Origin: Methanoregulaceae archaeon
Lineage (GTDB): Archaea; Halobacteriota; Methanomicrobia; Methanomicrobiales; Methanospirillaceae
DNA: 40,494 nt
Assembly (NCBI GenBank): GCA_018432765.1
Contig: JAHDSI010000022.1
Coordinates: forward strand, 1 to 40,494
Direction of reading: 5' to 3'
In this document: positions 1-40,494 of the stretch, piece by piece
Position numbering within the stretch: the first letter of the stretch is position 1
Layout of the letters: every line of letters begins with the position of its first letter
The notes under the pieces: generated by a model
The model's database searches: none
Told to the model about the DNA's origin: nothing
The model's input: the letters and a program-made list of their open reading frames with translations, nothing else
Program-made: the position numbers and the translations under genes

Positions 1-1
1 C

Positions 2-262
2 TCGTTCGGCATATACGAACTCTTCATATCAAAGATCGATATCGCCCGAGCAGGCAACGTATTCCACAATATCCTGGAGATTACCAACTTAGACGACCTC
101 AAGAACAAGATCATCAAGGTCATAATCATGGTCTTGATCGTGAGCTTCTTCCAGCGGGTCCTGGCCATGAACCTGACCAGTGGGATGGACATGCTGTTCA
201 TGGCCCTGTCGATCGCTGCTATCTGCATCGGAGTCTTCTTTCTCCACAAGATCAATATGTGA
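2..262 (+). CDS. YqhA/UPF0114 family membrane protein (C-terminal part)
   Basis: This is the last 86 codons of a gene that begins before the window; the frame is open from base 2 to the TGA at 260-262. The visible part has a conserved-looking segment (ISKID, then LEITNLDDLKNKIIKVIIM) followed by two hydrophobic stretches (VIIMVLIVSFFQRVLAM and LFMALSIAAICIGVFFL) that should be membrane helices. The LDDLKNKI...VLIVSFF pattern is typical of the UPF0114/YqhA family, integral membrane proteins of unknown biochemical role. The start is not visible. No function is claimed beyond family membership. Confidence 0.75.
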   Translation, partial: SFGIYELFISKIDIARAGNVFHNILEITNLDDLKNKIIKVIIMVLIVSFFQRVLAMNLTSGMDMLFMALSIAAICIGVFFLHKINM

Positions 263-347
263 ACTGACAGCACTCGTTGAAACGGTCCCGGGGCAGTACT
301 GCGTGGCCTGACCGGGATATCGATATCATACCAATGGACCCTTTTTC

Positions 348-400
348 CGGGAGATGGGTATTGCCGATGCATGCGCATCTCCCGTTCCTTCGTCTTTTTA
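348..400 (+). terminator. Stem-loop with T-rich tail (candidate terminator)
   Basis: A perfect 9-bp inverted repeat, CGGGAGATG (348-356) and CATCTCCCG (376-384), is separated by a 19-nt loop. It is followed by a pyrimidine-rich stretch ending in TTTTT (395-399). It lies between the UPF0114 gene end (262) and the next gene (513). It fits a terminator for the upstream gene but could be a structured leader of the downstream one. Confidence 0.35.
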
Positions 401-512
401 GGAGAGAAAGTGAAGAATGTGCATTCCCGCTCTTATTCGTGGTAAAATCCCCTTGATCCGGACACAACACAGATAGCTTCGCTCCAGAAGGAGATGAAAG
501 GAGAGAGAAATC

Positions 513-941
513 ATGATGTGCCATCCATGCCTACTTTCTGCAATGGCAGAGGGAATAGTCTGTGTCACCATAGACCCGGCATTGTGGGAGGCCATCATCC
601 AGCTGATGGAAAAGGAAGGGAGTTCATCTCCTGACGAGTTCGTAAACGACGCCCTGAGGGTGTACATCGCTGCAAAGACAAGCAGGAAAAAGAGCCAGCA
701 GGACCTGAAACTTGAACTTGAGAGCCTGCACCTGAAGAACGAGGAATTATCCGAGATTATCAGGAGGAAGGACGACGAGATCACCGTGCTGCTGAAACTG
801 TGGGAACACTGCCCCATCGAGGAGGGCGAGAAGGCACGAATGGAACGCACACCGGAACTAGAAGAGAAGGTCGCCCGCATGCTCAAAAACTGGTACTATG
901 ACGCGGAGAGAAAGGACCACTCGGGAGTCGACAGAGGCTGA
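513..941 (+). CDS. Small protein with RHH-like N-terminus and coiled coil
   Basis: A 142-aa soluble protein. Residues about 13-55 (VCVTIDPALWEAI...SPDEFVNDALRVYI) resemble a ribbon-helix-helix fold: a short beta strand, then two helices with the SPDEFVNDAL motif seen in CopG-like DNA-binding proteins. Residues about 55-95 form a charged, heptad-like helix (KKSQQDLKLELESLHLKNEE), probably a coiled coil for dimerisation. The tail is acidic and basic without a recognised domain. The chosen start has a GGAGAG Shine-Dalgarno about 10 nt upstream; a later ATG at 543 is an alternative. It stands alone between non-coding stretches. A transcriptional regulator is plausible but not shown. Confidence 0.6.
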   Translation: MMCHPCLLSAMAEGIVCVTIDPALWEAIIQLMEKEGSSSPDEFVNDALRVYIAAKTSRKKSQQDLKLELESLHLKNEELSEIIRRKDDEITVLLKLWEHCPIEEGEKARMERTPELEEKVARMLKNWYYDAERKDHSGVDRG

Positions 942-1284
942 GTTATCGGGATCATGGTTTTCGGGTTGAAGAACCGAAGGATTCACGCCACCGATCCATG
1001 CATATCTTCGGGAACGCTCCCTGATTGATCGGGATGCCACACCCGGCCGGACCTTCTGCCTGGATAAGACCCTGGGGACAGGCGAGCACAGGGCTCCTGT
1101 TCCCTTCTCCTGGCCGGGACCGGTCCCTGGTCAGGAGCACGATCGATTCTGAAAGACCACCCTGCAATGGCCTTTTTTGCCGTGACCACTCCGTGTTCCC
1201 TGCAATTGTCGGGTAAAATACGGTCAAGCCAGGAATGAATCCCGGGCAAATCCTTTTTGCCTGTATCTGCCAAGATGAGATCTG
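942..1284. other. Intergenic stretch without recognised gene
   Basis: 343 bp between the RHH-like gene and the proline-dehydrogenase-like gene. Reading frames here on both strands have compositions unlike proteins and no family motifs. An AT-richer patch (GGTAAAATAC, about 1211-1220) could hold the promoter of the downstream gene. I see no tRNA-like or terminator-like structure that I would defend. Confidence 0.4.
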
Positions 1285-2091
1285 ATGGTATCGGCAAAAC
1301 AGTGGTCACTTCCGGACATGGACCGGGCGCTCGAATGGGCTGGTGTTCGCAACGGTGAGGGAATATCCTGTACATTGCATGCACTCGGTGAATATGCCAC
1401 GTCCAGGGCGCCCGTACTCGCCATGGCCGGACAATACCGAAATCTTGCCGAAGGTATACATGATCTCGGTCTTGACGCGAATATATCGATAAAATCGACA
1501 TCCCTTGGTGCGATCTTTGACCGGGAGCTCTGCCTGGAGATGATCTGCGACCTGGCATCCCTGGCGAACCGGAAGGGGATCGGGTTCGAGATTGACATGG
1601 AAGGGAAGGGTCTCGTGGAGGCCTCTCTCTCGGCGGCAGCCCGGTGTGCAGCAGAAGGGTACAGGGTCACACTCGCGCTGCAGGCCTACCTGGACCGCAC
1701 CGGAGATGACCTCTCACGGCTCCTCGCCATGGACGTAGCTCCACGGATCGTGAAGGGAGCGTATCTTGGTGACACGGACGATTTTGAAGAGATAGAAGAC
1801 CGCTTCAAGGCTCTTTTTATCACGGCGGAAGCGATCGGGAAGCCGTTTGACGTCGGGACCCATGATCCCGGGCTCATCAGGTGGATATGCAGGCGCATGG
1901 AGGAGAGAAAAGAATTGTTACGGTTCGGGTTCCTGATGGGCCTCTCCGACAGGACGAAGACACGGCTTGTTGAGGAAGGCTGGAGAGTTGTCGAATACGT
2001 AGCCTTCGGGAGGGGGGGAGAGGCATACACGGCCCGGAGAGAGAAGTACCTGTCAGACCTGGCAAAGCTTCGCCGAAAGCCGGCTCCCTGA
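1285..2091 (+). CDS. Proline dehydrogenase-like flavoenzyme (PRODH domain)
   Basis: A 268-aa protein made of a single PRODH-type TIM barrel. PRODH oxidises proline to pyrroline-5-carboxylate with FAD. Family motifs in order are ALQAYLDR (131-138), RIVKGAY (154-160, the conserved VKGAY strand), THDPGLI (192-198), FGFLMG (214-219) and YVAFGRGGEAYTARR (238-252). The last keeps the arginine/tyrosine pattern that binds substrate carboxylate in PRODHs. At 268 aa it is close to the minimal monofunctional type. No pyrroline-5-carboxylate dehydrogenase gene is next to it, so its partner is unknown. The start has a GATGAG element just upstream. Family assignment is good; the exact substrate is inferred. 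Confidence 0.75.
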   Translation: MVSAKQWSLPDMDRALEWAGVRNGEGISCTLHALGEYATSRAPVLAMAGQYRNLAEGIHDLGLDANISIKSTSLGAIFDRELCLEMICDLASLANRKGIGFEIDMEGKGLVEASLSAAARCAAEGYRVTLALQAYLDRTGDDLSRLLAMDVAPRIVKGAYLGDTDDFEEIEDRFKALFITAEAIGKPFDVGTHDPGLIRWICRRMEERKELLRFGFLMGLSDRTKTRLVEEGWRVVEYVAFGRGGEAYTARREKYLSDLAKLRRKPAP

Positions 2092-2119
2092 AATCAGACA
2101 ACTGAATCGATCCGGGGCA

Positions 2120-2148
2120 GGTGGCATCTTCATCCGGGCACTGCCACC
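2120..2148. terminator. Hairpin between convergent genes
   Basis: A perfect 7-bp inverted repeat, GGTGGCA (2120-2126) and TGCCACC (2142-2148), with a 15-nt loop. It lies between the converging ends of the PRODH-like gene (2091) and malic enzyme (2227). A direct repeat CCGGGGCAGG flanks it (2112-2121 and 2151-2160). There is no T-run, so it may act as a bidirectional 3' end structure rather than a classical terminator. Confidence 0.3.
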
Positions 2149-2226
2149 AACCGGGGCAGGATGAGGTCTCTTTCACTGGCGATCACGGGACCGCGGAAAA
2201 GACCCCGCCTCCGGGATGGTGCCGCC

Positions 2227-3447
2227 CTACCCGATCTCCCTTCCGCATCCTGATTCGAACGCAGCGTCCTTCACCGCCCGCGCAATTGCGCGGGTAACCT
2301 CCCTGTCGAGGACCGTCGGCAGCACGTGGTCCCTGTGCGGGCGTGGCACATACCCGGCGAGCGCATGGGCCGCAGCCACCTTCATCTCGTCCGTGATCCG
2401 GGTGGCAAAGGCATCAAGTGCGCCACGGAACACCCCGGGGAACGCGAGGGCGTTGTTTATCTGGTTGGGATAGTCGCTCCTCCCTGTCCCGACCACTGCC
2501 GCCCCACCCGCCTTCGCCAGGTCAGGCATGATCTCGGGGACAGGATTGGCCATTCCAAACACGATCGGGTCGTCGTTCATTGTCCGGACCATCTCCGGAG
2601 TCACCAGTCCGCCGGTTGATACGCCGATGAAGGCGTCCGCTCCTGCCAGGGCATCGGCAAGTGTCCCCTGCCTGCCACTCCGGTTCGTCTCGTCGGCGAC
2701 GATGAACTTGTACTTGTTGGCATACAGGCCCTTCCGTTCCCTGTGGATGATCCCCTGGGTATCGCAGACGATGATATCCCTGACACTCTGGCAGAAATCC
2801 GGGTTGTACCCGATACACCGGAGGAGGCGTACAATCGCGTACCCTGCCGCACCAGCACCACAGACCACGATGTTTAAGTCCTCGAAGTTCTTCCCTGTAG
2901 CCCTGCACGCATTGAGAAGTGCCGCAAGCACCGTGATCGCCGTGCCGTGCTGGTCATCATGCATCACCGGTATGCCGATATCCTGGAGCGCCTCTTCCAC
3001 TTCGAAACACTTTGGCGCCGCGATGTCCTCGAGATTGATTCCCCCGAATACAGGGGCGATATTCTTCACCTCGTCTACAAAATCGGTGTGATAACTCTCG
3101 AAACAGATGGGGAATGCATCGATTCCTGCAAATTTTTTGAAGAGGATTGCCTTCCCCTCCATCACGGGAATAGCAGCATACCCCCCTATGTTGCCAAGCC
3201 CGAGGACCGCGGACCCATCGGAGATTATTGCAATGGTGTTTCCTTTCAGGGTATATTTATAGGCCATATCCCGGTTCCTGTGAATGGCTCTGCAGACCTC
3301 GGCAACACCAGGAGTGTAAGCCCGTGAAAGGTCGCGCCTTGTCTCCAGGGGCACCTTGGAGCGGATCTCGATCTTTCCCCGGTGCGCCGCATGAAGCTCG
3401 AGGGCTTCCTTGTATATATCTCCGGGACTATTCCCCTCTTTTGACAT
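2227..3447 (-). CDS. Malic enzyme (malate dehydrogenase, oxaloacetate-decarboxylating)
   Basis: A 406-aa malic enzyme, which converts malate to pyruvate plus CO2 with NAD(P) reduction. Visible hallmarks in order are SRAYTPGVAEV (substrate region), SDGSAVLGLGNIG, FGGINLEDI...CFEVE (metal site region), MHDDQHGTA, the nucleotide-binding GAGAAG, and MANPVPEI near the C-terminus. Length matches the short bacterial/archaeal form and it lacks the phosphotransacetylase-like extension of E. coli MaeB. I chose the ATG at 3447 rather than the one six bases earlier because GGTGG sits 6 nt before it. It is divergent from the secreted nuclease gene. In a methanogen it probably links C4 acids and pyruvate; cofactor choice cannot be read from sequence alone. 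Confidence 0.92.
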   Translation of the reverse strand: MSKEGNSPGDIYKEALELHAAHRGKIEIRSKVPLETRRDLSRAYTPGVAEVCRAIHRNRDMAYKYTLKGNTIAIISDGSAVLGLGNIGGYAAIPVMEGKAILFKKFAGIDAFPICFESYHTDFVDEVKNIAPVFGGINLEDIAAPKCFEVEEALQDIGIPVMHDDQHGTAITVLAALLNACRATGKNFEDLNIVVCGAGAAGYAIVRLLRCIGYNPDFCQSVRDIIVCDTQGIIHRERKGLYANKYKFIVADETNRSGRQGTLADALAGADAFIGVSTGGLVTPEMVRTMNDDPIVFGMANPVPEIMPDLAKAGGAAVVGTGRSDYPNQINNALAFPGVFRGALDAFATRITDEMKVAAAHALAGYVPRPHRDHVLPTVLDREVTRAIARAVKDAAFESGCGREIG

Positions 3448-3520
3448 CTTCATCCACCATGTAATGACATTGTGACGATGCGGTGATGAAAGTTACCAAG
3501 ACGGGACCATCGCTTCCCAA

Positions 3521-3530
3521 TAATTATAGG
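3521..3530 (+). promoter_or_regulatory. TATA-like box for the nuclease lipoprotein
   Basis: AATTATA at 3522-3528 is centred about 27 bp before the ATG at 3552. That is the usual TATA-to-start distance in archaea, so the transcript is predicted to be leaderless. This also argues against the longer reading frame that begins at 3483. Confidence 0.4.
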
Positions 3531-3551
3531 CAACAGGGACAAGAATCTACT

Positions 3552-4508
3552 ATGAACGCCTCGAATATCAGAATATCAGCCACACTGGTTTTTTTCCTCG
3601 CTGCTCTCCTCGTTTTTGCCGGATGCAGCGATACCGGCCTCGCACCTGACAGTTCCGGGTTTGAACCGGGCAATAGCTACGAAGCCCGGGTGATACGCGT
3701 AGCAGACGGGGATACCATCGCCGTGAAGTTTTCGGGGGGGAACGAAGAGAGGGTGCGGGTACTCGGGGTGGACTGTCCCGAGACCGATCTTTCCGCCAAC
3801 GTACCCGGGGAATACCCGGGCATCGACGATCCCTCGCATCTTGCCCTCTGGGGGGAGAGAGCCAGGCAGTATACGTCCGATACCCTGGACGGTGCACACA
3901 TAACAATTCAATTCGACCGCCAGGCAGGAATCCGTGACCGCTACGACCGCCTGCTTGCATATGTAATCCTGCAGGACGGCCGCGATCTTGGCAGACTGCT
4001 GATCGAAAACGGGATGGCGAGGGTCTACACAGCAGAGGATTTCGCCCGCAAAGCCGACTACCTTGCAGTGGAGAAGGCCGCAAAGACGTGTGGGGCCGGC
4101 CTCTGGAACCCTGACGGCGATCTTTTGGTTTCTGTCACCCCCGTTCCCATAGATACGCCAACAAGCGGCGTATTCATCGCATCGGTCCACTACAATGCAG
4201 CTGGCGATGACCGGGAGAACGTAAACGACGAATATCTCGTTATTGCCAACGCAGGCCCGGGTGAGCAGGAACTCTCCGGATGGACGCTCTCCGGGCCCAC
4301 GCAGATCCCATTTGTCTTCGGCCCGTTCCTGCTCGCACAGGGAGGGGAGGTCGTGATCCACACGGGAAGCGGAACGGATTCCGGAACCGACCTCTTCCGG
4401 GATCTCTCCTCGCCGGCCCTTGGAAACCAGGGGGGCAGGCTTGACCTCTCCGACAGCGAAGGAGACGTGGTCTCCTCGTTCTCATGGGGCACCGCCGCCT
4501 CGGGGTAA
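3552..4508 (+). CDS. Secreted lipoprotein: thermonuclease (SNase) plus lamin-tail domain
   Basis: A 318-aa exported protein. Residues 1-25 form a lipoprotein signal ending in the lipobox VFAGC, so Cys25 should be lipid-anchored outside the cell. Residues about 44-190 are a staphylococcal-nuclease-like domain: ARVIRVADGDTI, VRVLGVDCPE (the Arg and Glu match SNase catalytic positions), YDRLLAYV and GAGLWNPDG. Residues about 205-318 look like a lamin-tail (LTD) beta domain: GVFIASVHYNA, NDEYLVIANAG, LSGWTLSG, and a final VSSFSWG. Such SNase-LTD combinations are seen in secreted nucleases. The role is probably extracellular DNA/RNA degradation or scavenging. The frame is open further upstream to 3483, but signal peptide and promoter position favour 3552. 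Confidence 0.85.
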   Translation: MNASNIRISATLVFFLAALLVFAGCSDTGLAPDSSGFEPGNSYEARVIRVADGDTIAVKFSGGNEERVRVLGVDCPETDLSANVPGEYPGIDDPSHLALWGERARQYTSDTLDGAHITIQFDRQAGIRDRYDRLLAYVILQDGRDLGRLLIENGMARVYTAEDFARKADYLAVEKAAKTCGAGLWNPDGDLLVSVTPVPIDTPTSGVFIASVHYNAAGDDRENVNDEYLVIANAGPGEQELSGWTLSGPTQIPFVFGPFLLAQGGEVVIHTGSGTDSGTDLFRDLSSPALGNQGGRLDLSDSEGDVVSSFSWGTAASG

Positions 4509-6476
4509 GGCCGGCGTCCCTTCCCGGGCCTCTTCAAAGACGAACCGCATCTCATTCCAGGCCTTCTCAAGGAGTTTTGCGTAATAGGTCGTGTCACAGG
4601 AGACTGCCAGCCAGTCCAGTTCCACCTCCCACGTGCGCGAGTCTGTGACCACGTACGCGATCTCCATGCCCGGGGACGGCTCGATTCCTGCCCGTCTGCA
4701 GGCTTCCACGGCCGAGGCCTCGGGGCATCTCCGGGAATACGAGAGCCGGCTTATCCGGCGGCGGATCACCATCTCTGCCGGTTCCGCGGTAGAGATCCTC
4801 TCTTTTGCCTCACGGTACAGCAGGTGCCCCCCGTCCTCCATCTCCTCGAGATCGCGGCGGGTGCGGGCACCCTTCACCAGTTCGAGGATGGCGTTCTGCA
4901 TGGACCTGACGCAGGCGGGAGAGTCCCTCCTCCTGGCTGCAATCCCCCGTATCTTCATGGCGCCGTCTTCAAGCCTTCCGAAATACCTGTTGTACGCACC
5001 AAAGCCGTCAGGCATGGGAAGGAAGACGATCCAGTCGTAGGTGTCGAGAGTGGTATGCAGCCCGGTCTCCTGCTCGACACGCTGTTTCAGGGAGCCAGGA
5101 GACCGGAGTCCCCTGATCCAGAGGCAGTCCACGATTCCGTGCAGCACCTCAAAACCCATCCCCTCGGCGATGTCGCGGGTGGCAAGCAGGATGTCACGGG
5201 CATGACAGGTGATCTGCTCGTGAACCTCTATCCTCCCGAACCTGGCGTTCCGGTATCCCGTGTAGCCAAAACAGGTGACAAGCATCCACTTGAGCAGCGA
5301 GTCTATGCCTGCATAGCGGGGGTCAGTCGTCTTTCTCTGCTTGGTCTCTTTCCGGAGCGCCAGCAGGGGGTCCAGCACCGCCGGGAGAAATCCCTCTCTC
5401 TCCGGGTTATGCAGGGTCTCTGGGGAGAGGTTGTACCTGACGATGATGGAGGGGTAGAGCGAAGTGAAATCGATCTCGTGGACCCTCTCGTAGAGGCCGG
5501 GGCGAGGCTGGAACATCATGCCCCCCCGGTCGGCGGCCTTCAGTTCGGAAAAGCGCCTCACACCCTCGGGGTCATTCTTGCGGTAGGGGACGGCGATGCC
5601 CTGCCTGAGCGCCTCATAGACCTCGTAGGCTGATATGAGTGTCCCTGCTGTGAACCGGGCCGCAAGGTTTGGAGAGAGACCGGAGAGGCGGGAGGCGAGG
5701 ATGATCCCCGAAAGGTCGCTCTCGCGGTAGTTGAAGCTCTGCCGGGTGTCGATCAGCACACGCCCCTCGGGGATGAGTGACCCGCACCGGTATTCCACTC
5801 TCCCGTAGCTCTGGTAGGACCGGCCCTCCATTCGCCGGAACCGGCCTGTACGGCTGATACAGGTTTCTATACCATATCGGCGGGCTCGTGAGAGTATCCG
5901 GGGGATCCATACGTCTGATAAGGGAAAGAGGATGACGTCCGGGTCACAGTCCGCGACGAGGCCGGCGAGGTCGGAGAGGATGGCCTGCTCGCTCCCTGCC
6001 AGCCTCTCGCACCGCTCATGGACCACCTCCATTCCGGTGATGCGCCCCTGCGCAGACGGGTTGTCTGCAACCGTTATCTCCATGACGTCCAGCGGAACGG
6101 AAAAATCGGGGTCAAAACGGGACTCTCCTGGCTCCCCGCACGGGAAGATGCCCTGTTCTGCCATGTAGCGCTGGTCCAGGCGGAGGTCTGTGTTGTAGAG
6201 CTGGGCCTCAAACCCGGTCTGCCGTTCAATGGCTGCGGCGACCTCACGCCCGGCTCCGATCCGGTAGCCTTCCAGCTCCCCGGATATGGTCCGGAAGGTA
6301 CACTCCGCCATCTCGTACCGGGCACCGAGGGCATCGAGAAGCTCCCAGTGGGCATGGGGGTCGGGGAGGTGGAGGTAGAAGGTGGGCTGGTAGGGAATAG
6401 TGACGCGGCGAACACCTGATGCGCTCTTCTCCCAGAGCTCAACCCCGTCCCTGTACGTTGAATCAATGATCCACAC
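4482..6476 (-). CDS. polB2: Family B DNA polymerase, PolB2 type with degenerate active sites
   Basis: A 664-aa family B polymerase homologue, shorter than replicative PolB. Motif A is intact ([10 protein letters not shown], 336-345). Motif B is altered ([15 protein letters not shown], 394-408). Motif C, normally YGDTDS, reads HGIVDC (446-451), so one of the two catalytic aspartates is lost. In the exonuclease region, Exo I reads LDVMEI (129-134) and the Exo II FD is replaced near LSDVW (186-190), so proofreading is probably absent. These losses are characteristic of the archaeal PolB2 branch; the Sulfolobales member has been tied to damage tolerance. Its ATG overlaps the end of the 78-aa gene and its 3' end overlaps the convergent nuclease gene by 27 bp. 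Confidence 0.88.
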
Positions 6477-6699
6477 CGGCTCTCTCCTCCTCCTTCAGAA
6501 GCTCTATGGCTATTGAGAAGAACGCAGCCTCCAGGGGGTCGTCGAAGGCATAGAACGCCTCGCTGGAATGCCTTTTTGCCATCTCCACCAGCCTGGAGGC
6601 GTATATCCTGTCAGGCTCCGGCAACCGGCGGGCAGCCCGCTCCCATCGCGCTGCCAGGTCCCGGACACCCATCCTGACGCTCTCAAAACTCCTCCCCAT
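6463..6699 (-). CDS. Small helical protein of the PolB2 cassette
   Basis: A 78-aa, charged, probably all-helical protein (start MGRSFESVRMGVRDLAARW; end [13 protein letters not shown]). It has no membrane segment and no motif I can name. Its start overlaps the stop of the RecA-like gene by one base and its end overlaps the polymerase start by 14 bp, so the three genes are surely co-transcribed and probably translationally coupled. Position suggests an accessory subunit or adaptor for the PolB2-containing complex; this is inference from context only. Confidence 0.75.
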   Translation of the reverse strand: MGRSFESVRMGVRDLAARWERAARRLPEPDRIYASRLVEMAKRHSSEAFYAFDDPLEAAFFSIAIELLKEEERAGVDH

Positions 6700-7331
6700 C
6701 AGATCCCCTCCAGCGTGGTCTGCCCTGCAGGAAGATTCCTGCGCCGGCGTACCGTTCCCCTCCGGTACGTACGCGTGGCAGGGGGAGGCGGGGTCTGGGC
6801 CCCGATATGGAATACCCGGTGAGCAAACCGGGCTATCTCGTCAAAGGCTTGGTCCGGCTTCGGGGAGTACAGGACCACGAGCGAGCTCTGGCCGGCGTCA
6901 TGAAGTGCCCTGCCAACGGCATCGACCACGTCCCGGGCATCGTCATAGAGGGACGGGTCATGCTCCACGAAGATGATGGTATGATAGGACTCCCGGAGAA
7001 TCGTCAGGAGCTGGAAGGCGGTGAAGGCCCGCCTCACCTCGATGTTGACCGATCTGCGGTTGATGCCCGCAAGAAGGCGGGAGTAGTTTCCGCTGATGAA
7101 GAGGAAGAGAAACCTCTGAAGCACGGGGTTGTCGTTCAAGCCCGCAAGAACCACGTCATCCGGGGCGATGACCGCCGAGAAGGTTCCGGTCCTGAGGGGG
7201 ACTGCGGGGTGCAGATCGAACTCCATGCCTAGTGCTGCGGCAGCGATCTTCAATAAGGCTGGAGAGCATGCGGGGTGAAAGTGAGATGAAAAAGTATATC
7301 TCCTGGTATAAAATCCATCATATTTGCCCAA
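6699..7331 (-). CDS. RecA/RadA-like core without Walker A (PolB2-linked)
   Basis: A 210-aa protein resembling the second half of a RecA/RadA ATPase core. The visible strands are TIIFVEHDP (in the Walker B position), SSLVVLYSPK and FAHRVFHIG; the helix INRRSVNIEVRRAFTAFQLLTIL precedes them. No GxxxxGKT Walker A is present, so ATP hydrolysis is unlikely. The C-terminus is basic (RTYRRGTVRRRR) and ends TTLEGI. It is the first gene of the PolB2 cassette. The pairing of an inactive RecA-like protein with an error-prone polymerase recalls bacterial ImuA; the comparison is inference. The start is uncertain: internal ATG codons, for example at 7226, are possible, because a TATA-like TTTATACC lies inside the first codons. 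Confidence 0.7.
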   Translation of the reverse strand: MGKYDGFYTRRYTFSSHFHPACSPALLKIAAAALGMEFDLHPAVPLRTGTFSAVIAPDDVVLAGLNDNPVLQRFLFLFISGNYSRLLAGINRRSVNIEVRRAFTAFQLLTILRESYHTIIFVEHDPSLYDDARDVVDAVGRALHDAGQSSLVVLYSPKPDQAFDEIARFAHRVFHIGAQTPPPPATRTYRRGTVRRRRNLPAGQTTLEGI

Positions 7332-7548
7332 TTTTCTCTTTTGGAGAGATTAAATGCCTCCTCGCTGTTTTGTGCGGGTAGAAGAAACGAAGTGGTTACC
7401 CGCGATCGCAATCCAGTCACTCACAACCGCCGCCGGGGCGTCCTCGCATAACTCATACCCAATTGCTCAAATTTTGACTGTGAATCAGAAGGTGATCGCA
7501 GGTGTCACCCCGGGTCGAGGGCGGAGGCCTCGCGGTATTTTTTCGGGC

Positions 7549-7655
7549 GGCGGCATGCATCGCATGTGGTATGTAAGGGTGGGGAAACTCGCACAACAGG
7601 TATCGGATTCATCAATCTTATCCATCCATGATAGCGAAGAGCCGATTTAATGAAT
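7549..7655 (-). pseudogene. Relic fragment related to the 14.3-kb ORF
   Basis: Reading the minus strand gives NRLFAIMDG followed by a stop, and after a frame change MDKIDESDTCCASFPTLTYHMRC. This parallels IRLFATMEKIGEP...ASLHTPTC in the 90-aa frame at 14305-14577. At DNA level, 7557-7645 and 14381-14465 share GCATCGCATGTGG, ATCAATCTT/ACCAATCTT and GCGAAGAGCCG/GCAAAGAGCCG. A small ATGG duplication explains the frameshift. I read it as a decayed copy of the same gene family. The rest of 7332-7781 holds no convincing gene; a 98-codon plus-strand frame there is rejected. Confidence 0.5.
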
Positions 7656-7781
7656 TACCAGGATGACCGGCCTGGCAGCGAATCCCAATGAACCGATCCG
7701 GGAACCGGAAGGGTATTTTCCGGACATTCCATGAAAGATACCCTTTAACTGTACAGAGGCAAACACTTCAGACGGTGAAAC

Positions 7782-8030
7782 ATGAATATCGATGATATTA
7801 TCAGGAAGATCTGGGACACGCAGGGATTCGGCAACGTGGCGGTATGGCCGGACGGGACCATGACCGTGGTTCCAGGGGACTACACCGGCGAGCCGGACGG
7901 CAAAAAACCACTGGCTGTCCTCAAGCCGATCCCCCTGGTCGCCAGGTACCCCATGCTCGATCATGCCCTCGGCGACCCGGAACTCCGGAAGACCATCGGG
8001 GATGCCGTCGGCAGTGCCCCCCGGACCTGA
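7782..8030 (+). CDS. Small protein of unknown function
   Basis: An 82-aa acidic, soluble protein (starts MNIDDIIRKIWDTQGFGNV). It has a plausible start with GGTGAAAC directly before the ATG, matching the GGTGA core of the archaeal anti-Shine-Dalgarno partner. The middle section VAVWPDGTMTVVPGDYTGEPDG looks like a beta hairpin; no cysteines, membrane segments or known motifs are visible. It precedes the solitary ATPase gene on the same strand but is separated from it by 173 bp containing a hairpin, so a shared transcript is doubtful. I do not recognise the family. Confidence 0.6.
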   Translation: MNIDDIIRKIWDTQGFGNVAVWPDGTMTVVPGDYTGEPDGKKPLAVLKPIPLVARYPMLDHALGDPELRKTIGDAVGSAPRT

Positions 8031-8061
8031 CCAGGTAAGAGACGGAGGGAGGGGGCCCAGG

Positions 8062-8085
8062 TCACCGGGGTCATTGATCCGGTGA
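8062..8085 (+). terminator. Hairpin after the 82-aa gene
   Basis: A perfect 7-bp inverted repeat, TCACCGG (8062-8068) and CCGGTGA (8079-8085), with a 10-nt loop, 32 bp after the stop codon of the small gene. There is no clear T-tail. It may mark the 3' end of that transcript. Confidence 0.3.
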
Positions 8086-8167
8086 TACGTTTCCCTCCAG
8101 GCATCCCGTATCAGGTTCACCCGGCAGGGTGCGTCACGGGATTCCTCCCGCCGGGTTAGATGGGGAG

Positions 8168-8176
8168 GAATATATC
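8168..8176 (+). promoter_or_regulatory. TATA box for the solitary ATPase
   Basis: GAATATATC at 8168-8176 is centred about 32 bp before the ATG at 8204, which predicts an almost leaderless mRNA and supports 8204 over the upstream in-frame start at 8129. Confidence 0.4.
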
Positions 8177-8203
8177 GGGGAATGGAACAGTACCTCTCTG
8201 GTA

Positions 8204-8923
8204 ATGCATATCAACGGGGTGCGGCTGCTGCACGACCGGTTTCCCACTGACCGCAACTATCCCTTCAACCTGGAGATCTTTTGGAAGACTGACCGGATCG
8301 GGTTCTCCCGCCCCGTCACGTTCTTCATCGGGGAGAACGGGACAGGAAAATCCACCCTGCTCCGGGCAATTGCAAAAAAATGCAATATCCATATCTGGAA
8401 GGATGAAGAGAGACACCGCTGCCATTATAATCGGTATGCGGATGAGCTGTACCGGTACATCGATGTCGGGTGGGCAGGGGAGAGAGTGCCGGGATCGTTC
8501 TTCTCATCCGAACTGTTCCGCTACTTTGCAGAGGTCCTCGACGAATGGGCAATCGCAGATCCCGGGACGCTCTCGTATTTTGGGCACGATTCGCTCATGG
8601 ACAGGTCCCACGGGCAGTCACACATGGCTTTTTTTGCCAGCCGGTACCAGAGGGACGGGCTATTCCTCCTCGACGAACCTGAAAACGCGCTGTCGCCGGC
8701 GACCCAGATCGAGCTCCTGCACCTGCTCCGGAAGGTCACATCCACAGGAGATGTACAGTTCCTCATCGCCACGCACTCACCGATTCTCCTCGCGTACCCC
8801 GATGCAGAGATCTACAGTTTTGACATGATTCCAATCCAGAAGATCGGGTACGAGGAGACGGAGTATTTCAGGGTCTACCGTGACTTTCTCAACAACAGGG
8901 AGAAGTACCTGGACATGGTGTGA
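8204..8923 (+). CDS. Solitary AAA/ABC-type ATPase
   Basis: A 239-aa ABC-class ATPase with no transporter partner. It has a Walker A GENGTGKST (43-51), a signature-like stretch SHGQSHMAFF before the Walker B FLLDEPENAL (the acidic pair DE is intact), and the H-loop IATHSPILL. This arrangement is that of the predicted AAA_21/AAA_23 ATPases, which are related to SMC/RecF-like proteins rather than importers. The insertion between Walker A and signature is short, without a coiled-coil arm. Its job is unknown; members occur alone or in defence and repair settings. No nuclease or toxin is adjacent here, so I assign no specific process. Start chosen from the TATA box position. Confidence 0.8.
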   Translation: MHINGVRLLHDRFPTDRNYPFNLEIFWKTDRIGFSRPVTFFIGENGTGKSTLLRAIAKKCNIHIWKDEERHRCHYNRYADELYRYIDVGWAGERVPGSFFSSELFRYFAEVLDEWAIADPGTLSYFGHDSLMDRSHGQSHMAFFASRYQRDGLFLLDEPENALSPATQIELLHLLRKVTSTGDVQFLIATHSPILLAYPDAEIYSFDMIPIQKIGYEETEYFRVYRDFLNNREKYLDMV

Positions 8924-8989
8924 GTCCCCCGCCCGGAGGACTGCAACAGGCCGGGCCGGACACACTTCTTCCGACATAGGCTGCAGGAT

Positions 8990-9142
8990 GTGCAAAAAAA
9001 TTTGGTTGGCTGGTACACCGTAGACACCACGGACCTGGAGATCGCGGGCACCGATCACCTGGACAGCTGGTCCGGATCGCTGAAAAAAACCGGGACTTCG
9101 TGCTGGTTCTTTGTCGATTCCTCCATGATCAGGACAATATAG
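8990..9142 (+). CDS. Possible 50-aa ORF or gene fragment
   Basis: From GTG at 8990 to TAG at 9140-9142 the frame encodes 50 residues (start VQKNLVGWYTVDTTDLEIAG, end FFVDSSMIRTI). The composition is protein-like, unlike its shadow frames, but there is no clear ribosome-binding site and I recognise no family. It may be a real small gene, or the remnant of a longer one. The remaining 8924-9192 holds nothing else I can support. Confidence 0.25.
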   Translation: MQKNLVGWYTVDTTDLEIAGTDHLDSWSGSLKKTGTSCWFFVDSSMIRTI

Positions 9143-9192
9143 CCGGATACCGCCCTGATAGTCGGGAATCCCTGGCATGGATGTATGGGAGG

Positions 9193-9528
9193 TCAGATGA
9201 CCCCCATCAGCACAAGGCCGTATACGAGGTTTGCAGCCATGAGCACCACCAGCAGCCTGCCTGCCTGGATATGAGCCGTTCGGAGGGACGGATTCGGTTT
9301 TTTCCCTCTCTCACGTGCGATCCCCAGGATGATGATGAGCAGTACGAGGAAGATTATCACGATTCCGACCATTGCATGGGCAAGGATATAGGAGGGAGCT
9401 CCGCCCAGGAATATCGCAAAGAACGGGATTAAAAAGGCGATTATCGTAAGTACTCCCCCAATAGTGGCAATGGTTTTATGGTACCTGTACCACCCGGTCA
9501 CTGATCTTTTCCACTGGATGAGCCCCAC
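9193..9528 (-). CDS. Four-helix membrane domain, continuation after an in-frame TAG
   Basis: The frame given starts at the first possible codon (GTG, 9528) and encodes 111 aa, but the same frame is open up to the TAG at 9661-9663. That upstream part encodes LWYYHAVLAVLGLVFFLVAVG, a further membrane helix with no start codon before it. The full domain has four helices, with histidines in YYHAV, YRYHKT and ILAHAM. That layout is like cytochrome-b561-type or related heme membrane proteins; heme binding is only a guess. It is in the same frame as the exported protein upstream and is best read as its C-terminal half, separated by one stop codon. Confidence 0.6.
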   Translation of the reverse strand: MGLIQWKRSVTGWYRYHKTIATIGGVLTIIAFLIPFFAIFLGGAPSYILAHAMVGIVIIFLVLLIIILGIARERGKKPNPSLRTAHIQAGRLLVVLMAANLVYGLVLMGVI

Positions 9529-9660
9529 CGCGACGAGGAAAAATACCAGGCCAAGGACGGCCAGGACGGCATGGTAATACCAGAGGGGAATTTCTGACGG
9601 CTGGACGGCCGATTGCGCCGCCTCCGCTGTCGTGCCAGGAACCGCCAGACGCCTGGAGAT

Positions 9661-9987
9661 CTAGCCGCCCTGGTTGCATGATGCCGTCACGGCCAGCGTA
9701 TCACCTGGATCCACCGATACGAGGTAGCGATACGTGAATGTGCCACTCGCAGGCTGCCGTGAATACACTCTCTCTTCTGCCACCTGGCCGTCCTTTTGTA
9801 TCGTTACCAGGTAGACGAAATGACTGCCTGGGTTATCCACGTCGTGTGTGACGGTAACCGTCAGTTCGCCGGCACCCGGATCATATGAAAGCTTCATGTC
9901 GGCAGGCGGATGTGCCATGACGGTACATGGGACGAGCGCCATGAGAACTACCAGCACCGCGAGGGTTTCGAAGTTACGATCCTTCAT
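9661..9987 (-). CDS. Exported beta-domain protein, truncated by in-frame TAG
   Basis: 108 aa. The ATG at 9987 follows a GAGGAG Shine-Dalgarno. Residues 1-25 form a signal peptide (LAVLVVLMALVPCTVMA before HPPADM). The rest is a beta-rich domain (MKLSYDPGAGELTVTVTHDV, GSHFVYLVTIQKDG, SGTFTYRYLVSVDPGDTLAVTASCNQGG), similar in style to Ig-like or desulfoferrodoxin-like external domains. The frame ends at TAG (9661-9663) right after NQGG, where the beta sheet would be expected to continue. Without that stop the frame would run on through four membrane helices to 9193, giving a 264-aa protein. An in-frame upstream extension to 10083 lacks a good start context. Confidence 0.65.
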   Translation of the reverse strand: MKDRNFETLAVLVVLMALVPCTVMAHPPADMKLSYDPGAGELTVTVTHDVDNPGSHFVYLVTIQKDGQVAEERVYSRQPASGTFTYRYLVSVDPGDTLAVTASCNQGG

Positions 9988-10216
9988 TTGCCCTTTCTCC
10001 TCGGAATTGTCCGATGCTGTGTAGTACCATGCCCCGGAGGATAATTGTTTCCCAGATTCCGGCCGCAGGATACAAATTGGCATTCAAACCCGCTGTTTTC
10101 CAGAACAGTGATGAAATCCCGATCAGGTGTCCCTTTCGCGCGTCCGGAACAGGTGCATCCACAGAAGGTGGAATAACAGCCATATATCCCGATCCGAAGA
10201 CCAACCATTCAGTACA

Positions 10217-10246
10217 TTTTTATACACTAATGTATAACCTTATACA
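10217..10246 (+). promoter_or_regulatory. TATA box overlapping a phased palindrome array
   Basis: TTTTTATA at 10217-10224 overlaps three half sites spaced exactly 10 bp: TATACA (10221-10226), TGTATA (10231-10236) and TATACA (10241-10246). Neighbouring pairs form perfect inverted repeats; the second extends to TGTATAA-CC-TTATACA. The layout suggests a repressor binding along one face of DNA over the core promoter. The first downstream plus-strand gene is the ECF S component at 10447; the divergent exported gene starts at 9987. The half sites resemble the TGTACA box of methanogen TrpY, but that link is conjecture. Confidence 0.5.
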
Positions 10247-10258
10247 TACGTGAATATC

Positions 10259-10306
10259 ATGGACCAGTATATTTCCAGTCTGGTCATGGGGTGTTTTTTC
10301 CCATGA
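10259..10306 (+). promoter_or_regulatory. Structured leader with two stem-loops and a 15-codon ORF
   Basis: Downstream of the predicted transcription start lie two adjacent hairpins: GACCAG (10262-10267) with CTGGTC (10280-10285), and TCATGGG (10284-10290) with CCCATGA (10300-10306) around a T-rich loop. They share two bases and so are mutually exclusive at their junction. An ATG at 10259 opens a 15-codon frame (MDQYISSLVMGCFFP) whose stop coincides with the end of the second stem. Leader control of the ECF operon is possible; no known riboswitch consensus is recognised. Confidence 0.3.
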
Positions 10307-10446
10307 AGCAGCAGATACCGTCAGCCCGCAAGAGACCTCTTTTCAGGGTGTTGCCTCACTGGTGAACATCAACCAAGATCTCCTTCTGAAGAGCCTGTGA
10401 ACATTTGAAAATTCCGTATCTGAAATAAAAAATTGGTGTGACACAC

Positions 10447-10974
10447 ATGAAATCAAGAGATATTGCCATTGTAGGCATACTCCTTGCAGTTGGAGCAATC
10501 CTTCGCTATTTCCTGGCCATGCTCCATACACCGCTCACCCCGAACATGGTGATAGCGTTCTACTGTCTTGCGATCATCCTCATCCAGCCGAAGGTCTACG
10601 AGGCGCTCGGGATCGGCATAGTGGCAGGAATTCTCTCGATGCTCATATCGAGCTCGATATTCCCCCCGGCAAACCTGATAAGCGAGCCTATCGGCGCCCT
10701 TGTCTGCTTCGCCATCTATGGAGCCCTGAAGAGCAGGTCCAAAATCGCTCCGACGGCTGCCACATTCCTGACGACGCTTGCCAGCGGATTTTCGTTTGCT
10801 GCGGTCGCCATAGTCTTCGTGGGCGCGACGATTCTCTCCCAGTACGGGGGAGACCTGATGACCTTTGTCCTGGTCTTCGTCCCGATCGTCGTGATAACAG
10901 CCGTCTTTAACGCTGTAATCGTGCAGGTACTCTACTTCCCGGCCAGCAGGGTCCTGATGCGGGGACAGGAATGA
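10447..10974 (+). CDS. ECF transporter substrate-binding (S) component
   Basis: A 175-aa integral membrane protein with five to six helices (IAIVGILLAVGAILRYFL, VIAFYCLAIILIQ, LGIGIVAGILSMLIS, the ALVCFAIYGAL region, TTLASGFSFAAVAIVFVG, VLVFVPIVVITAVFNAVIV). It belongs to the S-component type of energy-coupling-factor importers, which bind a vitamin, metal or small metabolite. The N-terminal LLAVGAILRYFL...TPNMVIAFYC pattern recalls the TrpP-like group, so tryptophan or a related compound is a candidate, held weakly. The ATG at 10447 has GGTG 9 nt upstream; a GTG at 10438 is less likely. It overlaps the ATPase gene (ATGA) and opens the operon. Confidence 0.78.
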   Translation: MKSRDIAIVGILLAVGAILRYFLAMLHTPLTPNMVIAFYCLAIILIQPKVYEALGIGIVAGILSMLISSSIFPPANLISEPIGALVCFAIYGALKSRSKIAPTAATFLTTLASGFSFAAVAIVFVGATILSQYGGDLMTFVLVFVPIVVITAVFNAVIVQVLYFPASRVLMRGQE

Positions 10975-12401
10975 TCACGCTCGAGTCTGTCAGCTATGCA
11001 TATCCGCGAACCGGCAGGGATGCCATATCGGATATCACGCTCTCCCTGAAGAGAGGTGAGTGTGTCCTGGTCTCCGGCCGTTCGGGATCCGGCAAGACGA
11101 CGCTCTGCCTGGCGGCGGCTGGCATTCTCGAGCACGAGTACGGGGGACGAAAATCGGGCAGCGTGGCGGTGAACGGAAAGGATGTCGGTGATTACCGTGA
11201 CCTCTCCGATCTCTCAACCTCGGTAGGGATCCTCTTCGACGACCCCGATTCCCAGCTCATATTCACAACGGTGGAGGAGGAGATCCTCTCCGCCCTTGAA
11301 CGGCGCGGTTTTTCGCCTGAAGAGGTCGAAGAGCGCCTCTCCCGGGTTCTTGCCGTCACCGGGCTCGAAGGGTTGAAGGACCGTCCGCCCCATGCCCTGT
11401 CAGGTGGGCAGAAACAGCGTGTGGTCCTCGCCACGACCCTCGCCCTTGGCACCGATATCCTCATCCTCGACGAGCCGACATCGGAACTTGATGAAAAGGG
11501 AACGGACAGCATCGTCTCCCTCTTAAAGGAACTGAAGGCACAGGGCAAGGCCATACTCCTTGTCGAACAGAAATATCCCCGGCTTGCCGCGGTGGTCGAC
11601 AGGTACGTAATCCTGGAGGACGGCAAGATCCGGACCGAAGGCACGGCCGATCATGTTCTCTCCGACGAGACTGCAAAGAAGACGCTGATACCCGATTTCT
11701 CAGGGATAAGGGGAGAGAATGTCACGGATAGAGGCAGGCCGCCAATCATCCGTACCGAGGGGCTGTCGTTTCGGTACGGAGACGACGAGGCCCTCTCGGG
11801 CATCGACCTGGAGATCGCTCCCGGCGAGTTCGTAGCGATCGTCGGTGAGAACGGTTCGGGAAAGACGACACTCATCAAGCATTTCATAGGCCTTCTCCGC
11901 CCGGAAAAAGGAACGGTACGAGTCGATGGAAAAGATGCCGCAAAGGCTCCCGTCGCAGAGCTCGCACATTCAGTCGGCCTGGTATTCCAGAACCCGGATC
12001 ACATGTTCTTCGCCGACTCGGTCTTTGACGAGGTGGCATTCGGTGTTGACAACTTAAAGATCCCGGACCGTGAGAGAGCCGTAATCGATGCACTCTCCAC
12101 CGTACGCCTCGAGCACCTCCGGGATCTCTATCCCCGCTGGCTCTCCCGCGGTGAACGTCAGCGCCTGGCAATCGGCTGCATACTGGCCATGAAACCGCCA
12201 GTGCTCATCCTTGACGAACCGACCACCGGTCTTGACGGTGAAGAGTCACGGGAGATCATTGAGCTGATAAAACGACTCCAGGGGGACGGGCACACGATCA
12301 TCATGGTCACGCACAGCCGCGAGATCGCGGAGGAATGTGCTGACAGGATTGTTCGCATGGATGCAGGAAAGATCGTATCCGATTCAGCAGCGGGGGCCTG
12401 A
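10971..12401 (+). CDS. ECF transporter fused double ATPase (EcfA1A2)
   Basis: A 476-aa protein with two complete ABC ATPase domains, the energising part of an ECF importer. Domain 1 (about 1-235) has Walker A GRSGSGKTT, signature LSGGQKQR and Walker B ILILDEPTSELD. Domain 2 (about 260-476) has GENGSGKTT, LSRGERQR (a G-to-R variant of LSGGE) and VLILDEPTTGLD. In many organisms EcfA1 and EcfA2 are separate; here they are fused. Both sites look catalytically complete. Its start overlaps the S-component stop by 4 bp, and the T-component follows after 5 bp, giving an S-AA-T operon. Confidence 0.9.
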   Translation: MITLESVSYAYPRTGRDAISDITLSLKRGECVLVSGRSGSGKTTLCLAAAGILEHEYGGRKSGSVAVNGKDVGDYRDLSDLSTSVGILFDDPDSQLIFTTVEEEILSALERRGFSPEEVEERLSRVLAVTGLEGLKDRPPHALSGGQKQRVVLATTLALGTDILILDEPTSELDEKGTDSIVSLLKELKAQGKAILLVEQKYPRLAAVVDRYVILEDGKIRTEGTADHVLSDETAKKTLIPDFSGIRGENVTDRGRPPIIRTEGLSFRYGDDEALSGIDLEIAPGEFVAIVGENGSGKTTLIKHFIGLLRPEKGTVRVDGKDAAKAPVAELAHSVGLVFQNPDHMFFADSVFDEVAFGVDNLKIPDRERAVIDALSTVRLEHLRDLYPRWLSRGERQRLAIGCILAMKPPVLILDEPTTGLDGEESREIIELIKRLQGDGHTIIMVTHSREIAEECADRIVRMDAGKIVSDSAAGA

Positions 12402-12406
12402 CATAC

Positions 12407-13204
12407 ATGGGCGAGATCCTCCAGTACATCCCGGGGAACGGGCTGTTCCACCGCCTCCACCCTGCAACGAAGATCCTCTTCATCATCGTGGTGAGCATGG
12501 CGACGATCCTCACGTCCTCCATACCGCTCCTCGTCGCCTATCTTCTCCTGATCCTCCTGCTGGCACTGTCTGGCCGTCTTTTGAAACCCGTGCTCCAGCA
12601 GATGCTGCTCGTCGGGCTCATGAGTATCGTCCTCTATCTCGTCACGATCCTGACTGTTCCGAGGGGAACCGTGATCGGTTACCTTGTTCCCGGCTTCGTG
12701 CCGTACATCGGGGGAAGCATCCCTGTTACCGTCGAAGCCCTTATCGTCGGGACCGTTCTTACGCTGCGTTTCGCCATACTCATAACCGCCTTCCAGCTCT
12801 TCGTCATCTCGACCCAGCCTCGCGATCTCGTGCATACCATGGAACGTGCACGAATTCCTGCTGATTATACCCTGATGTTCATCATCGCCCTGCGATTCAT
12901 CCCGACACTCCAGATCGAGGGGAAGCGTATCCACGAGGCCCAGCTGGCCCGGGGATACCACCCGGGCGAGGGGTTTATCGGGAGAATAAAGAGTGTCGCG
13001 CCCGTCATGGTCCCCCTGGTCTCCAACTCGATCGGAAGGGCAACCCTGCTTGGCCTGACCATCGACATCCGGGGGTACCGATCGAGAACGCGAACGCGCC
13101 TTCGTGAACGCACGCTCGGGATTGCGGACAGGATAGCAATACCGGTCATGGTCGTCATGGGAATCGCTTTTTCATATGCGTTCTTCTTCACTCATTGGGT
13201 ATAG
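12407..13204 (+). CDS. ecfT: ECF transporter transmembrane (T) component
   Basis: A 265-aa membrane protein of the EcfT/CbiQ type that couples the ATPases to the S component. Membrane helices occur around TKILFIIVVSMATILTSS, LLVAYLLLILLLALSG, MLLVGLMSIVLYLVTILT and ALIVGTVLTLRFAILITAFQLF, plus a final one near IPVMVVMGIAFSYAFFF. The coupling region carries the ARG signature (EAQLARGYHPG) and a second motif, DIRGY, as expected for EcfT. It is the last gene of the S-AA-T operon, so the three genes make a dedicated (group I) ECF importer. Confidence 0.9.
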   Translation: MGEILQYIPGNGLFHRLHPATKILFIIVVSMATILTSSIPLLVAYLLLILLLALSGRLLKPVLQQMLLVGLMSIVLYLVTILTVPRGTVIGYLVPGFVPYIGGSIPVTVEALIVGTVLTLRFAILITAFQLFVISTQPRDLVHTMERARIPADYTLMFIIALRFIPTLQIEGKRIHEAQLARGYHPGEGFIGRIKSVAPVMVPLVSNSIGRATLLGLTIDIRGYRSRTRTRLRERTLGIADRIAIPVMVVMGIAFSYAFFFTHWV

Positions 13205-13766
13205 AAAAGAATCTAATGGATAGAAGTGACACCTTCTTCCCATGCCAACCTGTGCTGAATGTGTCCTCTTTACACCAGGCAGGGGGAATGAGGGTGAATG
13301 CAGGATCAACGGCCCGGTTCCCGCTGACAGGGACGCCGGGCGCTGCCCGTCCAGGACATTTACCGCAAAGCCCGGAAAATAATTGCATGCACATCCCTGG
13401 GCGATAGGGGATTGTAAGAATAGCCCGGGCGTCGGTTCGCTGCATCACGGGGTGGCCGAACCCGGCAGGCAAAAATCGTTTCACCTGGCCCGGGGGCTCG
13501 TGACCAATCCGGATTCCGGACGCCGGGTATCTCCGTAACCGGGATTTTCCGTCTCGATGCAGGAAGATGAAGAAAAATCGGGAGCTGCAGGGGATTCGGT
13601 TGGGTTGTTACCAAGAACGGGGAGGTTTCGCTGTTTTTGTTCCGGTATGTTCCGGCCCTGTGACACGGCGCAGTATAATCCACCATCTACACACGACAGA
13701 GTATAAATCCTCCTTTTGTGAAAGGTACTGTAATCCAACAAACAGGGTATTTCGACGAGGAGAATC
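13205..13766. other. Non-coding stretch before the secreted-protein pair
   Basis: About 560 bp with several short overlapping frames on both strands, none with protein-like composition or a ribosome-binding site that I trust. It contains AGTATAAT (13671-13678) and the stronger promoter at 13700. No tRNA or repeat element is visible. Confidence 0.4.
13700..13706 (+). promoter_or_regulatory. TATA box for the first small secreted protein
   Basis: TATAAAT at 13700-13706 predicts transcription start near 13730. The mRNA would then carry a GAGGAG Shine-Dalgarno (13757-13762) four bases before the ATG at 13767. Confidence 0.5.
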
Positions 13767-14159
13767 ATGAAAAACATTCGCAATGAAACTGTCGCGGCCG
13801 GGGTACTGGCCTTTTTCCTTGTATTTTCTCCACTGGCTGGTGGTGCGGGTAGCATCCTCATCTCGCAGATGTACTCGTATTCGCGCATCGATTCAATGAT
13901 TAACGGACATACACAGGTCAGTTCGGATCGGGTGACTGTGCCCTCGTATCAGGCATTGCAGCCTCCCGGCAACCACATGACAACCTCGGTATCGGATAGG
14001 ATCACGTCTCTGCTGTATAGCGACGTAGCAAATTGGGCTCCTCCAGAAGACAGGGTATACACCATGGATCCGCCCGTTCACCCACGTTCCGGTGATTCAA
14101 GCAGAATGTCCTGGGACGATTACTTTTTTGATCCGCCGGTTTGCGGATGCTGCGGCTAA
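13767..14159 (+). CDS. Small secreted protein with C-terminal Cys cluster (paralogue A)
   Basis: 130 aa. Residues about 1-27 are a signal peptide (VAAGVLAFFLVFSPLAGGAG). The mature part shares with the gene at 14628 the segments SQMYSYSRIDS...NGHT (about 33-48) and SDRITSLLYSDVANWAPPEDRVY (about 75-97), and both end in a cysteine motif: here VCGCCG at the very C-terminus. No membrane helix follows the signal. The family is unknown to me. The C-terminal cysteines could bind metal, form disulfides or attach the protein; none of this is shown. It has its own promoter and a T-run after the stop, so it is probably a single-gene transcript. Confidence 0.7.
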   Translation: MKNIRNETVAAGVLAFFLVFSPLAGGAGSILISQMYSYSRIDSMINGHTQVSSDRVTVPSYQALQPPGNHMTTSVSDRITSLLYSDVANWAPPEDRVYTMDPPVHPRSGDSSRMSWDDYFFDPPVCGCCG

Positions 14160-14169
14160 AATACAAAGA

Positions 14170-14177
14170 TTTTTTTT
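14170..14177 (+). terminator. T-run terminator after paralogue A
   Basis: Eight consecutive T residues (14170-14177) start 11 bp after the stop codon of the 13767 gene, the usual form of an intrinsic archaeal terminator. No stem is needed for this type. Confidence 0.45.
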
Positions 14178-14304
14178 CTCCCTGCAGTTTCGTGTCGCGA
14201 GAGAGACTTGATGTTTTCCCGTCGCAATTCAGTCAAACCACCTGCCGCCTCCCCTACTATCCCACGTTATGATTCCAGGATCATTCCCGCATTCTCAAAA
14301 GGCG

Positions 14305-14577
14305 TCACCGGACTGCCAGGCAACCGCCTCCGGTCTCGAAAGACGGATCATTCAAGGTAATTTCGAAGGCTGCCGATCCGGCATCGCATGTGGGTGTGTG
14401 GAGACTGGCATACCACCACGAGATGTAACCCGGTTCACCAATCTTTTCCATAGTAGCAAAGAGCCGGATAGTTCCCCCATTTCCCCATGATACGTACACC
14501 CCGACACAACCCGGCCCAGAGGTGATTATTACACCCAGTAATTCATCCGTACCAAAGGGTTGGTCAAAAGTGAACAC
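14305..14577 (-). pseudogene. 90-codon frame, probably the remnant of a beta-rich protein
   Basis: The frame starts at GTG (14577) with no ribosome-binding site and a stop just upstream, and runs to TGA at 14305. The product (FGTDELLGVIITSGPGCVGVYVSWGNG..., IRLFATMEKIGEPGYISWWYASL, TCDAGSAAFEITLNDPS) is clearly protein-like, with alternating beta-strand pattern. A degraded copy of its middle part lies at 7549-7655. It has no signal peptide and looks like the 3' portion of a longer gene. It sits antisense between the two secreted paralogues. It could also be a short live gene; the lack of a proper start argues against that. Confidence 0.5.
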
Positions 14578-14614
14578 AAAAAGACTTTATCCAATATTGA
14601 CCGATACATCGACA

Positions 14615-14621
14615 AAGGAGG
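14615..14621 (+). promoter_or_regulatory. Strong Shine-Dalgarno of paralogue B
   Basis: AAGGAGG at 14615-14621, six bases before the ATG at 14628, fixes that start. A weak TATA-like CTTTATCC at 14585-14592 could serve as its promoter. Confidence 0.5.
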
Positions 14622-14627
14622 ATCAAT

Positions 14628-15029
14628 ATGAAATTGCGAATTATTCCAATAGTTGCAGGCTTACTGGCCCTTGCCCTCGTATGCTCCCCTGCCGCAGCGG
14701 CAGGGACCACCGGCGTGCTCTCGCAGCTCGCTTCCCATTCCCGGATCCACTCGTTCTTCTCAGGCTACACCCCCGGAACCGGTATCACTCCGGATATTCC
14801 GGCAGTACCCGTGCCCAACCCGCCATCGCAGACCCGGATATCCGCCTCGGAACGCATAGCCTCGCTCCTCGACAGCGATATTGGCAACTGGCAACCGCCG
14901 GCAGGGAGGGTCTACGATCTGCCTGAGCATAACGTGACTGAAAGACCCGAATATACCCCCCGTCCCATACCTGTCTTTGTACGGGCGTGCCCGAACTGCG
15001 GGCAGGGCCCAGGAACCATCTTCTCCTGA
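14628..15029 (+). CDS. Small secreted protein with C-terminal CxxC (paralogue B)
   Basis: 133 aa, paralogue of the protein at 13767. It has a signal peptide (VAGLLALALVCSPAAAAG, residues about 8-25), then VLSQLASHSRIHSFFSGYT, a proline-rich linker (IPAVPVPNPPSQT), SERIASLLDSDIGNWQPPAGRVY, and near the C-terminus CPNC followed by GQGPGTIFS. The shared blocks (SQ..S.SRI.S, RI.SLL.SD..NW.PP..RVY) and the terminal cysteines define the family; linkers differ greatly. Secretion is well supported, function unknown. The two genes probably arose by local duplication, with a relic now lying between them. Confidence 0.72.
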   Translation: MKLRIIPIVAGLLALALVCSPAAAAGTTGVLSQLASHSRIHSFFSGYTPGTGITPDIPAVPVPNPPSQTRISASERIASLLDSDIGNWQPPAGRVYDLPEHNVTERPEYTPRPIPVFVRACPNCGQGPGTIFS

Positions 15030-15044
15030 TATTCCCCAATTTTT

Positions 15045-15067
15045 GATAAAAATCACCGGTTTTTATC
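15045..15067. terminator. AT-rich inverted repeat, bidirectional terminator
   Basis: GATAAAAA (15045-15052) and TTTTTATC (15060-15067) form a perfect 8-bp stem with a 7-nt loop. It lies between the convergent ends of paralogue B (15029) and the methyltransferase gene (stop 15063-15065, inside the repeat). T-runs occur on both strands, so it can end transcription in both directions. Confidence 0.5.
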
Positions 15068-15620
15068 CACCGGTTTTCAGGCTGCACTTCAGCACGACGA
15101 GATCCTCATCATATACGCGTTCTTTTTGAGATATGTCAACCTGGAATCCCTGCTTTTGGAAGAGAGACATCACCTCTTCGCATCCCGTGACCGACGAGAC
15201 GAGGATGAGCACCCTGCCGCCGGGGGAGAGATGGCCTGGCACCTCTTCTGCAAACCGCCGGATAACCGACCTGCCGTCAGGCCCACCGTCAAGGGCATAC
15301 TCGAGCCAGTCATCTATCCGTTCGTCCGGTCCTGTGGGCAGGTACGGCGGATTGAAGACAACCAGGTCAAAGAGACCCCTGATACCCATGAAGAGGTCTG
15401 CCCTGACCACGTCCAGGCCTTCCAATCTCGCGGCTTTCACCGCATGAGGATTGATATCGGTCGCAAGCACCCTGATGCCTGACTCCTGCAGGGATCGCGA
15501 TATGTACCCGCTCCCTGTCCCGATCTCGAGCACGAAGTCGCTCTCACAGGCCTCGGAGATCGCTGCCCGGGCAAGGAGGCAGGTATCCTCACGCGGGGGA
15601 TATACCTGGTCAGGATTCAT
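15063..15620 (-). CDS. HemK/Mtq2-like class I methyltransferase
   Basis: A 185-aa SAM-dependent methyltransferase. It carries the SAM-binding LEIGTGSGYIS (motif I), ATDINPHAV (motif II) and the NPPYLP motif (VVFNPPYLP) typical of enzymes methylating glutamine or adenine amino groups. Size and layout match the archaeal/eukaryotic HemK2/Mtq2 group, which methylates the GGQ glutamine of release factor aRF1; that substrate is inferred. The first in-frame codon is TTG (15626), so I take the ATG at 15620. Its start overlaps the end of ksgA by 11 bp, making it the last gene of the long minus-strand informational block. Confidence 0.85.
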   Translation of the reverse strand: MNPDQVYPPREDTCLLARAAISEACESDFVLEIGTGSGYISRSLQESGIRVLATDINPHAVKAARLEGLDVVRADLFMGIRGLFDLVVFNPPYLPTGPDERIDDWLEYALDGGPDGRSVIRRFAEEVPGHLSPGGRVLILVSSVTGCEEVMSLFQKQGFQVDISQKERVYDEDLVVLKCSLKTGG

Positions 15621-16386
15621 CCGCAATCACGTTTGTAATGGTGGCAAAATCTTCCAGGTACAGTTCCTCGGGCCGCACGGCAAGAATCTCGTCGGGAAGC
15701 TCCCGGAGGAGCGTCCCGATGTCGGGCTTCGTGAGAATCCCCCCGGCACTCCTGATACAGTTCCTAACCGTCTTTCGCCTGTGGGCAAAGAGCGCCCGCA
15801 CGACGTCTGCATAGAGTGCCCTGTCACTGATGGGAAAGATGGGCCCTCTCGGTATGATCTTCACCACAGTGGACTTCACCTGCGGACGCGGCGAGAAACA
15901 GTGCGGGGGGAGGTCGAAGACAGGCTCGACACAGCAGTAGGTCTGCACCATGACCGAGAGCCTGCCGCATTCAGGGGTCCCTGTGGGGGCAACCATCCGC
16001 TGGGCAAATTCCCGCTGGTACATCAGTACTGCCACATCAAAGCCGATATCAAGCAACCTGAAGGTGATCTTTGATGAGGCAGAATAGGGCAGGTTCGAGA
16101 CGACGATATCAAATGGCGGCAACGGGCATTTCGTCGCGTTTCCATGGGTGAGCTGGAAGCGGCCGGCGGCGATATCATCTGAAAAAAGGACTTTTAGATC
16201 TTCCACAAGTTCCGCGTCGACCTCAACCGCACGTACTCGCGCACCCCTCTCGAGAAGTGCCCGAGTCAGGGCACCTTTGCCCGGCCCTATCTCCAGCACA
16301 TCGCGATCGCGGATATCCACGACATCCGCAATCCGATTTATCGCACGGGGATCGACCAGGAAGTGCTGATCTCTCGGTGCTTTCAT
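15610..16386 (-). CDS. ksgA: 16S rRNA dimethyladenosine transferase (KsgA/Dim1)
   Basis: 258 aa. It dimethylates two adjacent adenosines in the terminal hairpin of 16S rRNA late in small-subunit assembly. Visible features are DQHFLVDPRAINRI at the N-terminus, LEIGPGKGALT (SAM motif I), AVEVDAELV (motif II), VVSNLPYSASSKI (motif IV NLPY), FAQRM and the C-terminal helical domain with FSPRPQVKSTVVKI. Length is normal for archaeal Dim1. The start overlaps the DUF655 stop as ATGA. Confidence 0.95.
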   Translation of the reverse strand: MKAPRDQHFLVDPRAINRIADVVDIRDRDVLEIGPGKGALTRALLERGARVRAVEVDAELVEDLKVLFSDDIAAGRFQLTHGNATKCPLPPFDIVVSNLPYSASSKITFRLLDIGFDVAVLMYQREFAQRMVAPTGTPECGRLSVMVQTYCCVEPVFDLPPHCFSPRPQVKSTVVKIIPRGPIFPISDRALYADVVRALFAHRRKTVRNCIRSAGGILTKPDIGTLLRELPDEILAVRPEELYLEDFATITNVIADES

Positions 16387-16943
16387 CGTGACGTGAAGAG
16401 GTGATACTTTATGTTCGGATCCTCGAGCTCTTCAAGAATCCTGGAGATTATCATCTTTTCCGGATGGGGTATGGATTTTATCCGCTGGCTTATCTCGGCA
16501 AAACTCTCGAAAGGCTTCTTTTCACGCTCTTCGAGGATCTCCCACATCAGTTTCTTGCCGATTCCAGGGAGAAGGTGGAGCATGTGCAATTTCGGGCTTA
16601 TCGAGATCGATCTGTTGAAAAACTGGACATATTCGCTCTCTTTTTCCTGCACGATCTTTTCGACAACGAAGGGGAGCTCGATTTTAGCCGTCTGGGTCAG
16701 CTCATCGTAGCCGATCCTCCGCTTCACCCGCTCGATCTTCTCCCGCTCACCGTCCCCGATATAGACGCTCTCGTGAATCTGGATCTCCAGGCCTTTCGGT
16801 ACCAGTTCGAGGAGCTTGAACTGCGCGGTGCCGACCGCCTGGACAAGCGGTTCCCTCTTGAACGGGGGTCTTGGATCATCGGGGTGCCCCTTGAGGAGGA
16901 CGTCCAGCACTATTGCGTTGACCTCTTTTTTATCAGTCTTCAT
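16383..16943 (-). CDS. DUF655 family nucleic-acid-binding protein
   Basis: 186 aa. The N-terminal half (NAIVLDVLLKGHPDDPRPPFKREPLVQAVG...KGLEIQIHESVYIG) looks like an OB-type domain, and residues about 115-180 carry a helix-hairpin-helix-like segment (LLPGIGKKLMWEILEEREKKPFESFAEI). This is the archaeal DUF655 protein that is regularly found between rpoF and ksgA. An RNA- or DNA-binding role in rRNA or transcription processes is likely from its domain and conserved context, but not demonstrated here. It follows rpoF after 10 bp and overlaps ksgA. Confidence 0.88.
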   Translation of the reverse strand: MKTDKKEVNAIVLDVLLKGHPDDPRPPFKREPLVQAVGTAQFKLLELVPKGLEIQIHESVYIGDGEREKIERVKRRIGYDELTQTAKIELPFVVEKIVQEKESEYVQFFNRSISISPKLHMLHLLPGIGKKLMWEILEEREKKPFESFAEISQRIKSIPHPEKMIISRILEELEDPNIKYHLFTSR

Positions 16944-16953
16944 TCGGGCCCCC

Positions 16954-17304
16954 TCAGGAATGCGCCTTCACGATCTCGATTATGCCGTCGAGCTCTTCGC
17001 CGGTCAGGGTAAACTTCTCCTTTGCGTAAATAGCCCTGAGTTCGTCCCGGGTTCTGGGCATGACATTCGCGATCCGGAATGCAATCTCGGGTTTCATCTT
17101 CTCCTGTTCGAGAAGATCCCCGACAAGTGCTCGTGAGCTCTCCGCTGATGTCTTCGAGAGCTGGTTGGCATGTTCAATACTCTTGCGAAGTTCATATGAC
17201 ATCTCCTTGCCGGCCTCGATGCGCTCCGATTCCACCCTGATGAGAATCTCCTTGAGCTCTGGAAGCGTTATCTTCTCTTCGCTAAGAATCCCCTTAACTT
17301 TCAT
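16954..17304 (-). CDS. rpoF: RNA polymerase subunit F (Rpb4 homologue)
   Basis: 116 aa. It is the archaeal Rpb4-like subunit that pairs with RpoE to form the polymerase stalk. It starts MKVKGILSEEKITLPELKEIL and has the family's helical HRDC-like C-terminal part (EQEKMKPEIAFRIANVMPRTRDELRAIYAKE, then LTGEELDGIIEIV). Position directly after rpl21e and before DUF655 is the common euryarchaeal order. Confidence 0.93.
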   Translation of the reverse strand: MKVKGILSEEKITLPELKEILIRVESERIEAGKEMSYELRKSIEHANQLSKTSAESSRALVGDLLEQEKMKPEIAFRIANVMPRTRDELRAIYAKEKFTLTGEELDGIIEIVKAHS

Positions 17305-17326
17305 GCCAATTACCAGATGCAGATTG

Positions 17327-17617
17327 TTACCTTTGAGCTTTTAGATGTTGCGGTCTTGCGATGACAACTTTTTCCGAATTGCCATCCCTGATTGAAAGAA
17401 GCCATGCACGGCCACGCTGGCCGACCACCGTTCCGGTCTTCCCATGGAACCTCCTGTGGGGCATTCCTTTCTGAACACTGGGTTCGCAGACCACGTGCAC
17501 TTTCTGCCCTATCTCGAACTGCTGGATCACCGACGTTACAGGTGTGATTCCCCGCTTTCTCAGATCTTTCTTGAATTTATACCGTGTCTTCTTGCGTGGG
17601 CCGTTGTGATGTGCCAT
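17327..17617 (-). CDS. rpl21e: 50S ribosomal protein L21e
   Basis: A 96-aa basic protein. MAHHNGPRKKTRYKF at the N-terminus, IGQKVHVVCEPSVQKGMPHRRFHGKTG in the middle and a KOW-like beta barrel are diagnostic for L21e. It lies 19 bp after pus10 and 22 bp before rpoF, within the same transcript direction. Confidence 0.96.
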   Translation of the reverse strand: MAHHNGPRKKTRYKFKKDLRKRGITPVTSVIQQFEIGQKVHVVCEPSVQKGMPHRRFHGKTGTVVGQRGRAWLLSIRDGNSEKVVIARPQHLKAQR

Positions 17618-17636
17618 ATCTTTCCTCCGTTTGTAT

Positions 17637-18854
17637 CTATTCTACCTGAACCACATCGAGTGTGACCACTCGTGCAGGTCTGCCAAGGACCTCGGCTAGA
17701 CTGGGTCTTGTCCTCCCATCATCCCCGGATACGAGTTCCTTGATGTAGAGGCCGGCTTCTCCGGTGACCTCGATTACAAATCGGTCGTCCTCTTCACCAG
17801 CAAACTCGATATCAAGAACCCGGCGTTCCCTTACCTTATCCGCTCTCCGGTGAGCGACCCTCTGCGGCGTGCGCTGGTATATTGTCACCCCTTTGAGGGC
17901 CTGCAGGCCTGATTTAAGCTCATATAACGGTAAGGGGCCGTCAACCTCGACCAGGATCCTGTATTTTTTATACCCCTTGTTCGATTTAATGGTTTCCACC
18001 CCGTCCCGGCCGCTCCACCCTTCCAGGTTCACAGAGACCCTCCCGGCCGCCGACTGGTTGATGGATGCCTCGAGATCCGGCAGCCCAAGAGTACGCTTTC
18101 GGGGTGACACCACCTCCATCACGAACGGGCGTCCGGTCCCAAGCATCCGTGCGTCGATATCCTCCCGCCCTGCACCGTGCAGGACCGCTCCCAAAGACTC
18201 AAACATCGTCATTACCGGTCTTCCTATCAGTTCTTCCACCGAGTCGCTGTACTGTTTCCCGGTAAAATTGCACCGTTCGCATCCTTTTCCGCGGCAGATC
18301 CTGCAGTCCCAGTGTGTCTGGGGTATCCCCCGCTCAAGTTTCTTGTACCGGCCATGAAAGAATACGGGATTTACCTGGATCTCGACAGTTCCTCCGGAGA
18401 TATCGAGAATTGCGACGATGTCGGGACGGGCAAGATCCGCATCCCTCCCGGTCAGGGATGACACGGCCTTCCCGACCTCCCTGTTCATCTCAGACTTGAG
18501 CGGTTCAGGTCCCAGGAGAGAGAGATCGCTCCACACCATCTCCTCGCATTCCGCCATCAGGGGGGGGACCCGTGTCCCTATCAGGAACGTCGAATACTCC
18601 CGGTCACCGATGGCCTCAACCACTTTTTCCGCCCATTCATCAACCGAAGAAAAGAGGTCCTGGCAGATCCAGCACGGTTCGGTCTCCCTGGAATACGGCC
18701 TGTTCATTCCGATGCAATGTGCGATGCGGAGAGAGTGCCCCCTCTCGTCATTGGAGAGCCCAAAGGATCGTTTTCCAAAGAACCTGCCAAGGCAGTGATC
18801 GCATATGGGGCCGTAGGAGAGTATTGCCTCCACCGTATCGAGGAGATCCGTCAT
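17637..18854 (-). CDS. pus10: tRNA pseudouridine synthase Pus10
   Basis: 405 aa. It makes pseudouridine 54 (and 55 in some archaea) in the tRNA T-loop. The N-terminal domain has two CxxC pairs (C18/C21 and C61/C64) and a THUMP-like region. A second zinc-knuckle-like cluster, CRICRGKGCERC, lies at 184-195. The catalytic motif REDIDARMLG (230-239) carries the nucleophilic aspartate D234. The C-terminal part has the usual VRERRVLDIEF and LYIKELVSGDDGRTRPSLAE. It overlaps the trmY stop (ATGA), so both tRNA enzymes are translated in sequence. Confidence 0.95.
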   Translation of the reverse strand: MTDLLDTVEAILSYGPICDHCLGRFFGKRSFGLSNDERGHSLRIAHCIGMNRPYSRETEPCWICQDLFSSVDEWAEKVVEAIGDREYSTFLIGTRVPPLMAECEEMVWSDLSLLGPEPLKSEMNREVGKAVSSLTGRDADLARPDIVAILDISGGTVEIQVNPVFFHGRYKKLERGIPQTHWDCRICRGKGCERCNFTGKQYSDSVEELIGRPVMTMFESLGAVLHGAGREDIDARMLGTGRPFVMEVVSPRKRTLGLPDLEASINQSAAGRVSVNLEGWSGRDGVETIKSNKGYKKYRILVEVDGPLPLYELKSGLQALKGVTIYQRTPQRVAHRRADKVRERRVLDIEFAGEEDDRFVIEVTGEAGLYIKELVSGDDGRTRPSLAEVLGRPARVVTLDVVQVE

Positions 18855-19423
18855 GTCGACCGCCTCCGGTCCACCTCGTTTAAGAGGATGGTGATGGCAT
18901 GGTCGGCATGCAGCGAGAGCGGACCAACCGAGTATGACGGAAGACCTGACAGAATCCCGCGTTCCGCATCTGTAAGATTGAGATGGTCGCTTAAGAGGAA
19001 GGCTCCGGGCAGTTCGGGTTCGTCCCGGATCTCTCTTCCGGTCTCGTCGAGGAGGACGAAGGAGAACTCTGCCGCAAGTTCTGCGAGCCCCCCGTACCTG
19101 ACAGCGATGCCGGGCGACGCTTCCCGAAAACTCGTGCCGACCGGGAGGGCGAGGGCGCGTTTCAACAACGCCCCGGTGCTTCGCTCGTCAGGGTTCAGGT
19201 GACGGACATCTCCTCCCGAGATCCTGATCGTCTTATCCGGGCCGGGCTCCCCGCAGAGCACGAGATAGCACTCCACGTCCCGCCGGAGATCGTGTGAGAG
19301 GAAGAAGGAGGAGTTGACACACCTGCAGAGCACGTCCATACGGCCGCCTGAACCGGGGAGATCGTTGACATTGAAGTCTCCTTGTGTCCGGGCCAGGTGA
19401 CCCACCACGGCAATCCGTATCAT
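18851..19423 (-). CDS. trmY: tRNA pseudouridine-54 N1-methyltransferase TrmY
   Basis: 190 aa. A SPOUT-fold methyltransferase (formerly DUF358) that turns pseudouridine 54 of archaeal tRNA into N1-methylpseudouridine. Visible are RMDVLCRCVNSSFFLSH at the N-terminal half, LVLCGEPGP, and a SAM-binding knot region with FLLSDHLNLTDAE...SVGPLSLHADHAI. Its stop overlaps the start of pus10, whose product makes the substrate of TrmY, so the operon encodes both steps of one modification. Confidence 0.93.
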   Translation of the reverse strand: MIRIAVVGHLARTQGDFNVNDLPGSGGRMDVLCRCVNSSFFLSHDLRRDVECYLVLCGEPGPDKTIRISGGDVRHLNPDERSTGALLKRALALPVGTSFREASPGIAVRYGGLAELAAEFSFVLLDETGREIRDEPELPGAFLLSDHLNLTDAERGILSGLPSYSVGPLSLHADHAITILLNEVDRRRST

Positions 19424-19427
19424 CCGT

Positions 19428-20747
19428 CTACATCCCGCCGAAGCGTTTCATCATGCGTTGCATATTGAACTTGCCCTGGCCGCCCCTCACACCCTTGAGG
19501 GCGCGCTTCATCGTCTTGTAGTATTTCAAAAGCTCCCTGACCTCGTCGGGAGTGGCCCCTGCCCCGATAGCAATACGCTGAACGCGTGAACTGGAGAGAA
19601 GGGACGGCTCATCGAGCTCTGCCGCGGTCATCGAGTCCATGATGATCCGGTACTTCGCCATCTTCGCGCTGGTCATGTCATACGCCTCGCCGGGCAGTTC
19701 CAGGTTCCCCATGGGGAGCATGCTCATGATCTGCTTTAAGGGACCCATCCTGTTGACCGCTTCCAGCTGCTTGTACATGTCGCGGAGGGTGAATTTGCCC
19801 CGCATCATGGCATTGACATCGATCTCGCCCTCTGATATACTCTCTTCCGCACGCTCGACGAGGGCTCTCAAATCGCCCATGCCGAGGAGACGCGATATGA
19901 ACCCGTCAGGGTCGAACCGCTCCAGGTCCTCGATCGTCTCACCACTGCCGATGAAGATGATCCCGCTCTTCGTCTCGGCCACGGCCGACAGGGCACCGCC
20001 ACCCTTTGCAGTCCCGTCCATCTTGGTTATGATGACTCCGTCGATATCGATGGCTTCATGGAAGCGCCTGGCCTGCTCGCTCGCCTGCTGGCCGAGTGCG
20101 GCATCGATCACGAGCCAGCGGTGTGTCGCATTCGAGATGGCGTTGATATCGATGATCTCCTGGATGAGGTCGGCTTCGAGGGCATGCCTTCCCTGGGTAT
20201 CGATAATGACCACCTCTGTCCCTGCGTGCGCTTTCAGCCCCTCACGAACCAGCTTGCGCGCGTCCTTGTCGGTGGGATCGCCAAAACAGGGGACATGTAT
20301 CCGTGAACAGAGTGTAAACAGCTGCTCGTAGGCGCCCGGCCTGAACGTATCACCACAGATGACCGCGACACGAAGCCCCTTTCTCTGGAAGAACCGTGCA
20401 AGCTTGGCCGTGGTAGTGGTCTTTCCGCTCCCCTGGAGACCCGCCATGAGGATGACCTGGGGGCCGAGCTTCACCTCGCCCGTCGAGCCCATCAGCCTGA
20501 CGAGCTCCTGGTAGACGATACGGAGCACGTGTTCCCTGACGCTCATCCCTTTCGGAGGCTCTTCTTCCAGTGAACGCGTCTTGATGGCCTGGGAGAGGGC
20601 CATGACGAGCTTGACGTTCACATCGGCCTGGATGAGTGCCCGCTGAAGGTCCTTTACCAGCTCGTCCACGGCCGCCCGATCGACGACCGTCTTTCCTGCC
20701 AGTTTCTTGAGAGCGTCCTTGAGCGATGTTCCGAGACGGTCAAGCAT
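19428..20747 (-). CDS. srp54: Signal recognition particle GTPase SRP54
   Basis: 439 aa. It binds signal peptides and 7S RNA and targets ribosomes to the membrane with FtsY. N domain (about 1-90), G domain with [15 protein letters not shown], the DTQGR box, [14 protein letters not shown], and a methionine-rich M domain ([31 protein letters not shown]). One residue difference from most SRP54: the G3 box reads DTQGR instead of DTAGR. It overlaps ftsY by 8 bp, so the SRP GTPase and its receptor are made from one mRNA. Confidence 0.97.
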
Positions 20748-21765
20748 TTTCTTTCGACCCCCCGAAAAGCTCGCCTATTACTGCGGCCGGTTCGAAAGGC
20801 ATGATGTCGTCATACCCCTGGCCAACCCCGAGAAACATGAGCGGTTTTCCGATGGTATGGGCTATTGAGATCGCCGCCCCGCCCCGGGAATCCATGTCGG
20901 CCTTGGTGAGGATCACGGCATCGGCTCCAACGGACTTCTCAAATTCATGGGCCCGCACAACGGCGTCGTTTCCCGCAACCGCCTCGTCGACATAGACGAT
21001 GAGGTCAGGTTTCATGACCCTCCGGATCTTGTCCAGCTGGTTCATGAGATTGGCCCGGTTGTGGAACCTCCCGGCAGTATCTGCAAGCACCACGTCAACA
21101 TTGTGCGCAGATGCGTACTGGACGGCATCAAAGAGAACCGCCGATGGATCGGCCCCATGCTGGTGCTGGATGATCTTGATCCCGAGCCGGCGGGCATGCT
21201 CGTCGATCTGCTCGATGGCCCCTGCCCTGAAGGTGTCTCCTGCGCCGATGACAACTGAAAATCCGTTTTTTTTCAGGAAAGATGCGATCTTTGCGACGGT
21301 TGTGGTCTTCCCGGTTCCGTTCACACCGGTGAAGAGGATCTTTACCGGGCGATCGTGTCCCCTGATATAGGCAGGAAGGTCGAAGCCGTCTCCGAGCACC
21401 TGCATGAGCGCATCACGGAGGGCAGAGAAGACGATCCCATCAACGGATTCGCCGATCTTTCTCCGTTGTCCGGTGAGGTTCTGCCTGACGAGCGATATGA
21501 TCTCCTCGGTGACCGGAAGCGCAACGTCGCTCTCGAGGAGCACCATCTCGAGTTCAAAAAGAGGTTCGCTGACATCGTCCTCGGATATGAAGAATTCGCG
21601 GTCGGTGACAAGGACCTTTACCCTGTCCATCATCCCCGGGCCCTTCTCAGCGGGAGCCGGCCCCCGGGGGGATGAAGCAGGCTCAGCGCCCGCTGAAGCG
21701 GTCTCGATATTCTCTTCCAGTCTGCCCTGGATCTTTTGCAGCCGTGACCGGAGACCTTCGAACAT
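20740..21765 (-). CDS. ftsY: SRP receptor GTPase FtsY
   Basis: 341 aa. The membrane-associated partner of SRP54. An Ala/Pro-rich N-terminal linker (about residues 25-45) precedes the NG domains: [16 protein letters not shown] (G1), [21 protein letters not shown] (G3), [12 protein letters not shown] (G4) and [14 protein letters not shown] at the end. The A domain is short, as in archaea. A GTG six bases further upstream is possible; I use the ATG preceded by AGGTGGGG. It lies between pfdA and srp54. Confidence 0.96.
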
Positions 21766-21783
21766 CCCCACCTAACCCCGGTC

Positions 21784-22269
21784 TTATTCCTCGTCGGATT
21801 CAGGAACAGGTGCCTGTCCTGCATGTGCCATCTGTGCCATCTGGGCCTGCTGGTAACCCATCTCGAGGCGCCTGCCGATCTCCATCATCTGGGCACGGAC
21901 ACGCTCAAGGGTCTCTGCGACCTTCTTTGACGAGGCTTCCATCTCGGTGATGCGATCCTTCATGAACTCGACTGCCTCCTCGTTCGATCGCTCCACGACG
22001 ACCTCGGCCCCGATATTCACCAGGATCTTCTCCGGGTTGTCAACCCTGACCGGCACGCTCGCACCGCCCCCCAGTTGGAGAAGAACCGTGCTCTCTCCAG
22101 CTTCAAGGAGCCCTTTCATGGCTTCAATGGCTGCCGCAGCCTCCATTCTCCCCTCCTCAAGGATCGCCAGCTGCTGGGAAAAAATCTCTGCCTGCTGCCT
22201 GTATTCGTTCAGGTAGAGCTGGAGGGACTGAAGCTCCCGGGGGTCAACCTTCTCCACGTTATTCACCAT
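21784..22269 (-). CDS. pfdA: Prefoldin alpha subunit
   Basis: 161 aa. Prefoldin alpha builds, with beta, the jellyfish-shaped chaperone that hands unfolded chains to the thermosome. The sequence shows the two coiled-coil arms (LQSLQLYLNEYRQQAEIFSQQLAIL and MKDRITEMEASSKKVAETLERVRAQM) around a central beta hairpin with PVRVDNPEKILVNIGAEVVVE. The C-terminal tail is Gln/Ala/Met rich. The ATG at 22269 overlaps the end of rplX by 11 bp; a GTG at 22278 is less likely. Confidence 0.93.
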   Translation of the reverse strand: MVNNVEKVDPRELQSLQLYLNEYRQQAEIFSQQLAILEEGRMEAAAAIEAMKGLLEAGESTVLLQLGGGASVPVRVDNPEKILVNIGAEVVVERSNEEAVEFMKDRITEMEASSKKVAETLERVRAQMMEIGRRLEMGYQQAQMAQMAHAGQAPVPESDEE

Positions 22270-22450
22270 CTTGTACACGAATGGTATTCACTGTGATATA
22301 CCTTCTTTTCAGCCTGTGTTTGCTCCCAATCACTGCAAATGTCCTCTCCTGCGCCTGTGCCTCGTTGGGCGCAGTGATGATCTTCGTGTAGGGATGCCAC
22401 TCGTCGCCAATCTTGAAGGTACCTTTCACTTCGAACTGTTTCTCGTCCAT
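22259..22450 (-). CDS. rplX: 50S ribosomal protein LX (L18a/L20e)
   Basis: 63 aa, starting MDEKQFEVKGTFKIGDEW and containing TKIITAPNEAQAQERTFAVIGSKH, which identifies LX (the L18ae/L20a family). The frame is open upstream to 22522, but a GGAGTGATC Shine-Dalgarno directly before 22450 and the family length fix the start. It lies 4 bp after eif6 and overlaps pfdA. In the archaeal nomenclature it is also rpl18a or rpl20e. Confidence 0.93.
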   Translation of the reverse strand: MDEKQFEVKGTFKIGDEWHPYTKIITAPNEAQAQERTFAVIGSKHRLKRRYITVNTIRVQDGE

Positions 22451-22454
22451 ATGA

Positions 22455-23117
22455 TCACTCCAGAAATCCAAAAATATCCTCGACCCTGCCAAGCTCGAAA
22501 CCCGAGGTCCCGGAACCGGCAAGATAGCCGTTTCTGTTCACCAGAAGGCCTGCGCCGACCAGCCCGCTTCCCATGGCAACCGAGCCGGTGCCTACCGGGA
22601 TTTCGCCCGCCTCTTCGAGCATCCGGATCTCCTGACCGGTGCTCCGCGGGGGAACCATGATGCCCCTGTCGGTGGCCACTCCGGCCATTCCCACCGTCTT
22701 TAAGCCTCCAAGAGAGAGATGCAGGACCCGTGTCCCGAGAAATTCTCCGATCTCCCTGGCCATGTCTGTCGGCATGTCCGGATGAACGACGGCGATACTG
22801 CCATTCGCCAGTATGACATTGCCGGCAGCGTTCATGGTGTGGGTCAACAGGTATATGTCACCATATTCCTTCAGTATACCAATCTCATCTCCGGTGGCAA
22901 GGCCGCTTACAACGAAACCCCGGCTGTTTCCACACAGAAGTGAGCCGATGATCTCGCATCCCTGGATGGTTGTCGCTACGATCTCCACATCGAGATTGTC
23001 TTTCAGCGCAGCGACAAACTCGGCCGGAGCCGTTGGCGGAACCACCGCAATATCGTCAAATACCCGGGAAAAAACCCCGATACTCGGGTCACTGCCGAAT
23101 GAGATGGTCTTGTCCAT
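22455..23117 (-). CDS. eif6: Translation initiation factor 6 (aIF6)
   Basis: 220 aa. aIF6 binds the large subunit and prevents premature joining of subunits. The pentein-type repeat sequence is visible: [62 protein letters not shown], and [23 protein letters not shown]. The start at 23117 (MDKTISFG) is preferred over an upstream in-frame codon at 23135. It lies 4 bp after rpl31e and 4 bp before rplX. Confidence 0.95.
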
Positions 23118-23121
23118 GTGC

Positions 23122-23385
23122 CTATTCCTCGGCAAGTTCCGCCTGGACCTGCCCGTCCTCGAACTTCATTGCCCTGACGCGGATCCTCGAGGGCGGCTTC
23201 TGGCTTCCCCTCTCCCAGATGTGTTCATTGATGCTCATGTCAAGTTTCACATCGGCGCTCTTCATGTGCCTGCTCAGGTACTTCCTGATATCCTTGATGG
23301 CTGTGTTGCTTCTCTTCCACCTGGGTGCACGCTTGACGTCCCTCAGGGGAATGATATAGATCTGCTCCTGCAGTTTCTCGGCCAT
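23122..23385 (-). CDS. rpl31e: 50S ribosomal protein L31e
   Basis: 87 aa, basic. [22 protein letters not shown] and [26 protein letters not shown] are the L31e hallmark. Its ATG begins one base after the rpl39e stop codon, and GGTG at the end of rpl39e provides the ribosome-binding site. Confidence 0.96.
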
Positions 23386-23386
23386 A

Positions 23387-23539
23387 TTACACCTTCAGTG
23401 TATTCCGTCTCCAGTTGCGCCTCTTGGGGTGGGATGTCACTTTCCTCTTGGTACGGAGCATCACCCACGAAGGTACGCGCCTGTTCTGTTCACATGCTTT
23501 TCCAAGTCGGATCTTATATCCTTTTGTCGTTTTGCTCAT
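23387..23539 (-). CDS. rpl39e: 50S ribosomal protein L39e
   Basis: 50 aa ([20 protein letters not shown], ending WRRNTLKV). L39e is among the shortest ribosomal proteins and lines the exit tunnel. GGGTGATAACTC just before the ATG is a good Shine-Dalgarno. The gene falls between the PP-loop ATPase gene (end 23558) and rpl31e, its normal place in euryarchaea, and is easily missed because of its size. Confidence 0.96.
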
Positions 23540-23557
23540 GAGTTATCACCCTCGTTC

Positions 23558-24142
23558 TTATACTCTGCCGATGACAAGCGACTGGCGATGGCGGTCCGGG
23601 AAGAACCGTTCCGGAACTTTCCCGAGCCTTGCCATCTCTTCCCTGATCTCTCTTTCATAGTCGCCGTTCTCCAGAGTGCCCGACTCCCCGTACTGTACCT
23701 TCAGGTGCCGCCCTGCAAGCCGGTCCACTTCCCTCTTCCCGTACCCGAGAAGGGGGCGGACGTAACTGCAGCCGGACCTGTCCTGCAGGGAGAGAACCTC
23801 GTCTCTCGTAAGCCTGGGGACCCGGTCATCGAAGCGGGTCCCGTCGGCAATCACTTCATACTCCCTTGCAAGGATCTCGAGCGCACGGATATGCACCATC
23901 TGTATGGCCTGGTTGGGATACCCGCAGGCCTGGATGGTATTTACCGCTATATCCAGCAAATCAATCGGAAACACTCGTTTTTTCAGGGGAAATCCAAGGA
24001 TTCGTGCAGCCTCTTCAAGATGGGAGATGGAACGATACGGATCGAAGACGAAACTGTTCAATTCGATCTCGTAGTCGCGTGACAGCAGGACCGCTGTAAG
24101 TCCGCTGTCCTTTCCCCCACTGAAGAGTACTCCTGCTTTCAT
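23558..24142 (-). CDS. PP-loop ATPase of unknown substrate
   Basis: 194 aa. The N-terminal SGGKDSGLTAV is the PP-loop of N-type ATP pyrophosphatases (GMP synthetase, ThiI, tRNA modification enzymes). Other stretches include ADGTRFDDRVPRL and YVRPLLGYGKREVD, which suggest adenylation of a substrate before thiolation or amidation. There is no THUMP, thiouridine or zinc domain. It sits between the pdcd5-like gene (start overlaps its stop) and rpl39e, so a role in RNA or ribosome modification is plausible. Members have been labelled alpha-hydrolase or asparagine-synthase-like; the true reaction is unknown. Confidence 0.8.
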   Translation of the reverse strand: MKAGVLFSGGKDSGLTAVLLSRDYEIELNSFVFDPYRSISHLEEAARILGFPLKKRVFPIDLLDIAVNTIQACGYPNQAIQMVHIRALEILAREYEVIADGTRFDDRVPRLTRDEVLSLQDRSGCSYVRPLLGYGKREVDRLAGRHLKVQYGESGTLENGDYEREIREEMARLGKVPERFFPDRHRQSLVIGRV

Positions 24143-24480
24143 CCTTTTCTACGGATATTGAAATCCCGCTTTGCCGGGGTCAGCTGCTGGAGAAGCCCCT
24201 TCAACTGGTCGTCCGAGATCTTGGACTTCAACCTGCCACTCTGGGCAAGCATAACCAGTTGCTGCTCGATGCTCCTGGCAAAATCGGGCCGGGTCAATTT
24301 TATCGTATTCAACCGCTCTCGTGCTTCTGGTTCCAGTACCTGCTTTAAAATGAGCTGGACTCGCTCTTCAACCTCTTTCTGGCGTTCCATCTCTTCCTGC
24401 ATGTACTGCTGATCGACAGCCTGCTGCTGGAGCTGAGCCATCTTCTTCCGTCTCAACTCTGCAAGCTCACCGTCATCCAT
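24139..24480 (-). CDS. PDCD5/TFAR19 family DNA-binding protein
   Basis: 113 aa. ELAELRRKKMAQLQQQ at the N-terminus and the helical core LEPEARERLNTIKLTRPDFARSIEQQLVMLAQSGRL...LKGLLQQL are typical of archaeal PDCD5 homologues (MTH1615 type), small helical proteins that bind nucleic acid. The start at 24480 is preceded by GAGGTG; a GTG nine bases upstream is unlikely. Regularly linked to rps19e in archaea, which suggests a translation or chaperone-associated role. Confidence 0.92.
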   Translation of the reverse strand: MDDGELAELRRKKMAQLQQQAVDQQYMQEEMERQKEVEERVQLILKQVLEPEARERLNTIKLTRPDFARSIEQQLVMLAQSGRLKSKISDDQLKGLLQQLTPAKRDFNIRRKG

Positions 24481-24491
24481 CGGCAACACCT

Positions 24492-24941
24492 CTACTCTTC
24501 GGCGGGCACTGCGCTCTTGGCCGCCTCGCCCGCAACAATCCTGTTGGCGACGCCGTCCATGAAGGAGACGCCTTCGGGAGAGACCCTGCGGCCGGTCTTG
24601 TCATGCTGGATGAAGCCCGCCGCCTCAAGCTGCTGGAGGGATTTCCGGAGGATCGATCCGCTTCCCTTCCTGAACCTGGAGGGCTTTGATCCCCGGTCTT
24701 TCTTCCCGCCGTAGAATGTTCGCATCCTCTCCACACCGATGGGTCCGTCTATATAGACCCTTCTCATGATAGAGGCCACCCTGACAAACCACCAGTCGGG
24801 GTCCTCGGGGGGCATCTCCTTGTGTACTCCTGTCTTGGCAAATGCTGCCCAGTCCGGGGGTACAATCTCCGGCTTGGTCTTCAGCTCTTCGGCGAGAGTC
24901 CGAATGAACCTGTCGGCCGGGACATCGTAGACTGTTGTCAT
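24492..24941 (-). CDS. rps19e: 30S ribosomal protein S19e
   Basis: 149 aa. MTTVYDVPADRFIRTLAEELK, WWFVRVASIMRRVYIDGPIGVERMRTFYGG and GSILRKSLQQLEAAGF identify S19e, a winged-helix-type ribosomal protein needed for small-subunit maturation. It is the first gene of the long minus-strand block; a TATA box lies about 60 bp upstream of its ATG. Confidence 0.96.
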   Translation of the reverse strand: MTTVYDVPADRFIRTLAEELKTKPEIVPPDWAAFAKTGVHKEMPPEDPDWWFVRVASIMRRVYIDGPIGVERMRTFYGGKKDRGSKPSRFRKGSGSILRKSLQQLEAAGFIQHDKTGRRVSPEGVSFMDGVANRIVAGEAAKSAVPAEE

Positions 24942-25000
24942 CCTAAAACCTCACTGTCACTAATTCGATATAACAGTCTTTACTTATTGGTTTATTAGCC

Positions 25001-25007
25001 TTTTATA
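25001..25007 (-). promoter_or_regulatory. Promoter of the rps19e informational block
   Basis: On the minus strand the sequence reads CGAAATGTATAAAAGGC, with TATAAAA at 25007-25001 and a purine-rich B-recognition-like stretch before it. The predicted start is near 24978, leaving a leader of about 35 nt before the rps19e ATG. No other strong promoter is seen within the next several genes, so this is likely the main one. Confidence 0.55.
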
Positions 25008-25054
25008 CATTTCGAGCGGGGAATTATTGTGCAGGAATACGTGTCGCAACAGGA

Positions 25055-25300
25055 TTATTTTTTTCCTTTTTTCACGAGGATCATGGTCCGCCCCCTGACA
25101 CCGGCGAGCTCGGCCCCGGCCTTTTTTGCCAGGTCTTCCGGATCCACCTCGGTATTATGGAGCCATTTCACCTTGATCACCTTCTTCTTCTCGAGTTGCT
25201 GCGCAATCTCCTCAACTATCGTCTCCGTGCATCCCTGTTTTCCGATCCAGACAGTAGGCCGCAGATCCTGAACCGGATCCCTGAAAATATCGTTATTCAT
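25055..25300 (-). CDS. CRM-domain (YhbY-like) RNA-binding protein
   Basis: 81 aa. LRPTVWIGKQGCTETIVEEIAQQLEKKKVIKVKW, then the loop region RGRTMILVKKGKK, is the CRM/YhbY fold with the GKQG variant of the GxxG loop. Bacterial YhbY associates with pre-50S particles; the archaeal protein is next to RNase P component 4, with the two genes overlapping (ATGA). A role in rRNA or tRNA maturation is inferred. The frame is open upstream to 25510, but that part is only the shadow of the RNase P gene. Confidence 0.88.
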   Translation of the reverse strand: MNNDIFRDPVQDLRPTVWIGKQGCTETIVEEIAQQLEKKKVIKVKWLHNTEVDPEDLAKKAGAELAGVRGRTMILVKKGKK

Positions 25301-25611
25301 CTTCTCCTCCTCGTGGGAATCCTCATCTGGCGTCCACATTCCAGGCAGGTCATCACCACCTTTCCCCGCGTGACCCGGACCCGCAGGTTCACACCAGGAA
25401 CAAGGTACCGGTAGCAGTGGTGGCAAAAACGACGCCTGAACCGTTCTTCTATCCTGATCCGCTGTCTCATGGCAATTTTCCGGGCAAGGTATACGCACCG
25501 GTGGCTCCATGCAGGGTTCTCTGTGTAGAAGAGATCGGCCTGCCGGAAGAGCTCGGCGACCCGCTCCCGGGCTATCCGTTTTGCATCCGGTCGATAACTC
25601 TGTTTTGCCAT
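25297..25611 (-). CDS. rnp4: Ribonuclease P protein component 4 (Rpp21 homologue)
   Basis: 104 aa. MAKQSYRPDAKRIARERVAELF, two long basic helices (ARKIAMRQRIRIEERFRRRF), then a zinc ribbon with FCHHC and TCLEC (four cysteines), ending in an Arg-rich tail. This is the archaeal Rpr2/Rpp21 subunit of RNase P, which matures tRNA 5' ends. The frame is open upstream to 25779 but overlaps purN; length and conserved N-terminus support 25611. It overlaps the following CRM-domain gene by 4 bp. Confidence 0.93.
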   Translation of the reverse strand: MAKQSYRPDAKRIARERVAELFRQADLFYTENPAWSHRCVYLARKIAMRQRIRIEERFRRRFCHHCYRYLVPGVNLRVRVTRGKVVMTCLECGRQMRIPTRRRR

Positions 25612-25678
25612 GCCCAACACTAGTACTAAGCGACGATCTGATTTATTGGATCTGCTGCCCCGGCCTGGAGCACCCGTT

Positions 25679-26290
25679 TTACCGGTCGGGTCGCCGTTGA
25701 ACGCGCCTGTCGACGATCTGCAGCCTGCCCTGGCAGAAGAGACGCACCGCCTCCGGAAGGCACCTGTGCTCCTGGACAAGAATTCTCTCTGCCAGCGTCT
25801 CTTCGTCGTCCCCTTCGATCACCGGGACTGCTGCCTGGATGATTATCGGGCCGTTATCCATGTGTTCATCCACGAAATGAACGGTGCAGCCCGATACTTT
25901 TACTCCATAATCGATGGCCTGTCTCTGGGCGTGCAGACCCGGAAAAGAGGGGAGAAGCGCCGGGTGTATGTTGATTATCCTGCCGGGAAACGCCTGCACG
26001 ATACCTGCACCGACAATTCGCATGTACCCGGCAAGGATGAAGAGGTCGGCGTCACACTTCGTCATGGCTGCCAGGAGATCGGCCTCATATGCATCTTTTG
26101 ACGGGTATGCGGAATAATCGACGATATATACCGGAATTCCGGCTTTTTCGGCCCGGTTTACGGCATACGCACGGGGATTGTCGGTGATGAGACCTGAACA
26201 CTCTGCCGGAACCTCGCCACGCACCATGGAATCGATGACCGCCTGGAAGTTGGAACCCCTTCCGGAAGCCAGAAACGCAATACGTTTCAT
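25679..26290 (-). CDS. purN: Phosphoribosylglycinamide formyltransferase PurN
   Basis: 203 aa. Third step of purine synthesis: formyl transfer from 10-formyl-THF to GAR. Family signatures are LASGRGSNFQAVID at the N-terminus, AGYMRIVG, the catalytic NIHPALLPSFPG (Asn and His) and HFVDEHMDNGPII with the catalytic Asp. Many methanogens use PurT-like formate-dependent enzymes, so a folate-type PurN is worth noting, since the C1 carrier here may be different from THF. Its start overlaps the upstream CNNM-like gene stop (ATGA). Confidence 0.93.
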   Translation of the reverse strand: MKRIAFLASGRGSNFQAVIDSMVRGEVPAECSGLITDNPRAYAVNRAEKAGIPVYIVDYSAYPSKDAYEADLLAAMTKCDADLFILAGYMRIVGAGIVQAFPGRIINIHPALLPSFPGLHAQRQAIDYGVKVSGCTVHFVDEHMDNGPIIIQAAVPVIEGDDEETLAERILVQEHRCLPEAVRLFCQGRLQIVDRRVQRRPDR

Positions 26291-27546
26291 GTTGTCCCTT
26301 CCCCGGCCCTGTGCATGATCATCTTCACCTTCACTATTCTCCGCGAGAGCATCTGGAGCACGACAAGCGTGACATGGCTCTCCTGGATGTAGACGCTCTC
26401 CCCGGGATGGGGAATATGACCGAGACGGTCTATTAAAAGCCCGCCGATCGTCTCGTACGATTCATGCATGGGAAGACTGATATCCAGCTCGTCGTTTAAG
26501 TCCTCCACCCACACCGTGGCGTCCACGACATAGATTCCCTCGCTTACCTTCTGGATCTCGGGCTCTTCCTTGTCAAACTCGTCGAGGATGTCGCCGACCA
26601 GCTCTTCGAGGATGTCCTCGACCGTCACGATCCCGACAAAACTGCTGTACTCGTCAAGGACTACCGCCATCTGCACCTTCCGAACCTGCAGCTCTTTTAA
26701 GAGATCGTCGATCTTCTTCGTCTCGGGAACGAGGAAGGGGTCATACATCACGTCCTTTATCGGGATATTCTTGTTTCCCGACATGAGTGCAGAGAAGACG
26801 TCCTTCACGTTCAGGACCCCGATGATATTGTCTACCTGTTCCCGGTAGACCGGTATTCTTGAAAAACCGGTCTCATTGAAGAGCCTGAGCGCTGACTCCA
26901 GAGAATCGGTATCCTCGACGAGCGCGACGTCAACCCGCGGGGTCATGATCTCCCTGGCGATGGTGTCACCGAATTCGAGGACAGAGTAGAGCATCTCGCG
27001 CTCCTCCTGTTCGATGGTCCCCTCCTCCTTGCCGACTTCGATCCATTCCCTGATCTCCTCCTCGGTGACAGCAGGCTCGGCTACCGAAACACCAAGCCTC
27101 CCCGTCACCTTCTCGATAAGGACGACCAGCGGAGAGAAGATCCTGGAGAGCACGAGTATCGGTCCCGAAACTGCGATGGCCATCTTTTCCGTGTGCCGCG
27201 TCGCATACATCTTCGGGCCTATCTCTCCAAAGAACAGGAGAAGGATAACCACCACGAAGGTCGCAATACCGACCCCGATGTCCCCGAAGATGCTTATGGT
27301 GATGGCTGTGGCGATGGATGCGGCGGCAACGTTGACGATATTGTTCCCGATCAGGATGGTGATCAGGAAATGGTTAGGTGCATCCTTGACGGCTGCAAGC
27401 CTCTCTGCCCCTTTCCGGCCTTCGTTGACCAGTGTACGTACCTTTGCCCTGGTTATGGATATCAGTGCGACTTCCGACCCGGAAAAAAACGCAGAGAGCA
27501 ACAGGCAGGCAACAAAGAGCAAAATTAACAAATAGTCTTCGATCAT
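26287..27546 (-). CDS. CNNM/CorC-like membrane protein (DUF21, CBS pair, CorC_HlyC)
   Basis: 419 aa. Residues about 1-180 form a DUF21 domain of four helices (YLLILLFVACLLLSAFFSGSEVALISITRAKV at the N-terminus). A CBS pair follows (ETGFSRIPVYREQVDNIIGVLNVKDVF and VRKVQMAVVLDEYSSFVGIVTVEDILEELVGDI), then a CorC_HlyC domain (about 330-405) with a typical LPMHESYETIGGLLIDRLGHIP. Such proteins are Mg2+ or divalent-cation efflux regulators or transporters. A GTG at 27555 is an alternative start. TATA-like GCATATATG lies about 50 bp upstream. Confidence 0.9.
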   Translation of the reverse strand: MIEDYLLILLFVACLLLSAFFSGSEVALISITRAKVRTLVNEGRKGAERLAAVKDAPNHFLITILIGNNIVNVAAASIATAITISIFGDIGVGIATFVVVILLLFFGEIGPKMYATRHTEKMAIAVSGPILVLSRIFSPLVVLIEKVTGRLGVSVAEPAVTEEEIREWIEVGKEEGTIEQEEREMLYSVLEFGDTIAREIMTPRVDVALVEDTDSLESALRLFNETGFSRIPVYREQVDNIIGVLNVKDVFSALMSGNKNIPIKDVMYDPFLVPETKKIDDLLKELQVRKVQMAVVLDEYSSFVGIVTVEDILEELVGDILDEFDKEEPEIQKVSEGIYVVDATVWVEDLNDELDISLPMHESYETIGGLLIDRLGHIPHPGESVYIQESHVTLVVLQMLSRRIVKVKMIMHRAGEGTT

Positions 27547-27641
27547 CGAATCCACGCCGCAGAAACGGCCTTGCTGGTATGTATGTTCATATATGCCTGA
27601 AACACTATGATAATGGAACTCGCATTTTATAAAACCAGCGA

Positions 27642-28463
27642 TTATCCCACACTATTCCGCATGAATTCCACTTCTCCTGCGAGGATGATGATCTTCTCCT
27701 CGGATGAGAGGTCGTGGGCAAAATTGCGGTCCTCTATCTCCAGCGTGATGCACCCAGTGTATCCCAGGTCACAGATGTAAACAAGAATGTCTGCCATCAT
27801 CCGGCTGCCCCTCACCGGCAGGTGCTGGGTGCCTCCATTGGACCTGCTCATGTGTATATTCGAGAGACGGTCATGGCAGAGATCGAGGTACCGGTAAACC
27901 TCGTCGGTCGATGTGCCCATCGCGTGGGAGACATCAAGGGTGAACCCCAGCCATTCCTCCCGGTCAAGGAGTTCACGAACCGATTCAGGTGTGCAGAGCA
28001 GTGAATTGACCTTTCTCTCCATGTTCTCGATGGCAACCGTGACATTTTTGCCGCGCGACACCTCTTCCAGCCGGTCCAGGTAGTACTCGAACCGCCGGTA
28101 GTCAGCATCGCTGGGCGACCGTTTCGCGGTCCGTCTTCCCGGGTGAACGGTGACAACCCCCGATCCGATGCGCCCGGCAAGCGATATGGCCCTTTCAGTG
28201 TATTCCACGGAGATAGCGGCGACATCAGGGTTGATGGAGCAGGGATTCAGGTCGAGTACCGGCGCATGGATTGACGGGATCGGGCGGTCGGGGTTCTTCT
28301 GGATACATGCTGCAAGTTCATCTTCCGGAAGGTCCCGCAGCCAGAAATGTGGGGTCTCCATCCAGAACTCCAGCGTGTCGAGGCCTGACTCGCAGACAAG
28401 ATCAAAGATCTCCTCCAGCGGATATTCATGAAAAAACATGCTGGATACTGCGAAATATACCAT
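27642..28463 (-). CDS. Sugar phosphate isomerase/epimerase-like TIM barrel
   Basis: 273 aa. An AP-endonuclease-2/xylose-isomerase-like barrel: SSMFFHEYPLEEIFDLVCESGLDTLEFW at the start, SIHAPVLDLNP, VVTVHPGRRT, VAIENMERK, GFTLDVSHAMG, NIHMSRSNGG and a C-terminal GCITLEIED. The histidine and glutamate residues at these strand ends are those that bind metal in the family. Substrate unknown; members act on sugars, inosose or hydroxypyruvate. It is divergent from xseA, with only 40 bp between them. Confidence 0.85.
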   Translation of the reverse strand: MVYFAVSSMFFHEYPLEEIFDLVCESGLDTLEFWMETPHFWLRDLPEDELAACIQKNPDRPIPSIHAPVLDLNPCSINPDVAAISVEYTERAISLAGRIGSGVVTVHPGRRTAKRSPSDADYRRFEYYLDRLEEVSRGKNVTVAIENMERKVNSLLCTPESVRELLDREEWLGFTLDVSHAMGTSTDEVYRYLDLCHDRLSNIHMSRSNGGTQHLPVRGSRMMADILVYICDLGYTGCITLEIEDRNFAHDLSSEEKIIILAGEVEFMRNSVG

Positions 28464-28503
28464 GATCTCAATTGATTATGAGACACATCCATAATAGTTT
28501 TTG

Positions 28504-29757
28504 ATGAGTTGGTACAGAACGCGGCTCACAGAGGAACAGGAGAGACACGGGACGGAAGTATTCAGTGTCTCCGACATCTCCCGCGTGGTCACCGGAGTCC
28601 TTGACGATTCACGGCTCCAGGATATCTGGATCAGGGGGGAGGTGACCAATCTCAGGCTGCACTCATCCGGTCACATCTACTTCTCCTTAAGCGAGAAGCA
28701 GGATTCCGGTGTCGCACTCATTCATTGCGTGATGTGGCGGTCAGATGCCAAAAGACTCACATTCTCCCCAAGAGACGGAACGGACGTGATCGCCTTCGGC
28801 TCGATCGGCCACTATGCACCCCAGGGCAGGTACCAGTTCTATGCAAAGGATATCAGGCACGCAGGAGAGGGAGAGAAGCATCTTCTCGTCGAGAGGTGGA
28901 AGTCCGAACTCTCTTCGGAAGGACTTTTCGACCCGGCAAGGAAAAAGACGCTTCCCCAGTACCCTGAACGGATCGGCGTCGTGACATCAGGAACGGGGGC
29001 CGTGCTCCACGATATCACACACGTCGTCCAGAGGAGGTACCCCCTGGAGATCCTTGTGTCGCCGACAGCTGTCCAGGGAGACCAGGCACACCGGGAGATC
29101 GTACAGGCGCTCTCGAGAATAGACGGCCTCGTCGATGTCATCATCATCGGCCGCGGCGGAGGAAGTTTCGAGGACCTCTTCCCATTCAACCACCCCGATG
29201 TCGTCAGGGCTATTGCCGGCTGCACGACACCGGTCGTCAGCGCCATAGGTCACGAGACAGATGTGACCCTGGCCGACTTCGCTGCCGACATGAGGGCTCC
29301 CACGCCGTCAGCAGCAGCCGAGCTTGCGGTACCTGACAGGGCGGGCCTTTTGCAGAACCTGGCCGAGACGAGAAAGATGATGGGATCCAGGCTGCTCTCA
29401 CGGCTCGATCGGGGAGCCCGGGAGATTGAAGACCTGCGCGGGCGTCTCACCCCGGGCCGCCTCGAGAGACGGATATCCGAGCGACGCGAAGACCTTGCTT
29501 CCTGGACGGACAGGATTCGCCGCGCTTTCGTCTCGAAGGTCGAACGGGAGAGACTTGTGATCGCCGGAATAAAAACAGCCATCGACGGGCAAAACCCGAT
29601 GCATCTCCTCTCAAGAGGGTATTGCATCCTGGAAAGAGATGGCCAGGTGGTGAAATCGTCATCAGAGATCGATACCGGTGATGATGCCATGGTCAGGCTC
29701 TCCGACGGGAGAGCGGAACTGGTGATCGGGAAGGTGTATCATGACAAAAAAATATGA
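28504..29757 (+). CDS. xseA: Exodeoxyribonuclease VII large subunit
   Basis: 417 aa. Catalytic subunit of ExoVII, which degrades single-stranded DNA in both directions. An OB-fold domain lies at about 20-115 (FSVSDISRVVTGVLDD, LQDIWIRGEVTNLRLHSSGHIYFSL). The central catalytic part has PERIGVVTSGTGAVLHDI, IIGRGGGSFEDLFPFN and VSAIGHETDVTLADFAADMRAPTPSAAAE, all hallmarks. A charged helical region follows and the end has LLSRGYCILERDG. A TTG in frame at 28501 precedes the chosen ATG. ExoVII is basically bacterial and occurs in some methanogens, so ancient transfer is plausible. It overlaps xseB by 17 bp. Confidence 0.94.
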   Translation: MSWYRTRLTEEQERHGTEVFSVSDISRVVTGVLDDSRLQDIWIRGEVTNLRLHSSGHIYFSLSEKQDSGVALIHCVMWRSDAKRLTFSPRDGTDVIAFGSIGHYAPQGRYQFYAKDIRHAGEGEKHLLVERWKSELSSEGLFDPARKKTLPQYPERIGVVTSGTGAVLHDITHVVQRRYPLEILVSPTAVQGDQAHREIVQALSRIDGLVDVIIIGRGGGSFEDLFPFNHPDVVRAIAGCTTPVVSAIGHETDVTLADFAADMRAPTPSAAAELAVPDRAGLLQNLAETRKMMGSRLLSRLDRGAREIEDLRGRLTPGRLERRISERREDLASWTDRIRRAFVSKVERERLVIAGIKTAIDGQNPMHLLSRGYCILERDGQVVKSSSEIDTGDDAMVRLSDGRAELVIGKVYHDKKI

Positions 29758-29923
29758 GGATTTACTCGGGGAATTAAAAGAGATCGTGCGGAAGATGGAG
29801 GATAACGGGACCACGCTCGACGAGAGCATAGCGCTGTACGAGCGCGGTGCAATCCTTGTCAGGGAGTGCGAGGAGCTCCTCGAGTCTGCGGAGATGAAGA
29901 TCTCGATGCTCGGCCGCGACTAG
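29741..29923 (+). CDS. xseB: Exodeoxyribonuclease VII small subunit
   Basis: 60 aa. YEDLLGELKEIVRKMEDNGTTLDESIALYERG followed by CEELLESAEMKI is the XseB consensus. Its start lies inside the 3' end of xseA, so the subunits are translationally coupled. The gene is near the lower size limit for gene calling. Confidence 0.93.
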   Translation: MTKKYEDLLGELKEIVRKMEDNGTTLDESIALYERGAILVRECEELLESAEMKISMLGRD

Positions 29924-30000
29924 AGAAACAGCATCCAAAACCCTTCCACTGCGTCTTTCGGATCCCGCAGTAGTGGTTTCGGGAGTCCAATCACCGTTCC

Positions 30001-30438
30001 TCAGCCTTCATCGCCATTCGGGTACGCATTCAGGATAACCAGCAGCTCTCCTCCACCCCGCAGGTACGAGATGAGCTCACGCGGCAGGGTGAGTGCTGCA
30101 TGGTCTGATGATATCCCGATCGTCCGGCCGCAGGTAAAGGTACTCGTTCTCCAGACCAGGTCTGTCTCGTGGTCAAGGGTCATCGACGCGCTCCCCTTCG
30201 ACGTTACCCTGACCGTGATATCTCCAGCGACGAGAAGAGTGACAAGGGTTGCGCTCCCGCATCCCAGGGCTGCCCGGAACCCGTCGGAGAGATCACCGGC
30301 TCCTTTATCTGCACCGACTCCGATGACGCAGTCGCCCCTCGGTGAGAGGTCTGTCTCGGTAGTGACCTGGAACGTGGACCGGTGCGTGCCCCGTATGTTG
30401 TGATGGCCCCTGCAACAAATTCTCTCCTCGATATTCAT
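30001..30438 (-). CDS. DUF371 family protein
   Basis: 145 aa. The N-terminus carries CRGHHNIRGTHRSTFQVT, the conserved DUF371 core, followed by GVGADKGAGDLSDGF and a C-terminal ALTLPRELISYLRGGGELLVIL. DUF371 is an archaeal family of unknown function with a beta-rich fold and conserved histidines. It is divergent from the zinc-ribbon gene at 30538; no operon partner is evident on its own strand. Confidence 0.87.
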   Translation of the reverse strand: MNIEERICCRGHHNIRGTHRSTFQVTTETDLSPRGDCVIGVGADKGAGDLSDGFRAALGCGSATLVTLLVAGDITVRVTSKGSASMTLDHETDLVWRTSTFTCGRTIGISSDHAALTLPRELISYLRGGGELLVILNAYPNGDEG

Positions 30439-30537
30439 CCCCTCGATCTTTCCCCCATGACATCAAGGACTTTTGCAGGAGCTGTCAGTACTACTTATGA
30501 GCTCGCGGGGAGTAATGTTTGGGAGAGGACGTGCGCA

Positions 30538-31116
30538 ATGGATCTGGAAACCTACTGCCCGGTCTGCAGGGAAGAGCAGGGACATGTGATAGTCGCCAGT
30601 TCGCGTGATCTCGTGGTGAGATGCGAGGTATGCGGGAATGTGAAGCGCATTCCGTTGCCCGAAGAAGAGAAACAGATCTCCGTGAAGGCTATAGTCAGTT
30701 CCGAAGAGAGTTCCCGGGTCTGTCGTGTTGAGTTGCCGCCCAAAGAGTCCTGCGCCATCGGGGACAGGCTCGTCGTGGAGTGCGGCGACGAGTATGTCGG
30801 TGTCGAGGTGACGGCGATCGAGCGTGATCAAAAGAGGGTGAAGAGGGCCATCGCCTCCGAGATCCTCACATTATGGACCCGGAAGATCGAGGAGGTGGTC
30901 GTGAGGGTATCTCTCCACGACGGCCGTACCACAAGCCCGCTCTTTCTCCCTGTCACCGGCGAGGAACCGTTCGAGGTGGGCGGAGTCTACCGTCACTCCG
31001 GGCGAAAGTTCCGGATCGTCCAGATCAAGTTACGAGACGGCGCGGTGATGCGAAAGGAAGGCTGGAAGACCGTTGCCCGGAGGATAAAACGCATCTATGC
31101 TGTTCCGTCACCGTAA
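30538..31116 (+). CDS. HVO_0476-like zinc-ribbon protein
   Basis: 192 aa. The N-terminal zinc ribbon is visible as YCPVC (7-10 area) and RCEVCGNVKRIPLP. The body is beta-rich (SSRVCRVELPPKESCAIGDRLVVECGDEYVGVEVTAIE, then VVRVSLHDGRTTSPLFLPVTG). The family is widespread in Euryarchaeota and unassigned; a nucleic-acid or translation link is often supposed but not shown. The ATG at 30538 has GGGAGAGG about 10 nt upstream; the frame extends further upstream across the DUF371 start and is not real there. Its 3' end overlaps the convergent thioredoxin gene by 9 bp. Confidence 0.85.
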   Translation: MDLETYCPVCREEQGHVIVASSRDLVVRCEVCGNVKRIPLPEEEKQISVKAIVSSEESSRVCRVELPPKESCAIGDRLVVECGDEYVGVEVTAIERDQKRVKRAIASEILTLWTRKIEEVVVRVSLHDGRTTSPLFLPVTGEEPFEVGGVYRHSGRKFRIVQIKLRDGAVMRKEGWKTVARRIKRIYAVPSP

Positions 31117-31368
31117 CTTCGAGACCACCTCTTCAAATTGTTCCCGGTGCACGACACCTTCGAACCTGGCCTTCTCCTCCCCGTCCTTGAGGATGATAAT
31201 GGTCGGAGTCACTTTCAGGCCATACTCTTTGATATAAGCGGGATTCTTCGTCGGGTCGATTGATTCTATCCTGATATTGAGGTCCTGCTCCACCACGCGG
31301 TTTATGGGTTCCTGCTCCTGGCATGCCATGCACCCTTCCTGGAAGAAACTGATTATTCGCAGTGCCAT
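31108..31368 (-). CDS. Thioredoxin-like protein with CMAC active site
   Basis: 86 aa. ISFFQEGCMACQEQEPI has the CxxC (C13, C16) in the usual place after the first beta strand, and LKVTPTIIILKDGEE provides the cis-proline loop (VTP). The size is that of small archaeal glutaredoxin/thioredoxin hybrids. It should be a cytosolic disulfide reductant. It converges with the zinc-ribbon gene and follows the FKBP-like membrane protein on the same strand after 43 bp. Confidence 0.85.
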   Translation of the reverse strand: MALRIISFFQEGCMACQEQEPINRVVEQDLNIRIESIDPTKNPAYIKEYGLKVTPTIIILKDGEEKARFEGVVHREQFEEVVSKLR

Positions 31369-31411
31369 GAGAAAAATAGTGGGAGGAGCTGGTTAATAAG
31401 CTCTGGTATTA

Positions 31412-32119
31412 TCAGTTCTGTTCCAGGCGGATCAGCCTGATGTCGGCGCGTGTATATGCATGGTTCAATGAGAGTGCGTCATCAGTCTTGTCCGATATGT
31501 ACCCGAGCCGGAGCGCGAAATCCTGCGGGGTCGAATTACTCATTATACTCTCATAGGACTGCACCGAGATGACGACAGGCAGCTGCATCCCCACCGCAGC
31601 CTGGGTGAAATTGAGACCTATGCTCTCGACTCTCTCCTTGTCCATCGTCAGCGTGAGTCCGGAACCATCATCGACCGTTACCGTCTTTGAACCACTCTCC
31701 CTCATGCCCGAAAGACCATTGCTGATGGCATTCCACTCCGGTGAGAGTATCCCGAATGGTGCACCCTGGTATCCCTCGTTCAACACCGGTACTGGCGTCA
31801 TCTCCCGTTCCGTGGAGATGTTGACCGGAACCCTCAGGTATTCGGTGAACAGGATGATGCCTCCCTGTTGCACGACCGAGTTGTACATGTTCTGGTTTGA
31901 CGTTGCGACGGGTATGTCACGGTCATCTCTCAATGTATAGTCCACGAGGGCTATGTCGCCGGCCTGTGCAGTCTTGAGTGCAGAAAACATGCTCATCGGC
32001 ATGAGGGATACGACCATAGCCACCGCAAAGAGGACTCCCGCCGCCACGATGACAATCTTCTTGGTATCCCATCCTGACTGGGATTTCCTTCTCACTTTTT
32101 CCTTTTTCTTCGGAGGCAT
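31412..32119 (-). CDS. Membrane-anchored FKBP-like protein
   Basis: 235 aa. A lysine-rich N-terminus (MPPKKKEKVRRKSQSGW) precedes one membrane helix (IVIVAAGVLFAVAMVVSLM), so the rest faces outside. The external part starts AQAGDIALVDYTLRDDRDIPVATS and has LSGMRESGSKTVTV, both typical for FKBP/SlyD-type prolyl isomerases, but later parts are divergent and the active-site aromatic residues are not clear. It may be an extracytoplasmic folding factor or only structurally related. Divergent from Hsp20, and upstream of a thioredoxin-like gene on its own strand, which agrees with a protein-folding theme. Confidence 0.7.
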   Translation of the reverse strand: MPPKKKEKVRRKSQSGWDTKKIVIVAAGVLFAVAMVVSLMPMSMFSALKTAQAGDIALVDYTLRDDRDIPVATSNQNMYNSVVQQGGIILFTEYLRVPVNISTEREMTPVPVLNEGYQGAPFGILSPEWNAISNGLSGMRESGSKTVTVDDGSGLTLTMDKERVESIGLNFTQAAVGMQLPVVISVQSYESIMSNSTPQDFALRLGYISDKTDDALSLNHAYTRADIRLIRLEQN

Positions 32120-32182
32120 TCAATACACATCACTCTGAATGAAAATAAACATTACATTCTCCACCATCCAGGGTAACAAAAA

Positions 32183-32190
32183 TTTATATA
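32183..32190 (+). promoter_or_regulatory. Strong TATA box of hsp20
   Basis: TTTATATA at 32183-32190 with an A-rich BRE-like stretch (AACAAAAA) before it. Predicted start near 32212; a 44-nt leader then carries AAGGAGGT (32241-32248) before the ATG at 32256. This is the strongest TATA element in the window. Confidence 0.6.
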
Positions 32191-32255
32191 ATGAAATGCC
32201 TAACCTAAGGGTAGTCCAGAGGTTTCTCACCGTCTGGAAAAAGGAGGTAAATGTT

Positions 32256-32720
32256 ATGATTTGGCGAAGAAGGCATCCTCTCGGATGGAGAGCAGAAGAT
32301 CTTGAAGCGATGATGAGCGAGATGGAAAACCTGTTTTGGGGGGGGCGGATGCTTCCGCCCGGAGGTATCACGGACAGGATGCTCCCTGCCATACGGGGTG
32401 AGTTCCGGGTAGATGTGCGTGAACATGACGACGAGGTGATCGTAGTCGCCGATCTGCCAGGTGTCGAAAAGGATGATATATCCTTGAAGCTGGTCTCCCC
32501 GAACACGCTCGAGATCGATTGCGAGAGAAAGGGCGAGAAGGAGGAAGAACGGGAAGGATATTACATGCGGGAACGGATGTACGGCTCCATGAAGAGGATG
32601 GTCACCCTGCCACGGGACGTCGAGGAGGCAGGTTCATCGGCATCATTCAAAAACGGGGTTCTGGAAGTCAGGTTAAAGAAGAGCGAGAAAGAGCGTGGCA
32701 AAAGAATCCTGATCGAATAA
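32256..32720 (+). CDS. hsp20: Hsp20/alpha-crystallin small heat shock protein
   Basis: 154 aa. N-terminal arm (MIWRRRHPLGW...) then an alpha-crystallin domain (about 48-140): EFRVDVREHDDEVIVVADLPGVEKDDISLKL, YMRERMYGSMKRMVTLP and FKNGVLEVRLKK. The C-terminal GKRILIE contains the IxI-type motif (ILI) for oligomer contacts. It holds unfolding proteins during stress. The strong promoter and perfect Shine-Dalgarno predict high expression. Confidence 0.93.
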   Translation: MIWRRRHPLGWRAEDLEAMMSEMENLFWGGRMLPPGGITDRMLPAIRGEFRVDVREHDDEVIVVADLPGVEKDDISLKLVSPNTLEIDCERKGEKEEEREGYYMRERMYGSMKRMVTLPRDVEEAGSSASFKNGVLEVRLKKSEKERGKRILIE

Positions 32721-32775
32721 ATCCCGATAATATTCCTTTTTTCCGATGGCTTGAAGTGCATGAAATGCAATTTCT

Positions 32776-33567
32776 ATGGGAATGGATAAGAAGAAAGTCC
32801 GGGACTACATGACATATGATGTGGTTACCGTCGATGTCCATGGTACGATCAGGGAAGTGATCGAAAAGATACAAAAGACAGGGCATGACGGGTTCCCGGT
32901 GGTAAACGGCAACGAAGTCGTGGGATATATCGCCGCCCGCGACCTGCTGTTTGTCCCCCCTTCGACACCTGTTGAGAAGATCATGTCGGACCACCTCATC
33001 GTGGCCGACCCTGACATGAGTGTCAATGATGCAGCACGGGTCATCTTTCGATCGGGAATACAGAAACTGCCGGTTGTCGATGAGAAGAACTGTCTCCTCG
33101 GGATCATCTCAAATACCGACGTGATACGATCCCAGATCGAGCACGTCTCGCCGGAGAAGGTATTCAACTTCATCACCACGTTACAAAAGCTCCACGGGAT
33201 ATCACCGGAGCTGAAGCGGGAGTCGGTACCCATCGAGATGCTCCTGCCCACGCAGTCCCGTATCTACGAAGACGAGCTCGAGGGGAGGATGTACGAGATC
33301 AGGAAAGGCCTGGCAGAACCCCTTATTGTCGTCAGAAGGCCCGGGAAACTTATCCTCATAGACGGGCATCATCGGGCGATAGCGGCAAGGAAACTGGGAA
33401 TCCGTGCTCTTGATGCGTACGTGATCGAGATAAACGAAAATATCGAACTTGGCATTGAACGCACTGCCAGAACCATGAATTTACAGACACTCGACGATAT
33501 CGAGGTGCTCGACTATGCCCGGCACCCGCTGGTCGCGATAACACACCGGCTCGTGAGGAGAAACTAG
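32776..33567 (+). CDS. CBS-pair protein with ParB-like domain
   Basis: 263 aa. Two CBS motifs (about 8-60, VRDYMTYDVVTVDVHGTIREVIEKI...VGYIAARDLLF; and about 66-122, MSDHLIVADPDMSVNDAARVIF...LLGIISNTDVIR) bind adenine nucleotides in this family. A ParB/sulfiredoxin-like domain follows (about 150-225) with PLIVVRRPGKLILIDGHHRAIAARKLG. CBS-ParB fusions occur in methanogens and are thought to be ligand-regulated DNA-binding or nuclease-like proteins. The chosen ATG has no ribosome-binding site; a second ATG lies six bases downstream. Confidence 0.85.
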   Translation: MGMDKKKVRDYMTYDVVTVDVHGTIREVIEKIQKTGHDGFPVVNGNEVVGYIAARDLLFVPPSTPVEKIMSDHLIVADPDMSVNDAARVIFRSGIQKLPVVDEKNCLLGIISNTDVIRSQIEHVSPEKVFNFITTLQKLHGISPELKRESVPIEMLLPTQSRIYEDELEGRMYEIRKGLAEPLIVVRRPGKLILIDGHHRAIAARKLGIRALDAYVIEINENIELGIERTARTMNLQTLDDIEVLDYARHPLVAITHRLVRRN

Positions 33568-34742
33568 GACCCCTCGCACCGGATATCATATTTTTCATTC
33601 AGGACATGCTCCTTTACGATCGTTCCGCCTGCGACGACCACGTCAGGCCATATCCGTGTCCGTGAATGAACCACCACTCCCTCTTCAAGAATTACCCTCG
33701 GCCCGATCACCGTATCGTTCTCGAGGCTGCAGTCATCGCCAACGTGTGTGTCGTTGTCGATGGTGCTCCCGCTCACCGTGGTATTGACCCCGATCGTGAC
33801 ACCGTCATAGATCGATGACGAGAAGATCTTGACATCATCCATCAGGGTGCATTGGTTCCCGATACTCGTATACGGCCCAATCAGGACATTATTGCCGATA
33901 GACGTCCCGGATCCGATAGCCACCGGGCCGATGATCCGGGTGTTGCTCCCCACCGAGCAGGACGCCCCCAGCTGTACAGGCCCGTGGATAAGGGATCCGC
34001 GAAGCGTGAGATCTCCGTGTATGCTTGTGAACGGGATCTCCTTGAGTTTCCACCGCTCGGCATTCCGAAGAGATAGCGGGCTCCCCACATCACTCCAGTT
34101 ACCCCGTGCAAGCCATCCTTTCAGCACGTGCCCTCTCTCCATCAGGTGCGGGAAGAGATCCCTGGCAAAATCGAATTTTTTGTTGGACGGGATATGGTCG
34201 AAGATCTCGGGGCTGCAGACATATATCCCCGTGCTGGCAAGGTTTGAGAAGATCTCCCCGGGTGAGGGTTTTTCCGTGAAACGTTTTATCTGGAAGGCCA
34301 CATCTATCTCGGCAATACCATATTCTGATGGCTCATCGATGCTGATGAGACCGATGGAGACTATCGGCTTTTCCCGGGAGTGTTCACGGTAAAATTCGAG
34401 GAGGTTCAGGTCAGTGACGTGATCCCCCCCCACGACAAGAAAGTCCTGGTCTTCAAGATAGGACTGGGCGTTCTTTACGCTCCCGGCAGTGCCGAGTTTT
34501 GTCTTTTCATGCACATAGGTCACATCGGCCCCGAAGAGTGAACCGTCACCCAGTGCATCCTCGATAGCCTCGCTCATGTAGCCGAGCGTGATGATGATGT
34601 CATTGAACCCGAGGTTGGACAAGTGGGAGACAAGGTGCTCGATTGACGGCCGGTTCACGATTGGGATACAGGGTTTGGGCCTGTCAAAGGTCAGTGGCCG
34701 CAACCGTGTCCCTTCACCTCCGCACATGATACAGACCTTCAT
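33564..34742 (-). CDS. Sugar-1-phosphate nucleotidyltransferase with beta-helix
   Basis: 392 aa. Nucleotidyltransferase domain at about 1-235 with GGEGTRLRPLTFDRPKP (nucleotide and Mg2+ site), GDHVTDLNL and FTEKPSPGE. The C-terminal left-handed beta helix (about 240-370) shows repeated hexapeptides such as IIGPVAIGSGTSIGNNVLIGPYTSIGN. Family relatives make GDP-mannose, dTDP-glucose or UDP-GlcNAc; the sugar cannot be read from the sequence. It would feed glycan or S-layer glycosylation. It converges with the CBS-ParB gene (4-bp overlap). Confidence 0.9.
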   Translation of the reverse strand: MKVCIMCGGEGTRLRPLTFDRPKPCIPIVNRPSIEHLVSHLSNLGFNDIIITLGYMSEAIEDALGDGSLFGADVTYVHEKTKLGTAGSVKNAQSYLEDQDFLVVGGDHVTDLNLLEFYREHSREKPIVSIGLISIDEPSEYGIAEIDVAFQIKRFTEKPSPGEIFSNLASTGIYVCSPEIFDHIPSNKKFDFARDLFPHLMERGHVLKGWLARGNWSDVGSPLSLRNAERWKLKEIPFTSIHGDLTLRGSLIHGPVQLGASCSVGSNTRIIGPVAIGSGTSIGNNVLIGPYTSIGNQCTLMDDVKIFSSSIYDGVTIGVNTTVSGSTIDNDTHVGDDCSLENDTVIGPRVILEEGVVVHSRTRIWPDVVVAGGTIVKEHVLNEKYDIRCEGS

Positions 34743-34826
34743 ACCTGATGTATCAGACGCAATCGGATTTAATCATGTTGAGTCGGAGATCCGGGCATAT
34801 CCGGAGGTATTGTGACCACGCGAATC

Positions 34827-34846
34827 CATTGAAAACTTATTCAATG
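34827..34846 (+). promoter_or_regulatory. 20-bp palindrome before the 34883 gene
   Basis: CATTGAA (34827-34833) and TTCAATG (34840-34846), a perfect inverted repeat with a 6-bp spacer AACTTA. It ends 36 bp before the ATG at 34883 and lies where the core promoter should be, so it could be an operator of that gene. Confidence 0.35.
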
Positions 34847-34882
34847 ATTCGAAACCTACTATTCAGACGGTAATCACAAACC

Positions 34883-35734
34883 ATGCACGAACACAAGAAG
34901 CCGGAGAAGACAGAAGGCGATATAGAGAGATATCTCTCGATTGCCGTACCCCTCGTTTCGTTCGGGGGTATAGCGCTTGCAATATCTCTGCAGTATCTGG
35001 GCCTCATCGCTGATGCAGGGGAATTCTTCTGGGGATGCGTTATCGGTTCCGTGTGCCTTGCATACCTGGCCTGGATAAAGCCCCGGAGGGACATCGTCGC
35101 CCTTCTCGCGCCCCTTTACGCAGTTCTCATCTTTCTCGTTCCCCTTGAAATGCGCCCGAACCTCGTATTGCAGGTGTTGTTTGCTATCAGCATAACCATC
35201 CTTGTTGTACGTCTGAATAAGAGGTTCAGCTCGCCGATGTCACAAGTAACTGAGGAGAATCACATGGAAAAATATCTCTATGACTATATGAACCGGATAA
35301 GTCCTTATTACCGCGACATGGATCCGGAGTGTGCACACGAAGTAGCATCCACTGTCCTCTCATACAAGTACGGGCTCTTTCCGAAAACACTGCAGAGTGC
35401 AGAGAAAGCCCTTGCCATGCTCCCCGAGGACGGAGCTAAAAAGACGCTGAAAAAGGCTGTTACCATCGTCGCTGACAGGGCGGAGAATCTTGAAGAATCC
35501 CGTGTAAAGAGGGTATCTGCCGAGTCGTTTTCACCCGAGGACGACGAGTACCTCGCTATCGTTCTCCCGGCCGAATCGGTTGAAAACAGGGATGAGCTCA
35601 AGCTTGACAATGCATTGCTGCTCCTGTATGCAGTGGGATACCTGGAATCCCCCAATGACGGACAGTCACTCGACGAGCACCAGAATTTCTTCCTCCAGAT
35701 ATTGAACTCGTATAAAAAGGCCCTGAATATCTGA
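34883..35734 (+). CDS. Membrane protein with helical cytosolic domain, unknown function
   Basis: 283 aa. Four membrane helices in the first 125 residues (SIAVPLVSFGGIALAISLQYL, FFWGCVIGSVCLAYLAW, IVALLAPLYAVLIFLVPL, NLVLQVLFAISITILVVRL) are followed by about 155 residues that look soluble and mostly helical (LYDYMNRISPYYRDMDPECAHEV, LQSAEKALAMLPEDG, LDNALLLLYAVGYL). I do not recognise the family. The soluble part could be TPR-like, but no repeat consensus is convincing. It stands alone, with a palindrome over its promoter region. Confidence 0.8.
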   Translation: MHEHKKPEKTEGDIERYLSIAVPLVSFGGIALAISLQYLGLIADAGEFFWGCVIGSVCLAYLAWIKPRRDIVALLAPLYAVLIFLVPLEMRPNLVLQVLFAISITILVVRLNKRFSSPMSQVTEENHMEKYLYDYMNRISPYYRDMDPECAHEVASTVLSYKYGLFPKTLQSAEKALAMLPEDGAKKTLKKAVTIVADRAENLEESRVKRVSAESFSPEDDEYLAIVLPAESVENRDELKLDNALLLLYAVGYLESPNDGQSLDEHQNFFLQILNSYKKALNI

Positions 35735-36227
35735 ACCCACGTTATTGTCGTATATCCTTTCCCACAGGACAGGAGAGGGTCGTTCCACGAGCTATGGCAA
35801 AATCGGCCGTCAACAGCGATCAACTCCATCCGGTGCCGGGAAGGTGCGCCACATTCGATTCTAGAGAAAACCACGATGATTCCCGGTCGGGACACATGCA
35901 ATAAAAGATGGGCATGGCTCTGCGCTACCTGTAGAAATATTCGATGAACCGGGAACAGGGTGTTTGGGCTGCCCGCCCCCCCTGCTGGTCCCGCATGCAC
36001 TAACCGTGCCCATACCCCCGAATTTGCTGCGAAGGTTTCTCATCTTTCGAGACCGGAGGAGGCACATCCACTGTTCAGTGAAGCCTTTGTTCCTGTCCGA
36101 ACATGGATTTTGGATATGGAACCCTGACCGCGGGAACAGCGGTGGGCTGGAATGGCCGGGCAGATATCCCGGTCTCAACAAAGACCAATTATTCTCCTGT
36201 TGTGCGGCAGGGAAAAAAATTTGAAAC
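35735..36227. other. Intergenic stretch of about 490 bp
   Basis: No gene that I can support. A plus-strand frame from 36103 begins like a protein (MDFGYGTLTAGTAVGWNGRA) but runs into the coding region of the opposite gene and lacks a ribosome-binding site; it may be a chance frame or relic. A TATA-like GCAATAAAAG occurs at 35899-35908. No tRNA or repeat seen. Confidence 0.35.
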
Positions 36228-36548
36228 TCACAGCGTGTCCAGGCTGATTCCGTTGAAATCCTGCATGATCTCGCCGATCTCCTTCACTCCAAACGCAGTC
36301 TGGACGACGTTCATGTCCAGCTGGATTGCAGCGTCCACCATGTAATCGAGGATATCAATCGATAGCTCTCTCTGCTGCTTGCTTTTTCGGATCTGGTCAA
36401 CAAGAAAGGTTATCTTCTCAGGTTTTTCCATGCGGAGCTTTGCAACGCTGATGACACACATGTAGATGCGGGTGAGGTTTCGATCAGTGCCTGTAATGGT
36501 ATCGAAGAAATTTTTGATTATCTGGGCCTGAAAAACCTCGCCACCCAT
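36228..36548 (-). CDS. Conserved-looking helical protein, unknown function
   Basis: 106 aa, soluble and all-helical (FQAQIIKNFFDTITGTDRNL, RIYMCVISVAKLRMEKPEKI, SIDILDYMVDAAIQLDMNVV). No cysteine motif, membrane helix or known domain is recognised, although codon use and start context look normal. On the minus strand ACTATATTTTTATAC (about 36565-36580) lies about 25 bp before the ATG, suggesting a nearly leaderless transcript. It lies downstream of the YchF-like gene on the same strand after a gap of 84 bp. Confidence 0.75.
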   Translation of the reverse strand: MGGEVFQAQIIKNFFDTITGTDRNLTRIYMCVISVAKLRMEKPEKITFLVDQIRKSKQQRELSIDILDYMVDAAIQLDMNVVQTAFGVKEIGEIMQDFNGISLDTL

Positions 36549-36632
36549 GATAAATTGAGTTTTCCTCCATAGTATAAAAATATAGTGGTGAATCCGGGAA
36601 AAATCAGCCCCGGATCGCGATTAGGGAGATTA

Positions 36633-37802
36633 TTATTTGGCTGTGCTGACAATCCGGACAATATCGCCGTCGGAAAGCACGTGGGTATCCTTCACCCTCA
36701 TCTTTGTGCGGGCATCTATCGCATATAAAAATCCCTTGCCGATATCGGTATGGACCTGGTAGGCAAGGTCACGCGGCGTTGATCCCTTCTTCATCAGGAA
36801 TGCGTCAGGGAGCACCTCTCCCCTGCTGTCTGAAAACTTGTTCTCGTCCTCGACCGGGTAGACCACGATCAGCCCGAGCAGTTCGCGCACCGTGTGGTTG
36901 ATAGCCTGCTGGACACCCGTACCTCCGAATCTGTTCATGACGGCGGCGATCTTTTCAAGTCCGGCTTTCTGTGCCTGCGATAGTTCATCTGTTTTGTTGA
37001 TGGAGAAGGTGGGGTCTCCCGGGAGATAGGTGACCATGCCTGCGTTCGCAGCATTCCGGAGTGCCAGCTCTCCGGCCACCGATGCAAAGATCATCCCTGA
37101 CTGCTCCAGCGTCGCAAGGAGCCCAGCCGGTGCCTGGTCCACCTTGTTGCCGATGGCGATCATGGGCTTGGATATCTCCACGATCTCCCTGCAAAACGAC
37201 TTGAGACCATCTTCGTCTGCATGCACGAGGTCGATTGCTGCCGACACTTCGGCGTCCCTCACGTCCTCGGGTGATATCCCGAGTCCTGCGAACACCTCCG
37301 CGACACCGGTGTGCACGGAGTAGGTCCTTGTCTGGGCCTGCCGCTGGAGCCGTGCCCAGTGCTTGTCGAGGATTCCATAGACCCACATGTTCATCTCGTA
37401 CCAAAGAAATGCAACGTCATCCAGGGGATTGTGGCTCCCGGTCTCCACGGGATTCCCTTCGCTGTCCGTGGCCCCGCTGGCATCGACAATATGGATTATC
37501 GCGTCTGCCTGCCTGAGGTTGTCCAGGAACTGGTTGCCAAGCCCCCGGCCCTTGTGTGCATCCGGTACGAGACCCGCGACATCGATCATGTTCACGGGGA
37601 TGAAACGGGCCCCGTCGACACATTTTTTGCAGGGAAGGGAGAGATTCCTGCATGGGCATTCCGCCCTGAAATATGCCACGCCGAAATTGGCATCGATTGT
37701 GGTGAACGGATAATTTGCTATCTCGGCATGGGCCATCGTCGCTGCCCGAAAGAACGTGGTCTTGCCACAGTTGGGCTTTCCTGCCAGTGCGAGCGTTATC
37801 AT
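36633..37802 (-). CDS. YchF/Obg-family GTPase (archaeal Ygr210-like)
   Basis: 389 aa. G1 GKPNCGKTT (8-16), FTTIDANFG (G2 region), DVAGLVPDAHKGRGLGNQFL (G3), and G4 NKVD, an intact NKxD that predicts GTP specificity, unlike bacterial YchF/Ola1, which have NxxE and prefer ATP. A helical insert follows G3, and a TGS domain closes the protein (LIVVYPVEDENKFSD... and a final KDTHVLSDGDIVRIV). A cysteine cluster CPCRNLSLPCKKC lies near residue 50-65. It likely binds ribosomes. Many annotation systems call it a redox-regulated ATPase, which the NKxD motif does not support. Confidence 0.92.
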   Translation of the reverse strand: MITLALAGKPNCGKTTFFRAATMAHAEIANYPFTTIDANFGVAYFRAECPCRNLSLPCKKCVDGARFIPVNMIDVAGLVPDAHKGRGLGNQFLDNLRQADAIIHIVDASGATDSEGNPVETGSHNPLDDVAFLWYEMNMWVYGILDKHWARLQRQAQTRTYSVHTGVAEVFAGLGISPEDVRDAEVSAAIDLVHADEDGLKSFCREIVEISKPMIAIGNKVDQAPAGLLATLEQSGMIFASVAGELALRNAANAGMVTYLPGDPTFSINKTDELSQAQKAGLEKIAAVMNRFGGTGVQQAINHTVRELLGLIVVYPVEDENKFSDSRGEVLPDAFLMKKGSTPRDLAYQVHTDIGKGFLYAIDARTKMRVKDTHVLSDGDIVRIVSTAK

Positions 37803-37844
37803 AGCTATTCCCTTTAAGTGATAATACTCTATTAAAATGTTATT

Positions 37845-38435
37845 ATGTCGTTTGTAACCAGAAATACATACTATTTTGACAACCCCGGACCTGCCAATAC
37901 CGGGGATGCCGCCCGGTTTGCGGTGGAGCGGGCAAAGGAGCTCGGGGTCCGATCAATCGTGGTTGCCAGCACAACCGGTGCATCTGCACTCGAATTTGAA
38001 AAGGCGATGAAGGGTTCGGGCTTATCGCTCGTCGTCGTCACCCACGTGGTAGGGTTTGCGGAACCGGGAGTCTGGCAGTTTTCGGAGGAGAATGCCGCCA
38101 CGCTCCGGGCGAACGGTGCGAAGATCGTGGTTGGAACGCATGTCCTCTCCGGTCTCGAGAGAACATTCTCGCGCTCGGCCAAGGTGGGCGGCGGATCCCG
38201 TACCGAGGCTGTCGCGGAAGCCCTTCGCCGGGTCGTGGCGGTGGGATTGAAGGTCGCGGTGGAATGCACGCTCATCGCTGCGGACCAGGGCGCAATCCCG
38301 GTTGATGAAGAGGTTGTCGCGGTGGGCGGGACCGCTTCGGGGGCTGACACGGTCTGCGTCATCCGGCCTTCGCATACATCGGCGTTCTTCGACCTGCAGG
38401 TCAGGGAGATTGTCGCCATGCCGAGGAACAGGTGA
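37845..38435 (+). CDS. Stand-alone pyruvate kinase C-terminal-like domain
   Basis: 196 aa. The pattern of pyruvate kinase alpha/beta domains is visible: NTGDAARFAVERAKELGVRSIVVASTTGASALEF, then GAKIVVGTHVLSGLERTF and VAVECTLIAADQGAIPVDEEVVAVGG. The catalytic TIM barrel is missing, so this is not a kinase. Such stand-alone domains are common in archaea and are presumed small-ligand sensors. A TATA-like CTTTAAG about 30 bp before the ATG suggests a leaderless mRNA. The next gene starts 3 bp downstream. Confidence 0.87.
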   Translation: MSFVTRNTYYFDNPGPANTGDAARFAVERAKELGVRSIVVASTTGASALEFEKAMKGSGLSLVVVTHVVGFAEPGVWQFSEENAATLRANGAKIVVGTHVLSGLERTFSRSAKVGGGSRTEAVAEALRRVVAVGLKVAVECTLIAADQGAIPVDEEVVAVGGTASGADTVCVIRPSHTSAFFDLQVREIVAMPRNR

Positions 38436-38438
38436 CGG

Positions 38439-39269
38439 ATGGTTCTCGAATCGCTGAAAAAAACGTTATCCCTCCTCGCCTCCACACCCGTCCTCTGGGT
38501 GCCGGGAATCGTGATGGGCCTCTTCGGTCTCCTGGACCTTGCTGCCCAGTATTCCCTCGGGGAATTCGTGGCGGGAAGGATGTGGATCATAGAGATGGTT
38601 GTCGTCCCCTTCTTCGTCGGAGCGCTTATGCATGTCATCAGGGAGGGACAGGGAACGACGGGGGTATTCCTGCAGGGGGGTCTGAAGTACTATTTCAGGA
38701 TCCTGATTCCAACGGTGCTTATCGCTTTTGCAGTAATCCTTACGGTCATCCTGCTGCTGGTCCCCCTCTCGATCATGGGGATCGCACTCGAGATGCTCCC
38801 CTTTATCGCGGCGGGAAGCGCAGTCGGAATATTCTTCTTCACCTTCTTTTACGACGCCGCCGCAGTTTTCGAGGATGCGAAAGTCTTCGATTCTATCAGG
38901 AGGAGCATCGAGGTGGTGCTGAGAAATCCCGGCGCGGTTATACTCTTTTATATTGTGATCCTGGCTTTTTTCGCTGCCATCCTGCTGATCTTCGCGCTCA
39001 TCTGGACCGCGATTCTCTACGATAGCCTGACACCCCTGATCGGGATGGACACCTCGATGATAGAGTCTTTTACTCCCGACGATCTGATCGCCCTCATCGG
39101 GCCGCGGGGAGTTGCCATAACCGCTGTCCTCTATATGGCCGCGGCCGCCATCACCTTCCCCTTCGTATATACGTACAAATCAGCTTTTTTCCAGAAATAT
39201 GCACAACAGGCTGAGCCGGAACATCTCCAGGGCGAGTACGACACCAAGGGGCGCTGGTACAAGTACTGA
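38439..39269 (+). CDS. Polytopic membrane protein (DUF7847-like)
   Basis: 276 aa with six or more membrane helices (LWVPGIVMGLFGLLDLA, VVVPFFVGALMHVI, ILIPTVLIAFAVILTVILLLVPL, LPFIAAGSAVGIFFFTFF, AVILFYIVILAFFAAILLIFALIW, VAITAVLYMAAAAITFPFVYTY). It has the internal arrangement of archaeal DUF7847/glycerophosphoryl-diester-linked membrane domains, with the amphipathic VFEDAKVFDSIRRSIEVVLRNPGAV segment typical of these. Function unknown. It forms a pair with the pyruvate-kinase-C-like gene. Confidence 0.78.
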   Translation: MVLESLKKTLSLLASTPVLWVPGIVMGLFGLLDLAAQYSLGEFVAGRMWIIEMVVVPFFVGALMHVIREGQGTTGVFLQGGLKYYFRILIPTVLIAFAVILTVILLLVPLSIMGIALEMLPFIAAGSAVGIFFFTFFYDAAAVFEDAKVFDSIRRSIEVVLRNPGAVILFYIVILAFFAAILLIFALIWTAILYDSLTPLIGMDTSMIESFTPDDLIALIGPRGVAITAVLYMAAAAITFPFVYTYKSAFFQKYAQQAEPEHLQGEYDTKGRWYKY

Positions 39270-39278
39270 CCGGTGTAT

Positions 39279-40469
39279 TCACAGGTAGAAGAGGAGGGCA
39301 AACAACCCTCCCCCCGCAGTCGCCAGGATATTTGTCCCTGCATTCCCGATTATTCCCCTGTTTTCGATGAGTGCGCCCACGAGGCTGTCGATATTGGTCC
39401 CTACCATTCCGGCAGCTATTCCGACGATCGCCATGGGCATGTCGATTATCCCGAGTAAGAAGCAGAAGAGCGAGATAATGACGGCGCCTCCCAGGGCAGT
39501 CAGTTCACCGATCATGGTGATCCCGCCATTCGTGCCTGCCGGGACTTTCTTGAATGTCGTGATCAGGTACGGATCGCCCCCTGTCACACCTATCTCGCTT
39601 GCCATCGTATCGGCCGTCGCAGTCGCCACGCTCCCGGCAAAGAGGGCGAGATACATGGGTTCTCCGGAAATACCCCAGAGTACTGCCGCGGCAGCGGAGA
39701 CGCTTCCGTTTGCAAAGACATTCAGGTAACCCCTCGCACCCCCGTGCATCTGTTCCACACCCATCTTCTGCTTGTATTCGTACCTGTACCGCGTGCAGAT
39801 CGAACCAAGGATGAAGAACGTGAGCATGACCAGGAACCACCGGATATCTGCAAACACGATGAGTATCAGGCCGATCAGGGCGCCGGAGAAGAGACCGCTC
39901 ACATCGGCCGTCTTCAGCCTGTACGAGGAGTACCCAAAACCGAAGGCGACGAGGACAGCCAGAAAGATCAGGGTAATATCGGCCTGGTAATTGAGTTCGT
40001 TGATGAGGATCATGGTCATGGCGATTCCAAGCGCCTCGATCATGAGGGCGTCCTCGCGCTCACGAAGGATTGCCTTTAAGAGCACGGCCACGACGATACC
40101 AAAGAGGATGACCAGCGGGACAAAAGTCTGGAGATAGAACATCACGAGGATGCACCCGACGAGAGCGGCAGTGATGTAGGTTATGTAGGAGAAGAGGCGC
40201 TCCGTCGTACCTCGAAACGCCATCTCGCCCATCACCAGGATGACTATCGTGCATGAGAAGATCAGCAGCGGGAGAACACCGATGCCGTAGAGAATGGCGA
40301 TGGGGACCATGGCGATCGCCAGGTAACGCGTCTTTTTTATCAGGAAGAGAACGCCCGACGTGAGGAGCACGATAATCGAGAGAAACCAGGCCGGCTGGAT
40401 AAAAGGCGCAATCAGAATGAAAGATAGGGTCAGGATTGCTGCGAGCCTGTCACCCAGACTGGACGTCAT
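39279..40469 (-). CDS. DUF92 family membrane protein
   Basis: 396 aa, about ten membrane helices. The C-terminal part has the DUF92 signature: GSVATATADTMASEIGVTGGDPYLITTFKKVPAGTNGGITMIGELTALGG, followed by GTNIDSLVGALIENRGIIGNAGTN. DUF92 is related to the plant VTE6 phytyl-phosphate kinase and the wider polyprenol-kinase-like membrane proteins; an isoprenoid alcohol phosphate substrate, for example for archaeal lipid recycling, is possible. The N-terminal half (about 1-180) consists of further helices not required for DUF92. It converges with the preceding membrane protein with a 9-bp gap. Confidence 0.88.
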   Translation of the reverse strand: MTSSLGDRLAAILTLSFILIAPFIQPAWFLSIIVLLTSGVLFLIKKTRYLAIAMVPIAILYGIGVLPLLIFSCTIVILVMGEMAFRGTTERLFSYITYITAALVGCILVMFYLQTFVPLVILFGIVVAVLLKAILREREDALMIEALGIAMTMILINELNYQADITLIFLAVLVAFGFGYSSYRLKTADVSGLFSGALIGLILIVFADIRWFLVMLTFFILGSICTRYRYEYKQKMGVEQMHGGARGYLNVFANGSVSAAAAVLWGISGEPMYLALFAGSVATATADTMASEIGVTGGDPYLITTFKKVPAGTNGGITMIGELTALGGAVIISLFCFLLGIIDMPMAIVGIAAGMVGTNIDSLVGALIENRGIIGNAGTNILATAGGGLFALLFYL

Positions 40470-40494
40470 TCTGATACTTGTTGTTCCCTCTCCA

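Follow-up and report, generated by a model that had tools for sequence, protein, structure and literature searches.

The minus strand of the window, by which we mean the whole stretch of 40,494 nucleotides analysed, carries a frame in which a coding region for an apparently exported membrane protein is cut by one in-frame TAG. An earlier reading, made from the sequence alone, had left two explanations standing, a recent nonsense change or read-through of UAG, and the question is which of these, or which other cause, accounts for the interruption. We consider it likely that a single nonsense change of recent date has broken one gene here, an ordinary loss of function that involves no unusual genetic code.

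The interrupted frame and its parts

Translation of 9987-9193 (-), which reads M...CNQGG*ISRR...MGVI*, confirmed that a 264-codon frame running from the ATG at 9987 to a TGA at 9193 is split by a single internal TAG, codon 109 (9661-9663). The sister genome, Methanolinea sp. SDB, has the same frame uninterrupted and 91% identical over its whole length, and the window frame is therefore not a chance frame; the probability of 155 stop-free codons in a row, equal codon use being assumed, is about 6e-4. The parts of the disrupted gene, with the structural ones taken from the structure that AlphaFold2 modelled for the intact SDB protein (mean pLDDT 83), are as follows:

9193..9987, minus strand: disrupted gene, made up of an exported beta domain resembling SoxZ and superoxide reductase, a linker and a four-helix cytochrome b561-like domain; 264 codons, TAG being codon 109
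9913..9987, minus strand: probable signal peptide, codons 1-25; the A25-H26 junction is invariant in 20 of 20 full-length homologues
9664..9912, minus strand: beta domain retained in the truncated product, codons 26-108, with conserved H26, H48, H56 and C104-N-x-x-G108
9661..9663, minus strand: in-frame TAG (codon 109), where Methanolinea sp. SDB has TCG (Ser) and 16 of the 20 other full-length homologues have Ser
9640..9663, minus strand: last beta strand, predicted model residues 109-115, lost through truncation
9196..9585, minus strand: four-helix b561-like membrane domain, helices 135-159, 166-195, 199-227 and 233-260, without a start codon of its own ahead of helix 1

The architecture proposed in the sequence-only reading was upheld. 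The signal peptide is suggested by a hydrophobic N-terminus followed by the invariant A-H junction, and the model predicts seven beta strands in the exported part, the last of them at 109-115, then the linker and the four C-terminal membrane helices, which are modelled with good confidence. According to this model the TAG falls on the first residue of the last beta strand, so that this strand and all four helices, predicted to lie 3' of it, would be the part of the protein that is lost. Each helix contains one histidine that is invariant in the alignment of full-length homologues (H139, H170, H204 and H239). The statement that the second half has no ATG, GTG or TTG before its first helix also holds, since the earliest such codon 3' of the TAG is the GTG at 9528 (codon 154), which falls within modelled helix 1 (residues 135-159).

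Two other accounts of the frame were rejected. The frame can mechanically reach an ATG at 10083; conservation with SDB begins at 9987, and a one-base indel relative to SDB lies just 5' of that position. A frameshift was discarded as the cause of the interruption, given that the alignment of the gene with SDB contains no indels.

The stop position in homologues and the age of the break

Alignment with close homologues established which residue occupies the TAG position and that the two halves exist elsewhere as one intact gene. The SDB orthologue (LKUF01000169.1; the labels L029 and G186 denote this same record) is one open frame of 264 residues, aligned end to end and flanked by the same neighbours over about 4.2 kb, but it has TCG, a serine codon, where the window gene has TAG. 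Among the 20 more distant full-length homologues, column 109 is occupied by serine 16 times and by threonine, glutamate, phenylalanine and alanine once each, and stand-alone relatives of the first half also have mostly serine there; neither TAG nor any other stop was found at this column in the homologues aligned. The TCG of SDB, together with the serine in 16 of the 20, indicates that the TAG is the derived state, produced by a one-base change at a position conserved as serine.

The region downstream of the TAG shows no decay. In the comparison with SDB, dN/dS is similar on both sides, 0.38 before the TAG and 0.29 after it, the latter value showing purifying selection on the second half, and the 471 coding bases 3' of the TAG contain no indels, against 12 in 712 aligned noncoding flank bases. 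Had the second half been neutral on the window branch since the split, two to four indels would be expected, with a Poisson probability of none of about 0.02-0.12, a rough estimate that rests on few events. The lack of indels and the dN/dS of 0.29 imply that any break is recent, so that the lesion is either young or not real; such data fit a young nonsense allele, an assembly error and a read-through codon alike. When amino-acid differences were polarised with homologues of 28-43% identity, a comparison of little power, no excess damage was seen after the TAG relative to before it.

The mechanism that we favour can be stated simply. At codon 109, a single C-to-A change would have made TAG out of TCG, the codon of a conserved serine; translation would end there, and the product would be a secreted, unanchored fragment of 108 residues, or about 83 once the signal is cleaved, without the last beta strand and without the entire b561-like membrane domain. 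With these two parts gone, the truncated protein has most likely lost its function. Having no usable start, the downstream half would be a relic too young to have decayed.

A homologue from another genus (L049, G137:C37:45-719) carries an independent stop, a TAA lying in frame within the linker that joins the beta domain to the helices, and no obvious start follows that TAA either; this copy lies at a contig end and may thus reflect an assembly edge. The gene looks dispensable, and both the TAA of this contig-end copy and the intactness of the other clear window genes compared with SDB fit such a view.

Read-through, gene splitting and consensus error as rival explanations

If UAG were read through by means of pyrrolysine or an amber-suppressor tRNA, some full-length protein would be made, in agreement with the frame 3' of the TAG continuing under purifying selection, and since the assembly, which is 86% complete, lacks several tRNA isotypes, a suppressor tRNA could be missing from it as well. 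The searches that bear on this explanation nonetheless render it very improbable. PylS (TIGR02367) exceeded its curated cut-off in none of 232 Methanomicrobiales genomes, the source genome included, as the doubt voiced in the sequence-only reading about pyrrolysine in this order had anticipated; one of 14 control genomes passed the same cut-off, presumably Methanosarcina acetivorans as the sole pyrrolysine user among them, and weak sub-threshold matches, present in every genome, fit general aminoacyl-tRNA synthetase similarity. PylB (TIGR03910) was likewise absent above its curated cut-off from the 108 genomes of the family. No CUA anticodon occurs among 28 tRNA loci, obtained by an Rfam search and then ARAGORN on each locus, a count that is to be read with the missing isotypes and the atypical nature of tRNA-Pyl in mind; a single locus missed by ARAGORN shows, by eye, CAT within its loop and appears to bear an intron.

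Codon usage and the site itself point the same way. TAG is the stop of 7 of 40 window genes that we chose (17.5%), the share being about 4-5% for Methanosarcina and, for Ca. Methanomethylophilus alvus, 1.6% (PMC4153887), although TAG shares of 11-30% are possible in pyrrolysine users with regulated cassettes. No homologue has UAG in the TAG column, and the sister has a plain serine codon at what is a conserved serine position, not a site of pyrrolysine or lysine type. The window gene resembles pyrrolysine-decoded genes of Methanosarcinaceae and Methanomassiliicoccales in that a conserved frame continues past an in-frame UAG, but differs from them in that its UAG stands at a serine site, TAG serves as an ordinary stop, and pylS and pylB are undetected at their cut-offs. 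Partial read-through, for example by a suppressor tRNA lying outside the incomplete assembly, would yield a soluble beta domain together with a membrane-anchored form, an outcome to which we give very little credence. Of the two explanations left standing earlier, then, the nonsense change gains from the intact one-gene homologues, the serine codon and the lack of other decay, and the same serine, the ordinary use of TAG and the negative PylS, PylB and tRNA searches weigh against read-through. What might have been a case of UAG recoding in Methanomicrobiales gives way to an ordinary explanation.

The TAG might instead mark a deliberate split or functional truncation, with the beta domain alone as the product, as in stand-alone relatives, and both beta-domain proteins and four-helix proteins do occur on their own elsewhere in the family. 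The former, however, retain the last strand and most of them end in a hydrophobic, anchor-like C-terminal tail, and the latter have their own start, whereas in the window gene the TAG removes the last strand and leaves the second half without a start ahead of helix 1. The truncated product fits neither stand-alone arrangement, and a functional split is accordingly most improbable.

The main rival to a nonsense allele is that, in a fragmented metagenome-assembled genome (MAG), the TAG stems from an error of consensus or assembly or from a minority strain allele, in which case the living population would mostly have the intact gene. Since the window is a MAG consensus, a base error would look identical to a nonsense allele, and the MAG consists of 236 contigs at 86.1% completeness; the undecayed sequence 3' of the TAG and the isolation of the site are also what such an error would give. 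On the other hand, the contig is clean otherwise: by our reading of a gene-by-gene comparison, no other clear protein gene is interrupted among the roughly 35 of the window for which SDB has a counterpart, several interrupted rows that represent antisense or overlapping shadow frames being left uncounted, as was 30004-30495 (-). Moreover, the change is a single-base substitution and not an indel, and such substitutions are not the kind of error that assembly makes most often, which we count against this explanation. We regard it as unlikely, if clearly less so than read-through or a functional split, and we infer that the nonsense change is real in the population.

The intact fusion family and the neighbourhood of the gene

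The intact protein looks like a beta domain of SoxZ/superoxide-reductase type fused to a cytochrome b561-like module. For the membrane part, all 21 full-length members match cytochrome b561 (PF03188) at E <= 0.1, with a best value of 6.3e-9, and the b561 structure 4o6y was retrieved both by profile search (E 4e-5) and by fold search (TM 0.51 to the target). The family shares with cytochrome b561 a four-helix module with an invariant histidine in each of the four helices; these correspond to paired heme-ligand histidines, heme binding being putative. It differs in having four helices only and in being fused to an exported beta domain, and the SDB protein scores 16.8 bits against PF03188, below the gathering score of 23.

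For the beta domain, the top Foldseek matches were SoxZ (PF08770) and superoxide reductase/desulfoferrodoxin (PF01880), with probability 1.00, a best E-value of 0.002, thus none below 0.001, and TM 0.5-0.6; weak Pfam matches to PF08770 and to PF01880 were each found in 6 of 27 members. A Pfam search with the N-terminal piece alone found nothing, and a profile search of the domain against PDB sequences gave chance-level matches only, fold comparison being more informative. Besides the fold, the likeness includes conserved histidines and the C-N-x-x-G motif. A superoxide reductase proper was rejected as the identity of the domain: the centre of that enzyme is Fe(His)4(Cys) (PMC3116461), but the family conserves at most three histidines (26, 48 and 56) with C104, and none after the cysteine, where the fourth equatorial ligand would stand.

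The fusion family matched no dedicated Pfam or NCBIfam model, and whole or partial matches to it occur in more than half of the family's genomes. The most likely role of the intact protein is in redox reactions on the external side of the membrane, the b561-like part serving to pass electrons through. In hydrogenotrophic methanogens such a fusion could carry electrons across the membrane, and it merits the attention of biochemists.

Other features of the window were noted in passing. An Rfam search of the window gave no match, including within a dispersed intergenic repeat at 7340-7646 that has 53 matches of 71-95% identity in the source genome, the self match excluded; about 28 partial copies, frequently sited at the ends of contigs, were seen in the sister MAG, and this repeat probably fragments both assemblies. 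The host is an uncultured methanogen of Methanolinea type. The divergent neighbouring operon (10438-13204) encodes a TrpP-like membrane protein, a double ABC ATPase and a CbiQ-type permease and is, by this composition, an ECF-type transporter.

Follow-up and report, generated by a model that had tools for sequence, protein, structure and literature searches.

Small exported proteins with cysteine tails form a fast-evolving, lineage-restricted family in Methanomicrobiales

Metallothioneins (bacterial and eukaryotic) carry clustered CxC/CxCC motifs, and what they have in common with the two small proteins described here, A and B, and with their relatives is a short chain, cysteines clustered in this CxC/CxCC manner and the lack of a stable fold of their own. 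Metallothioneins, however, are found in the cytosol and are rich in cysteine along their whole length, whereas the A/B family has its cysteine in the tail, at the C-terminal end of a chain that is exported; clustered CxC/CxxC/CxCC cysteines are found in 17 of 29 family tails (those with two or more cysteines), and none of the 12 A/B-branch members matched a metallothionein family among its Pfam/NCBIfam hits. Another likeness is with the CTERM sorting domains (e.g., CGP-CTERM), which are also short conserved C-terminal motifs on exported proteins, some of them with cysteine. In contrast to these, the A/B family has no transmembrane segment by the tail and no NCBIfam match, and its tail does not occur on unrelated proteins: the transmembrane segment followed by a basic tail is absent (mature hydropathy maximum <=0.72 in the 12 A/B-branch members), and a search of 108 genomes gave nine family places at E <= 3.9e-4, the next one (E 0.0067) having an internal stop. 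There is, in addition, a likeness of neighbourhood, since arsEFG/ArsP genes adjoin one branch of the family in three genomes of genus g2, with a truncated paralogue behind arsG in a fourth, whereas A and B themselves lie elsewhere in their genome than the ars genes. We know of no tail protein of this kind described as an ars component.

The A/B pair and its genomic slot

The window, i.e., the whole stretch of DNA analysed, comprises 40,494 nucleotides of a Methanoregulaceae archaeon with a Methanolinea-like genome (contig JAHDSI010000022.1 of assembly GCA_018432765.1). A first-pass annotation had proposed in it two small secreted paralogues with shared sequence blocks, a terminal cysteine motif and separate expression signals, and the observation holds: the coordinates match (Table 1), and BLASTP aligns A and B with 38 of 98 residues identical (39%; 68.2 bits, E 1e-20 being the value for a single comparison). 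The quoted blocks are present in both proteins, the one as SQMYSYSRIDS in A and SQLASHSRIHS in B, the other as RITSLLYSDVANWAPPEDRVY and RIASLLDSDIGNWQPPAGRVY, respectively. Export is predicted from a hydrophobic segment at each N-terminus (maximum Kyte-Doolittle 1.99 in A and 2.33 in B), the mature parts having no hydrophobic stretch (maximum 0.15 and 0.61), and the mature parts have cysteine only within 20 residues of the C-terminus (three in A, as CGCC; two in B, as CPNC). The terminal cysteine motif was rightly noticed in both, but the tails differ in kind: according to the alignments, the A type consists of W-D/N-x-x-F and then CGCC/CGCGGC at the extreme C-terminus, whereas the tail of B has no W motif and its CPNC stands 10-13 residues before the end. 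Each gene has, as had been suggested, its own Shine-Dalgarno-like element and a putative promoter, and elements of both kinds (TATA-like and Shine-Dalgarno-like) are again found in front of the orthologues in Methanolinea, a member of Methanoregulaceae (Methanomicrobiales), in whose records near copies of B are 92% (UBA477) and 89% (SDB) identical.

Table 1. Features of the slot in the window. The TATA-like elements are putative and based on sequence only; the positions of the W-D-D-Y-F segment and of both tail motifs were counted on the sequence.
Feature	Position	Strand	Remarks
ECF-type transporter	10438..13204	+	slot border; Pfam PF17099, PF00005, PF02361
TrpP-like S component	10438-10974	+	PF17099, E 2.6e-11
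Double ABC ATPase	10971-12401	+	PF00005
CbiQ-type T component	12407-13204	+	PF02361
Cys4 ORF	13242..13382	+	46 aa, four cysteines; upstream neighbour marking the slot
TATA-like element 5' of A	13702..13709	+	TATAAATC
Shine-Dalgarno-like element of A	13757..13762	+	GAGGAG
ORF A	13767..14159	+	130 aa, export-type N-terminus, tail CGCCG
W-D-D-Y-F segment	14112..14126	+	A-type tail module; alignments
Tail CGCCG of A	14142..14156	+	
TATA-like element 5' of B	14586..14592	+	TTTATCC
Shine-Dalgarno-like element of B	14614..14621	+	AAAGGAGG
ORF B	14628..15029	+	133 aa, export-type N-terminus, tail ACPNCGQGPGTIFS
Tail CPNC of B	14988..14999	+	
hemK-like methyltransferase	15063-15626	-	other slot border; methyltransferase domains, name by sequence reading
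ksgA-like gene	15610-16386	-	other slot border; name by sequence reading only

The gene order in the window is ECF transporter (S component, ATPase, T component), Cys4, A, B and, on the opposite strand, hemK/ksgA. Since the S component is TrpP-like, the CbiQ/ABC genes next to it are unlikely to form a cobalt system. Cys4 (pattern MPTCxxC...GxCxINGPVPADRDxxRCPSRTF) lies directly upstream of the family in genera g1, g5, g7 and g10 wherever the contig reaches; it has no match in Pfam or NCBIfam above cut-off (HIPIP, E 0.21), and possibly it is a metal or Fe-S microprotein that has escaped annotation. It is highly conserved and was matched in 105 of the 232 Methanomicrobiales genomes, in varied contexts, and in seven of them (G231, G167, G229, G023, G175, G089 and G029; G228 is less clear) no recognised tail protein follows it. 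These stand-alone copies rule out Cys4 as an obligatory partner of the tail proteins, and it is better seen as a marker of the slot that is not bound to the family. No peptide-modifying enzyme (radical-SAM, YcaO or others) was recognised among the slot-flanking ORFs when these were read by eye, on which ground the idea of a RiPP was set aside. The conserved slot, its Cys4 neighbour, and the second branch and arsenic-gene association treated below had been missed by the first-pass annotation.

Family membership and a second branch in genus g2

Profile searches delimit the A/B family to 12 sequences in nine of the 232 Methanomicrobiales genomes, distributed over four genera (g1, g5, g7 and g10). 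At E <= 0.01, 17 genomes were listed and nine kept, since in the other eight the match was either interrupted by stops or limited to a short N-terminal part of a long ORF; at E <= 0.001, 11 were listed and nine kept, with G004 dropped (a 769-aa frame at a contig start) and G169 kept apart as a borderline case. The latter (L174, 1501-1812, forward strand) has a 103-aa exported Ser-rich ORF ending in RWKDCGPAY that matches the family profile weakly (E 1.5e-4). The two copies of G230 stand on two similar contigs and may correspond to strains in one bin. Homology does not depend on the signal peptide: with this part removed, leave-group-out searches over six groups recover every member at E 2e-6 to 2e-14, and none of 2400 shuffles reaches the member scores. 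The dN/dS values are 0.20-0.36 for B against its close orthologues, 0.24 for the pair G035-G129, 0.29 for G073-G230 and 0.54 for A (on 35 differing codon positions); B and the relatives are clearly under purifying selection, A less strongly so.

The homologue search proposed at the outset thus found relatives and matched no characterised family, and the statement that the design belongs to no described family is borne out by the library searches. No family match was obtained in Pfam-A or NCBIfam for A, B or the 12 A/B-branch members scanned (the best hits, at chance level and in one member each, were DUF765 at E 0.021 and S4 at E 0.12), and a 12-member profile gave only three weak matches in the PDB (best E 0.078), none of them convincing. 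As judged by titles and abstract starts, none of the papers searched describes such a protein. A phage or plasmid origin was rejected after searches without a match, of phages and plasmids with A (tblastn) and of viral contigs with B. The structure prediction that had also been proposed gives a chain without a fold: from a shallow alignment of 12 rows, AlphaFold returned a pLDDT of 49.9 and a pTM of 0.16, which predicts disorder, as may be expected for a Ser/Pro-rich chain. A and B belong to a small new family that evolves fast and is restricted to a lineage; its members, which have no described function, carry a short cysteine tail on an exported chain that is predicted to be disordered and is otherwise free of cysteine.

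In genus g2 the slot holds small exported ORFs missed by the A/B profile. G041, G137 and G177 have two g2 members in tandem, the same design as A and B, within the shared slot (ECF T component, Cys4, member, hemK/ksgA), bordered by hemK in G041 and G137 and by ksgA in G177; G208 and G146 have a single member after Cys4, with the hemK/ksgA border out of contig reach or distant. The slot is closed in G175, G089 and G029, where a convergent hemK starts 583-606 bases past Cys4 and leaves no room beyond hemK itself. The g2 searches gave 23 places at E <= 7.3e-6 in nine of the 13 g2 genomes, comprising the slot and other loci (two stops lie inside the G146:C51 match); the profile search listed 36 of the 232 genomes at E <= 0.01, of which nine were kept, all from genus g2. 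The tails range from none (KWSSLFGT, GGWLW) to GGCGV, WTPYC, FGCGCGC, CPGGCCGCCC and CAGCNCCGCCGCC. When the A/B and g2 profiles were compared, hhalign gave 97% in the tail (17 columns), 78% with the mature chains and 0.2% with tail-stripped bodies. Against the g2 profile, every one of the 12 A/B members outscores no fewer than 285 of 300 of its own shuffles; the reverse search is weak for most. Mainly from tail and slot, the g2 branch is likely to be the same family in a more divergent form.

Cysteine tails, arsenic genes and possible functions

Tails were counted in 29 sequences, including 17 of the 23 from g2. In 28 of them, no cysteine of the mature chain lies outside its last 20 residues; the remaining sequence has its other cysteine in an extension at the N-terminus that had not been trimmed. 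Of the tails, 14 have three to eight clustered cysteines with CxC/CxCC-type spacing, three more have CPNC/CPSC and seven have a single cysteine (G035, G129, G177 and four WTP[YS]C paralogues), i.e., 24 of 29 tails have cysteine; the five relatives without any show that the cysteine tail can be lost. Six-cysteine members outside the slot were found in four g2 genomes, and in three of these (G005, G105 and G163) arsenic/thiol genes lie within a few kb. In G163 both ArsF and ArsG exceed the NCBIfam cut-offs, and a further protein matches thioredoxin and DsbD_TM weakly; in G105 an ArsE-type thioredoxin over cut-off occurs together with ArsP_1, a DGC protein and a pair of arsF and arsG; and G005 has an LMWPc arsenate-reductase-like gene together with ArsP-like and DGC-like genes, the last two named by similarity to copies tested. 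No ars gene was recognised near the six-cysteine member of G029. Furthermore, arsG is followed by a one-cysteine paralogue in G105 and G163 and by a truncated paralogue in G146. ArsE, ArsF, ArsG and ArsP are named as organoarsenical resistance or efflux proteins (PMC9144182). In the window, no metal or arsenic gene adjoins A or B, and on the arsF/arsG contig of the same genome there is no family member among the ORFs of >=70 aa read there.

The explanation tentatively preferred, at less than an even chance, is that A and B are secreted disordered stalks whose C-terminal thiol patch binds soft metal(loid)s. The signal peptide would export the protein and then be removed, leaving a cysteine-free chain of ~100 residues with no stable fold that would end, at the extreme C-terminus, in a compact thiol patch (CGCC, CGCGGC, CPNC or, in one branch, CPGGCCGCCC), usually preceded by an aromatic W-x-x-x-F segment; as the chain is predicted to be disordered, the tail would be its one ordered chemistry. 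Two or three neighbouring thiolates could then bind soft metal or metalloid ions, e.g., trivalent arsenicals, outside the cytoplasm, presumably at the cell surface and in an anoxic habitat. The 14 tails with three to eight clustered cysteines suggest such thiolate binding, and this is strengthened by the arsenic/thiol genes near three of the four six-cysteine members outside the slot. Against it stand the seven tails with one cysteine and the five with none, the absence of ars neighbours from A and B and from the six-cysteine member of G029 (none recognised), and the fact that the arsenic-linked branch is tied to A/B mainly by tail and slot. A more ambitious version, in which rapidly turning-over exported disordered proteins of the Methanoregulaceae slot, with a thiol patch of zero to eight cysteines, form an extracellular soft-metal(loid) buffer that one genus has wired to arsEFG/ArsP, is unlikely.

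Metal binding, linking of proteins and anchoring had all been named beforehand as possible roles of the tails; the multi-cysteine tails and the arsenic-gene neighbours favour soft-metal(loid) binding, while the one-cysteine members fit a thiol link better. Such a link would join the tail cysteine covalently, by a disulfide or otherwise, to a partner in the envelope or to a second copy of the protein, anchoring or cross-linking the stalk at the cell surface, for which one cysteine is enough and further ones are optional. The lone cysteine kept in 7 of the 29 tails (including all four WTP[YS]C paralogues), its constant position close to the C-terminus, the disordered chain predicted by AlphaFold, the lack of any transmembrane or lipid anchor otherwise, and the DsbD-like and thioredoxin-like genes adjoining one branch all agree with this, but six to eight clustered cysteines are left unexplained, and the Cys-less members count against it as they do against metal binding. 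Weighing these one- and zero-cysteine members together with the clustered tails and the ars neighbours, metal(loid) binding is held as a tentative reading and the thiol anchor as a possible but doubtful one. A purely incidental presence of the cysteines, with a drifting tail and a disordered chain exported for some other job (e.g., envelope or substrate interaction), is improbable: tail sequence and cysteine number do vary widely, 5 of the 29 sequences lack cysteine and occupancy of the slot is patchy, but a tail cysteine in 24 of 29 and practically none elsewhere in the mature chain is not what drift would give.

Much less probable is a C-terminal sorting or processing signal, i.e., a tail cut or modified by an envelope enzyme as with CTERM signals. 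The A-type branch does conserve where the tail stands and how its W-x-x-x-F is spaced; however, no hydrophobic segment lies beside the tail, and sorting signals usually occur on many proteins per genome. A shared signal was rejected because the tail profile finds only the A/B family in 108 genomes at E below 0.005; likewise, among the in-frame CGCGGC-pattern ORFs read (a check covering newly fetched loci, in which some pattern places gave no ORF), only the family member of G101 is exported and ends in CGCGGC. Chance ORFs or decaying copies are the least credible explanation of all: presence is patchy, the G146:C51 match contains two stops and the dN/dS of A is only moderately low (0.54), but homologues with intact frames exist in several genera, other close pairs have dN/dS of 0.20-0.37, and no shuffle scores as high as the members do in the leave-group-out searches.

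Should the tails bind arsenicals or other soft metals extracellularly, they would constitute a surface thiol defence of methanogens made of disordered proteins, for which no description was found in the papers searched; if they are thiol anchors, they would be a new way of holding proteins on the archaeal envelope. Natural variants for testing either idea are at hand in the slot, in the series of tails and in the relatives without cysteine.

Two further observations concern the arsenic genes. Beside the one-cysteine paralogue of G105, the two parts of the arsG-like gene lie in different frames (L224, 7865-8586, reverse strand), be it by a true frameshift or by an assembly error. G156 has a second ArsF-like ORF (L261, 2371-3644, forward strand) by an arsG-like gene, and the same locus includes a small exported cysteine-rich ORF with repeated GDTCYN and CCQG motifs, which by eye is unrelated to the family.
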